64,000 nucleotides of DNA from Bacteroidales bacterium (lineage in GTDB: Bacteria; Bacteroidota; Bacteroidia; Bacteroidales; UBA7332). How positions within the stretch are numbered: the stretch's first letter is position 1; the number at the start of each line of letters is the position of its first letter. The notes under the pieces were generated by a model. That model was not told the DNA's origin. It worked only from the letters and a program-made list of their open reading frames with translations, and did not search any database. Shown here in pieces: positions 1-64,000 of this stretch. Location: the NCBI GenBank assembly GCA_028687995.1, contig JAQTZA010000013.1, positions 1-64,000 of the forward strand, given 5' to 3'. The position numbers were made by a program, and so were the translations under genes.

Positions 1-90
1 GGTCGTAACTCTTAAATGACATATAAATCGTTTATTATCAACACTATAAAGATAGAAAATATCCATTAAATTGCCAAATTTTAGACACAA

Positions 91-123
91 AAAAACTGCC
101 TCAAAAATTATTTTGAGACAGCC
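91..123 (-). terminator. Rho-independent-type terminator downstream of the 148..474 gene
   Basis: Minus-strand CTGTCTCAAAATAATTTTTGAGGCAG hairpin followed by a T-run. Confidence 0.6.
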
Positions 124-147
124 TCTTCATGTATTTGGGCGCCACAG

Positions 148-474
148 TTATTTACAACAGCGGTGTTTCCATTGATTTTTGAAATCAGCTTTCTCTTCGT
201 CGGTCATGTTCATGAACTTATCGCGAAACTGAGGATTCGCAAACGGAGGACGATGGCGGTGGCGCTTGAAATGAAATCCTCCAAACAACAGCCGACTCAA
301 GGCAAACAAACCCGCCGCTTGCCAAAACGTAATCGCTGTAAGATGGAAAATGGACGGCACCAGCCAATTCCACAAAAACATAACCAACGCTGTGAGCGCC
401 GAAAAACCAATAACGATAAGAGGTAAAAAGAAGATTCGTCTTCTGTTCCAAGCTTTTTGATGTAGTGTATTCAT
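148..474 (-). CDS. Small membrane protein downstream of an ECF sigma factor
   Basis: 108 aa, two hydrophobic segments, His/Arg-rich and acidic tail; co-oriented with the sigma factor. Confidence 0.65.
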   Translation of the reverse strand: MNTLHQKAWNRRRIFFLPLIVIGFSALTALVMFLWNWLVPSIFHLTAITFWQAAGLFALSRLLFGGFHFKRHRHRPPFANPQFRDKFMNMTDEEKADFKNQWKHRCCK

Positions 475-564
475 CTGTTTATAATTTTGATTTTAATAGT
501 CAGATGGAACTCGCACATTTACATTGCCTTGTGTGTCAAAGCTGTTTTGTCGTGCTCGTTTCAT
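475..564 (-). repeat. First copy of the dispersed intergenic repeat shared with 26189..26291
   Basis: Near-identical 45-nt block ending directly at a minus-strand start codon in both copies. Confidence 0.75.
493..564 (-). CDS. Putative 23-aa small ORF (MKRARQNSFDTQGNVNVRVPSDY) inside a dispersed repeat
   Basis: ATG at 564 lies 3 nt after the sigma-factor TGA and the stop is TAA at 495..493. The C-terminal reading ..D(T/I)Q(G/E)NV(N/Y)VRVPSD(Y/N)* is retained in a second copy near 26.2 kb. Confidence 0.35.
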   Translation of the reverse strand: MKRARQNSFDTQGNVNVRVPSDY

Positions 565-567
565 CTG

Positions 568-1143
568 TCAATAATTTAGTTCTTGATACAAATAATTTAA
601 TTTCTTACGGAGGTGCTTCACGGCATACCCTTTCCGACTAATGATGGTTTTGAGGTTCTCTCCTTTTTTATCAGCAATTTGCTGCAATGTCATATCTTCA
701 ATTTCGTTGAGTAGAAAGACTTCTCGTTGATTCTCAGGCAATTCATCTAAAGCTGTTTGAAGCTCTTTCCAGAAAATATCCTTAAAATCTGCTAATTCAG
801 GACTGTCAGTATCGTCGAGCAATAGAATCTCTTTAAAATTGAATTCGCCATCGTCGTTTTCATAACTAAAATCGTCGAGTAAGGCATCTGTTTTCTTTCG
901 CTGTCGATCGGTAATTTTGTTGCGAGCCACCTCGTATAGCCATCCGCTAATATTTTCCAACTCGGCGAGATTGGTCAATTTACTAAGCTGAAACCAAACA
1001 TCTTGTAAAACGTCTTCGGCATCCTCTATCGTTTTCACCTTTCCACGAACAAAACCAAACAGGTTCTTACCAAATTGTTGGATTGTTTTGGCAATAGAAG
1101 TCGAATTTTGTTCACTCATCGATAATTCAATTAATGTCTCCAT
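568..1143 (-). CDS. RNA polymerase ECF sigma-70 factor
   Basis: Sigma region 2 (EDAEDVLQDVWFQL) and region 4 (LPENQREVFLLNEIEDMTLQQIA). Confidence 0.88.
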   Translation of the reverse strand: METLIELSMSEQNSTSIAKTIQQFGKNLFGFVRGKVKTIEDAEDVLQDVWFQLSKLTNLAELENISGWLYEVARNKITDRQRKKTDALLDDFSYENDDGEFNFKEILLLDDTDSPELADFKDIFWKELQTALDELPENQREVFLLNEIEDMTLQQIADKKGENLKTIISRKGYAVKHLRKKLNYLYQELNY

Positions 1144-1312
1144 ACATTTGAAGACGAACGAAGATCATTTTTACTTTACAAAAGAAGCTATTTTTTCCTT
1201 TTCTTTTCAAAAATAAGTAAAGTCAATACCGTTTATACCCAAATTCAGTATTTTCAAAGAGTAATTTTGGCATTATTCGTGTAAATTTGCCGATCAGAAT
1301 TTAAATAGATTA

Positions 1313-2647
1313 ATGGCACAAACACGAGACTTAACCTCCGGTGGAATATTCCGCTCCCTTTTTGGATTAGCGCTTCCGATTATCGGGGCTTCATTTATCC
1401 AAATGACCTACAATCTGACCGATATGTTTTGGTTGGGTCAATTAGGTGGAAAAGCCGTGGCAGCTGTAGGTGCCGCAGCTTTTTTTTCGTGGATGAGCAC
1501 TGGCATAGCCTACGTCACAAAGATTGGTGTAGAGGTAACGGTGTCGCAATCGCTGGGTGGCGGATATGTAAAAAGAGCTCGAATGTTTGCATCTCATGCC
1601 GTGTCTCTTGCATTTCTAATCGCATTGTTTTTTCTTATCCTCACTCAGATTTTTGCCGATTCGATGATTGGCTTTTTTGGACTCGATGCTGCTATTGCGC
1701 AACAAGGAGCACTTTATCTCCGCATTGTTGCTCCCGGATTACTTTTCACATTTCTAAATCAGACGTTCTCTGGCATTTACAATGCATCAGGAAATAGTAA
1801 AATTCCTCTTTATATAAACGGTTGTGGCTTGTTGCTCAACATGACACTCGATCCTTTATTGATTTATGGTATTGGATTTTTTCCTCAGATGGGAATAGTT
1901 GGAGCTGCCATTGCTACTACTCTATCTCAAGGATTGGTCACTGCATTATTTGTATTTCGACTCTATTCGTTCCGTTCTCCCTTAGGGAAATTGCCACTAC
2001 TTACCCAAATGCGTCATCGTTTTGTGAAAAGAATTCTTTCGATTGGTTTTCCTGTAAGTTTACAAAGTGTACTATTCTGTGGGATATCGATGATTACTAC
2101 ACAATTGGCTGCTAAGTGGGGATATCCTGCCATGGTGGCTCAAAGTGTTGGAGGCCAAATCGAAGCAGTGTCGTGGATGTCGGCAGGTGGATTTTCTACA
2201 GCGTTAGGCGCTTTTGTCGGGCAAAACTTTGGTGCACGAAAGTTCGATCGAATAAAAAAAGCATTTCGAATTACATTGATAATGGGAATCTTTATTGGTT
2301 TAGTGGCAGGATTCGTCTTTTATTTCTTTGGGTCGGATATATTTTTCGCTTTTGTAAAAGACAATGCTGCTGCTTTCGAAGGTGGACGCTATTTACGCAT
2401 TTTGGCATATTCTCAGGTTTTCATGCTCACAGAGATGGTCACTGCCGGTGCTTTTAATGGTTTGGGCCGCACGAAACCTCCAACAGTGATAGGAATAACC
2501 TTTAATGCCATGCGTATCCCTTTAGCCTATGCGCTCGTTACGATTCCTATTTTGGGAGTACAAGGTGTGTGGTGGAGCATTACCATAAGCAGCATTATCA
2601 AAGGAATTGTCTCGCCGCTTTGGTATCGATACAAAGTGAAATTGTAG
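1313..2647 (+). CDS. MATE family efflux transporter
   Basis: 444 aa multi-TM protein with MATE-like N-terminus (LTSGGIFRSLFGLALPIIGASFIQMTYNLTDMFWLG). Confidence 0.92.
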   Translation: MAQTRDLTSGGIFRSLFGLALPIIGASFIQMTYNLTDMFWLGQLGGKAVAAVGAAAFFSWMSTGIAYVTKIGVEVTVSQSLGGGYVKRARMFASHAVSLAFLIALFFLILTQIFADSMIGFFGLDAAIAQQGALYLRIVAPGLLFTFLNQTFSGIYNASGNSKIPLYINGCGLLLNMTLDPLLIYGIGFFPQMGIVGAAIATTLSQGLVTALFVFRLYSFRSPLGKLPLLTQMRHRFVKRILSIGFPVSLQSVLFCGISMITTQLAAKWGYPAMVAQSVGGQIEAVSWMSAGGFSTALGAFVGQNFGARKFDRIKKAFRITLIMGIFIGLVAGFVFYFFGSDIFFAFVKDNAAAFEGGRYLRILAYSQVFMLTEMVTAGAFNGLGRTKPPTVIGITFNAMRIPLAYALVTIPILGVQGVWWSITISSIIKGIVSPLWYRYKVKL

Positions 2648-2653
2648 ATAAAA

Positions 2654-4090
2654 TCAACGAACCACGAGTTTTACGCAGCTCGTACCATTTGACCGAGTAA
2701 TGTGTAGCAAGTAAACACCTTGCTTTAATTGCCCTTTGTCCAAAGAAAATTGTTTGGAAATTTCTCCAGCCTCTACCCACTGTTTTCCCCAATCAACCAC
2801 CTTCATTCCGGTCAATGATGTAACCGAAAATTCATAAAGAGTAGAGAAATCGTTGTAAAAATGAAGACTAAAATTGTCTTTTATTGGATTTGGAGAAACA
2901 ATCAGTTTATTGGTATAAGGCGTCGTTTCTAGCTTTGTAATGAGTGATTGATAGTGGCCTGCCTTTTGTAAATTAAAAATCTCAAAATTGTAACCACTGC
3001 TGTAATAATTATGAGTATTATGAATTTTGAAATGTACTTGATGTATTGTGTCTGGAAGATTTTCGGCAATACGAGCAAAAGATAATGCCGGTCCCCAAGT
3101 AGAGGTCCAATATGAATCAAAATATTTATGTGTTCCATTATCTACCCATACCTCTACTCTACCTCTTTCTGGCGAGTTATGTCTGGTGTATAGAAATGAT
3201 AATGCTTTGCCATTCATATCAAAACTAAGAGTTGCACCAATTGTATTTGAATTCCATCCATTTTCCGAAACATTCCATCCCGTATTTTCTGAAGGAGTTA
3301 TTGTAGAATGTGAGTATTTTTCTGTGTGCTCGTAAAAATCTGAGTAAAGAGGCGATGCAATATTTGACAAACTATCAATATCAATGAGTGTTATCGGTAG
3401 ATGCTTATAGATTGAATCCAACTCGTCAGTAACAAAATTGGCAATATACTGCATTCCTAAATCGACGGGATGTAATCCGTCTTCAAAATATAGATTAGCA
3501 ATGGGAACTGTGTCTTGAGCTACTTTTGCATCAATCCATTCTGCATAATTGATACAGGGTATATTATAATGAAATGCGATGGGTTTATGCGCCAAATATC
3601 CAGTTCCACCATTTTGTTCTCGGAGCATCAACATCATCAATCCAGGGTAATTGGTATTGTGTAAAACTTGCCGAACAAGCCCTTCCATAGTTTGTGCCAC
3701 CAATTCGTTAGCTCCGTCGTTTACAGAAAATTCGACAACCACAAAATCTGGATTGTAATCCAATAAATCTTGTCGCAATCGATGTACTCCAATATCGCTG
3801 CCAGTACCTCCAATGCCTGCATTCACAAGTGTGACAGACGATTGCGGAAATTTTGATTTCCACCAATCTGTCACCAAATTCGTCCATCTTTTAGCAGGTG
3901 TTGTGGCAAAAGATCCATACGTGATGGAACCACCAATAACTCCAATGACAATAGGAGCACCTGATTGAGCTTTTTGCATCGCTTTGTAGATACGTGCAGT
4001 ATCGTAGCGTTGGGTAAATTGCGATTGTCCATGTATATGTATACAAAAGTTTAAAAGCAATATGAATATGGATGATTTTTTAATGCTCAT
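2654..4090 (-). CDS. SGNH/GDSL hydrolase with C-terminal T9SS sorting domain
   Basis: Signal peptide; GGSITYG and DGLHPVDLG blocks; C-terminus SPNPIKDNFSL...QGVYLLHI...KLVV typical of type A T9SS domains. Confidence 0.85.
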   Translation of the reverse strand: MSIKKSSIFILLLNFCIHIHGQSQFTQRYDTARIYKAMQKAQSGAPIVIGVIGGSITYGSFATTPAKRWTNLVTDWWKSKFPQSSVTLVNAGIGGTGSDIGVHRLRQDLLDYNPDFVVVEFSVNDGANELVAQTMEGLVRQVLHNTNYPGLMMLMLREQNGGTGYLAHKPIAFHYNIPCINYAEWIDAKVAQDTVPIANLYFEDGLHPVDLGMQYIANFVTDELDSIYKHLPITLIDIDSLSNIASPLYSDFYEHTEKYSHSTITPSENTGWNVSENGWNSNTIGATLSFDMNGKALSFLYTRHNSPERGRVEVWVDNGTHKYFDSYWTSTWGPALSFARIAENLPDTIHQVHFKIHNTHNYYSSGYNFEIFNLQKAGHYQSLITKLETTPYTNKLIVSPNPIKDNFSLHFYNDFSTLYEFSVTSLTGMKVVDWGKQWVEAGEISKQFSLDKGQLKQGVYLLHITRSNGTSCVKLVVR

Positions 4091-4224
4091 TATTTCGATG
4101 AAAGCCGACTATTAAAATTTATAATTAGTGTGCAAATATATGGTTAAAACACGATTTCGGTTATTTCCAATCAAAAATTAATGTAATGTTCATTCGAATT
4201 GATGTTGATTTTATATAAAAACTA

Positions 4225-4253
4225 AAGAGGATGCCTTATCCAGACATCCTCTT
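4225..4253 (-). terminator. Terminator hairpin for the 4272..4766 gene
   Basis: AAGAGGATG...CATCCTCTT inverted repeat. Confidence 0.5.
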
Positions 4254-4271
4254 CAACATTGGAAAAACTTC

Positions 4272-4766
4272 CTAATTTAAAATTTCATTCAATTTCTGTG
4301 GTGAAACATTTTTCGCTACAACTACTCCATTTGGGTCAATCAGGTAATTCGTATACCCATTCGACAAATTGTAATTACGATAAACGTCAGAATTTTCTCC
4401 TTGAACTACATTCAGTTGTGTATTCGGATCCATTCCATCGGCACTTACCGTCTCTTCAAAAATAGTTCGATTAGTATCGAATGAGAGAGACAAGTTGTGT
4501 ACCCTGTTGGCATAATGCCGTTTTATTGAGTTGTAAAGAAGTAGATTGTTCATACGAGACTCTCCATCATACGCTGCCCAAAATTGCAACAAGAGATATT
4601 TGCCTCGCATACTACTCAACAACTCTTTTCCATTTTCGTCGATTTGAATCTCAGGAGCAAAGCTACCCGGCGTTAATCCCTCTTCTGGTCGAACATCTTT
4701 GGTGACGTAAGCAGTCAGTGGAATCAAAATCAACAAAAGCAGAAAATAGCTTTTGAAAGAACGCAT
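4272..4766 (-). CDS. TlpA/thioredoxin-fold lipid- or membrane-anchored protein lacking the CxxC
   Basis: Signal/TM segment MRSFKSYFLLLLILIPLTAYV, then a TlpA-like core (GKYLLLQFWAAYDGESR). Start at Met45 of the track ORF (4766) preferred. Confidence 0.7.
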   Translation of the reverse strand: MRSFKSYFLLLLILIPLTAYVTKDVRPEEGLTPGSFAPEIQIDENGKELLSSMRGKYLLLQFWAAYDGESRMNNLLLYNSIKRHYANRVHNLSLSFDTNRTIFEETVSADGMDPNTQLNVVQGENSDVYRNYNLSNGYTNYLIDPNGVVVAKNVSPQKLNEILN

Positions 4767-5004
4767 AAAATTTGGTTTTCGTTTCACAATAAGCTTTCCG
4801 TCTAAAAAAATAGAGCGAAAAACTCTGCAGATTTTCTGCAACAAAAAAGATAATTCATTCAAAATGAACACACTTTTCTGGTTCTTCAACCGATGCAAAG
4901 ATGAACCGAATGAATTAGAAGACCAAAATTTATTGTTTTTTTATGAGAAAAAGAGCCGTTTTAACTCTTTATCTTCTCAAAATAGTTAATTTATGTTCCC
5001 GTTT

Positions 5005-5304
5005 TTAGTTAAAATAGTCTACGCAGGCTCGGCTTTCAAGGTGTTCTCTGATGATTTTTGCAACAGCTAGGTGATCGGGATGTTTTGCATAAACTTCCAC
5101 ATCCTCCATTTTCTCAAACTCAGAAGTCAATGAAAAATCATACATTTCTGATGAGTTCGCATTGATACCCACTTCCATGCTTTTCAATACTTCTATTTTT
5201 GAAGTTAATCCCTCAAGACTTGCCTTGATTTCACTTAATTTCGAAGATTTAGCCTCCTCAGATTCAAACTCTTTTAACTTGAAAAGTACAATGTGCTTTA
5301 CCAT
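5005..5304 (-). CDS. Dabb (stress-responsive alpha/beta barrel) family protein
   Basis: MVKHIVLFKLKE..., 99 aa, typical Dabb length and motifs. Confidence 0.88.
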   Translation of the reverse strand: MVKHIVLFKLKEFESEEAKSSKLSEIKASLEGLTSKIEVLKSMEVGINANSSEMYDFSLTSEFEKMEDVEVYAKHPDHLAVAKIIREHLESRACVDYFN

Positions 5305-5502
5305 TATCTATATTTTAAATTGTTTGTAGGTGCAAATTTACACGATTTATTGAGAATGAATAGCTGAAAAAGTTACCAACTATCATAAATTGTGTCATCA
5401 TTGTCCTCATAATTTGATATTTTTATTTTAAATGATTGAATGAAAAGAATTGAAATCATTCTGAAATATTATCTTTGCAATAAGATAACACTAACTCTAA
5501 AA

Positions 5503-6477
5503 ATGATAAACAAAATGGAAAAACCGTATGTAATTGGTATCGACATGGGCGGTACAGGCACCAAATTTGGAATAGTTGACACTAAAGGGAACATATTGGG
5601 TCAAGGATCAATTCCTACACCTGAATATCCAGAAATTCAAGATTACATCGACGCACTCTATGAAGGACTACTTCCTCTGATTGAAGAAGTGGGTGGAGTT
5701 TCTCAAATAAAAGGCATTGGTATTGGTGCACCCAACGGTAATTATTACACTTCATCTATCGAATTTGCACCAAATTTACCTTGGAAAGGTGTAGTACCAC
5801 TAGGTAATCTATTGAAAGCTAAATTCCAACTTCCAGCTGTTGTGACCAATGATGCAAATGCAGCCGCTATTGGTGAAATGACATACGGCGTAGCTCGAGG
5901 AATGAAAAACTTCATTATTATTACCTTAGGAACAGGAGTAGGTAGCGGTATTGTGATCAACGGTGACTTAGTATATGGTCACGATGGTTTTGCAGGTGAA
6001 CTAGGACACACCACTATTCGTCGCACAAACGGTCGCCTCTGTGGATGTGGTAAAAAAGGTTGTCTCGAAACCTATGCTTCGGCTACAGGAGTTGCACGTA
6101 CAGCACGTGAAATCATCGAGACAAGCAAAGAAGACAGCACACTCCGTTCATTAGATATTGAAAAAATCACATCGAAAGATGTATATGAAGCGGCTATTAA
6201 AGGAGATAAAGTGGCAAAAGAGATTTTTCAATTTACTGGAAATTTGCTAGGAGAAGCATTTGCTGATTTCGTGGCATTCTCTGCACCCGAAGCAATAGTT
6301 TTGTTTGGTGGATTGGCTCAAGCAGGTGATTTGATTATGAAACCTATCAAAGATGGATTGGATAACAATGTCTTACCAATCTGGAGAGGCAAAATCAAAG
6401 TACTTCCATCTAATCTCAAAGCAAGTGATGCGGCAATACTTGGAGCAAGTGCTTTAGGCTGGGAAGGTAAAGAATAG
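5503..6477 (+). CDS. ROK family protein / glucokinase
   Basis: IGIDMGGTGTKFG, NDANAAAIGE, GTGVGSGIV, ROK zinc-site CGCGKKGCLE. Internal Met start chosen because a TATCTTTG promoter-like box lies at 5470-5477, downstream of the track start. Confidence 0.92.
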   Translation: MINKMEKPYVIGIDMGGTGTKFGIVDTKGNILGQGSIPTPEYPEIQDYIDALYEGLLPLIEEVGGVSQIKGIGIGAPNGNYYTSSIEFAPNLPWKGVVPLGNLLKAKFQLPAVVTNDANAAAIGEMTYGVARGMKNFIIITLGTGVGSGIVINGDLVYGHDGFAGELGHTTIRRTNGRLCGCGKKGCLETYASATGVARTAREIIETSKEDSTLRSLDIEKITSKDVYEAAIKGDKVAKEIFQFTGNLLGEAFADFVAFSAPEAIVLFGGLAQAGDLIMKPIKDGLDNNVLPIWRGKIKVLPSNLKASDAAILGASALGWEGKE

Positions 6478-6504
6478 AAAGGCAATCTTATCTTTTGATA
6501 CATT

Positions 6505-6546
6505 ACACAAAAAAGGCTTCTCAAAAATGAGAAGCCTTTTTTGTGT
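6505..6546. terminator. Bidirectional terminator between the ROK gene and rplS
   Basis: 18-bp perfect stem ACACAAAAAAGGCTTCTC / GAGAAGCCTTTTTTGTGT. Confidence 0.85.
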
Positions 6547-6562
6547 GTCATAAGAAATGAGA

Positions 6563-6910
6563 TTATACTCGTTTTTCTTTGATTCTTGCTTTTTTACCTG
6601 TAAGAGCACGTAAATAATAAAGTTTAGCACGACGTACTTTACCTACTTTATTTACTGTAATACTTTCGATAAACGGTGAATTAACTGGAAAAATACGCTC
6701 AACACCTACGTTGTTTGATATTTTACGAACAGTCATTCGTTTGTTGACACCGTGACCTGAAATGCGAATAACATCTCCACGATAATCCTGAATACGCTCT
6801 TTGCTTCCCTCTTTGATTCGATAAGAAACAGTAATTGTGTCGCCACTTTTGAATTTTGGAATTGTTACTCCAGTTTCAAATGCTTGTTCGGCAATTTTGA
6901 TAAAGTCCAT
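6563..6910 (-). CDS. rplS: 50S ribosomal protein L19
   Basis: [22 protein letters not shown]..., [39 protein letters not shown]. Start at MDFIKIAEQ. Confidence 0.97.
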
Positions 6911-7084
6911 TTTTATTGTATTAAAATGTTCAACTAAAAACGCAATATTCACAGGCAACTCTATTCCTGTCAGAGATTACGAAAAGCGGTGCAAAATTAC
7001 GCACATTTTCATTAAAATCCAAACTTTATCATCGATATTTGTTGCTTAAGAGCAATACCAATCAGCTTTACTACAAATTTTCGT

Positions 7085-8416
7085 TCAATACAACGATTTT
7101 CCATTATAGAAATCAAGAATCTTACAACGGAATATGAAGTCATATTTCGCCTGAACCTTTTCTGATAATGATTTCAAGCGTCGATTATTGCTTTCATTAA
7201 ATTCAAATGAGGTCGATTTTCCCGATTCAAATTTATCCCGAGCATATTGATAAGCAATATTTGAAGCCTCTAGTGATTTTTCAGCTGAATTGTATTTATC
7301 ACGAGCTGCAACAGCATTATAATAGGCTTGTTGCACATCTTTCAAAAGTTCTTTTCGCGTATTTTCTACATTCAATTCACTCGATGAAATAGCAATTATC
7401 GCTTGCTTTACTTGATTTCTTGTTTCGAAGCGATTGAAAATTGGAATATTCAAAGAAAGTCCGATTGCATTTCTACCATTTTGATTAATTTGATCACCAA
7501 AGCCAGTATTTGAAAGTCCGACTGGTAAATTGTAAGTATAATAATAACCATTAGAATAAGAAGCCCCTAAACTTAAGGTAGGATAATATCCTGATTTGGC
7601 GATTTTAAGATTACGTTTACCCTCTTCCAATCTATATTCAGCCTCCTTCATAGATGGCCTGCTGCTTATCGATTGGTGGTATGTTTGTTCTACTTCGGCT
7701 ATATTAACAACGCCAGTTACCATCATTCCATCCGTTAAGGTTTCGTCCACATCAAAATTATCTATCTTCTCGACCTCCATCAATTGAGCCAAATCTAGTA
7801 GCGAAAGTTGGAGATTTGATTTCGTTTTGGTCACTTCGCTCTCATCACGAGCATTAGTGGCTCGTGTTTCGAACAATTCTGATTCTGGCAATTTACCAGC
7901 ACTGACCAATATTTGGGTACGTTGCATTTGATCAGCACTTAGCTTTGCTTGTTCTATTGCCACCTTATTCAATTCTTTGTTGTACACTACTTGTAGAAAA
8001 CCCGAAGCAACATAAAGAGCCACTGCCTCTTTTGTTTTATCGATATCAGCATTTGCTGCTAATAAATTATAACGATTAGCTTCTATTTGATTCGACAATC
8101 GAAACCCAGTGAATAAAGGCATTGAACTATTAATCGAGAGTCCAAGATTCATAGAATTGACATCACGAATTACACCATCTCTCGATGTTGAACGCCCAAA
8201 ATCAAAATTCTGATTTGCGCCTGCATTTAAATCTGGCAACCAACTATTTTTGGATGTATTAAGTTTTGTTTCAGCAGATTCTTTTGCTAATACTTTTTGA
8301 CGGATCTGAATGCTATGCGTCAAGGCATGATCAACACATTGTTGCAAAGTCCATTTATCTTGAGCTGAAACAAGCTCAACACTAAGTACACACAGAATGA
8401 TTATTAATATTCTCAT
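7085..8416 (-). CDS. TolC family outer-membrane efflux protein
   Basis: Signal peptide, WTLQQCVDHAL, repeated OEP helical pattern. Confidence 0.92.
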   Translation of the reverse strand: MRILIIILCVLSVELVSAQDKWTLQQCVDHALTHSIQIRQKVLAKESAETKLNTSKNSWLPDLNAGANQNFDFGRSTSRDGVIRDVNSMNLGLSINSSMPLFTGFRLSNQIEANRYNLLAANADIDKTKEAVALYVASGFLQVVYNKELNKVAIEQAKLSADQMQRTQILVSAGKLPESELFETRATNARDESEVTKTKSNLQLSLLDLAQLMEVEKIDNFDVDETLTDGMMVTGVVNIAEVEQTYHQSISSRPSMKEAEYRLEEGKRNLKIAKSGYYPTLSLGASYSNGYYYTYNLPVGLSNTGFGDQINQNGRNAIGLSLNIPIFNRFETRNQVKQAIIAISSSELNVENTRKELLKDVQQAYYNAVAARDKYNSAEKSLEASNIAYQYARDKFESGKSTSFEFNESNNRRLKSLSEKVQAKYDFIFRCKILDFYNGKSLY

Positions 8417-8435
8417 AATAAGTTATTTATGACCC

Positions 8436-9551
8436 TTATTTTTTGATTTCTTTCACTTTCTCTACTTTGTTACCGCGAAGCTTGTCTTTCAATTTAATCC
8501 CAGAAACTACCTCAATGGAAATTCCGTCGGACATACCTACTTTTACAAATTTCTTGGTGTACGTTTGAACAGGTTTTTCTTCTTTCAACACATTTACAAA
8601 AGCAGAGTCGTGACTAAATTCAACCGTATTTTCAGGAATAATAATCACTTTCTCTTTTTTACCTAAAATGATTTCAGCATTTGCACTATAACCCGCTCTC
8701 ACGAATACAGAATCTGGAATCTTAGCCGCAGCTTTAATTTCGAAAAGAATTGCACCATTTTCCTCCACCCCTTTTGGTGAGACATATTCCAAAATTGCAC
8801 TGAATTTTTTATCTTGTAGCGCTCCAATGGTCAATGTTATAGGCATTTTTTCAGTCACACGACCTACTTCTGTTTCATCAATTTTCCCTTTGAAAATCAT
8901 ATCTCCCATATTTGCAATCGAAGCGATGGTTGTTCCCTCATTAAAGTTATTCGATTGGATTACCGAACTTCCTACTTTCACTGGAATATCGAGAATCATG
9001 CCCGATATCGTAGCTTTTATTTGGGTAGTACTATATTTAGCCGAACGTTGAGAAATTCCATCTCGAATAATCTGCAAAGATTCTTTTGCATTCGCCAACT
9101 CTTCTTTGGCTTTCTTATAGTTTGAGTCAACTTTCTCAAAATCATCTTTCGAAATGACACCTTTTTGAAACAATGCAAATTGTCGATCATACTCAGATTT
9201 AGACTGATCAAGTGATATCTGAGATACATTTAATCTTGATTCAGCTGATGTTAATTGTCCCATTTCAGGTATCACTTTTACTTTTGCCAATATCTCTCCC
9301 GCTTTTACCATTTGACCAGCCTCTTTGTATAACATCTCTATAATCCCTGATATTTGAGGTTTTATCATAATTTCGTCTCGTGGCTCCACTTTGCCTGTTG
9401 CAACGGTTTTTTTTTCAATATTTCCAATTTTTGGAGAAACAAGTTCATAAACGGCAACTTCAGGTTGTGATTTTTTCCAAAGAAAATAAAGTACGCCTAG
9501 CACTATTGCACCAACTAGAACGATTAACAAATTTCTAAAAAACTTTTTCAT
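8436..9551 (-). CDS. Efflux periplasmic adaptor (HlyD/MacA-like membrane fusion protein)
   Basis: N-terminal TM, lipoyl halves (GKVEPRDEIMIKPQISGII...), beta-barrel domain. Confidence 0.92.
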   Translation of the reverse strand: MKKFFRNLLIVLVGAIVLGVLYFLWKKSQPEVAVYELVSPKIGNIEKKTVATGKVEPRDEIMIKPQISGIIEMLYKEAGQMVKAGEILAKVKVIPEMGQLTSAESRLNVSQISLDQSKSEYDRQFALFQKGVISKDDFEKVDSNYKKAKEELANAKESLQIIRDGISQRSAKYSTTQIKATISGMILDIPVKVGSSVIQSNNFNEGTTIASIANMGDMIFKGKIDETEVGRVTEKMPITLTIGALQDKKFSAILEYVSPKGVEENGAILFEIKAAAKIPDSVFVRAGYSANAEIILGKKEKVIIIPENTVEFSHDSAFVNVLKEEKPVQTYTKKFVKVGMSDGISIEVVSGIKLKDKLRGNKVEKVKEIKK

Positions 9552-9584
9552 ACATCTCTTATTTATTACAATTCATATATTATT

Positions 9585-11096
9585 CTATTCTTCGCGAATG
9601 GCATCAATCGCTTTTATTTGCAATGCTCTCCAGGCCGGTATAAAACCAGCAATCAAACCAGAAATTAAAAGTATAATTAATGCCCAAATTGCCATTTGAA
9701 AACTTATTTGTGGATGAGAAAAAAATACATGTTCCTCAGAATCAACTTTTGAAGCAGTTATTATATAACTGACAACCCGTATTACTGAATAGGTAATACT
9801 CACTAGGAAAATGGTAATCAATGATATCAATTTAATCAATTGATAAAAAAGTGTAGTATTGATTGGAATCCTGAACACATTTAACATATGTAAAATATCC
9901 ATTTCAGATTTGATAGATTTTATTTGTTTGATAATGAAATTTCCAAATAAATATAGAGCTATGATTAAAACAACAAATAAAAAAATCCAGACAATGATTA
10001 TATAACTGAACAGATCAACTAGTACTAAAATTCCAACACCTACACATAATCCTAGAATACCCGCAAATAATGTCAGTAATAAGGTTTCACTCATTACCTG
10101 TGTAATAATTGTACGAGGTTTTGCCCCAATAGCTCTTCTTATTCCAATCTCTTTTGTTCGCTCTTTCACTGTAACCATCATTATATTACTTACACCAAGA
10201 ACTCCTGAAAAAAGTGTTCCAGAAGCCACCACCCAAGTAAGAAAGTAAATTCCCAAAAAAAGATAGCTAAACATAGTAAATTGCTTTTCTAAATTGACAC
10301 TATTTACAGCTTGTGCATCATTTGGAGCAATATTATGCTGTTTTTTAAGCTCATTTTTGATTTGTTCTTCAATCTCACTAATTTTATAGTTATCCTGAGC
10401 AGTAATAGCCAAAAGATGTACATCTTCTCCATAATTATACGCTTGTTGCATAGTTGTTTCTGGTAGAATAACACTTTCCGCCATCGGTCCATTGATATTT
10501 ATGACGGTTATAGGATTTATTACTCCCACCACTGTGAAATACATACCGTTCACTTTTAACATCTCACCAATAGGTGAAATTCCTTTTTGAAACAAATCTT
10601 CATATATTTTGCGACCAATTACAGCTACTTTTCTCTTTTCTCGAATATCAATTTCGTTGATAAATCGACCATATAGCAATTGCTGGTGATCTATTTTATC
10701 ATATACTGGATAAAACCCTTTGACAAAATAGGCTCCAGCTTTATCTTTATAAACAGTATTATTAGGTGAATTGCCGCCAAAGACCATTGGCGTTATGTAT
10801 TTAATTTGAGGAATTTTACTGCGAATAATTTCAATATCGCTATTTTTCATATTCCAGAAACGTCCCTTTCTAAAACCTTTGAATGGCTCGGAAGTAGAAT
10901 TTGTCCAAAAAAAACAAGAATTCGTGGAGAATCCCTTTATTCCTTCCATTATACCATTTTCCAGAGCTTTCCCCGAACCCGCCATAACAACAAGAATAAA
11001 AATACCCCAAAAGATTACGAATCCAGTCATAACACTACGCGTTTTATTACGCGTAAGTGTGACCCAAATCTCCTGCCATCTATCTAAATCGAACAT
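9585..11096 (-). CDS. MacB/FtsX-like ABC transporter permease with an enlarged inter-TM region
   Basis: N-terminal MacB_PCD region, GVSNIMMVTVKERTKEIGIRRAIGAKP, C-terminal AGFIPAWRALQIKAIDAIREE. Confidence 0.9.
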   Translation of the reverse strand: MFDLDRWQEIWVTLTRNKTRSVMTGFVIFWGIFILVVMAGSGKALENGIMEGIKGFSTNSCFFWTNSTSEPFKGFRKGRFWNMKNSDIEIIRSKIPQIKYITPMVFGGNSPNNTVYKDKAGAYFVKGFYPVYDKIDHQQLLYGRFINEIDIREKRKVAVIGRKIYEDLFQKGISPIGEMLKVNGMYFTVVGVINPITVININGPMAESVILPETTMQQAYNYGEDVHLLAITAQDNYKISEIEEQIKNELKKQHNIAPNDAQAVNSVNLEKQFTMFSYLFLGIYFLTWVVASGTLFSGVLGVSNIMMVTVKERTKEIGIRRAIGAKPRTIITQVMSETLLLTLFAGILGLCVGVGILVLVDLFSYIIIVWIFLFVVLIIALYLFGNFIIKQIKSIKSEMDILHMLNVFRIPINTTLFYQLIKLISLITIFLVSITYSVIRVVSYIITASKVDSEEHVFFSHPQISFQMAIWALIILLISGLIAGFIPAWRALQIKAIDAIREE

Positions 11097-11182
11097 CTAT
11101 CTCTGTTTATAACACAAATATAGAAAAAGAAACGATTCACTTTAATATTCTACTTTAATTTAAGCAACATTAAGAAGCGAAA

Positions 11183-11213
11183 AAAACCTCCCTGGAAATT
11201 CCAGAGAGGTTTT
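11183..11213 (-). terminator. Terminator downstream of rpsP
   Basis: AAAACCTCcCTGG/CCAGaGAGGTTTT hairpin. Confidence 0.6.
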
Positions 11214-11252
11214 AACTAAGATAAAATGAATCCTATAGCTTTATAACTAAAG

Positions 11253-11828
11253 TTACTCAGCAGCAGGAGCTTCGTCAGCAGCAGGAGTTTCTTCTACTGG
11301 AGCAGCTTCAGCAACTGGTGCTTCTTCTACTACAGGAGCTTCGACTTCTTCTACAACTACAGCTTCTACGACGGCTCTTTTCGATGCCAGTGCTTCAGCT
11401 TTAGCTTTATTTACCTCTTTTTCAGCATCGAGACGTTTTGCTGCAGCTAATTTAGCAGCTTCGCTCAATTTTGATTTTTCACCTTGAACAGTTGCTTGTT
11501 TAGAAGCAGACCATTTTTCGAAGCGAGCATCAGCTTCTTCGGTAGTGAAAGCACCTTTTTTCACTCCACCAGCAAGGTGTTTTTTCAACATAATACCTTC
11601 TTTAGAAAGGATATTACGTGCAGTGTCGGTAGGTTGCGCACCTGTTTGTAGCCAATACAAAGCTCTTTCAGAATTCAAATCTATTGTAGCAGGATTTGTA
11701 TTCGGGTTATAAGAACCGATCCTTTCAATAAACTTTCCATCACGTGGAGCCCTGCTGTCAGCAACTACAACTTGATAGAACGCATAACCTTTGCGTCCGA
11801 ATCTTTGCAATCTGATTTTTGTTGCCAT
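11253..11828 (-). CDS. rpsP: 30S ribosomal protein S16 with Ala/Glu/Pro-rich C-terminal tail
   Basis: [42 protein letters not shown]. Start at Met27 of the track ORF. Confidence 0.96.
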
Positions 11829-12366
11829 TAGTCTTTTGTTTAAATGAATTAATAAATGCTTTATTATTAGCGGCGACAAAGATACAATTTTATTCTGTAA
11901 ATACAAAACGGACTAAAATCCGTCATTACAATCATTACAAAATAGTAAAAAACGCCATTTTTGACGTTAAAAAATTATTCTATTTAATGAATATACTATA
12001 AAACAAGGACGTAAAATAGAGTTACAATACACTTTAAACTATCTTCTTATTTTAATTTATTGGATAAAATTCGAAATAATATTACTATTGGTTGATTAAA
12101 TTGTAAAAAAAATAGCTATATTAGCTGTCAATAATACAAAATGGAAGGAATTGAGCACAGATAACCCTATATTTCTGTTTTCAAATCTATAATATTTGAT
12201 AAATTAGTTTCTTGATTGTATAATAAAGTAAAAAATAACAAACCAAATAAAATAAAAAATGTTTTAATAGTGAAAATATTTCTCACAAACAGTTTTGATT
12301 GCAAAATACTTGAATATCACCACACACAAACCAAATATTTTAAACAACCCTTTAAGCTTATTTACT

Positions 12367-13137
12367 ATGAAGATGAAAGATGGAGATGAAGTAACGAAAA
12401 AAAAGCGGATTAGAAGGAGCAAAAATTTCATTAATGGCGAGATAATGAAAGCAGTATCTTCGGTCATTGGAAATCAAGGTTTTGCAAATCTTGGAATCAA
12501 CTCTGTTGCTATTGAAGCAAAAGTTGAAAAGCCGTTTATTTATCGCAACTTTGGTACGTTCGACAAAGTGCTCGAACAGTACATTTTGAAAAACGATTAT
12601 TGGATGAAATTCATCCTTGAACGTGCTATGGACGGTAAAGTTGATGCCGATGGTAATCTTGACATCCCAGGCCTCTACTCAAGTTTGATGTCAGAGCTAT
12701 ATAAAACAATGGATGAAAGCCGCGATTTCCGCAATATTATTTTGTGGGAAATATACGACGACTCTTCTTTCTTGAAAAAAGTTGCTAACAGACGCGAAGC
12801 TGAAACCAAAGATCAAATTACATTATTGGAAAAACATTTTGCAAATTCAAATGTTGACATTTCGGCTATCACTGCGTTATTGATTTCTGGAGTTTACTAC
12901 ACAGTATTACACAAAGAGATCTCCACATTCTGCGGAATCGACTTCAAAACAAAAGAAGGCAAAAAACGCATGAACGAATCTTTGAAATTTTTATCAACTC
13001 TTCTTTTCGATCAAGTTGATAAAAACAAAGCACTTGTTGCAAAAATGTTAAACAAGGGGATTGAAGCAAGCGTAATTGCTGAAGTTACAGAAACCTCTGT
13101 TGCTTTTGTAAATGAGGTAGCAAAAGGTCTTAAATAG
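12367..13137 (+). CDS. TetR/AcrR family transcriptional regulator
   Basis: N-terminal HTH (IMKAVSSVIGNQGFANLGINSVAIEAKVEKPFIYRNFG). ATG at 12367 preferred. Confidence 0.82.
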   Translation: MKMKDGDEVTKKKRIRRSKNFINGEIMKAVSSVIGNQGFANLGINSVAIEAKVEKPFIYRNFGTFDKVLEQYILKNDYWMKFILERAMDGKVDADGNLDIPGLYSSLMSELYKTMDESRDFRNIILWEIYDDSSFLKKVANRREAETKDQITLLEKHFANSNVDISAITALLISGVYYTVLHKEISTFCGIDFKTKEGKKRMNESLKFLSTLLFDQVDKNKALVAKMLNKGIEASVIAEVTETSVAFVNEVAKGLK

Positions 13138-13162
13138 ACAGTAATTACAAACTATAAAATTG

Positions 13163-13196
13163 AGGTCGATAGATTAAATTCTATCGACCTTTTTTA
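13163..13196 (+). terminator. Terminator of the TetR-family gene
   Basis: AGGTCGATAGA/TCTATCGACCT followed by TTTTTT. Confidence 0.8.
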
Positions 13197-13276
13197 TTTA
13201 CTAACTTGAGTTAGGTATAAAGAATAAAAAAATTAGTGTTAATTGGGGTGATTCTTTCGGATAAAGTCTTTGTTTT

Positions 13277-13570
13277 CTATCCTGCAAAGTTAAACTTTCC
13301 CACCTGAATTTCATCTTGATCCAGAATAAGTACCCATACTAACTCTATAAATCGACTATAAGAAACCCCAGAATTGAGATGTTGTTTGATAAAAAAAAGA
13401 TAGTAATGCTTATAGTTACGGGATGTTCCGTAGTGAAATCCAACCAGAAAGGTCACAATCTCGCTCTGCGATAACTGCGACGCTCTTTTGCGCGTCTTTA
13501 GTTCATTCGTGGTCAAAGATGTTCTTCTTTTGAATTTCGAGCTCATATTCTTTGTAGAAATCATCTGCAA
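13277..13570 (-). pseudogene. Truncated IS982-like transposase remnant (N-terminal region)
   Basis: LSQSEIVTFLVGFHYGTSRNYKHYYLFFIKQHLNSGVSYSRFIEL resembles the LSxSEvmtIlvxFHxSgYRnFKhyYxxyV..hL...vSYnRFVEL block of IS982-family transposases. No DDE domain follows. Confidence 0.65.
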
Positions 13571-13770
13571 TACAGAAAATTTCGATAATTTTGTCTGTTG
13601 TTATCGTAAGAACTAGTTTTGTTATCTTGTTGATTATCAGTATTGAATATACAAAAAAAACCTCTTAGGATAGATTATTCGTTACGTTGATGAGAAAATA
13701 ATTATTGTGATGAATATCTCCAAATCTAACAAATCATATTGCATTGGGTATAACCCACCAACGACTATCA

Positions 13771-14163
13771 ATGAAAACAATCAGATTAATCACCTGCGAC
13801 AATACATTTGATGCTCACTCCATCAAAAATCAATTAGAAGAGAACGACATTGAGTGTATTTTGACGAACGAGAATTTCACTAATCTGATGCCTCATTTCA
13901 ATAACATAATGGGAACTGGCATCCATATTTTTATTTTCGAAAAAGATCTGGCCAAGGCAAAAGAGATTATAAAAGAGAAGTTGAATGGCGAAGAGGTGAA
14001 TCCAATTTGTCCATTTTGTGGTTCAGCGGATATTCATCTAGGACTTGGCAACCACAAATGGTTGAAACGATTTAATATCTTTATCGCCCTACTTATGCTC
14101 CTTCCCATAGGCAATTTGAAGCCGAAATACTACTGTCGAAGTTGCAAAAATGAGATCGCCTAA
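13771..14163 (+). CDS. DUF2007 domain protein with C-terminal zinc ribbon
   Basis: CDNTFDAHSIKNQLEENDIECILTNEN plus CPFCGS...YYCRSCKNEI. Confidence 0.75.
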   Translation: MKTIRLITCDNTFDAHSIKNQLEENDIECILTNENFTNLMPHFNNIMGTGIHIFIFEKDLAKAKEIIKEKLNGEEVNPICPFCGSADIHLGLGNHKWLKRFNIFIALLMLLPIGNLKPKYYCRSCKNEIA

Positions 14164-14190
14164 AAGTTACTTCTGAAAAATACCCAAGCT

Positions 14191-15099
14191 ATGAAAATAA
14201 CCTTTAATAAACTTATTCTACTCGCATTGTGTGTGCTTCTTATGCAAAAAATAGAAGCGCAAACGGCAACGGATTCTATTACTACATTAGCCAATATAAA
14301 GGAGAGTTATAAAATTGATGGAAAGAAATTGGTGGCACTTTCGGAGAAAATTCTCTATAAAAAAACGGCGCAAGTTGATTTGTATATGTATCTGCTTCGC
14401 CCAATGAAGGCAACGAAAAAAAGATTGCCCGCCATCATCTACTTCTACGGCGGCGGATGGGTTGGCGGTGCTGTCGAGTACCAAATACCAACTTCAGCTT
14501 GGTTTCGCGATCAGGGAATTATTGCTATCACGGTCGATTATCGGGTGAAGAGCAGACAAGGAACATCGCCCTTAGCCTGTATTGAAGACGCCAAATCGGC
14601 AGTTCGCTACGTAAGAACTCATGCCAAAGAATTCGGTGTTAATCCCAATAAAATCATTGTAGGTGGCGGCTCTGCAGGTGGTCATTTGGCACTAAGCACG
14701 ATGCTCGAAGGTGGAGATGCGCCAAACGAAAATCTAAAAATTAGCACAAAACCAAATGCGATGGTGTTGCACAATCCGGTGCTTGGGGTCGATTTTGGCG
14801 CGAAATTCTTCGCAGAACATCCTGAGTTCTCTCCTATCTTGAACATAACAAAAAAATGGCCTCCTACCATAATATCAAATGGAACAGATGACAAAACAAC
14901 TGGTTATGCGGGTGCGGTAGAATTCACGCAGAAAATGAATGAGTTGGGAAACACATGTGAATTAATCACTGTGAAAGGAGCCGATCACTCCTGCGATTGG
15001 CCCATTACGAATCCAAATTTTCTACCAACATTGACCCGAATGACTCAGTTTTTGGTGGAGCACAAATTCATTGACAAGAGAAATGTTTTGTGCAAATAA
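14191..15099 (+). CDS. Alpha/beta hydrolase (carboxylesterase/BD-FAE-like)
   Basis: Signal peptide; PAIIYFYGGGWVGG; GGGSAGGHLA nucleophile elbow; GADHSCDWP. Confidence 0.88.
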   Translation: MKITFNKLILLALCVLLMQKIEAQTATDSITTLANIKESYKIDGKKLVALSEKILYKKTAQVDLYMYLLRPMKATKKRLPAIIYFYGGGWVGGAVEYQIPTSAWFRDQGIIAITVDYRVKSRQGTSPLACIEDAKSAVRYVRTHAKEFGVNPNKIIVGGGSAGGHLALSTMLEGGDAPNENLKISTKPNAMVLHNPVLGVDFGAKFFAEHPEFSPILNITKKWPPTIISNGTDDKTTGYAGAVEFTQKMNELGNTCELITVKGADHSCDWPITNPNFLPTLTRMTQFLVEHKFIDKRNVLCK

Positions 15100-15239
15100 T
15101 TGAGAATGAATAATAGAGAATTTTCATTCATTTCATTTATCATCTTTCTGCTCAATTTTTGTGTGAAATTTGCTTGTTGATATGAGCCTGAAATAAATCA
15201 GCCTAATTTGTAATCAAAATGAATTACGGAGCGATTCTG

Positions 15240-15271
15240 TTTGGCAGATTAGCCGAATTTGCCTATTTTTG
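15240..15271 (+). promoter_or_regulatory. Bacteroidota-type promoter upstream of aroC
   Basis: TTTG (15240-15243) - 20 bp - TATTTTTG (15264-15271), matching TTTG-N19-21-TAnnTTTG. Confidence 0.6.
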
Positions 15272-15374
15272 CTAAAATTTTATGAATTAAGATTTTACGA
15301 AAGCAAAAAAGCAGTTTAATAGACTCTTTCTCAACCTAAAAATCGTAATCTTAATTCATTTGGCAAAATCAAGA

Positions 15375-16448
15375 ATGAATACATTTGGCAATATATTTAA
15401 ACTTACCTCTTTTGGCGAATCCCACGGCAAAGGAGTTGGCGGCGTAATAGATGGCGTACCAGCAGGAATCGAAATCGATCTGGATTTTATCCAAAATGAA
15501 CTCAACCGTCGTCGCCCCGGTCAATCGGTCATTACCTCTCCCCGCCGTGAAAGCGACGAGGTAGTTTTTTTCTCTGGAATTTACGAAGGAAAAACAACTG
15601 GAACATCGATTGGATTCACCATTTTCAACGAAAACCAACACTCATCTGACTACGACAATCTGAAGGATATTTATCGTCCTTCTCATGCCGATTATACCTA
15701 TCAATCGAAATACGAACACCGTGATCACAGAGGAGGCGGCCGTTCTTCTGCTCGCGAAACCATTTCGCGTGTTGTTGCTGGAGCTATTGCTAAGCTTGCA
15801 TTAAACCAAATGGGTATAGATATCAAAGCGTACACTTCACAAGTGGGTTCGGTAAAATTATCACGAACTTATCACGATTATAACTTAAGCACCATCGAAT
15901 CGAATATGGTGAGGTGCCCCGATGCAGTGACAGCTCAGCAGATGATTGACTTGATTCATCAAGTAAAATCGGAAGGAGACACCATTGGTGGTGTTATTTC
16001 ATGTGTTATCAGCGGCGTACCCGTTGGATTAGGCAGCCCAGCTTTTGGTAAATTGCATGCAGAACTTGGCGCAGCTATGTTGGGTATAAATTCGGTAAAA
16101 GGATTCGAATACGGAATGGGATTTGAAGGCGTAGGTCTCAAAGGTTCAGAAATGAACGATTCATTTTACAACAATGATGGGGAAATTCGCACTCGAACCA
16201 ATCATTCAGGGGGCATTCAAGGTGGCATCTCCAACGGAGAAGACATCTATTTTAGAGTCGCATTCAAACCCATCGCAACTTTACTCAGAAACGTAGAGAC
16301 GGTGAATAAAGAGGGTAACGAAATTACATTAAAAGCAAGAGGTCGTCACGATTCGTGTGTTTTGCCTCGAGCAGTTCCAATAGTAGAAGCAATGGCAGCG
16401 ATGGTTATATTCGACCATTATTTGATGAATAAATTGAGCAAAATATAA
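15375..16448 (+). CDS. aroC: Chorismate synthase
   Basis: [53 protein letters not shown] at 15375 preferred over the TTG at 15360. Confidence 0.97.
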
Positions 16449-16735
16449 GGTTAATATGTCAATGTATCTATGTATATTTATTCCAAATAAAGTACTTTAC
16501 TCAATCAACAATGATTAATTTTGAACTTGGAATTTTGTACATCAATACAGAGAATTATATCACCCTTTTTCAAGAAATCAGCATTATTTATTCAGAATAA
16601 AAACAATTTCGTCGCACCAACTGTTTAGATAGCGACTTACTAAAGTTATGTCGTTCTGAATATAGAATTCAACCAATATGTAAGAGTTTTAAAATAGAAT
16701 ATTACAAAAGAAGAACACCCATTAAATTGAAACGT

Positions 16736-18994
16736 ATGAAGGCAATTTTTGACATTGATTTAATCAAAAAAGTACACAGCAATTTTCCTGCAAAAATCAG
16801 TAAAGCGAAAGAGGTTCTTAACCGTCCAATGACGTTGAGCGAAAAAATCCTCTACTCTCATCTCTATGACAACTCTGACATTCAAGCTCATGAGCGTGGA
16901 ACTGCGTATGTCAACTTTGCACCTGACCGAGTAGCCATGCAAGATGCTACAGCTCAAATGGCTTTGTTGCAATTTATGAATGCTGGTCGTGAAACTACTG
17001 CTGTACCTTCTACTGTTCATTGCGATCACCTGATTGCTGCCGAAGTAAATGCAGCAACTGATATGGCGTTCGCTAAAAGCACAAACAAAGAGGTGTATGA
17101 TTTCTTGGAATCTGTCTCTTCAAAATACGGAATTGGTTTTTGGAAACCAGGCGCTGGTATTATTCATCAAGTTGTTTTAGAAAACTACGCATTCCCAGGT
17201 GGAATGATGGTAGGAACAGATTCTCATACCCCGAATGCAGGTGGTATGGGTATGATTGCCATTGGTGTAGGTGGTGCAGATGCTGTCGATGTGATGGCAG
17301 GCATGGCATGGGAGTTGAAAATGCCAAAACTCATTGGTGTAAAACTAACTGGTAAAATGAACGGTTGGGCTTCTCCTAAAGATGTCATCCTTAAATTGGC
17401 GGGAATCCTGACTGTAAAAGGTGGAACGAATGCCATTATCGAATATTTTGGTGAAGGAACAGAATCTATTTCAGCTACTGGTAAAGCTACCATTTGTAAT
17501 ATGGGTGCAGAGGTTGGTGCTACTACTTCTGTTTTCCCTTACGATCAAAAAATAGCTGCTTATCTGACAGCTACTGGTCGTGAAGAAATTGCTATTTCGG
17601 CAAACGCAATTGCAGATTGCTTGCAAGCTGATACTGAAGTGATTGCTAGCCCCGAAAAATATTTTGACCGAATTATTGAAATTAATCTTTCAGAATTAGA
17701 GCCATATATCAATGGTCCATTCACTCCGGATGCAGCGCACACAATTTCTGAATTTGCACAATTTGTGAAAGACAACAATTTTCCACAAAAAATGGAAGTT
17801 GGATTGATTGGTTCATGTACCAACTCTTCTTATCAAGATATGAGTCGCGCAGCGTCAATTGCTCGTCAAGCGGTAGAAAAAAACCTAACAGTAAAAGCTG
17901 AATTTATTGTAAATCCGGGTTCAGAACAAGTACGTTACACGGCAGAACGTGATGGCGTTTTAAGTGATTTCGAACAAATTGGTGGTGTGGTTATGGCAAA
18001 TGCTTGCGGACCTTGCATCGGTCAGTGGAATCGTAAATTTGACGAACCGGGTCGTGCTAATTCAATTGTGACATCGTTTAACCGAAATTTTGCGAAACGT
18101 GCCGATGGCAATCCAAACACTCATGCCTTTGTTGCTTCACCTGAATTAACTACGGCATTGACCATTGCTGGTGACTTGACTTTCAACCCATTAACAGATA
18201 CATTGACAAATAATTTAGGTCAACAAGTAAAATTGGATGCACCAAAAGGAGATGAATTGCCACAAAAAGGTTATGCAGTAGAAGATGCTGGTTACCTTGC
18301 TCCTGCCGCCAATGGTAAAGATATTGAAGTAAAAGTAGCAACTGATTCTAAACGTTTGCAATTGCTCCAACCCTTTGCGGCATGGGATGGTAAGGATTAT
18401 ACCGATTTGCAACTATTAATCAAAGCAAAAGGAAAATGTACAACTGACCATATCTCAATGGCTGGCCCATGGTTGAAATTCCGTGGTCACCTCGAGAATA
18501 TTTCAGACAACCTTTTGATGGGCGCAATCAATGTGTTCAACGACCAACCGAATGCTGTATTGAATGGTTTAGAAGGCGGTTACGATAAAGTTTCGTCTGT
18601 AGGAAAATCGTACAAAGCTGCAGGTGTAGGTTCTGTGGTGATTGCAGAAGAAAACTATGGTGAAGGCTCTTCTCGCGAACATGCGGCTATGGAACCTCGA
18701 TTCTTGAATGTAAAAGCAATTATTGCAAAATCATTTGCTCGAATCCACGAAACAAATCTGAAGAAACAAGGCGTTCTTGGTTTGACATTTGCAGACAAAG
18801 CAGATTACGACAAGGTGCGCGAAGATGACAAATTCTCTATCTTAGGATTAACAGAATTTACGCCCGGAAAAAATCTAAAAGTGGTACTACATCATAGTGA
18901 TGGCACTTCTGAATCTTTCGAAGCAGTTCACACATATAACGATTTGCAAATCAAATGGTTTGCAGCCGGTTGTGCACTAAACTTTATGGACTAA
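16736..18994 (+). CDS. acnA: Aconitate hydratase
   Basis: [45 protein letters not shown] aconitase motifs. Confidence 0.95.
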
Positions 18995-19164
18995 AAAATG
19001 TCATTTTGCTATTTTGATGGTTTATATTTTTTCATTCACAAGATAAAATCAAAAAAAAACAGGCTTTTTTGCCAACGAAATGACAAGTCAACCTTAATTT
19101 TTAAACAAAAAAGAAACAGTTCAATAAAAATACCTATTTTAGCAACAAATTAACCCAATATAAC

Positions 19165-20523
19165 ATGAAGAAGGAAACAATGATCTACAAACTGTCGGAA
19201 GCTATTAAAAAAACGACAGACATTGATGCAGAATTATTTAAAAGCATGGGCGTAAAACGCGGTTTACGCAACGAGGACCATTCTGGAGTTTTGGTCGGAT
19301 TAACACGCGTTGGTGATGTAGTTGGTTACGAGAGAAAACCTGAAGGTGGTTTGATCGCTGTACCTGGTAAGTTAATTTATCGTGGGATAGACGTTGAAGA
19401 TCTATCGAAAGGAGTTCAAAAAGAGAATCGCTTTGGATTTGAAGAGACAGCTTATCTACTATTATCAGGTTCATTGCCAGACAAAGAAGAGATTGCAACT
19501 TTCAACGAATTGCTATATGATGCTATTGCACTTAGTCAAGATGAGACAATGAATATTCTCTTCTTACGCGGATCGGATATTATGAATATTTTAGCACGTC
19601 AAGTATTGGTAATGCACGCTTTTGATCCTGCAGCTGATGACAATTCACGCGAAAATTTAGTGAAACAATCAATCAATTTGATTGCTAAATTCCCTACAAT
19701 TGTTGCTTACTCTTATCTTGTAATGCGTCACCACCAACAAATGAGATCGTTGCACATTCGCCATCCAAAAGAAGGACTTTCGTTAGCTGAAAACTTTTTG
19801 TATATGCTGAAAGGCCCTAACGGTTACACAGAATTAGATGCAAAAGTACTTGATTTATCGTTGATTCTTCACGCTGAACACGGTGGTGGTAACAACTCTA
19901 CTTTCAGTGTACGCGTTACTAGTTCTACTGGTACAGATACATACTCTGCTATCGCTGCTGCAATCGGCTCATTAAAAGGTCCATTACACGGTGGTGCAAA
20001 CATCAAAGTACGCGACATGTTCGATCACCTGAAAGGCGCTATCAAAAACTGGAAAGACGAAGTTGAAATCAAAGATTATTTGATGAAAATTTTGAATAAA
20101 GAGGCATATAACAGAAAAGGATTGATTTATGGCATTGGACATGCTGTTTATACTATTTCTGATCCACGTGCAGATTTATTGAAAGAGCTTTCTCGCGAAC
20201 TAGCTAAAGAGAAAAATCTAGTTGCCGAATTTGACTTCCTCGAATTGCTTGAAAAACTTTCGGTAGAAGCATTCATGGAGTTCAAAGGAAATGCAGTAAA
20301 CAAACGTGTTTGTGCGAATGTCGATTTCTACTCAGGTTTTGTATATGAGATGATTGGTTTGCCAACAGAGGTTTACACTCCTCTATTCGCTATGTCTCGT
20401 ATTGCAGGATGGTGTGCTCACCGCATCGAAGAACTAAATTTCGAAGCAAAACGCATTATCCGCCCTGCTTACAAAAATGTAAGACCACGTCAAGAGTTTA
20501 TTCCGTTGAAAGATAGAAAATAA
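19165..20523 (+). CDS. gltA: Citrate synthase
   Basis: LSLILHAEHGGGNNSTFSVRVTSSTGTDTYSAIAAAIGSLKGPLHGGAN, IYGIGHAVYTISDPRA. Confidence 0.95.
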   Translation: MKKETMIYKLSEAIKKTTDIDAELFKSMGVKRGLRNEDHSGVLVGLTRVGDVVGYERKPEGGLIAVPGKLIYRGIDVEDLSKGVQKENRFGFEETAYLLLSGSLPDKEEIATFNELLYDAIALSQDETMNILFLRGSDIMNILARQVLVMHAFDPAADDNSRENLVKQSINLIAKFPTIVAYSYLVMRHHQQMRSLHIRHPKEGLSLAENFLYMLKGPNGYTELDAKVLDLSLILHAEHGGGNNSTFSVRVTSSTGTDTYSAIAAAIGSLKGPLHGGANIKVRDMFDHLKGAIKNWKDEVEIKDYLMKILNKEAYNRKGLIYGIGHAVYTISDPRADLLKELSRELAKEKNLVAEFDFLELLEKLSVEAFMEFKGNAVNKRVCANVDFYSGFVYEMIGLPTEVYTPLFAMSRIAGWCAHRIEELNFEAKRIIRPAYKNVRPRQEFIPLKDRK

Positions 20524-20545
20524 TCCATTCTAGGATATACATTTG

Positions 20546-20577
20546 AAAGGAGTGAGAATTATTCTCGCTCCTTTTTT
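20546..20577 (+). terminator. Terminator downstream of gltA
   Basis: AAAGGAGtGAGAAT/ATTCTCgCTCCTTTTTT hairpin. Confidence 0.8.
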
Positions 20578-20593
20578 GTATAAAATTCGAGTT

Positions 20594-21310
20594 ATGAATA
20601 GACAAAATAATCCATACATTACAATTAAGCCAGAAGGTATATCATTACCTCTACTCTATTCAGACGAATATCTTACAGCAATCGATAAGCCATGTGGCTT
20701 GTTGGTACATAGAACAACTATCGCTGAAGAGAATGCACCTGCTGCACTTCAAATACTACACAATCAGCTCAACAGAATGGTTTATCCAGTTCATAGAATA
20801 GATAGACCCACTTCAGGTGTAGTACTTTTCGCTCATTCACCCGAAATAGCGAGAAAACTGCAAGAAAATCTGAAAGAATTCAGTACTCAGAAGAAATATA
20901 CAGCTTTAGTGCGTGGCTGGATAACAGAAGAATACATTTCAAAAAGAGAAGTGAAAAACGATCGAGGAAATCTTCAATCTGCTGAAACACGCTTCATTCC
21001 AATTAAAAATTTCGAATTGCCTCTTAAAACAGATCGTTATGAATCAGCTCGATTTTCTATCATTGAAGCCTATCCTGCAACAGGAAGATGGCACCAAATC
21101 CGACAACATTTAGCGCAAATGCGCCACTACATTATCAACGACAGAGTACACGGCGATGGCAAGCAAAACCGTATTTTTACTGAGCAAATAGGCATCGAAG
21201 AGATGTTTCTCCACGCTACATCGATTCAAATCAATCATCCAATAACAGATCAATCAACGGCTATAAAAGCGCCATTCCCTTCGCATTGGAATAAGTTTCT
21301 GAGTGAATAA
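20594..21310 (+). CDS. RluA-family pseudouridine synthase (TruC-like)
   Basis: VYPVHRIDRPTSGVVLFA catalytic HRxDxxTSG motif; GRWHQIRQH. Confidence 0.85.
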   Translation: MNRQNNPYITIKPEGISLPLLYSDEYLTAIDKPCGLLVHRTTIAEENAPAALQILHNQLNRMVYPVHRIDRPTSGVVLFAHSPEIARKLQENLKEFSTQKKYTALVRGWITEEYISKREVKNDRGNLQSAETRFIPIKNFELPLKTDRYESARFSIIEAYPATGRWHQIRQHLAQMRHYIINDRVHGDGKQNRIFTEQIGIEEMFLHATSIQINHPITDQSTAIKAPFPSHWNKFLSE

Positions 21311-21366
21311 TCTCGATTTCAATAAATCGACATATCTTTGTATTGTCTATAAAAAACCTCTTTTTC

Positions 21367-21999
21367 ATGATTGAATTTCAGAACATTTCTCTTTCTTATG
21401 AAAATAAAGAGGTAATTCGTGATCTTTCCTTTTCTATCAAACCTGGCGAGTCAGTTTGTTTAAGAGGCTCGTCAGGATGTGGAAAATCATCAGTTCTTCA
21501 TGCATTATTAGGATTTATTACTCCTAATTGCGGTAAAATATTTGTTGAACAAAGAAGATTGGATTCAAATTCTATCCAGCACATTCGTGAACAAGTAGCT
21601 TATCTTCCACAGGATTTGTCATTTCCCTTTACAACAGTAAAAGAGCTCATCGACGCGCCATTCAAATTCAAGGCAAATCGATTGAAAAAACACTCAACAG
21701 AGGTGATTTTTTCGACTTTTGCCGAACTCGGTTTGGAAGCAAATATCTATTCTAAAAATTTGAATGAAATTTCAATCGGTCAAAAGCAACGAGTGATGCT
21801 CGCATTAATGAAATTGCTGGATAAAGAAATTTTACTTTTGGATGAGCCGACCTCTGCTCTCGATCCTGATTCAGTAGTTTTAGTGATAAACTTTCTAAAA
21901 TCATTGTCAGGAAAAACAATTTTGGCGGTATCGCACGATGAGTTATTTGCCCAACATTTCGATAAAGTGATTCATATCAAACAAATAAACTCAATCTGA
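21367..21999 (+). CDS. ABC transporter ATP-binding protein (FetA/YbbL-like)
   Basis: Walker A GSSGCGKSS, signature ISIGQKQR, Walker B LLLDEPTSAL; paired with a FetB-like permease. Confidence 0.88.
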   Translation: MIEFQNISLSYENKEVIRDLSFSIKPGESVCLRGSSGCGKSSVLHALLGFITPNCGKIFVEQRRLDSNSIQHIREQVAYLPQDLSFPFTTVKELIDAPFKFKANRLKKHSTEVIFSTFAELGLEANIYSKNLNEISIGQKQRVMLALMKLLDKEILLLDEPTSALDPDSVVLVINFLKSLSGKTILAVSHDELFAQHFDKVIHIKQINSI

Positions 22000-22001
22000 T
22001 T

Positions 22002-22766
22002 ATGGATATCAGCTACCCTCAATTTTTTCTCGGATTTGTTTTATTGCTGATTCCAGTCTATTTTTTGCAGTATTATAAAACGGGGTTGGTAAAAGATACG
22101 CTATTTGCAGCTGGTCGAATGACTGGGCAGCTTTTCTTAATTGGCTTGTATCTTGAATATCTGTTTCGACTCAACAGTTCGTTAATCAATTTAATTTGGG
22201 TACTGGTAATGATTGTAATTACGGCTTTCACAGTAGTAAAAAGAACCAATCTTTCCCTTAAAACGGTTTTTCTTCCTGTTTCGATGGCTATTCTTCTTTC
22301 GATTATTCTCATTGCCGGATTTTTCTTGAATTTTGTATTGCAGCTAAACTCGATGTTCGAAGCTCGTTATTTTATTCCCATTTGCGGAATGATTCTGGGA
22401 AATATGCTTAATGCTTGTGTCATTTCCCTCAGCGCATATTATAGCGGTATAAAACGAGAGAAAACACTTTATCAATTCTCACTGGGCAATGGCGCTACTC
22501 CCACAGAAGCTCAACATTATTTCATACGTGATGCATTGATAAAATCGCTTAACCCAACCATCGCTACCATGGCCGTAATGGGTTTAATTGCGTTGCCAGG
22601 CACCATGACAGGTCAGATTCTGGGTGGAAGTTCCCCATCTATCGCCATCAAATATCAGATTATGATCATGATTGTTATTTTTGCAGCTTCAGTTATCTCC
22701 GTGGTTATCACAATTTTACTTTCATCCCGAAACGCTTTCTCAAAATCTGGCATATTAAAGAAATGA
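22002..22766 (+). CDS. FetB/YbbM-like ABC transporter permease
   Basis: Multi-TM; LGNGATPTEA, ATMAVMGLIALPGTMTGQILGGSSP typical of UPF0014/FetB. Confidence 0.9.
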   Translation: MDISYPQFFLGFVLLLIPVYFLQYYKTGLVKDTLFAAGRMTGQLFLIGLYLEYLFRLNSSLINLIWVLVMIVITAFTVVKRTNLSLKTVFLPVSMAILLSIILIAGFFLNFVLQLNSMFEARYFIPICGMILGNMLNACVISLSAYYSGIKREKTLYQFSLGNGATPTEAQHYFIRDALIKSLNPTIATMAVMGLIALPGTMTGQILGGSSPSIAIKYQIMIMIVIFAASVISVVITILLSSRNAFSKSGILKK

Positions 22767-22860
22767 AATATTGTTAGTTTCAGAAATCTTGTAACACCAT
22801 CTTCACATCTCCGTAATACGCCCAGTATATATTTGTTGTTTCGAATCGAAACCTACGAAT

Positions 22861-23199
22861 ATGAAAGACATAAATGCTAAAAAAATGAGTAATCGAGATC
22901 TAGATCTACTCGCAGAAAGTTATGTTGAAATCATTAGCCAATCAGGAATAGAAGAGATTACGCAAAATGCCATCTTTAACCAGTTGACATCGATTAGTCG
23001 ACTTTTTCGTGAAAGAAGAAATTCTGACACAACAAATGAAGTTGTAACATTGCGAATGGAACTTACAGCTGCCCTCAAAAATACTTACAGCAAGATTATT
23101 GCTATGGAGATTGAAACCAATCATCCGAAATGGAGCAATCTTGCTCAAAAAATATTCGATAATTATGAAACAATCCCATACGAGTATCAGTTTCAATGA
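22861..23199 (+). CDS. Hypothetical protein, 112 aa, helical
   Basis: ORF with upstream TATATTTG and downstream terminator at 23208. Confidence 0.55.
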   Translation: MKDINAKKMSNRDLDLLAESYVEIISQSGIEEITQNAIFNQLTSISRLFRERRNSDTTNEVVTLRMELTAALKNTYSKIIAMEIETNHPKWSNLAQKIFDNYETIPYEYQFQ

Positions 23200-23207
23200 A
23201 AATTTTA

Positions 23208-23241
23208 GCGAGAATTGAGTTAAATCAATTCTCGCTTTTTT
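23208..23241 (+). terminator. Terminator
   Basis: GCGAGAATTGA/TCAATTCTCGC followed by TTTTTTT. Confidence 0.8.
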
Positions 23242-23414
23242 TATTCATATTTCTGCTCATTTCAACTCTTATACTATCAAAAATTCTTCTAAAATCAGAT
23301 GACATTTCGCAATTAAGCAAATAAATATTATTTTTGCAGCCGCTTAAGATAGAATTGTTCTAAACAAATCCTGAACTTTTCCGTTTTATTTCTATTAAAC
23401 TTAACTTGATTGAA

Positions 23415-24608
23415 ATGATTATCAAACAACGAATGCGAGGATTTATCAGTTTAACTGCTCATCCTAAAGGATGTGAAAGAAACGTACTAAATCAAATTGA
23501 ATACATCAAATCGAAAGGTGAAATTGAAGGTCCAAAGAATGTATTAGTTATTGGTGCATCCACAGGATTTGGACTATCATCCAGAATCGCAAGTGCTTTT
23601 AGCTCAAATGCTGCAACGATTGGAGTTTTCTTCGAGAAAGAGCCTCAAGAAGGCAAAACAGCTACGCCGGGATGGTACAATACCGCTGCTTTTCACAAAG
23701 CCGCACATGCAGCTGGTCTTTATGCTAAAAGTATCAATGGCGATGCATTTTCAAATGAGGTGAAAGTCAAAACTATCGAGTTAATCAAAGCCGATTTAGG
23801 CAAAATAGATTTAATTATCTACAGTTTGGCATCGCCTGTTCGTACTCATCCTGAGACAGGCATAACCCATCGCTCTGTATTGAAGCCTATTGGAAATCAA
23901 TATTCTAATAAAACGGTTGATTTTCATACTGGAATTATTTCGGAAGTAAGTATCGAACCAAGCGTAGATGGTGACATCGAAAATACGGTGGCTGTGATGG
24001 GTGGTGAAGATTGGAATATGTGGATTGACGCATTACAAGCAGCTGATGTACTGGCTGAAAATGTAGTAACAGTTGCATATTCTTATATTGGCCCTGCAGT
24101 TACCGAACCAGTCTATCGCAAAGGTACTATTGGAAAAGCTAAAGACGATCTTGAAAAGACAGCTTTTGATATAACCGAAAAACTAAAATCAATCAATGGG
24201 AAAGGTTACGTCTCTGTAAACAAAGCATTGGTGACACAGGCAAGTTCTGCGATTCCAATTATTCCTTTATATATCACAGTTCTCTATAAAATAATGAAGT
24301 CAAAAGGTATTCACGAAGGATGTATTGAGCAAATTCAAAGACTTTATTACGATAGATTATACACCACATCAGGATCGGTTCCAACTGATTCAGCGGGACG
24401 TATCCGAATAGACGACTGGGAAATGCGTGAAGATGTTCAGCAAGAAATACTCAATTTGTGGAAGCAAGTCGACACAGATACTTTACACAACATTGGTGAT
24501 TTAAAAGGCTATACTAAAGATTTCAAAAACTTATTTGGTTTTGGATTTAAAGAAGTTGATTATCACGAAGATGTAAATGAAATGGTGGAAATAGACGGAT
24601 TGATTTAA
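23415..24608 (+). CDS. fabV: Trans-2-enoyl-CoA/enoyl-ACP reductase, FabV/TER family
   Basis: MIIKQRMRGFISLTAHPKGCERNVLNQIEY, VLVIGASTGFGLSSRIA; FabV-type length. Confidence 0.93.
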   Translation: MIIKQRMRGFISLTAHPKGCERNVLNQIEYIKSKGEIEGPKNVLVIGASTGFGLSSRIASAFSSNAATIGVFFEKEPQEGKTATPGWYNTAAFHKAAHAAGLYAKSINGDAFSNEVKVKTIELIKADLGKIDLIIYSLASPVRTHPETGITHRSVLKPIGNQYSNKTVDFHTGIISEVSIEPSVDGDIENTVAVMGGEDWNMWIDALQAADVLAENVVTVAYSYIGPAVTEPVYRKGTIGKAKDDLEKTAFDITEKLKSINGKGYVSVNKALVTQASSAIPIIPLYITVLYKIMKSKGIHEGCIEQIQRLYYDRLYTTSGSVPTDSAGRIRIDDWEMREDVQQEILNLWKQVDTDTLHNIGDLKGYTKDFKNLFGFGFKEVDYHEDVNEMVEIDGLI

Positions 24609-24631
24609 TTTATACTTTCGTTAAAATTAAG

Positions 24632-24668
24632 CGAGAATCTTTTGAATGAAGATTCTCGTTTTTTATTT
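24632..24668 (+). terminator. Terminator downstream of fabV
   Basis: CGAGAATCTT/AAGATTCTCG followed by TTTTTT. Confidence 0.75.
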
Positions 24669-24726
24669 TAATGCAGCATAATCATACATGATTACATCCT
24701 CTTAATGAAATACTTAACTAAATAAT

Positions 24727-25257
24727 ATGAAAACTCTTCTTTCTATTCTTTGTGCATTTTTGATTTTGAATGGCTGTGCTAAAATGGACTCTATTAGTTT
24801 TTCAAATCAAAAGATTGTCTTTCAGCAAGAGTACATAAATTATGCTTGGGGATATTCTCATAACGGATTTTTCATAGATAGTACAGGCGCAATTTATACT
24901 TATCTTTAACCGACACAATGGGAGTTCACAGACTCTTTAAACAATATAAGTGAAGAGAATCTAAACAATAATCTTTATAAATGTCAGAAATCAAAATATT
25001 TGATTGACAAACAAGAACTTTCGTCAAAAATTGCACTTTTAAAGAACGCGTCACTTGGAAAAATATCTGAACCAATTATGGAAATGGCAGATGCTGGAAG
25101 TTCCACTTTCTACGGATTAAAATATAATGAGACTTCAAAATCCTATCACCGGATTCTTCTGAAACAAATTGGAGATTTAAGAATTGATAATTCGTCAGTT
25201 GAATCTATAGAATTATGGAATTGGCTCACTACGATTCAGAATAAAATCAGTCAATAG
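24727..25257 (+). pseudogene. Putative lipoprotein gene interrupted by an in-frame TAA
   Basis: Lipobox-like signal (MKTLLSILCAFLILNGCAKMDS). TAA at 24907-24909, after which the same frame stays open from 24910 to 25257 (PTQWEFTDSLNNISEENL...LIDKQELSSKI...NKISQ). Confidence 0.7.
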
Positions 25258-25266
25258 TTGACATAC

Positions 25267-25303
25267 AAAAGGCGGCATAATTACTCAAATTATACCGCCT
25301 TTT
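25267..25303. terminator. Bidirectional terminator
   Basis: AAAAGGCGGcATAATT/AATTATaCCGCCTTTT between convergent genes. Confidence 0.75.
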
Positions 25304-25318
25304 CATCTCTAAGAACCC

Positions 25319-26188
25319 CTACTCTTCAAGCAAAAGAGCTAGTAGATATTGACCATAGGCAGTTTTATCCAGCGATTTACCAAGCGCTTGCAATTGATCA
25401 TTGTTAATCCAACCGTTTCTCCAAGCAATCTCTTCAATGCAAGAGACATAAAAACCTTGTCTGCTTTGGATTGTTTCCACGAAGTTTGAAGCTTCCAATA
25501 GACTATCACAATTTCCAGTATCTAGCCAAGCAAATCCACGACCAAAAAGTTCCACTTTTAGTGTGCCTTCTTCTAAATACAATTTGTTTAAGTCTGTGAT
25601 TTCAAGTTCTCCTCGCACAGAGGGTTTCAAACTCTTTGCTTTGGCTACTACATCCGTTCCATAAAAATACAATCCAGGAACCGCGTAATTTGATTTAGGA
25701 TGCTCTGGTTTTTCTTCAAGACTCACTACTTTGTTGTTAGAATCGAATTCAGCAACACCATAAGCACGAGGATCTTTCACATAATATCCAAAAATACAGG
25801 CGCCAGTTTCGATAGATGCTGCACGTTTCAACATGCTAGAAAATCCCTGACCGTAAAACATATTATCACCAAGAATTAAACAACCTGATTCGCCCGCTAA
25901 AAACTCCTCACCAAGCAAAAATGCTTCAGCCAGTCCATTGGGTGCATCTTGAATTTTATAGGAAAAACTCATTCCTAACTCTTCTCCCGAACCCAATAAA
26001 TCTCTAAACATCGGTAAATCACGAGGTGTAGAAATAATTAAGACTTCGCGAATACCAGCCAACATCAATGTAGATAATGGATAATAAATCATCGGTTTAT
26101 CATAAACCGGCATAATTTGTTTTGAAATAGCTTTTGAAAGTGGATACAATCGAGTTGCACTACCTCCAGCAAGAATAATTCCTTTCAT
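25319..26188 (-). CDS. rfbA: Glucose-1-phosphate thymidylyltransferase
   Basis: [46 protein letters not shown]. Confidence 0.96.
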
Positions 26189-26291
26189 CTGTTTATATTT
26201 TTGATTTTAATTGTCTGATGGAACTCGCACATAAACATTTTCTTGTATGTCTCCCGATAGCTATCGGGATTGTTTGACGTGCTCGTTTCAA
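26189..26291 (-). repeat. Second copy of the dispersed intergenic repeat seen at 475..564, carrying an extra 18-bp palindrome
   Basis: CTGTTTATA(T)TTTTGATTTTAATtGTCtGATGGAACTCGCACAT... and ...CGTGCTCGTTTCA shared with 475..564. TCCCGATAGCTATCGGGA at 26252-26269. Confidence 0.75.
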
Positions 26292-26479
26292 ATAAATTTA
26301 GTTTTGTTTTATGACACAAAGAAAGAGTCAATATTTGACTAAATCTAAGGTATTGATTTTACAAAGATATAATAATCAAATTCGTTAGCATTTGATTTGA
26401 AAAAAAATTGAGTAAAAAAATCATATTTTATATGACTATTAAAAAATTATTTTACCTTTGTCGTGATTTACTAATGAAC

Positions 26480-26495
26480 GTGTTAGATCTAACAC
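26480..26495. promoter_or_regulatory. Perfect 16-bp palindrome in the rho leader, nested in a longer inverted repeat
   Basis: ATGAAC-g-TGTTAGATCTAACA-ctccaa-GTTCAT; GTGTTAGATCTAACAC is perfect; lies just downstream of a TACCTTTG box (26453-26460). Confidence 0.5.
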
Positions 26496-26712
26496 TCCAA
26501 GTTCATATATTCATAGAAACATTTTAGAGTAGTTCGAAGGCACACGCCACAGGCAGTATTCCATATATCCTTACAAATAATATCGATAATCTATTTACAT
26601 CAATAGGGCTTTGACCATGTGCTAACTGCATTCAATATTCATGCCATTCTTTCATCCTTATTATTTCAAATAACTCTATCCATTATCACCAAGATAATTC
26701 ATTAATAAACAA

Positions 26713-28452
26713 ATGTTTACACCAGAAGAACTAAACAACAAAGTTTTAACTGAGCTTAAAACTATTGCTAAAGAAATGGGTATCAAACGCATTGATACTC
26801 TCAAAAAAGACGAATTGGTAAAAGCCATATTATCAGCAGGGACCGTTTCGACAGTTGATACATCAGAATCAGTAAAAGATTCAGATGAAAAGAAAAAAAG
26901 AAGTCGTATATCTGTTGCGAAAATAGATGCCAAGGTTACTTCGAGCGACGAAAAGAGAACACCCCAAAAGGGTAATAATCATTCGAATCATGTAACTACA
27001 AAACAACCATCTCCTTTCAAAGTAGAGGCAACGAATGCTATTCAAAACGAAAATAAAACATTCGCAGCTCCTAAACTATCGGAATATATTCACAACAAAG
27101 ATATCGTGGTGCATCGCCCCACACCAACTATACAATCAGAAAACACTCTACTTCCAGAAATCCCTGCAGACGCAGAAGAAGAGACAATGCCAATTGCTCA
27201 ACCTGAAACCGTAGAGCAAGTTATTTCGAACGAAGAGCCACCACAAGATCCACAACCACAGATTACTCCAGATAATCGGATGAATCGTCCACGATTTGTA
27301 AACGGTAAACATCCTCACGAAAAACCGTATGAGTTCGAGGGGATTTTGATTGGAAATGGCGTATTAGAGATTATGCCAGATGGATATGGATTCCTACGTT
27401 CGGCCGATTATAATTTCCTAACTTCACCCGATGATGTCTATGTTTCTCAATCACAAATCAGACTTTTTGGTTTAAAAACAGGTGATTTGGTTGAAGGCTC
27501 TATTCGTCCTCCGAAAGAGGGTGAAAAATACTTCCCATTGGTGAAGGTTGAAAAAATAAACGGTCGCTCTCCAGAATATGTTCGCGATAGAATTCCATTC
27601 GACTTCCTTACGCCTCTTTTTCCTGATCAAAAATTCAAACTATGTAGAGGATCAAGAGATAGCATTTCGATGCGTGTAGTAGATATGTTCTCTCCTATCG
27701 GAAAAGGGCAACGTGGGCTTATTGTGGCTCAACCCAAAACAGGTAAAACAATCCTGTTGAAAGATATTGCAAATGCAATCGCAGAGAATCATCCAGAAGT
27801 TTATATGATTATCCTTCTCATTGACGAACGTCCTGAAGAGGTAACCGATATGGCCCGAAACGTTCGTGCGGAAGTTATTTCATCCACTTTTGATGAACCA
27901 GCTGAGCGTCACGTAAAAATTGCAAGCATAGTACTTGAGAAAGCAAAACGTATGGTGGAATGCGGTCACGATGTTGTTATTTTACTGGATTCTATCACGA
28001 GATTGGCTCGAGCATACAATACCGTCTCTCCTGCCTCTGGTAAGGTTCTTTCTGGTGGTGTGGATGCCAATGCGCTACACAAGCCAAAGCGCTTCTTTGG
28101 GGCTGCACGCAATATCGAAAATGGAGGAAGCTTGACAATCATCGCAACGGCACTCACTGAAACAGGCTCGAAAATGGACGAAGTTATTTTTGAAGAGTTC
28201 AAAGGAACAGGAAATATGGAACTTCAACTCGACCGTAAACTTTCGAATCGACGAATTTTCCCTGCCGTAGACATTACTGCCTCTAGTACTCGTCGTGACG
28301 ATTTACTTTTAGATCGTGAAACGCTTAATAGAATGTGGATTCTTCGTCGTTATTTATCAGATATGAATTCAAACGAAGCGATGGAATTCATCAAAGACAG
28401 AATGGAAAAGACATCGAATAACGAAGAACTCCTCTTGTCGATGAACGACTAA
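26713..28452 (+). CDS. rho: Transcription termination factor Rho with long low-complexity insertion
   Basis: Rho N-terminal domain, RNA-binding [21 protein letters not shown], Walker [24 protein letters not shown]. Confidence 0.97.
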
Positions 28453-28510
28453 TTGAATATTTTTCGAGGTCATTTGTAAAAAAGACACTGTCCAATAGAT
28501 TGTGTAAATG

Positions 28511-28544
28511 AAAAACTACAGGAATCATCTTCTTGTAGTTTTTT
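28511..28544 (+). terminator. Terminator downstream of rho
   Basis: AAAAACTACA/TGTAGTTTTTT hairpin. Confidence 0.7.
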
Positions 28545-28910
28545 CTTTTCAAACCCCTCGTTGATTTATGAGTGAGGATTCGAAAAGAAAAAATCGAGAT
28601 TAGTTAACGTAAAAAAAATTTCTTTTGTAAAGAACAATTTGTGATAAATATTCCCCTAAGATTATTAAACAAAGAATTACTGTCACCGAATTTAAATAGC
28701 TTTACAGACTCAAAAAAAAAACTGTTTTTCAGTCGATTACAAAAAGTAAAAAAAGTGAACTCAGCCTATTTGGAACTGGGGACTGATTTTCAATCAATTT
28801 CTTGCGATATTTGGAAACATAATCCAAGTTTAAAACCTGAACCCTGTAGTCTTGAGTTTACACAAAATTATGGATAGGCACTTATTCCCTAAATAATTTC
28901 AATCTACGGT

Positions 28911-30452
28911 TTAAAAGCCAAAATCCTCAATTTTCTTTTCAAACTTTTTTGCTTCTGAAGGCTTTTTTGCAACAGCCTGAACTCCCAAACCCTCCACATA
29001 AATGGCTTGGCGAGGAGTGACGGGACAAATGGATTCACAACCACCACAACCAATACAAAGATCTTCTGTTACTTCGGGTATCGTGAGTCCGTTTTGGAAA
29101 GGTATCATGTGCACCGCTTGTGTAGGACAATGTTCGGAGCAAGCTCCACAATCTTTATTTTCTGAAAAGACAATACAAATATTTTTGCGAAACTTCGCAA
29201 CTCCAATCTGTGCGACCTTTTTTTGCGTGACAGTCAGCGGTTTTAATGCAGCTGTCGGACAAATATCGGTGCAGACTGTACATTCGTAGTTGCAATAAAC
29301 ATGCGTGCTAAAAGCAAGGTGTGGCTGCATAATCCCCAACCAACCATATTGCAAGGCAGCCGGTTTAAGCACTTGCATCGGACATTTTGCCACACAAAGC
29401 TGGCATCCAGTACAATGTTGATGAAAATGCGCAGCATCGAAAGCTCCCGGAGGCATGATGGGTTTACGAGTCAAGTAAGAGTCCTGCGCACCTTGTATTA
29501 CACGAGTTTTTGCAGTGACGGCGCCCACCAACACCGCTCCTGAAGTCATCAAAAATGTTCGTTTGTGCAAATCAGTCTTCTCTGAAAAGGCAACAGTTTT
29601 TTTATTTACCTGGTTTTTTGCGTACCGAAAGGCATACTTCACACCTCCTTTTTTGCAAACTGACAAACAGTTGAAACAACTCACACAGCGAGAGTCATCT
29701 ACCGTCATCGCTTGACTATCGATACACTGCGATTTACATTTCGTTTCGCATGCGCTGCACTGCGTGCAGGAGCTTTGTTCAATTTCAATTTTGAATAAAG
29801 AAAATTTCGAGAAAATACCCAAAAACGTTCCTACGGGACAGATCGTATTACAATACATTCTACCCCAAAACCAAGACATAACAGCAACCGCGATAAAGAA
29901 GATTATCGAAATAGTAAACATCAACGGTACGAATGGCAACTGCTCCACTTTATACAATGAATAGATGCCAATGTGCGAAAGTGGCACAACTAGCAGATTA
30001 TTGGCAGCGATAACCAAAGGGCGAAAAAGTTGGGTCGTCAACCGACCGAAAATGCTATACGGATCGAGTATCATCACCAATAACGAACTTCCTGAAAAGA
30101 AAGTGATCACTGTAAGCGTCAGAATGGAATAACGGAGAAAATTGCGAGGTTTTGCATAACTGTAACGTTTGCGCTTTCTCGTTGGAAACCAAGTAGATTT
30201 CCACGAAGCGATATCTTGCATCACTCCTAAAGGACAGATAACAGAACAATACAATCGTCCTAAAACCAAACTCAACAGGACGAGAAACAGCAAACTGCCA
30301 AAGCTAAGGGTAAGTAATGATGGCATCCATTGCAAATGAATCAAAACATGCAGTTGCTCAGGTAGTTTACCAGTAAAATCGAGAAATGAAAGCAGTATGG
30401 GAACAAAAAAAAGCGACGCAGCAATGCGACGAATCAACTTTAGGTGTTTCAT
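28911..30452 (-). CDS. Polyferredoxin-type membrane protein (NapH/CcoG-like plus multi-[4Fe-4S] C-terminus)
   Basis: Several TM helices with CSVICPLG and CNTICPVG, then CTQCSACETKC, CVSCFNCLSVC, CTGCQLCVAKCP, CTVCTDICP, CGACSEHCP, CIGCGGCESICP. Confidence 0.88.
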   Translation of the reverse strand: MKHLKLIRRIAASLFFVPILLSFLDFTGKLPEQLHVLIHLQWMPSLLTLSFGSLLFLVLLSLVLGRLYCSVICPLGVMQDIASWKSTWFPTRKRKRYSYAKPRNFLRYSILTLTVITFFSGSSLLVMILDPYSIFGRLTTQLFRPLVIAANNLLVVPLSHIGIYSLYKVEQLPFVPLMFTISIIFFIAVAVMSWFWGRMYCNTICPVGTFLGIFSKFSLFKIEIEQSSCTQCSACETKCKSQCIDSQAMTVDDSRCVSCFNCLSVCKKGGVKYAFRYAKNQVNKKTVAFSEKTDLHKRTFLMTSGAVLVGAVTAKTRVIQGAQDSYLTRKPIMPPGAFDAAHFHQHCTGCQLCVAKCPMQVLKPAALQYGWLGIMQPHLAFSTHVYCNYECTVCTDICPTAALKPLTVTQKKVAQIGVAKFRKNICIVFSENKDCGACSEHCPTQAVHMIPFQNGLTIPEVTEDLCIGCGGCESICPVTPRQAIYVEGLGVQAVAKKPSEAKKFEKKIEDFGF

Positions 30453-30455
30453 CTC

Positions 30456-31388
30456 CTACAACTTCACTTTTTTAACATTCAGTTTGTCAATATCTTGCGT
30501 TCCCACTTTCAGTTGTTCGGCTAACTCAATGTAGCGTACATCTTTTAGGTCGGTTGGTTTCACTTGCGAAAACATTTTGATGGCGGCAGTATCCACTGCA
30601 ACATAATCTCTCGACACGAGCAACGACTTAAGAATAACAGCATCTGCTTCCGATTTGCCTTGCGGACCATTCGATTTCAAAATACGGTATGCATCCACAA
30701 AATTTAGAGCAGGACGTTTTGGGTAAGTAGCTATATCAGCAATACACTGATGTAAATCATGTCCATGAAAAAATTGCCTATCCCACACAATGCCCATCAG
30801 ATTTTTCATTGTGATCGACATTTTTGCCCCACCATGGTGTTTTAATATCGGAACATTGAACCACACATCGCAATCGAGAATGGCCTCGTGAATTTTCGTT
30901 TTCTTCAAGTTGACTCCTTTTGGCAAATCGACTTCCCTGTACATCGACTCATCATTACCAGGCACCATACGACCGCCAGCAGCTATTACTGCCTTTTCTA
31001 TTCCGCTATTTTGATAGCATTTTTGCCAATTATTGCAGGTATGATCAAATACCAATACCTCTTTTGCACCAGCAGATTTACACTGTTTTATTAATGCTGC
31101 AATAAGTTCAGGATTGGTATTAGCGGCCAGTTCTGGCGTGCGATCCCAACCAATATTGGGTTTAATCACCACTTTCTGTCCTTTTTTTACAAATTGCTGA
31201 ATTCCACCCAACTCTTTTAAGGCTCGTATTAACATCACTTCGGGTTCACCGCCCATAATTGCGACTAAATCGGGTGAAGATTGTACCAACATGGATTCAG
31301 CAGAGTTTACCGAAGCAAACACTTCTCTACCAAAAACGGATGCCAATCCTACCAATCCAGCGGACTTAAAAAAATCTCTTCGTTTCAT
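30456..31388 (-). CDS. DUF362 domain protein with Tat-like signal
   Basis: MKRRDFFKSAGLVGLASVFG; VVIKPNIGWDRTPE; LKHHGGAKMSITMKNLMGI; 3-nt gap to the polyferredoxin gene. Confidence 0.88.
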   Translation of the reverse strand: MKRRDFFKSAGLVGLASVFGREVFASVNSAESMLVQSSPDLVAIMGGEPEVMLIRALKELGGIQQFVKKGQKVVIKPNIGWDRTPELAANTNPELIAALIKQCKSAGAKEVLVFDHTCNNWQKCYQNSGIEKAVIAAGGRMVPGNDESMYREVDLPKGVNLKKTKIHEAILDCDVWFNVPILKHHGGAKMSITMKNLMGIVWDRQFFHGHDLHQCIADIATYPKRPALNFVDAYRILKSNGPQGKSEADAVILKSLLVSRDYVAVDTAAIKMFSQVKPTDLKDVRYIELAEQLKVGTQDIDKLNVKKVKL

Positions 31389-31588
31389 AAAACTATCTCC
31401 TTTGAATTGAAAATTTTGAAATCTTAAAAGAATTGTTACACAGTATTTAGAATGCTAATAAATAGCGACTTAAATAGAAATAGGTGGAAATTCAAAGATA
31501 TAAAAATTTGGGAAAATGCAGATAATTTTGGATGGTTTTATCTTTTATTGTGATATGAAGAAGTTGTAAAAAATGGTACAATAATTGA

Positions 31589-31798
31589 CTATGCTACATT
31601 TGCCTGAAAACAAAAAGAGAGGGTATCGAAATCAATTTTCTTACCCTCTCTTCGTTTGTAGTGCTTTTTAGATGTATGCACTTTGGTGACAGCCTTGAAT
31701 CCTCCTGAATTCTCGAGCTCTACTTCTCGATCAGCTCGTTTGATGGCTTTCATATAATCCATCCGAGTGATTTTACTCTGTAAATTCTTCTTTTTCAT
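31589..31798 (-). CDS. Small basic hypothetical protein, 69 aa
   Basis: Isolated ORF with basic central segment; no recognised family. Confidence 0.5.
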   Translation of the reverse strand: MKKKNLQSKITRMDYMKAIKRADREVELENSGGFKAVTKVHTSKKHYKRREGKKIDFDTLSFCFQANVA

Positions 31799-31929
31799 AG
31801 TTTTAAATATATATATTCGCTACAAAGATACATAGTTATAAATATAATATTTACATTTACATCTTAAATCTAAACATTTTTTAATAAGATATGTTTAGAT
31901 TATATGTATTTACCTCTAAATCTAATATT

Positions 31930-32142
31930 ATGAAGAAAAACATGGGTCTAGTTGACAAAGTCATTCGAATTATTGTTGCAATTGTAATTGGTGTTCTTTA
32001 TCTAACACACGTTATTTCTGGCACATTGGCTACTGTACTGTTAGTCTTAGCAGTCGTTTTCGTTGCTACAGCATTTCTGAGTTTTTGTCCACTTTATGCT
32101 CCTTTCGGGTTAAAGACTTGCAAAACTGAGGAAAAAGAATAA
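31930..32142 (+). CDS. DUF2892 (YgaP-like) membrane protein
   Basis: MKKNMGLVDKVIRIIVAIVIGVLYL...CPLYAPFGLKTCK. Confidence 0.85.
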   Translation: MKKNMGLVDKVIRIIVAIVIGVLYLTHVISGTLATVLLVLAVVFVATAFLSFCPLYAPFGLKTCKTEEKE

Positions 32143-32156
32143 TTATTTTTCTCCAC

Positions 32157-32194
32157 AAAAAAAGAGGGAATGGTACCAAACTATTCCCTCTTTT
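32157..32194. terminator. Bidirectional terminator
   Basis: AAAAGAGGGAATggt/actATTCCCTCTTTT between convergent genes. Confidence 0.75.
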
Positions 32195-32210
32195 GCATTT
32201 CAATAGTCAA

Positions 32211-33917
32211 CTATTGTTGACGATAAGTATCGAGGTTATCCACTGCAAAATGGTGAATAAAATCGGCATGACCAACTAACTGAGCTTCGCCGTAATTGAT
32301 ATAAACCTCTGCTGAGCGACGGAAAGACTCGTTGCGTGAAGCATCGAGCAACAACAAATAGCCCATAATGATGTGCCCAGCCATTTCGACTAAACGACGA
32401 GCATGAAAATCGATATACTCAGTATCATTCGCTGCTTTTACTTTTTCAGTTGTGTCTTCGAAGATTGCAGTCATTTCAATCAAACGATTGCGGAAGCTGA
32501 GTAATTCTGGAGAGAAATCAGAAGCCTCGTATTCACGAATCATCGACAAGTAATTTCCGGTTGTGACGTGGCGAATGGCAGCTACAACTTGTAATTGAGT
32601 CGTTCCTTCGTAAATAGAAGTGATACGTGCATCGCGATAGATTCGTTCACAAGCGTAATCTTTCATAAAGCCGGATCCACCGTGAATTTGGATTGAATCG
32701 TAGGCATTTTGATTAGAGTATTCGCTTGCCATTCCTTTACCAAGTGGTGTACAAGCATCTGCCATTTTCTGATATTTCTTCATCTCAGTGCGCTCATCTG
32801 GTGTCAGTTTGCGCTCTTTCGAAATATCTTCATACGTTTTGTACATATCCACGAAACGAGTTGTTTCGTACAACAAGGTGCGCGATGCATCGAGTTTTGC
32901 TTTCATGATTGACAACATCTCGTAAACTGCAGGGAACTCAATAATCGGTTTTCCGAATTGAGAGCGATCACGCGCATAAGCCAAAGCTTCGCGGTAAGCT
33001 GCTTCACAAAGTCCGACAGATTGTGCTGTGATACCCAGACGAGCACTGTTCATCAACGCCATAACGTATTTGATCAAACCCATCTTACGGTCGCCACACA
33101 ATTCTGCCTTGGCATTGCGGAATACCAATTCACACGTTGGCGAACCTTTGATACCCATTTTATTTTCGATACGACGAACGGTGACACCGCCATCGTTTTT
33201 GTCATACAAAAACATCGAAAGACCACGACCATCTTTGGTTCCATCTTCAGAACGAGCCAAAACGAGTGAAATATGACCATCTCCATTGGTAATGAAGCGT
33301 TTAACGCCATTCAAGTACCAATTTCCATCTTCATTATTGTAGCTTGCGCGCAACATTACGGCTTGTAAATCGGAACCAGCATCGGGTTCTGTCAAGTCCA
33401 TCGCCATGGTCTCGCCGGCACAAACGCGTGGAAGATATTTTTTGCGTTGTTCTTCGTTTGCAAACTCGTAAATGGTTTCGGCGCAATCCTGCAAACCCCA
33501 GATATTCACGAAGCCAGCATCGGCACGGCTCACCATATCGGCTGCCATAATATATGGAACAAGCGAAAAGTTCATTCCATTGTAGCGGCGAGGCAACGAG
33601 ATCCCCATCAATCCTGCTTTAATCAGCGCATCGAGGTTCACTTGCGTTCCTTTTGCGTAAACTACGTGTCCATCAACTACGTGAGGACCCTCGTGGTCGA
33701 TACTTTCAGCGTTTGGCGCCACGATGTCAGCACAGATTTCGCCTACAATTTCGAGCACTTTCTCATAGCTATCCATCGCATCTTCGAAGTCAATCGGTGC
33801 ATAATCAAACTTTTGCGCATCGCTATAGCCGCGTTCGCGCAACTCCACAATCCGACTCATCAGTGGGTGAGTCAAATGGTGTTTTAGGTCGGTATTATCA
33901 AAATAGTAATTTGCCAT
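32211..33917 (-). CDS. Acyl-CoA dehydrogenase
   Basis: MAMDLTEPDAGSDLQAV, IQIHGGSGFMKDYACERIYRDARITSIYEGTTQLQ. Confidence 0.94.
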   Translation of the reverse strand: MANYYFDNTDLKHHLTHPLMSRIVELRERGYSDAQKFDYAPIDFEDAMDSYEKVLEIVGEICADIVAPNAESIDHEGPHVVDGHVVYAKGTQVNLDALIKAGLMGISLPRRYNGMNFSLVPYIMAADMVSRADAGFVNIWGLQDCAETIYEFANEEQRKKYLPRVCAGETMAMDLTEPDAGSDLQAVMLRASYNNEDGNWYLNGVKRFITNGDGHISLVLARSEDGTKDGRGLSMFLYDKNDGGVTVRRIENKMGIKGSPTCELVFRNAKAELCGDRKMGLIKYVMALMNSARLGITAQSVGLCEAAYREALAYARDRSQFGKPIIEFPAVYEMLSIMKAKLDASRTLLYETTRFVDMYKTYEDISKERKLTPDERTEMKKYQKMADACTPLGKGMASEYSNQNAYDSIQIHGGSGFMKDYACERIYRDARITSIYEGTTQLQVVAAIRHVTTGNYLSMIREYEASDFSPELLSFRNRLIEMTAIFEDTTEKVKAANDTEYIDFHARRLVEMAGHIIMGYLLLLDASRNESFRRSAEVYINYGEAQLVGHADFIHHFAVDNLDTYRQQ

Positions 33918-34114
33918 TTTTTTTAGAAGTTATCGGGAGTTAAAGTAGTTATAGGTTATGAATTATGAGTTAAGACATATAACTTCCAAGCGATCCCGAG
34001 ATTAATATTCTCTTTTTGTTGAATGAGCCAAATTTAAAGTAGCCGTTCGTTTTCTATTCTCTAACTTCTTAGCGAAGCGATAACTTCTTCTAACTTCTTT
34101 AACTCCTCAATTTT

Positions 34115-35134
34115 TTACTTACTGTTCTTTTTGTAATATTTAATCATCTTTGGAATCACATCCTCGACCGTTCCGTTGATCACGTAATCAGCAATTTGGT
34201 TGATTGGTGCCTGCTCATCGTTATTGATTGAGATGATAATGGCACTCTCCTGCATACCTGCAATGTGCTGAATTTGTCCTGAAATACCACAAGCAATGTA
34301 GAGTTTCGGACGAACAGTAACTCCCGTTTGACCAATCTGACGTTCGTGATCCGAATATCCGGCATCCACAGCAGCACGTGAAGCTCCAACTTCGCCACCT
34401 ATCGTTGCAGCTAAATCATCCAACAGTTTGAAATTCTCTTTCGAGCCAACACCATAACCACCAGCAACAATAATTGGCGATGCTTTGAGATTCACTTTCG
34501 ATTTCTCGATATGGCGCTCAATGATGTCAATCACGAAATCTGTTTTCGACACATATTTACTCACATCAAGTTTCACCACTTCACCTTTGTGGTTTGGTTT
34601 GTAGAGCTCTTTTTTCATCACACCTTCGCGCACGGTAGCCATTTGCGGACGACAATCTGGATTGACAATCCACGCAACAATATTACCACCAAAAGCAGGT
34701 CTAATCTGATACAACAAATTTTTATAAACCTTACCCTCTTTTTTCTCTTCGTGATCTCCGATTTCGAGAGCTGTGCAATCTGCCGTTAAACCACTGTGTA
34801 AAGCAGAAGAAACACGAGGACCCAAATCGCGACCAATGCTGGTAGCACCAAGTAAACAAACTTGTGGTTGTTGCTCTTTAAAAAGATTAATCATCACCGA
34901 CGAATGTGGCAATGTAGAGAATGGATAGAGGCGAGCATCGTCTGCAACAAATACAGTATCAGCTCCATAAGGAATAATCTGGCTCTCTATTCCGTCCAGA
35001 TTTGAGCCAACCACCAGTGCCTCTAACTTGCACTTTAGTTGATTGGCGAGGCTACGACCTTTGGTCAACAGCTCAAGACTCACATCACTGACGATGCCAT
35101 CTTCAATTTCGCAATATACAAATAGATTGTTCAT
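34115..35134 (-). CDS. etfA: Electron transfer flavoprotein subunit alpha
   Basis: GGYGVGSKENFKLLDDLAATIGGEVGASRAAVDAGY, GQTGVTVRPKLYIACGISGQIQHIAGM. Confidence 0.95.
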   Translation of the reverse strand: MNNLFVYCEIEDGIVSDVSLELLTKGRSLANQLKCKLEALVVGSNLDGIESQIIPYGADTVFVADDARLYPFSTLPHSSVMINLFKEQQPQVCLLGATSIGRDLGPRVSSALHSGLTADCTALEIGDHEEKKEGKVYKNLLYQIRPAFGGNIVAWIVNPDCRPQMATVREGVMKKELYKPNHKGEVVKLDVSKYVSKTDFVIDIIERHIEKSKVNLKASPIIVAGGYGVGSKENFKLLDDLAATIGGEVGASRAAVDAGYSDHERQIGQTGVTVRPKLYIACGISGQIQHIAGMQESAIIISINNDEQAPINQIADYVINGTVEDVIPKMIKYYKKNSK

Positions 35135-35257
35135 TTATTTTTAGAATTAATCGGAAGGGATAGAAGTTATGGCGTCAAACAATTGATACATCCATAAATT
35201 CAATCCGTTGAATTTTAATTTACCTAATCAGTATTAAATTTATCAAACCAATGAGAA

Positions 35258-36130
35258 TCATCCAATCGTATGATTTTCAATCAATTCAAACATCAAATGA
35301 TCGATATCTAAATCAGAAGATGAGAGAACAAGATTCTCCTTTGCCTGAAAAACAACGTTTTCTATTTTCTTCACTTTAGTAGGTGAACCAGACAAACCAA
35401 CTTGTACCAAATCAGCATTCACATCGGCAACGCCCCACTCTACCAAATTGAGGTATGGACGGCTATCGAACATATCGGTATAATCGACATTCGCATTTTG
35501 CTTTTCAGTGATGGTTTTTGCATATTTGTATTTCATCACACGCTTTGCATTACGTGGTCTGCAATCGTCAGCCGAACCGTTCACGGTTAGCAACAGTGGC
35601 ATTTTGCCTTCCACCACTTCCACTCCACTTTCCAAACGACGTTTTACACGCAGTTTACCACCTTTCACTGTTTGAACCTCTTCGGCATACGTGATTTGTG
35701 GAATACCAAGCTTCTCGGCTACTTGTGGTCCTACCTGAGCAGTATCTCCGTCAATTGCCTGACGACCACAGATAATGACATCGTAGGCACCCATTTTGCG
35801 AATGGCACATGCCAACGCATAAGAAGTTGCTAATGTATCGGCTCCTGCAAAGGCACGGTCTGTCAACAACACACCTCCATCGGCTCCTCGATACAAACCT
35901 TCACGAATAATTTCTGCTGCACGACCAGGACCCATCGTGAGTAAATGAATAGTTGATCCTGGGTTGTTTTCTTTTAATTGTAACGCTTGCTCCAACGCAT
36001 TCAAATCCTCAGGATTGAAAATAGCAGGAAGCGCAGCGCGATTCACCGTTCCATCGGCTTTCATCGCATCTTTTCCCACATTTCGTGTGTCGGGAACTTG
36101 TTTTGCTAAGACAATGATTTTTAGACTCAT
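35258..36130 (-). CDS. etfB: Electron transfer flavoprotein subunit beta
   Basis: IVLAKQVPDT..., INPEDLNALEQAL-like region, GRQAIDGDTAQVGPQVAE. Confidence 0.94.
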   Translation of the reverse strand: MSLKIIVLAKQVPDTRNVGKDAMKADGTVNRAALPAIFNPEDLNALEQALQLKENNPGSTIHLLTMGPGRAAEIIREGLYRGADGGVLLTDRAFAGADTLATSYALACAIRKMGAYDVIICGRQAIDGDTAQVGPQVAEKLGIPQITYAEEVQTVKGGKLRVKRRLESGVEVVEGKMPLLLTVNGSADDCRPRNAKRVMKYKYAKTITEKQNANVDYTDMFDSRPYLNLVEWGVADVNADLVQVGLSGSPTKVKKIENVVFQAKENLVLSSSDLDIDHLMFELIENHTIG

Positions 36131-36155
36131 TGATGATAAAATTTAGGTTATTATT

Positions 36156-36260
36156 AGCCTCCCCATCCCCTCCAAAGGAGGGGTTTCAAGAGTACATTGA
36201 TTATTTATTTTAGTTCCAACACATTTCCCCCTCCCTTTTGGGGAGGGCTGGGGTGGGGCT
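36156..36260. repeat. Paired G/C-rich palindromic repeats in the etfB-lpdA intergenic region
   Basis: CCCCTCCAAAGGAGGGG (36167-36183) and CCCCCTCCCTTTTGGGGAGGGCTGGGGTGGGGCT (36227-36260); outer arms AGCCtCCCCAtCCCC and GGGGtGGGGCT are also inverted. Confidence 0.7.
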
Positions 36261-37596
36261 ATATTTCTTTAAAAATTTCGCTCACCGATGGATGAGGAAA
36301 TACAGTACGCTGCCATTTTGTCAATGTCATTCGAGCGTCTATTGCCATGGCTGCTAAAGCAATCAATTCCGAAGCAGGATTTCCAAAAATATGTACACCG
36401 ATCACTCTTTCCGACTCATCGAGAATGACCTTAAACAAGCCATTAAATAATTCGTTTTCTGCCACAAAACGCCCAGAAAAAGTCATTGGATTATTTTTGA
36501 CAGAATAAGTGATAAACTTAGACTGTGCACTCTCCTCTGTTTCGCCAATGCCTGCCACTTCAGGGTTGGTGTACACCACCGCCGGAATAGAGTTGTAGCT
36601 CATTTTGTCGGTTTTACCCAAAATATGATTGACTGCTACTTCGGCTTCTCGAACCGCAGTGTGGGCAAGCAACGAAAAGCCAGTCACATCGCCACAAGCA
36701 TAAATATTCGCTTGCGAAGTCTGCATATTTTGATTAACGGCAAGTCCGTTTTTGTATCGTTTGATTTCAATATTTTCAAGTCCAAAACCGTTCAGAACTG
36801 GTCGGCGACCTACGCTGAGTAGGATTTTACCCGCTTCAATAGTCGATTTATTACCATTTACTTCCACTTCTACGGCAGAATTTGATAGAGCAATGACCTT
36901 GGTCGAAAGCATAAACTTCACGCCTTTTTTGGTATATTCTGCACGAAGCAAAGCAGAAATCTCTCGATCCATTCCGGTGAGAATTTCATCAATCATCTCT
37001 ACCACTGTGACAGGTACACCCATGCTGGTGTAGAAAGATGCAAACTCCACACCAATCACTCCACCACCAATAATGACGAGCGACGATGGAAGTTCTTTCG
37101 ATTCAAGTGCTTCGGTGCTTGTCCAATAGTTGGTTTCTGATAGTCCGGGAATGGGAGGAATTACCGTTTCGCTACCCGTGCACAGAATCAATTTACGTGC
37201 CTGATAGGTTTCTTCACCCACGGCAATTGAGACCACCTCTTCATTTGCAGAAACAACAGATGCTTCACCCATTACTGTCAATACCTCGTGGGCAGCCAGT
37301 TTGGCACGTACACCTGCTGTGAGTTTTTTCACAACCTTGGTTTTACGTTGAATAATTTTTGGTAAATCAAATGTAGGTTCGGCGGAGATAATGCCGTATT
37401 TTGAGGAGTTTTTGATAGAATCTATAATCTTGGCAGAGTAGAGCAACGTCTTTGTGGGTATGCACCCAACATTGAGACATACCCCGCCAACAGCAGATTT
37501 TTCAAATAAAATAGTCTTTAATCCATTGGTAGCAGACTTCTCAGCAGCCGTATAGCCAGCTGGTCCACCCCCAATAATTGCGACATCAAAAATCAT
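36259..37596 (-). CDS. lpdA: Dihydrolipoyl dehydrogenase
   Basis: IGGGPAGYTAAEKSATNGLKTILFEKSAVGGVCLNVGCIPTKTLL. Confidence 0.95.
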   Translation of the reverse strand: MIFDVAIIGGGPAGYTAAEKSATNGLKTILFEKSAVGGVCLNVGCIPTKTLLYSAKIIDSIKNSSKYGIISAEPTFDLPKIIQRKTKVVKKLTAGVRAKLAAHEVLTVMGEASVVSANEEVVSIAVGEETYQARKLILCTGSETVIPPIPGLSETNYWTSTEALESKELPSSLVIIGGGVIGVEFASFYTSMGVPVTVVEMIDEILTGMDREISALLRAEYTKKGVKFMLSTKVIALSNSAVEVEVNGNKSTIEAGKILLSVGRRPVLNGFGLENIEIKRYKNGLAVNQNMQTSQANIYACGDVTGFSLLAHTAVREAEVAVNHILGKTDKMSYNSIPAVVYTNPEVAGIGETEESAQSKFITYSVKNNPMTFSGRFVAENELFNGLFKVILDESERVIGVHIFGNPASELIALAAMAIDARMTLTKWQRTVFPHPSVSEIFKEI

Positions 37597-37960
37597 AGTA
37601 TTAAGTTTTCGGTTTGCCTCGCAAATTTAACCCAATATTTCTAAATGCGAGCAACTTAACACCTTTTTCACACACCTAACTCCCTTATTTTGAACGATGC
37701 AAAATAAGGATTCTCACCACAGTAACTATTAGCGCCCGTACCTATTCAACAGATTGTCATGATTGACTACATAAATAGTGAATTTACGTATAAAAAATCT
37801 GTAGAATAGGCACTACTCTAATGGAGAGTGGTAATAGAAAAATAAAATTTATTTCTAAAATATAATTACAATGCAAACTTTTAGACACAATTTTGACAGT
37901 GCACTCTATTTGCTATTTCTAAATTAAATTCTGAACGATTTCAGAAACAAATCTCTAATT

Positions 37961-39742
37961 TCACTCTACAAATGCAATAATTTCACCTTTCTGCACAACA
38001 TCACCCTGTTTAGCATAAGTGCGAAGTACTTTTCCATTGTATGGCGAAATTATTTTTTCGTTTCCATAAAAAGTTTGAATAAAACAGAACGGCGTATTTT
38101 CTTTTACCGCAGAGCCGATAGTGGGTGCTTTCGATTTATCGAGTAAATCAATCTCCCACAATACTTTACCACGGACTTGCGATTGTATCGGTTTAGCATT
38201 TGGATATTTCGTAAGCATATCTGCCACATCTATTTTCGGCATATCGAGTACAGGACGTGTTGTGACGATAGGCGCGTTTGCTTTCAATTTTTCGGCTTCG
38301 AGCTCCTGTTCAAAGCGTTTCTTGGCCACACCACTCTTGTAATCACGATATTGACGGTCGTGCATGGCAAGCTCCAGTAACTCTTCGTCGTCTTCACCAC
38401 AATCCCAACCGTTCTCAGCCATTTCGGCGCGGTATTTGTCCAGTTCATTCGGAAACGCATCTTGCGGATTTCCTTCGTAAAACTCTAAACCATGTTGCTT
38501 CACAAGGTCGATAATTTCAGGAGCCAATGGCCCTGGCAAGCGACCAGTCTTGCCTAAAATCATGTCCCATGAATTTTTGTCGATGGTGCTCCAGCGTGGT
38601 TCGCCTTTCAAGGTGTGCATCACATTCATCAACGCAATGTTCTTTACATATTGGCTAAAAGGAGTCACAAGTGGTGGATAGCCAAGTTTTGGCCATATAT
38701 ATTCAACTTCTTGAAACAACAATACAACCAAATCGCTCAAACTCACTTCTGATTTATTCTGATTGCGCAAAGCCATATTTATTGCACTGTGCATTCCCTT
38801 AAGATCAGCCATCATCGAACCCATCATGCCTCCTGGAAGTCCACATCCTACTAATAAAGAGGTCATGATTTTGTTTCCTGGATCGATAAAGTAACCCAAA
38901 AAATCATCAATAAATGATTGAGTCATCTGGCGAGCTTCCATGTAAGCCTTCATATTGATTTCTGGGACCTTGAAGCCTGCATCTTTCAGCATTGCCTGAA
39001 TGGTAATCACATCAGGGTGCACCATTCCCCAAGACAAAGGCTCCATTGCCACATCGAGATAATCAGCACCTGCCTGTGCTACTTCGAGCATTGATGCCAC
39101 GGAAAATCCGGGTCCAGTATGTCCGTGATATTGTATTACAAGGTGAGGATATTTCTTTTTGATAGCAGCAGTCAGACCACCAAGGAAAGCTGGACGACCA
39201 ATACCAGCCATGTCTTTCAAACAGATTTCGTCGCAACCAAATGCTACTACCTCATCCACCATTTTCAGGTAATATTCGATGGTGTGTATCGGTGAGTTGG
39301 TTATGCACAATGCTACCTGCGAAATCATACCTGCCTGTTTGGCATATTTTACCGACAGTTCCAAATTTCGAGTATCATTCAGGCCACAAAACGAGCGTGA
39401 GATATTCGTTCTTTGTGACTTTTTCACTTTGAAGAACAGTTCGCGCACATCGGCAGGAACCGGATACATTCGGAGTCCGTTCAATCCACGTTCCAACATG
39501 TGTGTCTGAATACCCTTTTCGTTGAAAAGTCGTGTCCAATCTCTTACTGCTCTGTTTGGGTTTTCTCCAAAGAGCAAATTAACTTGCTCGAAAGCACCAC
39601 CATTGGTTTCAACTCGGGCAAAACAACCCATTTCTACAATTAAAGGGGCAATTTGGGTCAGCTGATCCACGCGGGGAACATATTTACCGGATGCTTGCCA
39701 CATATCACGATAAACCAAACTGAATTTAATCTCTTTCGCCAT
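37961..39742 (-). CDS. OadA/pyruvate carboxylase subunit B-like carboxyltransferase with degenerate biotinyl-like C-terminus
   Basis: KEIKFSLVYRDMWQA..., EICLKDMAGIGRP, YHGHTGPG. The C-terminal barrel has QTFYGNE where AMKMENE is expected. Confidence 0.88.
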   Translation of the reverse strand: MAKEIKFSLVYRDMWQASGKYVPRVDQLTQIAPLIVEMGCFARVETNGGAFEQVNLLFGENPNRAVRDWTRLFNEKGIQTHMLERGLNGLRMYPVPADVRELFFKVKKSQRTNISRSFCGLNDTRNLELSVKYAKQAGMISQVALCITNSPIHTIEYYLKMVDEVVAFGCDEICLKDMAGIGRPAFLGGLTAAIKKKYPHLVIQYHGHTGPGFSVASMLEVAQAGADYLDVAMEPLSWGMVHPDVITIQAMLKDAGFKVPEINMKAYMEARQMTQSFIDDFLGYFIDPGNKIMTSLLVGCGLPGGMMGSMMADLKGMHSAINMALRNQNKSEVSLSDLVVLLFQEVEYIWPKLGYPPLVTPFSQYVKNIALMNVMHTLKGEPRWSTIDKNSWDMILGKTGRLPGPLAPEIIDLVKQHGLEFYEGNPQDAFPNELDKYRAEMAENGWDCGEDDEELLELAMHDRQYRDYKSGVAKKRFEQELEAEKLKANAPIVTTRPVLDMPKIDVADMLTKYPNAKPIQSQVRGKVLWEIDLLDKSKAPTIGSAVKENTPFCFIQTFYGNEKIISPYNGKVLRTYAKQGDVVQKGEIIAFVE

Positions 39743-40018
39743 ATAATTAAGGAAATATTTCCGCAAATATATCCAAAATTATTTTACTTGCAAATTGAAA
39801 GGCAATATTTTTTTATGATAATTTCAAACCGCACAAAAGGGAATAAAATGTGCAATAATCACAATGAAGAAGAATTATAAATAACTGATTATGTGGTATA
39901 TTAACTATTTAAATCGATTATAAAAAAGCGCAAGTTACAGTTTATAACGAGTCAACATAAATAAGAGATAAAATTAAGACTCAAAAATATTATCGTATAC
40001 ATATTTTCACATAATCCA

Positions 40019-40477
40019 TTATTTAAACGGATGATTCAGCAAATTAGAATTGTAGTACCGTGCATCGTCCGATACCTCCTCACCTACCCAATCTGGTTTT
40101 TCGAATACTGTATCTTCGGTTGGTAGCTCAATTTCAGCAACGACAAGACCTTCGTTTTTGCCACTAAACTCATCCACTTCCCATACAAATCCACCAAACG
40201 ATACTCGATAGCGTACCTTTTCAATCTCCGGCAATGTGCAGAGGTTGTCGAGCATCACTTCAGCATCATCTAATGGTATCTCGTATTCAAACTCCGATCT
40301 TGAAATTCCTACACTTTTCCCTTTTATTGTCAAATATCCTTTATCGCCAGCAATGCGCACACGCACAACGCCCGATTCGTTGTTCGACAGGTAGTTTTGA
40401 CGGTAATACACTCCCTCTGCTTCGCGTTTGTAAGCATCTGAGTTGACGAGGAATTTGCGTTCGATTTCTGTGGACAT
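40019..40477 (-). CDS. CYTH domain protein
   Basis: MSTEIERKFLV... with ExExK motif, 152 aa. Confidence 0.92.
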   Translation of the reverse strand: MSTEIERKFLVNSDAYKREAEGVYYRQNYLSNNESGVVRVRIAGDKGYLTIKGKSVGISRSEFEYEIPLDDAEVMLDNLCTLPEIEKVRYRVSFGGFVWEVDEFSGKNEGLVVAEIELPTEDTVFEKPDWVGEEVSDDARYYNSNLLNHPFK

Positions 40478-40497
40478 AAGGTTTGTTTTTTGTTATA

Positions 40498-40643
40498 CCC
40501 AAGGCGATGCCGTTGGGTTGGTTTACTCTTACACCCAAGGCGTTGCCGTTGGGTTGATGCTATACTGTCCTGTCAGGGCGCTTTTGGTATCTTTGATATG
40601 GCTGAAGGCCTTATATATCATCAACCTAAGGCATCGCCCTAGG
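40498..40643. repeat. REP/BIME-like cluster of three imperfect palindromes
   Basis: CCCAAGGCGATGCCGTTGGG (40498-40517), CCCAAGGCGTTGCCGTTGGG (40534-40553), inverted-orientation CCTAAGGCATCGCCCTAGG (40625-40643). Confidence 0.75.
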
Positions 40644-40706
40644 TCATGAAGCCGAATAGCTTATGCGCCATGGAGGGGCAACATAAAATACCGATAAAAC
40701 GATGCG

Positions 40707-41486
40707 TTAATGTTTGAAAATATGTGTAAAATGATAATTCAAAAATTCTGGAGATGGCAAAAACTTATCAGGTAAATGAATTTCCTTGTTTTCGTAGGCT
40801 ATGAAATGCTGTTCAATAGCAGGAGTGACAACTTTCTTTTGCTTCAATTGAGGTGATAGAATCACTCTGTAATCTTCCGGTGACACGGTAATCAAACCAC
40901 AATCAAATGCTTTATCGTGGAGAGCATTCAGGCACAAACCATTCATCGGATTCAATCTATTCTTATCATTCTTGCTCCAAGGAACAATATGGCTGGCAAT
41001 CAATAACTCTTGCTGATTCAAGCCTGTAATACAGCACTGTTGATTGTAGGTAGCCAACACGATATTACGAAACAGAGATTGGTTCACCCTTATTTTTACC
41101 ATTCGTTCTTTTTCGATACCGTCTTTGGGGAGATCTTCAAAACTTATGTGGTTAATTCGCTCTATCGTGGTGTGTTGTTTCTCTGCAAATAGTTGCTCAC
41201 TTTGTAGCAACGCAGCATCCCAATTCTGATAAAATTCATCCCAAATGGCCTTGTCTAATTTGCTGGCATTCGCAGCACCTTTTATCCCTCTTGCTTTTAA
41301 AGTTGGATCGAAACTTGCAAAATTACCCAATTTAAAAGCCACAGACGAGGGCGTGCGACCAATCAATTCCGCAAATTCAAGAATCAGAGCATTGCCTTTG
41401 TGCATCTTACCAAATGGCAATTTACAATATAAGTTGATGGCTAAAATTAATTCATCTCGTGTCCAGAGGGACTGTCCTTGTTTCAA
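40707..41486 (-). CDS. HNH endonuclease (candidate restriction nuclease)
   Basis: CCITGLNQQELLIASHIVPWSKNDKNRLNPMNGLCLNALHDKAFDCGLI; N-terminal RTPSSVAFKLGNFASFDP block. Confidence 0.88.
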   Translation of the reverse strand: MKQGQSLWTRDELILAINLYCKLPFGKMHKGNALILEFAELIGRTPSSVAFKLGNFASFDPTLKARGIKGAANASKLDKAIWDEFYQNWDAALLQSEQLFAEKQHTTIERINHISFEDLPKDGIEKERMVKIRVNQSLFRNIVLATYNQQCCITGLNQQELLIASHIVPWSKNDKNRLNPMNGLCLNALHDKAFDCGLITVSPEDYRVILSPQLKQKKVVTPAIEQHFIAYENKEIHLPDKFLPSPEFLNYHFTHIFKH

Positions 41487-41496
41487 ATGATACGAA

Positions 41497-42390
41497 TTAA
41501 TGTGTTAATACTATTTTTATTTTTTCAAAATTAACGGTGTGCCTCTGCAAGTCCTTTCTAATAATTTTACATATTTCATCATTAAATACAAAATCGCCAT
41601 CAGCTAATGATAATGAACCATCTTCTAAAACAACTTCTTTAACGTGAGCTAATTTATTTCTCTTATCAATAATATCAGATTTGTAGTTATTTAGTAACTC
41701 TATAATTTCCTTATCTCCGATATGATTAGCAATGTTTTGTACGGACATCCATTTATGATTTGTACTAAAGTCTCTGTGTTCAAAGATTGAATCATCAGAT
41801 AAATTACTAAAAGTACCAATCATATCATTTAGTGATTTTAATACTTTTTTCTTACGCTTATCAATAAATCTATTTTTTTCATCTGTTTCAAGATTGGACA
41901 GATATTGTTTTAAAAGATCAATCATTTTATGGTCTAACTCTGATACTTCAGCCATTACTAATCCTCGCATATTGTTAATATCTTGAACTTTTCTTATCGT
42001 AGAATAAATAATTTTCTCAACCTTCTTAACAAATGAATTTCCATCCCTACCTGAAAAATAAACACCCTCAAGCTCCAATTCTTTTATTTTTTCAGAGACC
42101 TTGCTCACACCTTCAGATGAATAAAATATAATGTTTGTAAATACCTCAAATCCGCGAATTCTTTGTATTAACTTATCCCCTGTTGGAGATTTATCCAGAT
42201 TTAAATCCATTAGAATTAAATCATAATTCGAGAAATTTACATTCTCCAAATCATCACCATCTTTTTTAAGAAGTGGTAGATTCATTTTAAAACCTAATTC
42301 ATCCTCAACAATTTCCCTAATATTATCAACAATAGATTCATACCAATCTACATCATTTTCAAACCAAAGTATGCTATATTTTAAATTCAT
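41497..42390 (-). CDS. Receiver-domain protein with C-terminal HEPN-like helical domain
   Basis: Receiver core: acidic WFENDVDW, YDLILMDLNL (D62), NIIFYSS (S91/S92). C-terminal IIDKRNKLAH gives R244-x4-H249. Confidence 0.7.
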   Translation of the reverse strand: MNLKYSILWFENDVDWYESIVDNIREIVEDELGFKMNLPLLKKDGDDLENVNFSNYDLILMDLNLDKSPTGDKLIQRIRGFEVFTNIIFYSSEGVSKVSEKIKELELEGVYFSGRDGNSFVKKVEKIIYSTIRKVQDINNMRGLVMAEVSELDHKMIDLLKQYLSNLETDEKNRFIDKRKKKVLKSLNDMIGTFSNLSDDSIFEHRDFSTNHKWMSVQNIANHIGDKEIIELLNNYKSDIIDKRNKLAHVKEVVLEDGSLSLADGDFVFNDEICKIIRKDLQRHTVNFEKIKIVLTH

Positions 42391-44714
42391 TTTTCTAACA
42401 GAATATTTAATTCAAAACCTTTTTTAATTTTAGAGTTTACAGAGATTTTCCCTTTTAATTCAGATGAGATTGTATTAGCTACGTTATATAATCCAAGACC
42501 TGAACCTGAAGTAGTTGTAATACCTTTTTCGAATATTGAAGCAGGATTATCAATCTTATTTGAAAGTCCTTTCCCATCATCATTTATTTTTAATCCGATT
42601 GTTTTTTCATCAATATCTAATATTTCAATGAAAATATTATTCGCATTTGCTTTTATCGAATTATCCACAATATTATCCAACAATAAACTTATTTCTAATG
42701 GTTTAAATGGTTTTACAAGACGAGATTTGGCATTATTATTAAAGTGAACTCTTATATCTGGATAAAACTCTTTTAATACATTGTCAGAATATTGCTCAAT
42801 AAACGAAATCAAATCAGTATCTCTCAATTCTTGTCCTGAAAGATTAAAATTCGCTTTAGTTGCGAATCTTGAAATCGATAATATTTTATTGTTTGCTCTT
42901 GAAACGGCTTCATTAAACTTTTTTAACTTGTCTTCTGTAAGAGTATTTTTCTCAATTTCTTTTGCAATACGACTAAGCCAATTATTTATTGTACTTGCAT
43001 GTACTCCTATATCATGGTGATATCTTACTATTCTATTAATATCCTGATTGTCTACGGCTTGAAGGAATAATACCTGATTTGTCTTATCATCTAATTTTTG
43101 TTCAAGCTTTTCATTCTTAATTAATGTATCAATTGCCTCATCTTCTGCATTATCCGTTCGTTTCTCAAGCTCATTAATCTTGGATTCTGCTTTGCGGATT
43201 CCCTTTAAAACGTCATCTTTATTGAAATTCTCTTTAATCAAGTTCTCTTTAATCTCAGATAAAACGCTTCGTGCAGAATTATCCTGTTTTTGTTCAAGAA
43301 TTTGAAACAAATCCGGAGCATACTCAATTGAAATAAAATTTCTTGATTTAGTAAGTTTTGAAACTATTCTTTGTAAAGCTACAATTCTATCATTTTCGCT
43401 AAGGTTTATATAATCATCTTCGGATAAATCTTTACCCCAATCTGAAACATCAATAATATATCTTTCGAGACGTTTTAATGTTACATAAAACCATTTATAG
43501 AGTTCAAAATAGGCTTCTGTTTTTTTTAGACCATCACCGCGACTAGAGGTCTCATTTAAATCATCATTTGAATTTAGTATATTTATATACCCTACAACCT
43601 CACGTGTTCCTAGATTTCTGTTTTGACCTTGCGCCTTTCTATTATCCATTTTCAATGGATCTTCACCTCTTTCTCCGTAAGGAAAAACACGTAATCCATT
43701 TTTATAAATAAAGATATGCCCATATTCTACAGGCTGTATTCCCATTCTTTTACTAAACGTCAATTTTGCAGATCTATTAAGATAATAGATAGTAAAATCA
43801 ATATTATGTAATAATCCCAACGGATTAGTTTCCTTTACACTATATACAAGCTTACCTCCCTCATAAAGAGTAGTTTTAATTTCGGAATTATTATTTATTG
43901 AAACCTCAGAAACTATTTTTGTAGTTTTAAGATCAAGTTCTTCGAAAATAAGATTTTCAATTCTTCCATTTACTACATCTTTATAAATAGCTTCTCTTGA
44001 CAAGCCTTTTTTATTTCCTTTGTGTTTTACATTTTCATCATCATTTAATTCAGAATCTGCTTTAATCCATATTTCAAAAACATCATTTGAATTCTTAGTA
44101 TTAGGATTTATTAGTTTTGCTAAGGCTCCTTTTAATTTCAATATTTTATCTCTCGACCAATCACTCTTTAAATTTGAAATTTCTAAAACAGTTCCAACAC
44201 TGATACCATAATTACTTCGTTCGATTGTTTCGTGTAGTACACTAATATTTACAAACTCATCTTTCAAGTTTCCCTCAAACTTATCCCACTCAGTCAATAG
44301 AGATTCTATTTTAGAATTAGGTTCATCTTTGATAGTTTCCAAATACAGTTCATGTCCTAATCTATCACATGAAAAGCGTCCGATACCTTTAGCACCAGCA
44401 TAAGCCCTTTTTACCTTTATTCTATTCCGATAATCGTAGTTATTTTCTTCTGTACCATCTTTTTTCGCAGAATATGCAACGAACAGCCATTTATTGATAA
44501 GGTCTTCATAGTTCATTCCCTTACCATTGTCTTTTATGATAATCTTTGCATTCTCAGTATATAGATCAATAAAACAAACTTCAACTTTTGTTGCATGAGC
44601 ATCATATGCATTTTTCACCAACTCAAAAACAGCAATAAAGTCATCACTGATAAGATCACTACCGATGATGTTCTTTAGAGCAGAGCTAACTTTAAACCTT
44701 AATTGTTCTGCCAT
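42387..44714 (-). CDS. Dual GHKL ATPase: N-terminal MutL/MORC/Hsp90-like module plus C-terminal histidine-kinase-like HATPase
   Basis: N-terminal ELVKNAYDA (E31-N35), DNGKGM (62-67), GAKGIGRFS (107-115). Coiled coil and YHHDIG (H566/H567). C-terminal LLDNIVDNSIKANA, NDDGKGLS, GSGLGLYNV. Confidence 0.85.
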   Translation of the reverse strand: MAEQLRFKVSSALKNIIGSDLISDDFIAVFELVKNAYDAHATKVEVCFIDLYTENAKIIIKDNGKGMNYEDLINKWLFVAYSAKKDGTEENNYDYRNRIKVKRAYAGAKGIGRFSCDRLGHELYLETIKDEPNSKIESLLTEWDKFEGNLKDEFVNISVLHETIERSNYGISVGTVLEISNLKSDWSRDKILKLKGALAKLINPNTKNSNDVFEIWIKADSELNDDENVKHKGNKKGLSREAIYKDVVNGRIENLIFEELDLKTTKIVSEVSINNNSEIKTTLYEGGKLVYSVKETNPLGLLHNIDFTIYYLNRSAKLTFSKRMGIQPVEYGHIFIYKNGLRVFPYGERGEDPLKMDNRKAQGQNRNLGTREVVGYINILNSNDDLNETSSRGDGLKKTEAYFELYKWFYVTLKRLERYIIDVSDWGKDLSEDDYINLSENDRIVALQRIVSKLTKSRNFISIEYAPDLFQILEQKQDNSARSVLSEIKENLIKENFNKDDVLKGIRKAESKINELEKRTDNAEDEAIDTLIKNEKLEQKLDDKTNQVLFLQAVDNQDINRIVRYHHDIGVHASTINNWLSRIAKEIEKNTLTEDKLKKFNEAVSRANNKILSISRFATKANFNLSGQELRDTDLISFIEQYSDNVLKEFYPDIRVHFNNNAKSRLVKPFKPLEISLLLDNIVDNSIKANANNIFIEILDIDEKTIGLKINDDGKGLSNKIDNPASIFEKGITTTSGSGLGLYNVANTISSELKGKISVNSKIKKGFELNILLEK

Positions 44715-45934
44715 TACTTCAAAAGTTGTTTTAGAATAATTCCTCCTTGTTCCGCAAACAACGGTGGTATTGCATTTCCTATTTGTGAATATCTGGGAAC
44801 TTCTTGAGTTCGAAGTTTTCCACCTGTAGTATATTTTCCTTGAAACTTAAACCAGTCAGGAAATGATTGAATGCGAGCATATTCACGAACCGTCAAAATT
44901 CGAGGTTCAGAATAATGTATATAATCGTCAGGTAAAGTTGTTATAGTTGGTGATTTTGAAAATTCGTCTAATGGGATGATGGTATGCTTTTTAATATTGT
45001 ATCGTTCTCGAATAGACGAATCTATATCTTTATTTTTTCTTGTTGATGAATCAATTATAACCTGAAACTTTGCCGTTATATCAGGTCTGTGTTTTGGGAA
45101 ACGATGACTATCTGCTATTTCATTTGTAATCCCTACTCGCATTAATTTCTGATAGTTTGTTTTAGCTTTCGAATAAATACCAGCTTCGTAACTCCTAGTA
45201 TCGGGAGATTCACGAAGTCCATTATTTTTCAACAAATCTGAAATAGCATCATTTAGATTCGTTTCTACCCTTAGATTTTTCTCTTTCAAAAAAGAATGCC
45301 GATTTTGCTCTATCTTTTCAAAGAAGCTATTTGCAACCTCCTGGGTAGAGTGTTTCAAATCCTTTCTTACCCCTACTAGAATAAAACGTGTTCTTTTTTG
45401 AGGAACACCATATTCTCCAAAATTCACAAGTTGCCCTTTAACATAATATCCAGCATCATTCAGTTCACTTTCGACAAATGAAGCGTAGGCTTTTCCTTTG
45501 TCCTTATTCTTCTTAAATTCAAGAGTAAAACCTTTCACATTCTCGAAAAATAATATTTTAGGTTGTATTATCTTAACAAAATCAATATAAGAAGTAATCA
45601 AATTATTCCGTTGATCACTTTCATTTCTTCGTCCAGCCATCGAAAAACCTTGGCAAGGTGGCCCACCTGCAACTAAATCAACTTGGCCTTGTAACTTTAA
45701 GAATTTATCTTTATATAGTTCAACTGCTTTATCAATTTCAATACTTTCTTGTGGTAGCCATTTAGGCCAGTCAAAATGTTTTTTATTATCAATAAGATTA
45801 TATTTTAGCGTTTTGAATGCATCTGGATTTTTCTCAATGGCAAATATCCCTTTCCAACCTGCATAATGAAGCCCTAAAGAAAGGCCTCCACAACCGGCAA
45901 ATAAATCGATATATTTGTATTGTTTCGCGCTCAT
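44714..45934 (-). CDS. DNA (cytosine-5-)-methyltransferase
   Basis: DLFAGCGGLSLG (I), GGPPCQGFS (IV), FENV (VI), QKRTRFILVGVR (VIII), QIGNAIPP (X), all intact. Confidence 0.96.
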   Translation of the reverse strand: MSAKQYKYIDLFAGCGGLSLGLHYAGWKGIFAIEKNPDAFKTLKYNLIDNKKHFDWPKWLPQESIEIDKAVELYKDKFLKLQGQVDLVAGGPPCQGFSMAGRRNESDQRNNLITSYIDFVKIIQPKILFFENVKGFTLEFKKNKDKGKAYASFVESELNDAGYYVKGQLVNFGEYGVPQKRTRFILVGVRKDLKHSTQEVANSFFEKIEQNRHSFLKEKNLRVETNLNDAISDLLKNNGLRESPDTRSYEAGIYSKAKTNYQKLMRVGITNEIADSHRFPKHRPDITAKFQVIIDSSTRKNKDIDSSIRERYNIKKHTIIPLDEFSKSPTITTLPDDYIHYSEPRILTVREYARIQSFPDWFKFQGKYTTGGKLRTQEVPRYSQIGNAIPPLFAEQGGIILKQLLK

Positions 45935-46126
45935 ATAATGAATTTTTCACAAACATACAAAAAAGATACAAAATATCTCTATGAATATAGAAGTAAATTG
46001 CTTGTATTACTCATCATTTGGCTAGAAAATTCTTTTTTTTACAGATATTTAATTACAAAAAAAAACGCAGCCGATTTTCATCAGCCGCGGTCATTTCAGT
46101 TACTCAGTAAATCAATTACTCAATTA

Positions 46127-47272
46127 CTAATACAAATGTTCTTCGCTTGTCATTTCAGCTTTATCAATTGGTTTCGCATTGATAGCTCGCCAAGCGTAGA
46201 AGATATACGCCAACACAAACGGAATCAACAACGACACCCAACTCATAGCTGTCAGTGTGAACGGACTTGAGCAGCTATTACCAATTGTCAGTGAGCTTTG
46301 TAGGTCGCTGTTCGATGGATAGTAAGCCGTATTGTTTAATCCTGAGATCAAGAACAACACCAACACTGCCAACACTGCTCCTACTCCAGCAAACCAGATA
46401 CCGCCTTTGTATTCAGCTTTCAACAACGTTTTGCCAATACCAAACAACAACGACACCACACCAATCAACAAAACCACCAACAAAATAGGCATCTGAATCA
46501 GATTGAGGAAGTATTTGTAGGGTTGCATCGATACGATTTGAGTGACAGGATCAACCGCATAACCATCTTTCAACAACACCCATACCAAGAATGGAAGGAA
46601 TGTAGCGAGAAACAACACAGTATTGATAAGCAACTGTTTGCGTGAGCGTGTCACAATGGCTTCGTCGTTGATGTTGTTGATAAAGTAGAGAGACGCCATC
46701 AGACGAGAGAGGAACAACACTGCCAAGCCCAACAACAGATTCAATACATTGAATGCTGCCTCAAGACCGTGCCACGAATTTTGCCATTGCGAAATAGCTG
46801 GCGATAACTCGTTGGTCAGATTCATTTTGTTGACGATAAACTCCGATCCAGTGAAGAATGTACCCACTGCAGCGCCCAAAAGCACTACGCCACCGAAACC
46901 ATTAATCATCAAGAAGATTTCAAAGGTCTTTTTACCCAATACATTACCCGCTTTTGAGCGGAACTCATAAGCTACTGCTTGCAGGATAAAACAAAACAAA
47001 ATCACCATCCACACCCAATAGGCTCCACCAAAGCTGGTAGAATAGAACAGTGGAAACGATGCAAAAAAAGCACCACCAAACGTAACAAGGGTAGTGAACG
47101 TAAACTCCCATTTACGGCCCAATGAGTTAACGAGCATAGTTTGCTCCAACTCCGTTTTACCAATGGTGTAAAGCAGTGTTTGACCACCTTGCACAAACAA
47201 CAGAAAAACCAATAGAGCTCCCAGTAACGAGACCAGGAAGAACCAATATTGTTGCAATAATACGTAATCCAT
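46127..47272 (-). CDS. cydB: Cytochrome bd oxidase subunit II
   Basis: GRKWEFTFTTLVTFGGAFFASFPLFYSTSFGGAYWVWM; adjacent to cydA. Start at MDYVLLQQYWFF. Confidence 0.94.
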   Translation of the reverse strand: MDYVLLQQYWFFLVSLLGALLVFLLFVQGGQTLLYTIGKTELEQTMLVNSLGRKWEFTFTTLVTFGGAFFASFPLFYSTSFGGAYWVWMVILFCFILQAVAYEFRSKAGNVLGKKTFEIFLMINGFGGVVLLGAAVGTFFTGSEFIVNKMNLTNELSPAISQWQNSWHGLEAAFNVLNLLLGLAVLFLSRLMASLYFINNINDEAIVTRSRKQLLINTVLFLATFLPFLVWVLLKDGYAVDPVTQIVSMQPYKYFLNLIQMPILLVVLLIGVVSLLFGIGKTLLKAEYKGGIWFAGVGAVLAVLVLFLISGLNNTAYYPSNSDLQSSLTIGNSCSSPFTLTAMSWVSLLIPFVLAYIFYAWRAINAKPIDKAEMTSEEHLY

Positions 47273-47340
47273 AATTGTATATTTTAAATTTTGATTGAAA
47301 TTTATTTTTACTAAACCCAAATTGAAGAACTTTTTTTAAT

Positions 47341-47453
47341 GCCCCTAAATCCCCTAAAGGAAACTTGAGATTCTACATACTTGAATTTTTGTTTAGATAA
47401 TGAACATTAATGACCAGCACACCCCAAAAGTCCCCTTAAGGGGATTTAGGGGC
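47341..47453. repeat. Inverted repeat pair in the cydA-cydB intergenic region
   Basis: GCCCCTAAATCCCCTAAAGGAAACTT (47341-47366) and AAGTCCCCTTAAGGGGATTTAGGGGC (47428-47453), 23/26 complementary; the right arm contains palindrome CCCCTTAAGGGG. Confidence 0.75.
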
Positions 47454-47463
47454 TTTTATCAAA

Positions 47464-49020
47464 TCAATGTTCTGCTCCCTTTTTAATCTGACGAATCATA
47501 ATTCCGACTTCAGCCACAAGTAGCACCGTGAAGAGAATAGCAAAAAGAAAGAATGTCGTTTGCACTGCTCCTACTTCGATACTCGAAACCGCAGCATACG
47601 ATGGCATAATATCTTGAATCACCCAAGGTTGACGACCTACTTCAGCCACAATCCAACCAGCTTGCGATCCTACATACGCCATCACTGTTCCGAGAATACC
47701 CAAACGAAGAATCCATTTTTGATTTTCAATCCATCCTTTAGAGCTAGCCAAAATCAAATAGAGGAAGAAGAAGATGAAGAAAATTCCAACTACAACCATG
47801 GCGTGGAACGAATAACAAGTCATTGGTACATTAGGCATTACCTGTTTTTCGTCTTTGATAAATCCATAACCAAAATTAGCATAATTATCTTCCATTAAAC
47901 TTTTGCTAACTGCAGCTAAACTATCATTTTTTTCCGCTTTCGCTTTCTTGTAGTCAGACAATGCCTGTACAGCAATTTTACCGCTGGCCATTTTTTCTTT
48001 TACAGAAAGTGCCATAATCTCTTTACCATACGTGTCTTTCGTAGGAAAACCGCCCATCATTAGGTCGTTGATACCTGGTACGAAGGAGTTAAAGTCTTTA
48101 TTTGCTAAATACGAAAGCACACTTGGCACCTCTACTTTATACAAATACGGTTCTACGCCATCATCGTACGCTTTCTTTTGGGGATTCAACACACCAAAAA
48201 TAACAAGCGGGGCATTTTTTTGACCAGTAAACATACTCTCCATGGCTGCCAATTTCATTGGCTGATGTTGAGCTACTTCGTAAGCAGAACCATCTCCAGT
48301 ATAAGCTGCCAAAATTGAACCTACGAAACCAAAAATAGCAGCAATTTTGATGCTCTTTTTAGCCAACGAAACTTCACGTTTTTTGAGTAAATACCAAGAA
48401 CTTACACCCACAACAAATGCTGCACCTAAAATCCAACTAGAAGTAACGGTGTGCGAAAATTTATTCATTGCAACTGGTGAAAACAAAACAGCCCAGAAAT
48501 CGGTCATTTCGTTACGTACAGTATCCGGATTGAATGTCATACCAACAGGGAATTGCATCCATGCATTTGCCACCAAAATCCACAAAGCCGAAATAGTAGC
48601 ACCAATCACGGTCAACCAAGTCGATGCCAAATGAAAACCTTTACCCACTTTGTTCCAACCAAAAAACATCACAGCAATGAAAGTTGACTCCATAAAGAAT
48701 GCCATAACTCCTTCAATAGCAAGGGGGGCTCCGAAGATATCACCCACAAACCAGCTGTAGTTGGACCAGTTGGTACCAAACTGGAACTCCATAATAATAC
48801 CTGTAGCAACACCAATAGCGAAATTGACTCCAAACAATGTCATCCAAAATTTGGTAATCTTTTTCCACTCTTCGTTTCCTGTTTTGTAGTAGATTGTCTC
48901 CATAATAGATACAATCACACCAAGCCCCAATGTCAAAGGAACAAATATCCAGTGATACATTGCAGTCAGAGCAAACTGGGCGCGAGACCAGTCAACCAAT
49001 GAATAATCTAATGACTCCAT
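47464..49020 (-). CDS. cydA: Cytochrome bd oxidase subunit I
   Basis: DWSRAQFALTAMYHWIFVPLTLGLG, FGVNFAIGVATGIIMEFQFGTNWSNYSWFVGDIFGAPLAIEG. Confidence 0.96.
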   Translation of the reverse strand: MESLDYSLVDWSRAQFALTAMYHWIFVPLTLGLGVIVSIMETIYYKTGNEEWKKITKFWMTLFGVNFAIGVATGIIMEFQFGTNWSNYSWFVGDIFGAPLAIEGVMAFFMESTFIAVMFFGWNKVGKGFHLASTWLTVIGATISALWILVANAWMQFPVGMTFNPDTVRNEMTDFWAVLFSPVAMNKFSHTVTSSWILGAAFVVGVSSWYLLKKREVSLAKKSIKIAAIFGFVGSILAAYTGDGSAYEVAQHQPMKLAAMESMFTGQKNAPLVIFGVLNPQKKAYDDGVEPYLYKVEVPSVLSYLANKDFNSFVPGINDLMMGGFPTKDTYGKEIMALSVKEKMASGKIAVQALSDYKKAKAEKNDSLAAVSKSLMEDNYANFGYGFIKDEKQVMPNVPMTCYSFHAMVVVGIFFIFFFLYLILASSKGWIENQKWILRLGILGTVMAYVGSQAGWIVAEVGRQPWVIQDIMPSYAAVSSIEVGAVQTTFFLFAILFTVLLVAEVGIMIRQIKKGAEH

Positions 49021-49082
49021 AAAAAATTAAATTAAATGATTAATAAATGAAATATAGTTTGATTTGTAATTTTCACGAATAT

Positions 49083-49298
49083 CTATTTTCGATCTATCAA
49101 CTGTTTGCCAACGAAATCCGCTTTTTGCGCCTCCGTTTTAAATTTCGTATTCAAAATATCTGGGAAAAAGAATAGTTTCAGGATAAAAAACATAATAAAC
49201 AGCTTAATGCCAATGATGAGCCAAAGCGTCTTTCCCAACTTCATATTCTTGAAGCCATCAACATAAAAACGAAATAAAGTGTAGGGCCAGTTTTTCAT
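49083..49298 (-). CDS. DUF4492 small membrane protein associated with cydAB
   Basis: FRFYVDGFKNMKLGKTLWLIIGIKLFIMFFILKLFFFP; immediately upstream of cydA. Confidence 0.85.
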   Translation of the reverse strand: MKNWPYTLFRFYVDGFKNMKLGKTLWLIIGIKLFIMFFILKLFFFPDILNTKFKTEAQKADFVGKQLIDRK

Positions 49299-49580
49299 AG
49301 ATAATTATCAGAAATAATTTCAGTTTTGCAAACAAAGCTTTTTTCTGTGTGTTTAAGTATGTAAGATAGATTTAATGAGTCTTTCAAAACCAAATTCATT
49401 CATAATTAGCCAAATACCTAATTATGAATGAAATATTCGATTTACTATTTAGAATAATTGAATTATTAAATAAAATTTGTTCAATTTGTCGTAATAATAA
49501 AACATATTTTAAGAATTGACAGGTACAAATTTATATTATTTTTTCTTTTTCACAAATATAACAGCGTTAATAAATCAATA

Positions 49581-50216
49581 TTGGAAACAAATTTTGAACA
49601 GCTAATTATACAATTAACACTTGCTCTCCGACAGAAATTGCCAGGTGAAACTGCGCACAATAAAATGATATCAGAATATAGAAGGAATAGTCCGAACGAA
49701 TGGAATTTTGATAAGATTAAAGAGAGTGCAGTTTTGGCTCTGATTTATCCAAATGATGAGGGTAAAATTTGCATCCTTTTTACGCTTCGTCAAAGCGATA
49801 TCGGTGCGCACAGCGGACAAATCAGCTTGCCAGGTGGTCGTTACGAAGAGAATGATGGATCGTTGAAGCAAACAGCCTTGCGTGAGAGTTTCGAAGAAGT
49901 TGGAATCATTCCCGAAACCATTACGATTATCGGACAGTTGAGTGAAGTATTGATACCAAGAAGCGGATTCAGGGTGTTGCCATTTGTAGGATTTACAGAA
50001 AGGCGTCCTATTTTTAAAATTCAACCAGAGGAAGTGGCCGAATTGTTTGAGATTCCATTAAATGAGCTTTTTAAGGTACAAAATAAAAGTTCATTTCAAA
50101 TTGAAGATAAGCAGGGAAGAAAATACCACACACCATCCTATTTAGTAGATGGACATCATTTGTGGGGTGCAACTGCCATGATGATGGCAGAATTAGAAGA
50201 GGTAATAAGCACCTAA
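49581..50216 (+). CDS. NUDIX hydrolase, CoA pyrophosphatase-like
   Basis: GQISLPGGRYEENDGSLKQTALRESFEEVGI Nudix box; TTG start. Confidence 0.88.
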   Translation: METNFEQLIIQLTLALRQKLPGETAHNKMISEYRRNSPNEWNFDKIKESAVLALIYPNDEGKICILFTLRQSDIGAHSGQISLPGGRYEENDGSLKQTALRESFEEVGIIPETITIIGQLSEVLIPRSGFRVLPFVGFTERRPIFKIQPEEVAELFEIPLNELFKVQNKSSFQIEDKQGRKYHTPSYLVDGHHLWGATAMMMAELEEVIST

Positions 50217-50279
50217 ACGCAAAGGAGCAAAGACGCGAAGTTTCAATTCATTACGTCTTTGCTCCTATGTGTTCAATTC

Positions 50280-50609
50280 TTATTTCTTCAAAAAACAAGT
50301 TTTCAGTACAATACTACTACCATCAATTTTGCAATCTACCTCTTCGGGAACGTCTGTCAAGCGAATACTTTTCACTTTTGTACCCCGCTTGATCACCATG
50401 GAAGAGCCTTTTACTTTCAGATCTTTGATCACAGTTACGGCATCACCATCTTTCAGCTCTGCACCATTGCTGTCTCTTGAGACATCGTCCTGCGCACTCT
50501 CTTCATCACTTTTTGTCCATTCATGACCACAATCCGGACAGATAAACATCACACCATCGGTGTATGTATTGTCCATATCACAAACCGGACAATTTGAAAT
50601 TTCACTCAT
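50280..50609 (-). CDS. PhnA family zinc-ribbon protein
   Basis: CPVCDMDNTYTDGVMFICPDCGHEW; DGDAVTVIKDLKVKGSSMVIKRGTKVKSIRL. Confidence 0.9.
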   Translation of the reverse strand: MSEISNCPVCDMDNTYTDGVMFICPDCGHEWTKSDEESAQDDVSRDSNGAELKDGDAVTVIKDLKVKGSSMVIKRGTKVKSIRLTDVPEEVDCKIDGSSIVLKTCFLKK

Positions 50610-50633
50610 AATTTATTGATTTTGTTTAGAAAA

Positions 50634-51368
50634 TTAGTTTCTTTGACGTACCACTTCATACATCAAAACACCCGCTGCCACAGACACATTCAACGATGCG
50701 ATTGTTCCAAACTGAGGAATGGATACTTCATCATCGCAAAATTGTAAATGTTCACGAGCTACACCTGTATCTTCTGCACCCATCACCAAGGCAAGAGGTC
50801 CATTGTAATCTGCTTTGGTGTAATTGATGGAGGCCTTCTCGGTGGCTGCAATCAACTTGCACCCACTGTTTTTAAGAAACTGAAGCGCTTCCGTAATCGA
50901 TCTTTCGCGACATACCGGAATGTGCAACAATGCACCAGCAGAAGTCTTCACTGCATCGCCACCTACTGTCACGCTACCACGTTCGGGGATAACAATTGCA
51001 TCCACTCCGGCACATTCACATGTGCGAGCAATGGCTCCAAAATTACGCACATCGGTAATACCATCGAGTACCACGATAAAGGGAGTTTTTCCCTCTTCGT
51101 AAAGCATTGGGATAATATTTTCGAGTCTGTCATACGTAATTGCCGAGAGAAATGCCAGCACACCTTGGTGATTCTTCATCGTGATTCGGTTAATCTTTTC
51201 CACCGGAACTCGCTGAACAACAATGCCTTTACCTCTTAGTACTTCAAATAATTCTTTCGACAAATCACTTTGCAAATCGCGTTTCACCAAAATCTTATCA
51301 ATCTCTTTCCCGGCTTCTATAGCCTCCATTACAGCACGCATGCCAAAAATCATTTCGTTTTTTTCCAT
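50634..51368 (-). CDS. rlmB: 23S rRNA (guanosine-2'-O-)-methyltransferase RlmB-like (SpoU/TrmH)
   Basis: VVLDGITDVRNFGAIARTCECAGVDAIVIP; ALVMGAEDTGV; IASLNVSVAAGVLMYEVVRQR. Confidence 0.92.
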   Translation of the reverse strand: MEKNEMIFGMRAVMEAIEAGKEIDKILVKRDLQSDLSKELFEVLRGKGIVVQRVPVEKINRITMKNHQGVLAFLSAITYDRLENIIPMLYEEGKTPFIVVLDGITDVRNFGAIARTCECAGVDAIVIPERGSVTVGGDAVKTSAGALLHIPVCRERSITEALQFLKNSGCKLIAATEKASINYTKADYNGPLALVMGAEDTGVAREHLQFCDDEVSIPQFGTIASLNVSVAAGVLMYEVVRQRN

Positions 51369-53023
51369 TGATTTATTAATTCTTGCGCATTATTCAAAGC
51401 AGCTTGTGTAAGCTCTGCCCCACTCAACATGCGCGCGATTTCTACTGTTCTGTCCTGTTCTTTTATGGGGGTCAATCGGGTAGCTGTTGCCACCTCATTG
51501 TCCTCTTTGTACACCCGATAATGGTGATTTCCTTTCGAAGCAATTTGAGGTAAATGCGTGATGCTGACCACTTGCATATTCTGCGCCATTTCCCACATAA
51601 TCGCTCCCATCTTATCCGCAATTTCTCCTGAAACTCCTGTATCTATTTCATCAAAAATAATGGTGGGTAATGCACTTGCTCCGGCTATCATTGCTTTGAT
51701 ACAAAGCATCAAACGCGAAATTTCACCACCCGATGCTATTTCAGAAACGGGTTTAAGAGATGCGTTTTTATTAGCTGAAAATAAAATAGTTACGCCTTCT
51801 GAACCGTATTCATCCAACTGCTTTTTCGACTCGAATTCTGCCTCTATTTTCACGTTGGGCATTCCCAATGGAGATACCCGTTCGGTTAACTCATTCGCCA
51901 ATTTTGGAGCGGCTTGTTTACGCTTTTTCGTCAGTTGATTGGCTAGTTCCGATACCTTTTGCAATTGTTGCTCTACTTGCAAGGTCATCTTTTGCACCTC
52001 TTCATCCGACGAATCAATGGTTTGAATGCGCGCTTCGAATTGGTCTTGCAAATCGAGCAGTTCTTCTACGCTCTTCACCCGGTGCTTTTGCTGCAACGAA
52101 TAAATAGCACCCAACCGCTCTTCAACCTGAAGCAAACGCTCGGGATTGAATTCTACCTTCTCGATATCATCTTCAATCTCGGCATTCAGATCTTTCAAGT
52201 CAATGTAGTTCGATTCCAATCGTTTGAACATCTCTTCTCCGGCAGCATAGACCTTCGATACGCTACTCAACAGTTGAACGGCTTCTCTTAATCTACCTAT
52301 TGCTCCACTTTCATCATTGGATAGTAATGCATTTATTTTAAATAGATTACCTTTAATCTCTTCGGCGTGTGTGAGTGTATTTTGCTCGTGCTCCAGCTCC
52401 TCTTGTTCGCCGGAACGCAATCCTATTTCACTGATTTGATTGTATTGAAATCGCAGGTAATCCTCCTCTTTCTTTTCGGCATCAGCCTTCTCAATCAACT
52501 GTTTCAGATTGCTTTTGTACTGCTTATAGAGTTTAAATTCCGTCTGATAATTGAGCAACAGCTCTTTGTTATTGGCCATCAAATCGAGCACACGAAGCTG
52601 AAAATCGGCATCCGACAATAACAAATTCTGGTGTTGTGAATGAATATCAATCAACATCAAACCCAAATCTTTCAACTGAACCAGTGAGACCGGTGTATCG
52701 TTGATAAACGCCCTCGATTTTCCCGAAACCAATAATTCACGACGAAGAAGACAATTTTCGGTGTCGTATTCTATTTCGTTTTCCTCGAAAAAGGCAGCTA
52801 ATTTATAGGCAGAAATATCGAAACAACCCTCTATAATGCACTTGTTGGCACCATCCTTAATCGATTTGCTATCAAAGCGTTGACCCAAGATCAGAGAGAG
52901 TGCACCAAGAATGATTGATTTGCCGGCACCGGTTTCGCCCGTTATAACAGAAAAGCCGTCTTGAAAACTGACTTCAAGACGGTCTATCAATGCGTAATTT
53001 TGTATAAAAAGCGATTTTAACAT
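51350..53023 (-). CDS. recN: DNA repair protein RecN
   Basis: MLKSLFIQNYALIDRLEVSFQDGFSVITGETGAGKSIILGALSLILGQR; IFDEIDTGVSGEIADKMG. Confidence 0.96.
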   Translation of the reverse strand: MLKSLFIQNYALIDRLEVSFQDGFSVITGETGAGKSIILGALSLILGQRFDSKSIKDGANKCIIEGCFDISAYKLAAFFEENEIEYDTENCLLRRELLVSGKSRAFINDTPVSLVQLKDLGLMLIDIHSQHQNLLLSDADFQLRVLDLMANNKELLLNYQTEFKLYKQYKSNLKQLIEKADAEKKEEDYLRFQYNQISEIGLRSGEQEELEHEQNTLTHAEEIKGNLFKINALLSNDESGAIGRLREAVQLLSSVSKVYAAGEEMFKRLESNYIDLKDLNAEIEDDIEKVEFNPERLLQVEERLGAIYSLQQKHRVKSVEELLDLQDQFEARIQTIDSSDEEVQKMTLQVEQQLQKVSELANQLTKKRKQAAPKLANELTERVSPLGMPNVKIEAEFESKKQLDEYGSEGVTILFSANKNASLKPVSEIASGGEISRLMLCIKAMIAGASALPTIIFDEIDTGVSGEIADKMGAIMWEMAQNMQVVSITHLPQIASKGNHHYRVYKEDNEVATATRLTPIKEQDRTVEIARMLSGAELTQAALNNAQELINQWKKTK

Positions 53024-53031
53024 AGAAAGTT

Positions 53032-53934
53032 TTAACGACGAATAGATTCGTAACGTCCTGTTTGAGCAGGAAATACATCAGATAAAATTTTATACACGGC
53101 TTCCTTTTCAGTCGGTGTTCCTTTCGAAAACACATCATTCAGTTCATCGAGTTTTGCATCCGAAAAAATGGTTAGCAAAACAGTCGTGGGACGTGCATCA
53201 TACACAGTTTTTAAAATTCCAAGCGACTCAGCAATCACCGACCGACCTTTGTCGGGATTAATGCTCATTTGATCGAGCCCCAATCGATGATATTGATAGA
53301 GCATAAGCCTGTAATCCTTTATTCCATCGTCTAAAAAAGCAGCTACAATTGCGGGTCTATTTTTCGGACTATCAAACGCTTGCCAACCAGTTTCCATATT
53401 CGATTGAGCCAGGTTCATGATCTGTTCGGCTCTCGTATAGAATGCTGTACCGCCCATTGGCGAAAAGCTATCGAAATCCATACCCAAAATAATATTGACA
53501 TAAAATGCCACGACAGCGGTCAGATTTCCTTCAAATTTGTTATCTGAAAGTTGTAACGGATCAAACTCTACATAATTAAAATCGAATGATACATCCCTGA
53601 AATTAAGCAATGTAGATGAATAAATCGAGTTGTAAATCGGCCTTCTAGATTGCACTTGCAGCTCTGCTTTATAGCGATTATTACCACTCTCTTCTTTGAT
53701 AGTAATCACAAAACTGCAATCTAATTTTTCAACTGGCGAGAATTGGGCATTTGTCCATTTTCGGTTATTCAAAAATTCAGTTAACGCCGTTTGCAGTGAA
53801 GTAAACACCTGCTTATTTGTTCCCTGAATTTGATCAGAATTGATTTGAACCCTGCAATTCAATTCCTGAGCTTCCATCGCAAAATAGGAAAGCAAGAAGA
53901 ATAGCAAGAATAATGTTCTATTTAACAACCTCAT
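53032..53934 (-). CDS. DUF4835 family protein (possibly T9SS-associated PorD-like)
   Basis: Signal peptide; ELNCRVQINSDQIQGTNKQVFTSLQTALTEFLNNRKWTNAQF; position between recN and coaBC. Confidence 0.82.
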   Translation of the reverse strand: MRLLNRTLFLLFFLLSYFAMEAQELNCRVQINSDQIQGTNKQVFTSLQTALTEFLNNRKWTNAQFSPVEKLDCSFVITIKEESGNNRYKAELQVQSRRPIYNSIYSSTLLNFRDVSFDFNYVEFDPLQLSDNKFEGNLTAVVAFYVNIILGMDFDSFSPMGGTAFYTRAEQIMNLAQSNMETGWQAFDSPKNRPAIVAAFLDDGIKDYRLMLYQYHRLGLDQMSINPDKGRSVIAESLGILKTVYDARPTTVLLTIFSDAKLDELNDVFSKGTPTEKEAVYKILSDVFPAQTGRYESIRR

Positions 53935-53955
53935 ATTCAGTAATGTAAATCGCAA

Positions 53956-55161
53956 TTATTTATTAAAATGTTGAACTAATCGATCAATAATGTCTGAAGC
54001 CACAGCTTGTTTCGATTTCAATTCGAAATCTGAAATTTCGCCACTTTTCTCAATGATTGAAATTTGGTTGGTATCGTGACGAAAGCCTGCTCCTGTATTT
54101 TGCAACGAGTTTAAAACGATAAAATCAAGGTTTTTACGCTCTAATTTACTTTGAGCATTTGACTGTTCATCGTTAGTTTCGAGCGCAAAGCCTACCAAAA
54201 TCTGCTTTTCTCGTTTCGATTTGCCTAAGGTAGCTGCAATATCTTGTGTCGGTTTAAGTCGAATAACTAAATCGTCCTTTTCACGTTTGATCTTTTCGTG
54301 GCTTGAAGATTCTGGTGTAAAATCTGCCACTGCAGCGCAAAGAATAGCACTATCAGCCGTTTTAAAAGCATTAGTGGCAGCTTCAAACATCTCTTGAGCT
54401 GATTCCACGTCAATTCGTTGGATATTTGGTATTTGCGTCTCTAAATTAACTGGGCCACACACCAAAGTAACTTCTGCTCCACGTTTAGCACACTCTTCTG
54501 CCAGAGCAAATCCCATCTTTCCAGATGAATAATTACCTATAAAACGTACAGGATCTATCTTTTCGTAAGTCGGACCGGCAGTAATTACGATTTTTTTTCC
54601 AGTTAGCTCTTTTTTTATAGAAAAATAGTCCTCTAAAATAGCCACAATCTCCTCTGGTTCAGCCATTCTGCCCTTTCCTTCCAAACCACTTGCCAATTCA
54701 CCAATTCCAGGCTCAATTACGATATTCCCAAAAGAAGTAAGTGTTTGTATATTTTGTTGTGTAGTGGGATGAGCATACATGTCTAAATCCATTGTCGGGG
54801 CAAAAAAAACGGGGCAACGTGCTGATAAATAGGTCGTCAAGAGTAAATTATCCGCTACACCATTCGCCATTTTCGCCATTGTATTGGCAGTTGCTGGTGC
54901 CACAACATAAGCGTCTGCCCACAATCCCAATTTGACGTGACTATTCCACTCTCCATTGGTTGGATCAAAGAAATCGACCAATATCGGATTTTTGGAGAGT
55001 GTAGCAAGCGTCAAAGGCGTAATGAATTCCTTTGCCAAAGTTGTCATAATCACCTTTACTTCAGCACCTTGCTTCACTAACAAGCGCACCAATTGTGCAC
55101 ACTTATAAGCTGCAATTCCGCCTGAAATACCTAGGACAATTTTCTTGGATTTGAGAGTCAT
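53956..55161 (-). CDS. coaBC: Bifunctional phosphopantothenoylcysteine decarboxylase/synthase
   Basis: KKIVLGISGGIAAYKCAQLVRLLVKQGAEVKVIMT; ITAGPTYEKIDPVRFIGNYSSGKMG. Start at Met35 of the track ORF. Confidence 0.95.
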   Translation of the reverse strand: MTLKSKKIVLGISGGIAAYKCAQLVRLLVKQGAEVKVIMTTLAKEFITPLTLATLSKNPILVDFFDPTNGEWNSHVKLGLWADAYVVAPATANTMAKMANGVADNLLLTTYLSARCPVFFAPTMDLDMYAHPTTQQNIQTLTSFGNIVIEPGIGELASGLEGKGRMAEPEEIVAILEDYFSIKKELTGKKIVITAGPTYEKIDPVRFIGNYSSGKMGFALAEECAKRGAEVTLVCGPVNLETQIPNIQRIDVESAQEMFEAATNAFKTADSAILCAAVADFTPESSSHEKIKREKDDLVIRLKPTQDIAATLGKSKREKQILVGFALETNDEQSNAQSKLERKNLDFIVLNSLQNTGAGFRHDTNQISIIEKSGEISDFELKSKQAVASDIIDRLVQHFNK

Positions 55162-55270
55162 ACTATAAAAAATTATTGCCGCGACAAGCTCACTTGATGA
55201 GATGTGACGGCTACTAATTTGTAAAAATAAATGGTCAACTCCTTTCAACAAAGAATTGACCAAATCTATA

Positions 55271-56038
55271 TTAATGGTTTAATTCTCTGAGTTTTATATT
55301 CGTCAGAACTTTCTTGGTATGAAGTGTGAAATCACCTTTCATCATCCAACCATAATAACCAATATCTTCTTTTAAAACTTCTGTAACAGGTTTGCCTTTG
55401 TATTTTCCAAAATTGAAAACCTCTACTCCATTATCATCATAAATTATGCGTCCTGCAAAATCTACATTCTTTGTTTGAGTTGAGAATTCAGCCAAAAAAG
55501 ACATATCATTTTGCAAATTCGAATAACGATCGAGTTGCGCTTTTAGAATTTCATAAGTAGCACGCGTGTCCGCCTCTGCTGTATGTGCATTTTCCAACTC
55601 TTTGTCGCAAAAAAACTTCAACGCTGCCGCCAATGTTCGCTGCTCCATCTTGTGAAAAATCGTCTGCACATCTACCAATTTACGTTTGGTCATATCGATA
55701 TCGACATCTGCTCGCAAAAATTCTTCGGCCAACAGCGGAATATCGAAACGGTTTGAATTGTATCCAGCCAAATCGCAACCTTCCAAATCTCGCGCCAGCA
55801 CTTTTGCTATCTCTTTGAATTTCGGACAATTTGCAACCTTCTCATCAGTAATACCATGAATAGCTGTTGAACTTGGAGGAATCGGCATATCTGGATTGAC
55901 CAAAATCGTCTTCGTCTCCTCTTTTCCATTTGGATGAACCTTCAAATAACAGATTTCAACTATTCTGTCAGCTGCAGGATTGGTTCCAGTAGTTTCAAGA
56001 TCAAAAAAAACGATTGGATTCTTTAAATTTAACTGCAT
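55271..56038 (-). CDS. DnaQ-like 3'-5' exonuclease
   Basis: PIVFFDLETTGTNPAADRIVEI; AGYNSNRFDIPLL; AHTAEADTRATYEIL. Confidence 0.92.
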   Translation of the reverse strand: MQLNLKNPIVFFDLETTGTNPAADRIVEICYLKVHPNGKEETKTILVNPDMPIPPSSTAIHGITDEKVANCPKFKEIAKVLARDLEGCDLAGYNSNRFDIPLLAEEFLRADVDIDMTKRKLVDVQTIFHKMEQRTLAAALKFFCDKELENAHTAEADTRATYEILKAQLDRYSNLQNDMSFLAEFSTQTKNVDFAGRIIYDDNGVEVFNFGKYKGKPVTEVLKEDIGYYGWMMKGDFTLHTKKVLTNIKLRELNH

Positions 56039-56084
56039 ATAATGTATTATAATGTATTCTGATATAGTCGATTACGACTTTCAA

Positions 56085-57209
56085 TTAGTCATTCAGCATC
56101 ATTGGCATCAACAGCATCAACAAGTCTTCATTTTCCTCTTGTTCCAAAGGAAGAACAATACCTGCACGTGATGGATCAGCCAACTCAAGAATCACTTCGG
56201 TAGAATTGATATTATTGAGAATGTCAACCAAAAAAGATGATTTAAATCCAATTTTAATTGCCATATCGCTATATTGACATGAAACTGCCTCTTCGGCTGA
56301 TGTTGAGAAATCGATATCTTGTGCGGTAATCATGATGCGATTGTCCTCCACTTGCAATTTAATCAAATTACTTCCTTGATTAGAAAAGTGAGACACTCGA
56401 CGCAATGCAGACATCAACTGTATGCGGTCAACCGTAATTCTGAATGGATTATTTTGAGGAATTACCGAGTTATAGTTAGGGAAACGACCCTCTATTAATC
56501 GGCAAATGATTTTATAATTGGCGAAAGTAAAATTCGCAATTCTGTCATCGAACGCAACCTCTACCGATCCTTGCTCTTTAGGCAAGATATTTTTCAACAT
56601 CGTAGCTGGTTTTTTGGGCAATATAAATGCTGCTTTAGTACCTGCTTTCACCGTTTCGTTACGGAAACGAACTAGTTTGTGACTATCAGACGAGACAAAC
56701 GTAATATCATCTTCGTTGATGTCGAAATAGATACCATTCATTACTGGACGAAGTTCATCGTCAGCTGTAGCAAAAATTGTACGATTAATACCGTTGAGCA
56801 ACGCCATCACTTCTACGTTGAATGAAGTATTATTTTCTCTCAAAACTGGACTTTGGGGATAGTCATCTCCTTGTTGTCCAATCAAATTGTATTTACCGTT
56901 CTGATAATTAATCAATATTTCGAGACTGCTATCATCGATATCGAAAGTTAGTGGTTGTTCTGGTAATTCTCGAATTGGATCAAGTAAATTTTTTGCAACA
57001 ATGGCAAAAACTCCATCCCCCTCTGAATCAGCCACTTGAAGCGATGTAATTAACGTAGTATCACCATCTGAAGCAGTCAGAGTAAGTTGACTACCAGTCA
57101 ATGAAAATAAGAAACTATCCAAAATTGGAATGGTGTTTTTAGAGTTAATCACTCGACCAATCGTCTGCAAATGTGCCAATAAATCTGTGCTGGATACTAC
57201 AAATTTCAT
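56085..57209 (-). CDS. dnaN: DNA polymerase III subunit beta
   Basis: MKFVVSSTDLLAHLQTIGRVINSKNTIPILDSFLF; C-terminal LLMLLMPMMLND. Confidence 0.96.
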   Translation of the reverse strand: MKFVVSSTDLLAHLQTIGRVINSKNTIPILDSFLFSLTGSQLTLTASDGDTTLITSLQVADSEGDGVFAIVAKNLLDPIRELPEQPLTFDIDDSSLEILINYQNGKYNLIGQQGDDYPQSPVLRENNTSFNVEVMALLNGINRTIFATADDELRPVMNGIYFDINEDDITFVSSDSHKLVRFRNETVKAGTKAAFILPKKPATMLKNILPKEQGSVEVAFDDRIANFTFANYKIICRLIEGRFPNYNSVIPQNNPFRITVDRIQLMSALRRVSHFSNQGSNLIKLQVEDNRIMITAQDIDFSTSAEEAVSCQYSDMAIKIGFKSSFLVDILNNINSTEVILELADPSRAGIVLPLEQEENEDLLMLLMPMMLND

Positions 57210-57370
57210 AATGATTAATTTTATTCAGTTGATATTGATTTTAGCTTTATTTCGTGCAATGTAAAGAATTGCAAACTTACATAAAAAATTCTCTCATTCC
57301 AATCTATTAAATGCCAATTTACTCAAATAGAAGTGCAAAGTTCAAGATTTAAAGTTGATTCTTACCATTC

Positions 57371-57401
57371 TTGCTCCTTCTCTCAAAAACGATTACCTTT
57401 G
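57371..57401 (+). promoter_or_regulatory. Bacteroidota-type promoter upstream of the TonB-dependent receptor
   Basis: TTG (57371-57373) - 20 bp - TACCTTTG (57394-57401). Confidence 0.55.
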
Positions 57402-57440
57402 CATCGACAATTATTTATTATAAATCAAAATCAAATTTTT

Positions 57441-59417
57441 ATGAAAAATGGAAAAGTGAGTTCGTCAATTTGTTTCCGACGATGGACTCGAAAAAACTTT
57501 GCGGCTTTTGCGAATCTAGGCAAAGTAGTGAAAATCGGAGTGTTAGTAGCCGGTTTTTCAATGATTAATTCAACCATCGCTAAAGGTGAAAACACATTGG
57601 TGAAAGACTCTTTAAGCAGCGATCGTGAATTGGAATTGAAAGAGGTAACCGTAACGGGCAGTAAAGTTGAAAGCCTACAAGGTTTAACTACAACACAACA
57701 AGTTATCTCTAAACGCGACATCGAGCGATTACCCATCGTCGGTCTCGAAAGTGCACTAAAACAATCAACTGGCATCGATATTCGCGAACGCGGTACCCGA
57801 GGCGTCCAAGCCGATCTCTCTATTCGCGGTGGGTCATTCGACCAAAGCCTAATCTTTCTCAATGGTGTCAATTTTACCGATTCCCGCACCGGACACCAAA
57901 ACCTCTCCCTTCCTATCGACATTGAAATTGTTGACAAAATCAATTTACTTCACGGATTAACAACTCCTGGCGCTATAACCGGAGCAATCAATCTAATTAC
58001 AGCAACCTCTGAAAAGAGCTATCTGAATGCAGAAGTTTCTGCTGGACAATTTGGCTATCAATTGTATAGATTGAATGGAAATTATCATTTTGAAAGCACA
58101 AATTTATTTGCTGCAGTATCTCAGAAAAAATCTGATGGCTATGTAGCTAATACCGATTTTGAAACTACAAACGCATTTATACACATCAGGCACACTTGCC
58201 CTCGTTTAGGTCAATTCGACCTACAAACAGGATATCAAGTAAAAGCTTTTGGAGCCAATGCATTCTACACATTAGCATATCCTAACCAATACGAAAGAAC
58301 CCGTACCGCTATCGCATCATTGGGTTGGAATAAAATATTGGATAAAATAGTATTGACCTCTAATGTCAATTACAAGCGAGTATACGACAAGTTTCAAATG
58401 AAAGACATTAATAAAACGTTTTATCATCGAACAGACGATTATGGAGCGTCATTTTTAACCACCTATTACTCTTCTATCGGAAAAACATTCCTTGGAGCAG
58501 ACTACAAATTGAGTCATATATATAGTAACAATATTGGAGATTCTATCGCTTCACGCATTTCGGTTCCAGGTGAAACAAATGCATTTTATTATCTCGAGAA
58601 ACAACGAGAAACTGCAAATATATTCATCAAACAACGAGTGAATGTATCTGATTTGCAGGTTGAAGGGGATATTAATTATGCAATTACTTCGTTTGGCGAT
58701 GATATACTCTGGGGTTTAAATGCGAGTTATGAACTACTTTCGTGGTTGAATGTTACTGCCAATGCTAATCACAACATTCGTATTCCAACTTTTACCGATT
58801 TATATTACAAATCTGCCACCCAAATTAGCGATCCAAATTTGAAATTGGAGAACTCAACTTCATTTGATCTTGGATTAGATACAAAAATCGGAAATATAGA
58901 TGCTTCTGCATCTGTTTTTAGTCGTCGTATCAACGAAATGATAGATTGGGTGAAATATACTCCAACAGATAAATGGAGAGCCATTAATTATGCAGAAATG
59001 AACACGACTGGCATAGAAGCATCCGTATCTATCTCATTTGAGAAGTACATAAAAACCATTGCGTTGAATTACACACATTTAAACTCTGACAATCCGGCAG
59101 GAACTTGGATTTCAAAATACGCACTTTGTTATTTGAGGGATAAATTGGTCGCTTCTACTCAAATTGCAATAACTGATAAATTGATGTTAGGCATTGTGGG
59201 AACTTATTGGAACAGAAATGACAGCTTTTCGGAAGTAAGTGGAAGTCAATATAACTACCTATCTTATTTTACTCTTGATTCAAAGATCACTTGGAGTGAA
59301 AAACATTATACTTTGAAAATTGAAGGTAGTAATTTAACCAATACGAAATATTTCGATTTTGGAGGTTTGATACAACCAGGTACTTGGATTAACGGTGGTA
59401 TCATTTTCAAATTATAA
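57441..59417 (+). CDS. TonB-dependent outer-membrane receptor
   Basis: LKEVTVTGSKVESLQGLTTTQQVISKRDIERLPIVGLESALKQSTGIDIRERGTRGVQADLSIRGGSFDQSLIFLNG plug; C-terminal beta strand WINGGIIFKL. Confidence 0.93.
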   Translation: MKNGKVSSSICFRRWTRKNFAAFANLGKVVKIGVLVAGFSMINSTIAKGENTLVKDSLSSDRELELKEVTVTGSKVESLQGLTTTQQVISKRDIERLPIVGLESALKQSTGIDIRERGTRGVQADLSIRGGSFDQSLIFLNGVNFTDSRTGHQNLSLPIDIEIVDKINLLHGLTTPGAITGAINLITATSEKSYLNAEVSAGQFGYQLYRLNGNYHFESTNLFAAVSQKKSDGYVANTDFETTNAFIHIRHTCPRLGQFDLQTGYQVKAFGANAFYTLAYPNQYERTRTAIASLGWNKILDKIVLTSNVNYKRVYDKFQMKDINKTFYHRTDDYGASFLTTYYSSIGKTFLGADYKLSHIYSNNIGDSIASRISVPGETNAFYYLEKQRETANIFIKQRVNVSDLQVEGDINYAITSFGDDILWGLNASYELLSWLNVTANANHNIRIPTFTDLYYKSATQISDPNLKLENSTSFDLGLDTKIGNIDASASVFSRRINEMIDWVKYTPTDKWRAINYAEMNTTGIEASVSISFEKYIKTIALNYTHLNSDNPAGTWISKYALCYLRDKLVASTQIAITDKLMLGIVGTYWNRNDSFSEVSGSQYNYLSYFTLDSKITWSEKHYTLKIEGSNLTNTKYFDFGGLIQPGTWINGGIIFKL

Positions 59418-59434
59418 CACTAGATCCTAAACTT

Positions 59435-59474
59435 AAAAGAGCGAATTCATTGATTTCTGAATTCGCTCTTTTTG
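59435..59474. terminator. Bidirectional terminator
   Basis: AAAAGAGCGAATTCA/TGAATTCGCTCTTTTT between convergent genes. Confidence 0.85.
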
Positions 59475-59494
59475 TATAAATAATTTTGGACTAA

Positions 59495-60892
59495 TTAATA
59501 GGCGTTCTTTTCGCCTTTAAAGACATTAACTACTGTCATAATTACAATCTTAATATCTAACCACAACGACCAGTTTTCAATGTACCAAACGTCTTTCTCT
59601 ACTCTTTTTTCCATTTGGCGTAACTCTTTGGTCTCGCCTCTGAATCCTTTCACTTGAGCCCATCCAGTTACCCCAGGCTTCACAAAGTGACGAATCATAT
59701 AAGTGTCAATCAGGGCAGAATAATCTTCAGTATGCTTCAACATGTGTGGTCGAGGTCCAACTACAGACATATCTCCTTTCAGCACATTCAGAAATTGAGG
59801 AATTTCGTCAATATTTGTCTTTCTCAAGAAATCTCCCACTTTCGTTTTACGAGGGTCATTTTTTACAGCTTGTAATTTATCAGAATCATCATTCACCTTC
59901 ATTGTTCTAAATTTATAACAATCAAAATTTTCTCCTTTTAAACCAGTACGTGTCTGTTTAAAAAATATAGGACCAGGCGAAGACAGCCTAATTGCTATCG
60001 CAGTAAAAATATAAATAGGAGGAAATATTATTAACAATACGAATAACGCAAATACAACATCAAAAACCCTTTTAACTATTCTATTAAAACCATGCTCCAA
60101 TGGGTCAGAAAAGAGTGACAGAATCGGCACACCATTTACCATGTGTAACTCAACTTTTCTTTTCAAATATGTGTAATAACCTGGAATAATAAAGAATTTG
60201 ACCATATTTTTTTCGGCAAAATCTAAAATCCTAACAATTCTATCTCCGTCATTGACCGCCAACGCACAATAAATTTCATCAACAGAATGATCAATAATAT
60301 ATTGGTCGACATCATCAACTTTTCCCAATAAAGGGAGTGAACCAGTATCAATATTTTTATCATCATCAAAATAGCCTAACAGCCTAAAGCCATTACTAGG
60401 ATCGTCACCTATATGATTTGCCAAATCAACTCCGTTTTTCCCAGCGCCCAAAATCACTACATTTCGGAAATTATATCCATTTTTACGATAACATTTAATC
60501 AAAAATCGACCAATAATCCACCATGTGGATAAAGATATAAAAAACGAACTGAAATAAATAGCCAAGAACTTAAATGAAATCATATAAAGCTCAAGAAAAT
60601 TAAACAAAATATAAAAAACAACAAAATGATATGAAACTGTATAAAAAGCTAGTCTCAGCACATTCTCAATTTCAAAAATCCGTTTATGGTGATTATCAAT
60701 TGTAAAATAGGCAATGATAATATAACTTACATTGAGTGCAAGCAACATTTGTCGATCATAAACCAAAACGTTTGTTGTTCTCCACGACCATGGATAATAG
60801 AAAAGTAAAAGAAAGAGAATATTGATGATTAAAAAATCTCCGAGAACAATGAGATAGGGTATATAGCTAGATTTTCCTTGTCGTCGTTGCAT
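59495..60892 (-). CDS. Undecaprenyl-phosphate sugar phosphotransferase (WcaJ-like)
   Basis: N-terminal TM bundle; C-terminal KRVFDVVFALFVLLI..., FKQTRTGLKGENFDCYKFRTMKV, DEIPQFLNVLKGDMSVVGPRP. Confidence 0.93.
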   Translation of the reverse strand: MQRRQGKSSYIPYLIVLGDFLIINILFLLLFYYPWSWRTTNVLVYDRQMLLALNVSYIIIAYFTIDNHHKRIFEIENVLRLAFYTVSYHFVVFYILFNFLELYMISFKFLAIYFSSFFISLSTWWIIGRFLIKCYRKNGYNFRNVVILGAGKNGVDLANHIGDDPSNGFRLLGYFDDDKNIDTGSLPLLGKVDDVDQYIIDHSVDEIYCALAVNDGDRIVRILDFAEKNMVKFFIIPGYYTYLKRKVELHMVNGVPILSLFSDPLEHGFNRIVKRVFDVVFALFVLLIIFPPIYIFTAIAIRLSSPGPIFFKQTRTGLKGENFDCYKFRTMKVNDDSDKLQAVKNDPRKTKVGDFLRKTNIDEIPQFLNVLKGDMSVVGPRPHMLKHTEDYSALIDTYMIRHFVKPGVTGWAQVKGFRGETKELRQMEKRVEKDVWYIENWSLWLDIKIVIMTVVNVFKGEKNAY

Positions 60893-61055
60893 AAATTTAC
60901 TAATTTGATTCGATGGAGTGCGAAATTAAACAATAATGTAATAATTCAACAATTATAATTGATATTTAACACTATAAATTATAACAACAATTAATACTAA
61001 TTACAACAACAATAAAAATTATATATTTATTGCAAATAAAGAGTTAATTTTTTAC

Positions 61056-61775
61056 TTATTTGTAAATTACAAAAACGGTAGGAATTTTTGATAATTCAGG
61101 AATCTTTCCGAACCACTCCTTAATTGTTTTTGTTCGTATAAACTCATCTACACAAGTAACGTTTGCAGCGATACAAAGTTTAGTTAGTGGCCTACAGTTT
61201 TTCAACAAATCATCTATTAGTTTGTGATTTCGATAAGGAGTTTCAATGAAAATCTGAGTTTGATCTTCATTATATATTCTTTGCTCTAGTTTTTTTATGG
61301 TTGCAATTCGTGCAGACGATTCGATAGGCAGATAGCCATGAAAAGCAAAGCTCTGCCCATTAAATCCCGATGCCATCAATGCCATTAAGATAGAAGATGG
61401 GCCCACTAAAGGTATGACTTTATAACCATTTTGCTGAGCCAATGAAACCACCACAGCTCCCGGATCTGCGATAGCCGGACAACCGGCTTCTGATAAAACC
61501 CCAACCGAAAAACCTTTTTTCAACGGTAATAAATAATCAGAAATCGATTCAGACGAAGTATGTTTATTTAGCTCAAAAAATGTAAGACTATCAATATCAA
61601 TGGTTGAGATACTTTTTTTCAGAAATCGCCGAGCTGATCTAATATCTTCTACAATAAAATAAGTGATCGCTTTGGTGATTTCAATATTAAAATCTGGAAT
61701 TACCCTTGAAATCTCTGTTTCGCCTAAAGTTACCGGAATCAAATAAAGAGAAGGTGTCATATAGTTGATTTTCAT
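61056..61775 (-). CDS. RsmI-like SAM-dependent methyltransferase (tetrapyrrole methylase fold)
   Basis: LYLIPVTLGET, GVLSEAGCPAIADPGAVVVSLAQQNGYKVIPLVGPSSILMALMASGFNGQSFAFHGYLP. Confidence 0.88.
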   Translation of the reverse strand: MKINYMTPSLYLIPVTLGETEISRVIPDFNIEITKAITYFIVEDIRSARRFLKKSISTIDIDSLTFFELNKHTSSESISDYLLPLKKGFSVGVLSEAGCPAIADPGAVVVSLAQQNGYKVIPLVGPSSILMALMASGFNGQSFAFHGYLPIESSARIATIKKLEQRIYNEDQTQIFIETPYRNHKLIDDLLKNCRPLTKLCIAANVTCVDEFIRTKTIKEWFGKIPELSKIPTVFVIYK

Positions 61776-61794
61776 GCAAAATTACATATTTTTG
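61765..61794 (+). promoter_or_regulatory. Bacteroidota-type promoter upstream of the Sun-family gene
   Basis: TTG (61765-61767) - 19 bp - TATTTTTG (61787-61794). Confidence 0.5.
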
Positions 61795-61809
61795 TCGAAA
61801 ATAGCATCC

Positions 61810-63198
61810 ATGAACCTACCAATAGAATTTGTAAATCGTACTAAAGAGTTACTTTCTGAACAATTTTCAGCATTTGAGGCATCTTTACAAGAAGATCCGC
61901 CTGTTTCAGTTCGATTGAATCATCATAAAACTGAAATTTCGTTGCCACTCGAAAAAGTACCTTGGTGCGAAACCGGATATTATCTACAAGAGAGGTCAAA
62001 TTTTACGTTCGATCCACTTTTTCATGCTGGCTTGTACTATGTGCAAGAGGCATCTTCCATGTTTCTTGAGCAAGCCGTCAAACAATGGGTAATAGAGCCT
62101 AAATGTGTGCTTGACCTTTGTGCCGCACCCGGTGGAAAATCCACTCATCTACGTTCATTGCTTTCTGACGATTGCTTATTGGTGTCGAATGAAGTCATTC
62201 GCAATCGGGCTCATATTTTAACGGAAAATATCATTAAATGGGGTAATCCGAATTGTGTTGTCACTCAAAATCAAGCAAGGGAGCTTGGAAATTTGACACA
62301 TTTTTTCGATGCCATAATAGTGGATGCGCCCTGTTCTGGTGAAGGAATGTTCCGCAAAGATCCTACTTCAATGAACGAATGGTCGGTTCATAATGTAAAT
62401 CAATGTGCCATCAGACAACAAGATATTATTGCAGACATTTGGGATGCACTCAAGCCCGGCGGCATTTTGATTTATAGCACTTGTACCTATAATTTGGAGG
62501 AAAATGAATCGAACATCAAGTATTTTATAGAAAAATACGATGCCGAGGTTTTAAAAATAGAGGTACGCGATGAATGGAATATTCATTCGGAAATTAAAGG
62601 GGATTTTGCGACTAATAGATTCTTTCCACATTTGGTGAAAGGCGAAGGATTTTTTATGGCTGTATTGCGGAAATCGGAGAATGAAACAAGAAAATTTTTG
62701 AAGCTCTCTAAAAATAAATCAAAAAAAGAGATTGTAAAAACACCAGAGATTGTCAAAAAATGGATTTTTGATAATAGAAACTTTTCATTCGAGGTGGAAA
62801 ACAACTCTATTATTGCCATTCCAAAGGCATTTGAATCTGAAATGAATTTGATAAACTTGCATGGCAATATTCTACATAAAGGCATTTCCATTGCAGAGAC
62901 AAAAGGAAAAGACTTAATTCCTAATCATAATTTGGCTCTAAGCATTCAGCTAGATAAAAGTCAATTTGCGACTACCGAAGTAGATTATTCTACTGCCATA
63001 AGTTTCTTACGATGCGAAGCCCTACAGCTTAACGAGTTATTGCCAAAAGGCTATACTCTAATACAATACGAAGGTCATCCACTGGGTTGGGTCAAAAATA
63101 TTGGTAGTCGCGCCAACAATCTTTATCCAAACGAATGGCGCATTCGTAGTTCATATTTACCAGAGAATCTAAAAACGTTTTGGGGAAAATCTAAATAA
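61810..63198 (+). CDS. RsmF-like rRNA cytosine-C5 methyltransferase (NOL1/NOP2/Sun)
   Basis: CVLDLCAAPGGKSTHL, DAPCSGEGMFRKDP, YSTCTYNLEENE. Start at Met16 of the track ORF. Confidence 0.92.
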   Translation: MNLPIEFVNRTKELLSEQFSAFEASLQEDPPVSVRLNHHKTEISLPLEKVPWCETGYYLQERSNFTFDPLFHAGLYYVQEASSMFLEQAVKQWVIEPKCVLDLCAAPGGKSTHLRSLLSDDCLLVSNEVIRNRAHILTENIIKWGNPNCVVTQNQARELGNLTHFFDAIIVDAPCSGEGMFRKDPTSMNEWSVHNVNQCAIRQQDIIADIWDALKPGGILIYSTCTYNLEENESNIKYFIEKYDAEVLKIEVRDEWNIHSEIKGDFATNRFFPHLVKGEGFFMAVLRKSENETRKFLKLSKNKSKKEIVKTPEIVKKWIFDNRNFSFEVENNSIIAIPKAFESEMNLINLHGNILHKGISIAETKGKDLIPNHNLALSIQLDKSQFATTEVDYSTAISFLRCEALQLNELLPKGYTLIQYEGHPLGWVKNIGSRANNLYPNEWRIRSSYLPENLKTFWGKSK

Positions 63199-63201
63199 AA
63201 A

Positions 63202-63229
63202 AACCTATCACAAAATAATGTGATAGGTT
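63202..63229. terminator. Bidirectional terminator
   Basis: AACCTATCAC/GTGATAGGTT between convergent genes, flanked by A/T runs. Confidence 0.7.
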
Positions 63230-63251
63230 AAATGTTCACTGCAAATAGCTT

Positions 63252-63758
63252 TTATTCAACAGGTATTTTATCGATCCGGCATTGATGACGGCCGCCTTCG
63301 AATTCTGTTTTAAGAAAGGTATCGGTAATAAACAAACCCTCTTCTTTGGTGATATATCGACCAGGCATAGTACAAATATTCGCATCGTTGTGCAGTCGTG
63401 CCATGTGGGCAATCTCTACGCTCCAACAGAGTGCTGATCGAATTCCTTGATGCTTATTCAATGTGATATTTATCCCATTTCCACTCCCACAAATGGCTAT
63501 TCCGGGATAAACTTCTCCATTTTCAACAGCCAATGCTAATGGATGAGCATAATCGGCATAATCTACGCTTTCAGCAGAGTTTGTTCCAAAATCTTTAACC
63601 GCAATCTTTTTTTGCTTAAAAACTTCGAGGAGATATTGTTTAAGTTCGAATCCTGCATGATCGCAAGCAATTCCAACGGGTATTCCAGATTTAATAATAC
63701 TCACAGTTTTGAATAGTTTTGTGTATAAATAGTTGACAAATTTAGAAAAAAGAATCAT
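63252..63758 (-). CDS. rpiB: Ribose-5-phosphate isomerase B
   Basis: VGIACDHAGFELKQYL, GICGSGNGINITLNKHQGIRSALCWSVEIAHMARLHNDANI. Start uncertain. Confidence 0.93.
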   Translation of the reverse strand: MILFSKFVNYLYTKLFKTVSIIKSGIPVGIACDHAGFELKQYLLEVFKQKKIAVKDFGTNSAESVDYADYAHPLALAVENGEVYPGIAICGSGNGINITLNKHQGIRSALCWSVEIAHMARLHNDANICTMPGRYITKEEGLFITDTFLKTEFEGGRHQCRIDKIPVE

Positions 63759-63863
63759 ATTATCTGACTTTTTTCAGAAAATCAGCGTTACAAATCTATT
63801 TATTCTTTTGTCGATGATTAAACAATAAAAATAACGGATTGTTTTAAGACTTCTTCAATTTTT

Positions 63864-64000
63864 CTACTCAAATTTAATTGACTTCGCAGGACTGATTTTT
63901 GTAATTAAGTAGGATGGGCCAATTAGCATTAGCATCGAGACCAAAAGTGCACCCACATTCAGTATCAACAAATAAAGAGGATTTATATCAATCGGCACAG
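63864..64000 (-). CDS. C-terminal fragment of an FtsX/LolE-like ABC permease (truncated by window edge)
   Basis: Manual minus-strand translation: ..VPIDINPLYLLILNVGALLVSMLMLIGPSYLITKISPAKSIKFE*. Confidence 0.65.
   Translation of the reverse strand, partial: VPIDINPLYLLILNVGALLVSMLMLIGPSYLITKISPAKSIKFE

Follow-up and report, generated by a model that had tools for sequence, protein, structure and literature searches.

A mobile cassette of C5-methyltransferase, dual-GHKL kinase and receiver protein as a probable three-gene defence module in a Bacteroidales bacterium

What a DNA methyltransferase, a protein with two GHKL ATPase domains, a receiver protein and an HNH nuclease do together is the question raised by a compact locus in the window, the 64,000-nucleotide stretch of Bacteroidales DNA that was analysed here. 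An earlier note on this DNA had described four co-directional genes packed as one unit, and had read them as a restriction-modification (R-M) system under phosphorelay control with an RNase arm. All four open reading frames lie on the minus strand, and their coordinates agree with that description. The TAATG junction of the methyltransferase and ATPase genes (44712-44716) and the 10-nt gap between the receiver and HNH genes were confirmed by direct reading of the letters, and the ATGA overlap of the ATPase and receiver genes (42387-42390) agrees with the open reading frame coordinates.

44714 to 45934, minus strand: C5-cytosine DNA methyltransferase (MTase), 406 aa (PF00145, E=1e-61)
42387 to 44714, minus strand: dual-GHKL protein, predicted sensor/kinase, 775 aa (PF13589 and PF02518)
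41497 to 42390, minus strand: receiver protein, REC-HEPN response-regulator-like, 297 aa (alignment of 67 full-length family members)
40707 to 41486, minus strand: HNH nuclease, 259 aa, TTG start (PF13391 HNH_2, E=6e-12)

The reading that we prefer, with a probability of about 0.58, is that the core of this locus is a three-gene mobile defence module consisting of the MTase, a GHKL sensor-kinase and an effector with a receiver (REC) domain, which is accompanied here by an optional HNH restriction endonuclease.

The cassette lies in a segment that is missing from a genome of the same genus (L164), in which the same two flanking genes, encoding a CYTH protein and cydB, are separated by only 119 bp.

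40478 to 46126, no strand: inserted segment, missing from the same-genus genome
46066 to 46089, minus strand: terminator-like hairpin, a stem of 10 bp with a run of T after it (consensus match only)

Because this same-genus genome shows an empty site between the same flanking genes, the HNH gene was acquired here together with the other three. The GC content of the cassette is 0.317 versus 0.41 and 0.38 in the flanks, and the empty site and the low GC content show that the cassette, including the HNH gene, came in as one unit. The terminator-like hairpin follows cydB, a short distance upstream of the MTase gene, and sets the cassette apart from the cydAB operon.

The earlier note had proposed conserved co-occurrence as a check. 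A genome scan with the ATPase as the anchor yielded 80 relatives. The gene order in these relatives is C5-MTase, dual-GHKL kinase and receiver protein, tightly packed. The MTase gene is located immediately upstream of the kinase gene in 74 of 78 testable loci (within 30 nt in 73), and the receiver gene follows the kinase gene immediately in 76 of 79, 45 of these showing an overlap of exactly 4 nt; the exceptions on the receiver side are contig ends, broken genes or one gene-caller miss. Chance adjacency, by which four unrelated defence genes were gathered in an island, has in its favour that most relatives lack the HNH gene; it is nonetheless extremely improbable as an account of the locus, and for the trio it is ruled out by synteny and packing in about 95% of testable loci from several phyla. 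The arrangement of the first three genes is far beyond chance. The trio is a horizontally mobile module that is kept across several bacterial phyla. The receiver protein was absent from the phages and plasmids searched, and the relatives of the kinase found in these spanned no more than roughly half its length.

The kinase consists, in order, of an N-terminal MutL/paraMORC-type ATPase (PF13589, E=3e-24, residues 27-137), a central domain, a coiled coil, a DHp helix with H567, and a C-terminal histidine-kinase ATPase (PF02518, E=3e-19, residues 674-772). H567, N685, G739 and G741 are conserved in all 79 aligned kinases.

43014 to 43016, minus strand: codon of H567, the putative phosphoacceptor histidine (H in 79/79 aligned kinases)

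Of the histidine pair H566/H567 singled out previously, only the second residue is conserved; position 566 is mostly Q among relatives, which rules out H566 as the phosphoacceptor. Among the PADLOC 2.0.0 models the kinase matches TmtA alone (E=0.007), and the receiver protein matches none.

The HNH protein of the window is probably a restriction endonuclease, as judged from its matches to the PADLOC HNH model (E=4e-97), to a type II restriction endonuclease HNH model (E=6e-43) and to the HNH endonuclease 6yex in the PDB (E=4.5e-11). A relative is found close to the trio in 5 of the 80 loci, and an HNH gene adjoins the trio in the window as well as in the loci L027, L028 and L050. Its linkage is recurrent but optional, and the four-gene set described earlier accordingly exists here and recurs without being constant, since no HNH gene lies beside the trio in most relatives; the HNH protein is thereby ruled out as the core effector. 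These counts also bear on the idea that the GHKL protein is an ATP-dependent restriction factor acting with the HNH protein, while the receiver protein merely tunes it. The adjoining HNH genes and the resemblance of the kinase N-terminus to BbrUII/HgiDII restriction enzymes (E=1e-20; MutL is also matched) would fit such a factor, but the match is limited to residues 15-201, a kinase and not a nuclease makes up the C-terminal half, and most relatives have no HNH gene nearby, which together make this idea quite improbable.

The MTase was found to be intact, as noted earlier, with the full set of catalytic motifs (PCQ at residues 93-95). C94, E131-N132-V133, Q179-x-R181-x-R183 and further motif residues are invariant in 71 full-length family MTases. 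The intact MTase and the HNH nuclease of the window are candidate parts of a type II R-M system; the HNH gene is missing near most relatives. The near-constant linkage of the MTase also suits an addiction module, in which the MTase would be the antidote and loss of methylation would let the kinase and RNase kill segregants, so that self-maintenance of the cassette would come first and phage defence second. The empty site and nearby recombinases, which were called by eye from sequence in the flanks of relatives, speak for mobility and hence for this possibility, the mechanism of which overlaps with that of the defence module; we regard it as improbable.

The receiver protein comprises two halves, for which the following features were assigned.

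42043 to 42390, minus strand: receiver (REC) domain, phosphoacceptor D62 (codon 42205-42207)
41500 to 41979, minus strand: C-terminal helical domain, HEPN-like, with the RNKLAH motif R244 to H249 (bases 41644-41661)

PF00072 is found in 59 of 67 family members and scores slightly below its cut-off on the window protein (E=2.9e-6, 27.9 bits versus 30.2). We are confident of the receiver fold, as the AlphaFold2 model (pLDDT 90.2, pTM 0.84) has receiver domains and response regulators as its best Foldseek matches (TM-score up to 0.75, target-normalised). Although family members are only 21-43% identical to the window protein, D62, R244 and H249 are each present in 67/67 and N245 in 64/67. The C-terminal half is predicted to be helical, with ten-residue mean pLDDT values mostly of 82-95 and lower values (64-68) at residues 181-200, and contains the invariant R244 and H249 as an R-x4-6-H motif of the HEPN type, with the family pattern R244-N-x-x-A-H249. 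Pfam matches of individual members to HEPN_MAE_28990 (8e-4), HEPN_Swt1 (1.2e-3) and HEPN_RiboL-PSP (1.1e-5) are sub-threshold, one such match spanning residues 155-287; we know of none in the family above the gathering cut-off, and those inspected individually were all below it. With a HEPN_MAE profile that we built, 19 receiver proteins were among the top 50 of 3,098 open reading frames, where about 1 was expected, and hhalign against small HEPN sets gave weak scores (best E 0.0046) that still ranked at the top of the controls and aligned on the motif. A profile search of the C-terminal half against the PDB returned no solved relative by sequence, and Foldseek with the whole model recovered only REC-driven matches and no HEPN fold, because REC dominates the whole-model matches. 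In its sequence signal the C-terminal half is HEPN-like, and it is a putative RNase.

The outputs at the end of related loci vary. Some loci keep the MTase and kinase yet have REC alone as the last component, or a REC protein together with a caspase-like protein; in the kinase tree the REC-only loci form one clade, while the five caspase-like loci require at least 4 label changes. REC-only members have no visible toxic output, so that the role may be regulation instead of killing. Vsr (8 loci) and a MutY/EndoIII-like glycosylase (7 loci), both related to 5mC repair, were also called by eye in the flanks of relatives. A two-component regulator of R-M, in which the receiver protein controls MTase or restriction endonuclease expression or activity and uses its C-terminal domain for nucleic acid binding and not for RNA cleavage, would agree with the REC-only members, the sub-threshold HEPN matches and a 2021 suggestion for the parallel HEF_HK/Response_reg_2 pairs. 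Nevertheless, we consider it unlikely: the HEPN R and H are invariant in the family, no DNA-binding domain is recognised, no recognised restriction endonuclease adjoins the trio in most loci to be controlled, and the exchange of the output for a caspase-like protein suits an effector more than a regulator.

The most likely role of the cassette, as predicted from sequence, is anti-phage defence. In the preferred defence module, the C5-MTase would methylate a motif in the host genome and so label it as self. The MutL/paraMORC-like ATPase may then clamp invader DNA, a DNA-protein complex, or host DNA without the methyl mark, and an ATP-driven rearrangement would allow the C-terminal kinase to phosphorylate H567, from which the phosphoryl group would pass to D62; the invariance of both residues and the strict operon linkage argue for this transfer. 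Phosphorylated REC could change, dimerise or unlock the HEPN domain, leading to RNA cleavage and a halt of the cell or phage, a step to which the motif and weak homology point. Where present, the HNH protein may provide a first line of restriction by cutting unmodified DNA. Of the reading proposed earlier, modification, phosphorelay and HEPN-type output stand as a conserved mobile operon with invariant kinase and receiver residues apart from H566, whereas the HNH nuclease is not constant. REC would be a common adaptor across related loci. Somewhat short of an even chance is the broader proposal that, in a widespread scheme, a MutL/MORC-like histidine kinase reads modification status and, via a REC switch, drives one of several killing outputs that can replace one another (a HEPN RNase, a caspase-like protease and others); if true, this would be restriction-modification with an effector other than a DNase.

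If our reading is right, it joins methylation-based self/non-self marking, phosphorelay signalling and abortive-infection RNases, fields that seldom meet, and it offers a testable answer to the role of the two-component-system (TCS)-like pairs described beside R-M systems in 2021, namely that of an effector switch. The invariant H567, D62, R244 and H249 indicate the mutants to make, with the swappable outputs as natural controls. The reading is further relevant to the question of how MORC-type ATPases, the eukaryotic relatives of which act on chromatin, might respond to DNA methylation.

Two-component logic in phage defence is known from Detocs, which is not known to have a methyltransferase and differs from the window cassette in components and outputs. 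MORC/paraMORC GHKL ATPases in R-M operons (Iyer, Abhiman, Aravind 2008; PMC2292703) share an N-terminal GHKL ATPase tied to DNA methylases, while the window protein has an additional DHp helix, a second, histidine-kinase ATPase and a REC partner, and the cassette has no helicase. In the paraMORC-Ymh HEPN fusions (Anantharaman et al. 2013; PMC3710099), a HEPN output is likewise coupled, in the vicinity of R-M genes, with an ATPase of the paraMORC type, but is fused to the ATPase and belongs to another HEPN family than the sub-threshold matches seen here; location of the HEPN-like domain on a separate receiver protein implies phosphoryl control. BbrUII/HgiDII enzymes share the N-terminal GHKL domain, the likeness being confined to the first 200 residues of the kinase (74 bits versus a family cut-off of 550). 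HATPase and REC proteins appear in a figure legend on DefensePredictor (PMC13092281) as predicted and unvalidated.

A close parallel is formed by the TCS-like HEF_HK (PF19191)/Response_reg_2 (PF19192) pairs that accompany R-M systems (Bellieny-Rabelo et al. 2021; PMC8011034), for which C5-MTase, HATPase_c_3/HATPase_c kinase, receiver and HNH_2 were reported at the domain level and control of R-M was suggested; that paper mentions neither HEPN nor phage. Common to both are the HATPase_c_3, DHp-like and HATPase_c kinase, the neighbouring receiver protein and the upstream C5-MTase, and HNH_2 is the most frequent nuclease near those pairs. HEF_HK members that we fetched from Bacteroidia are organised as MTase, GHKL protein of about 1000 aa (775 aa in the window) and regulator of about 550 aa, versus about 300 aa with the invariant HEPN motif in our family; one such locus continues with an HNH protein 34% identical to that of the window over 119 residues. 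The kinase profiles are related (E 4e-39 to 8e-44), whereas our regulator profile did not match Response_reg_2 proteins. At the Pfam cut-offs (27 bits for PF19192, 24.1 for PF19191), no window-family kinase exceeded that for PF19191, and PF19192 matched neither the window receiver nor any protein in its genome and had no match above cut-off in the genomes of 28 relatives, with 7 Bacteroidia genomes above cut-off as a positive control; one of 67 receiver family members matches PF19192 (E=0.0017). These results rule out membership of HEF_HK/Response_reg_2, and because the window proteins fail these models and the regulator of true members differs, we regard the family as a new branch within an already described type of system. 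Among open-licence papers on HEPN with receivers, kinases or methyltransferases this branch is not described. On the question raised in the earlier note, whether the exact combination had been described, only the HEPN-ended branch qualifies as undescribed, whereas the domain-level set does not. The overall layout has been known since 2021, and the HEPN-ended branch with swappable effectors appears to be undescribed.

The four minus-strand ORFs that the earlier note had described as one packed unit were recovered with exactly the same coordinates and junctions, which confirms the four-gene observation. Pfam searches assigned a C5-methylase domain to the first protein (MTase), HATPase_c_3 (residues 27-137) and HATPase_c (674-772) to the second (the kinase), a receiver (REC) domain scoring slightly below the curated cut-off to the third, and HNH_2 to the fourth. 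In the PADLOC comparison that the note had proposed, models fitted the MTase and HNH proteins, and the kinase and receiver protein gave no convincing match; the kinase N-terminus is similar to the BbrUII/HgiDII restriction enzymes and MutL.

Conservation was assessed by a kinase-anchored scan of 85,462 species genomes, of which the best 80 loci were retained and combined with one IMG/VR contig (81 loci, L-numbers). The MTase gene is directly upstream on the same strand at 74 of 78 testable loci (within 30 nt at 73), and a receiver-protein gene directly follows the kinase at 76/79, with an exact 4-nt overlap in 45. Four loci genuinely depart from the MTase arrangement: at L045 and L084 no MTase gene adjoins the kinase, at L076 it is on the opposite strand and at L085 it is relocated downstream. 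Missing receiver calls reflect contig ends or truncated or broken kinases (L035, L053, L054, L056) and a gene-calling miss (L040). Hosts of this trio are chiefly Bacteroidota, but also Pseudomonadota, Planctomycetota, Bacillota, Verrucomicrobiota, Chloroflexota and others, individual phylum labels being less certain because several host genomes are MAGs. The co-occurrence that the note proposed to test holds for MTase, kinase and receiver protein, but not for the HNH protein, relatives of which are near only five of 80 loci, making it a recurrent accessory rather than a core member:

L027 and L028: same position as in the window, no gap
L050: immediately beside the trio, on the opposite strand
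L041 and L054: upstream

The cassette is flanked by CYTH and cydB; in a same-genus genome 119 bp separate these two genes, and the interval is empty. In the window all four genes occupy this gap (GC 31.7%, versus 41% and 38% in the flanks); the HNH gene therefore came with the trio or belongs to the same insertion. A trio is also present on a viral-classed contig (L012, IMGVR_UViG_3300017589_000282, 3781-8194), whose viral origin is uncertain because neighbouring ORFs have no PHROG match. Its identities to the window proteins (MTase 79%, kinase 52%, receiver 26%) suggest that the output protein changes faster.

All 79 aligned kinases have H567, and N685, G739 and G741 in their C-terminal ATPase are likewise unchanged throughout, whereas position 566 varies, so that only one of the two histidines (H566/H567) highlighted earlier stands. 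In 67 full-length receiver proteins (21-43% identical to the window protein), no substitution occurs at W9, D62, G71, R79, Y90, R142, G143, R244 or H249, and 64 have N245. Many HEPN RNases share R-N-x-x-A-H as their catalytic signature; it reads RNKLAH in the window protein, and RNKLAH and RNSLAH in two fetched Bacteroidia HEPN_MAE_28990 proteins. An AlphaFold2 model built from the 67-sequence alignment (pLDDT 90, pTM 0.84) has a (beta-alpha) receiver followed by helices 138-165, 169-187, 210-224, 227-233 and 236-249, the last ending in the motif, then a hairpin and helix 271-296. Foldseek confirmed the receiver, which dominated the matches. Some members match HEPN_MAE_28990 (8e-4; residues 155-287 in L037), HEPN_Swt1 (1.2e-3) or HEPN_RiboL-PSP (1.1e-5), those inspected individually falling under Pfam's curated cut-offs, and the top 50 of 3,098 ORFs ranked by our own HEPN_MAE profile hold 19 receiver proteins, where about 1 is expected. 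The C-terminal domain is thus probably HEPN-like (about 0.85), and membership of this family would imply RNase activity. At L017 a distinct HEPN_Swt1-like protein (11453-12196) is encoded directly 3' of the REC-HEPN gene; at L049 (about 10370-11271) that gene looks split, only the C-terminal part being called, through decay or sequencing error.

Other outputs occur behind the kinase. Seven loci (L040, L043, L044, L045, L048, L082, L092), a single clade on the kinase tree, end in a REC-only protein (124-142 aa), and no recognisable effector was found adjoining it at any of the seven. At five loci, for which four or more label changes have to be assumed on the same tree, a REC protein of ~230-250 aa precedes a separate protein of ~220-250 aa with invariant HG and (S/T)C-x-S, which had no convincing Pfam match. 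These motifs are reminiscent of caspase-like proteases, and the small proteins replace the HEPN output behind the same kinase. On plasmids of Enterobacter, Campylobacter and Hymenobacter, more distant relatives combine a related kinase and a REC-type protein of 340-385 aa whose C-terminal domain ('PGEMYI...TGDI...(I/T)xTPxCD') is neither HEPN nor PF19192 and is a further output type; a C5-MTase adjoins the pair in Campylobacter and Hymenobacter, as does Vsr in Hymenobacter.

L034:10950-11648, caspase/CHAT-like small protein
L041:11015-11677, caspase/CHAT-like small protein
L079:11025-11780, caspase/CHAT-like small protein
L085:11009-11725, caspase/CHAT-like small protein
L090:10962-11693, caspase/CHAT-like small protein
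L137:6001-9223, plasmid-borne relative
L138:215-5496, plasmid-borne relative
L139:6001-10454, plasmid-borne relative

Outputs that change behind a constant sensor would be more in keeping with defence effectors than with gene regulation. Inspection of the flanks by eye identified Vsr at 8 loci and a MutY/endonuclease III-like glycosylase at 7: L041, L061, L062, L077 and L080, where it is directly 5' of the MTase, and also L040 and L059. These recurrent glycosylases are an alternative to Vsr in repairing deaminated 5mC, and both neighbours are consistent with a methylase that actively makes 5mC and so creates a need to repair its deaminated products. In the mechanism that we propose, methylation would serve as the self mark, the GHKL clamp as the sensor, and a phosphoryl relay from H567 to D62 would act on a HEPN RNase gated by REC. 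The interpretation in the earlier note, restriction-modification (R-M) under phosphorelay control with an RNase arm, is partly supported: trio linkage and the invariant H567, D62, R244 and H249 favour it, but HNH is not a constant member.

The closest published system is the two-component-like HEF_HK/Response_reg_2 pair (PF19191/PF19192), for which C5-MTases upstream and HNH_2 as the commonest nearby nuclease were reported (PMC8011034); HEPN and phage both go unmentioned in that 2021 paper. Fetched true Response_reg_2 members are arranged as MTase, ~1000-aa GHKL protein and ~550-aa regulator, with HNH next in one; L167 (5122-11682), such a system, carries all four components, from MTase through GHKL and regulator to HNH, in the window's order. 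The kinases of both families are related (E 4e-39 to 8e-44), but our regulator profile has no match to the regulators of Response_reg_2 systems, and the window proteins match neither Pfam model. A second analogue is provided by the paraMORC-HEPN (Ymh) fusions that occur in R-M operons (PMC3710099). What is new here is the REC-HEPN output with its invariance, the optional HNH gene and empty acquisition site, and the interchangeable outputs behind the kinase; the window cassette is a variant of an already described type, not the published system itself.

Follow-up and report, generated by a model that had tools for sequence, protein, structure and literature searches.

A receiver-domain protein with a probable HEPN-type RNase output in a restriction-like gene cassette of a Bacteroidales bacterium

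Response regulators mainly control transcription, second-messenger enzymes and, in few cases, RNA binding. Here we describe a response regulator in which an RNase of the HEPN type is the probable output domain. The gene lies in a 64,000-nucleotide stretch of Bacteroidales DNA (contig JAQTZA010000013.1, positions 1 to 64,000), referred to below as the window, and its product is called REC-HEPN. With moderate confidence, we take the protein to act as effector in a restriction-like defence cassette of four genes, which encode an m5C methyltransferase, a dual-GHKL ATPase/histidine kinase, REC-HEPN itself and an HNH nuclease (Table 1). Its setting, a mobile methylation/restriction cassette, suggests a defence system in which a phosphate signal triggers the destruction of RNA, and a regulator that switches a toxic RNase would link the two-component phosphorelay with abortive-infection defence. 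A sequence-only reading of the same DNA had already proposed a receiver joined to a HEPN-like module; we add to it the mobile R-M-like cassette and the other candidate effectors that occupy the same slot in relatives.

Table 1. Positions of the cassette genes, of the codons discussed and of related loci that carry a different downstream protein.
Feature	Position	Strand	Remarks
C5-cytosine DNA methyltransferase, 406 aa	44714..45934	-	PPCQG and ENV motifs; 1-base overlap with ATPase start
Dual GHKL ATPase, 775 aa	42387..44714	-	N-terminal paraMORC/MutL-like HATPase_c_3; C-terminal histidine-kinase-like HATPase_c (674-772)
H567 codon, candidate phospho-His in DHp-like segment	43014..43016	-	invariant in 15/15 ATPases
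REC-HEPN protein, 297 aa	41497..42390	-	ATG start; receiver ~residues 1-130, linking helix 117-165, HEPN-like ~135-297
D62 codon, candidate phosphoacceptor	42205..42207	-	invariant, 14/14 homologs
R115 codon	42046..42048	-	kept in 13/14, near canonical receiver Lys position
R244-N-K-L-A-H249 codons, HEPN Rx4H motif	41644..41661	-	end of helix 227-248
HNH_2 endonuclease, 259 aa	40707..41486	-	N-terminal domain ~residues 7-85
Loci with H-G/S-C protein	L026:10139-11549, L028:4543-5911, L029:9980-11354, L076:7132-8462		L076 is a Stenotrophomonas plasmid

The N-terminal part of REC-HEPN can be assigned to the receiver domains with confidence. Pfam Response_reg matches residues 19-107 (E=2.9e-6, with a score slightly below the cut-off) and 9 of 11 members of the family, a family profile built from 11 homologs hits solved receivers (best E=5e-8), and the model superposes on solved receivers of the CheY-like fold with Z ~12 over residues 4-169 or 5-138. 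The conserved positions were examined in 14 homologs, the window protein included, that come from a search of related loci (L017-L019) and from whole-genome searches; the set is small and confined to one phylum in the GTDB sense, and the first ten others are 19-55% identical to the window protein. The receiver-like core foreseen by the sequence-only reading is thus borne out, and so are its details: D62, its likely phosphoacceptor, sits at the end of beta-3 and never varies in the alignment, and S91/S92 are found after beta-4 (F89-Y90-S91-S92), where every homolog has a serine or threonine.

The switch itself departs, as judged from the alignment, from the canonical one at two places. The beta-5 lysine, a feature of canonical but not of all receivers, is absent, and a conserved arginine (R115) stands about two residues further on; the window protein reads VYFSGRDG (110-117) in this region, which had rightly been taken as the mark of a non-canonical switch. 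The acidic pair after beta-1 is non-canonical too: where a D-D pair would be canonical, the window protein has E11-N12, the homologs together read [DE][DN], and 5 of the 14 have E-N or D-N. With no lysine and an E-N acidic pair, the receiver may be phosphorylated weakly or not at all. This is the root of the main rival to a phosphorelay, namely that the HEPN RNase is real and the receiver is a phosphorylation-independent switch, which reads a nucleotide or, by direct contact, whether the GHKL ATPase has ATP bound, so that the two proteins would form a toxin and its allosteric partner. Both departures fit such a switch, one family member matches iREC, the inactive receiver family of Pfam, and kinase-less receivers of conflict systems have been proposed to be nucleotide-responsive switches or nucleotide-processing enzymes (PMC8195603, PMC7824862). 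However, the strict conservation of D62 and of the serine or threonine after beta-4, beside an ATPase that has an invariant histidine and kinase boxes, is hard to explain without phosphotransfer, and we consider the phosphorylation-independent switch unlikely.

The evidence for a phosphorelay comes in large part from this ATPase. Its C-terminal HATPase_c domain is recognised by Pfam with E 3e-19; in an alignment of 15 ATPases one histidine ahead of this domain, H567, never varies, and nearly all keep the N, G1 and G2 boxes. By sequence, then, the protein has the boxes and the phospho-His candidate of a histidine kinase, and the combination of these boxes with an invariant histidine in a DHp-like segment favours the proposal of a receiver driven by the dual ATPase. 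The genes are tightly linked as well: those of the window overlap by 4 bases, and in every REC-HEPN locus the receiver gene either overlaps that of the ATPase or comes immediately after it. The distance matrices of the two proteins are correlated (r=0.74, Mantel p=1e-4, 13 loci), which may partly reflect shared genome ancestry. The N-terminal 200 residues of the ATPase match NF050001 with E=1e-20, at 74 of 550 bits and so far under the cut-off. At one locus (L062:4489-6703) the ATPase gene beside the REC-HEPN homolog seems to be split or truncated (ORFs of 465 and 172 aa), possibly a decaying copy.

The RNase reading of the C-terminal half begins with the motif R244-N-K-L-A-H249, which is present as had been claimed. 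R....H patterns are frequent in shuffled sequence, and the motif alone is therefore weak evidence: shuffles of REC-HEPN contain Rx4-6H in 58% of cases and R[ND]xxxH in 4.5%. Conservation is more telling. Most columns of the alignment are variable, yet R244 and H249 are invariant, the residue after the arginine is N in 13 homologs and D in one, and A or G precedes the histidine, so that R-[ND]-x-x-[AG]-H holds in 14 of 14. The other invariant residues of this half are K134, R142, G143 and R278; D153 is kept in 13. The suggestion that an RNase has taken the place of a DNA-binding output thereby stands as far as the arginine and histidine are concerned, both of which came through the proposed conservation check; it stops short at the HEPN family cut-offs, none of which is reached. 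Pfam HEPN matches of the members are weak (HEPN_Swt1, best E 0.019, two members; HEPN_MAE_28990, E 0.29), and no member attains the curated cut-offs of these two families (11.7 of 26.8 bits). A HEPN_Swt1 match of the family consensus in a Pfam scan (E 0.097) was level with chance families and was set aside, and the C-terminal profile found no relative among PDB sequences.

An independent comparison of profiles also points to HEPN proteins. Among 234 proteins from the relatives' loci (11 family members and 223 non-family controls), the Pfam-certified HEPN protein L064 scores above all the other controls and is surpassed only by the 11 family members, and its alignment to the window protein places KRNKLAH against KRNKLAH. 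The Swt1-type HEPN protein L069 ranks next after two controls, and the remaining HEPN proteins tried are unremarkable. These results also bear on the possibility that the C-terminal half is a helical output domain unrelated to HEPN, with its R....H pattern a coincidence and its arginine and histidine conserved for another purpose. Neither single-sequence HMM searches nor Foldseek give a significant HEPN match, and R142, G143 and R278 are invariant too, while we know of no HEPN family that requires residues like these. Set against this are the unbroken pattern in all 14 homologs, where it closes a long helix, the rank of a true HEPN protein over every control and the enrichment of HepT structures described below, and we regard coincidence as very improbable.

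Structure prediction agrees with the helical C-terminal part that had been expected. The full-length AlphaFold2 model (pLDDT 69, with only four sequences in the alignment) has a long helix at 117-165, followed by helices 169-186, 210-224, 227-248, which ends in the motif, and 271-296; a short beta-hairpin (251-254, 260-264) comes directly after the motif. Modelled alone, the C-terminal domain has a pLDDT of 59. With this model Foldseek returned no significant match, and its list consists mostly of unrelated coiled coils. With a second aligner, ranks 2, 5, 7, 8, 9 and 10 go to HepT HEPN toxins (Z 7.0-7.4 over 100-108 residues), at a level where Z 7 is attainable by chance, Z below 13 being common among helical bundles. 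PDB titles among the structural matches mention AMPylated HEPN. The outcome of the fold check proposed earlier is thus suggestive: HepT takes six of the ten best structural rows, whereas the Foldseek E-values are not significant and the model is of low confidence. As the model is uncertain and such Z values are common, a HEPN fold for the C-terminal domain is supported by modelling, not proven.

The same structural rows bear on the catalytic nature of the domain. MtlR, a HEPN-superfamily repressor, appears at ranks 23 and 26 of the second aligner, and MtlR-type HEPN families are non-catalytic (PMC3710099); the RNA-binding response regulators EutV and AmiR appear in the fold search. A HEPN-like bundle could accordingly serve for RNA binding, dimerisation or docking, and the protein would then control the R-M genes, perhaps in the manner of an ANTAR-type RNA-binding response regulator. 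However, non-catalytic HEPNs typically lose the arginine or the histidine, both of which are invariant here, and a separate regulatory target is not evident; we think a non-catalytic role improbable and prefer that of an RNase.

Relatives of the ATPase offer a different line of support, for what follows the kinase gene is not always a HEPN protein. In four loci (Table 1) the ATPase is accompanied by a receiver-like gene and then by a small protein whose H-G and S-C never vary and which, to judge from these motifs, may be a caspase-like or C25 protease that replaces the HEPN RNase. Pfam C25 matches one of these proteins weakly (E=0.12), and none of them matches a PDB sequence. On a plasmid of Hymenobacter volaticus (L079:3565-8699), an N6-type DNA methylase, a GHKL sensor kinase, a short receiver-like protein and an MBL-fold hydrolase are encoded in a row, and the hydrolase may be another effector exchange. 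A haloarchaeal plasmid from Halomicrobium (L080:4983-8364) encodes a dual-GHKL kinase and a receiver protein with an additional C-terminal part. A sensor-relay platform that accepts interchangeable effectors would be expected to have different proteins in one slot, and this variation independently supports the HEPN domain as an effector. We tentatively extend this to a family of defence cassettes, a generalisation that we hold somewhat less likely to be right than wrong, in which a DNA-sensing GHKL kinase would phosphorylate a receiver that gates an exchangeable lethal enzyme: a HEPN RNase here, a caspase-like protease or an MBL hydrolase in relatives. If true, two-component signalling would be a trigger of abortive infection.

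The neighbouring genes resemble those of a restriction system. A methyltransferase gene is present in all the REC-HEPN loci that we inspected, and the HNH_2 gene starts ten bases downstream of the REC-HEPN gene; the linked m5C methyltransferase and HNH_2 protein have the arrangement of type II R-M and are predicted to restrict DNA. Two relatives, L025 and L060, have the HNH protein's N-terminal domain as part of the ATPase (E 4e-11 and 2e-9), a fusion that links the nuclease to this complex. The HNH protein is optional as a fourth member, since several homologs (L018, L019, L022 and L061) lack it immediately downstream.

Several observations suggest that this R-M-like cassette is mobile. The flanking CYTH and cydB genes lie 119 bp apart in a genome of the same genus (G001 C5:200867-201319 and 201439-202605) as against 5.65 kb in the window, and the cassette is therefore an insertion at the CYTH-cydB site or was lost from the other genome. 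The GC content of its genes is 0.28-0.38, compared with 0.40-0.43 in the flanking genes examined. Full-length matches are confined to 6 of the 395 genomes of the class, a rarity in keeping with an accessory system. Single-protein searches detected no relatives of REC-HEPN among plasmids, phages and viral contigs, and the gene is thus not common on the phages and plasmids of these collections; PADLOC has no model that matches the protein. Beside the HNH end of the cassette, the sequence CCCAAGGCG[A/T]TGCCGTTGGGTT occurs in two copies (40498-40519 and 40534-40555, 36 bp apart), and nowhere else in the window, with 0 copies expected by chance.

Taken together, a working model can be drawn for the cassette. 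HEPN proteins of the catalytic type are metal-independent RNases. The methyltransferase would mark self DNA, and the ATPase, by itself or together with the HNH protein, would sense foreign or unmodified DNA, or failing modification, through its MutL/paraMORC-like half. The kinase half would then autophosphorylate on H567 and pass the phosphate to D62 of the receiver, and a rearrangement of the receiver dimer might bring two HEPN domains together so that they share a composite active site of R244 and H249. The activated pair would cut RNA (tRNA or mRNA), and growth would stop, as befits a putative role in defence against phages.

Loci of a related kind have been described. Bellieny-Rabelo et al. 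(2021, PMC8011034) report that loci of Response_reg_2 (PF19192) and HEF_HK (PF19191) adjoin genes for C5-MTase, HNH_2 and Vsr, and that Response_reg_2 proteins have no other known domain; neither HEPN nor RNase is mentioned there. The likeness to the window cassette is considerable, as both combine a GHKL protein (HATPase_c_3 and HATPase_c), a receiver-like partner, a C5 methylase and HNH_2 in a type II R-M setting. We rejected filing the cassette under Response_reg_2/HEF_HK, as the Pfam models do not match the window proteins: the ATPase and the receiver gave no match to PF19191 or PF19192 up to E=1, and the window's genome contains no PF19192. The sole locus of this type among the relatives, L063, differs in having Vsr, and the readable C-terminal part of its receiver protein is without R-[ND]-x-x-[AG]-H.

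The HEPN RNases reviewed by Anantharaman et al. (2013, PMC3710099) occur in R-M, toxin-antitoxin and abortive-infection systems and share with REC-HEPN the Rx4H motif, a polar N or D after the arginine, the position at a helix end and the R-M context. HEPN domains of the Ymh family are fused to paraMORC ATPases (PMC3710099), whereas in the window the HEPN domain sits on a separate response regulator. The receiver-HEPN architecture was not found in that survey or in a wider search of open-access papers. Burroughs and Aravind (2020, J Bacteriol, doi 10.1128/JB.00365-20) are cited for their treatment of receivers in conflict systems, and the figure legend of a 2026 screen (PMC13092281) names HATPase and REC domains in predicted, unvalidated defence systems. 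As in the window, an N-terminal GHKL ATPase is linked to methylases and nucleases among the MORC/paraMORC ATPases that belong to predicted R-M systems (Iyer et al. 2008, PMC2292703) and in the BbrUII/HgiDII family of restriction enzymes (NF050001); the window ATPase has a histidine-kinase module, and not a nuclease, at its C-terminal end.

MntA-HepT is a further comparison for the output, HepT chains being the recurrent structural neighbours of the C-terminal model. HepT is controlled through AMPylation by MntA; in the window, control would lie instead with a receiver and a kinase-like ATPase. A phosphorelay-gated RNase would account for the repeated occurrence of kinase-like paraMORC ATPases and receivers next to methyltransferases, an association noticed in 2021 for which no output had been given. 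Related receiver/ATPase/R-M loci have thus been known since then, and it is the HEPN output that we judge to be new.
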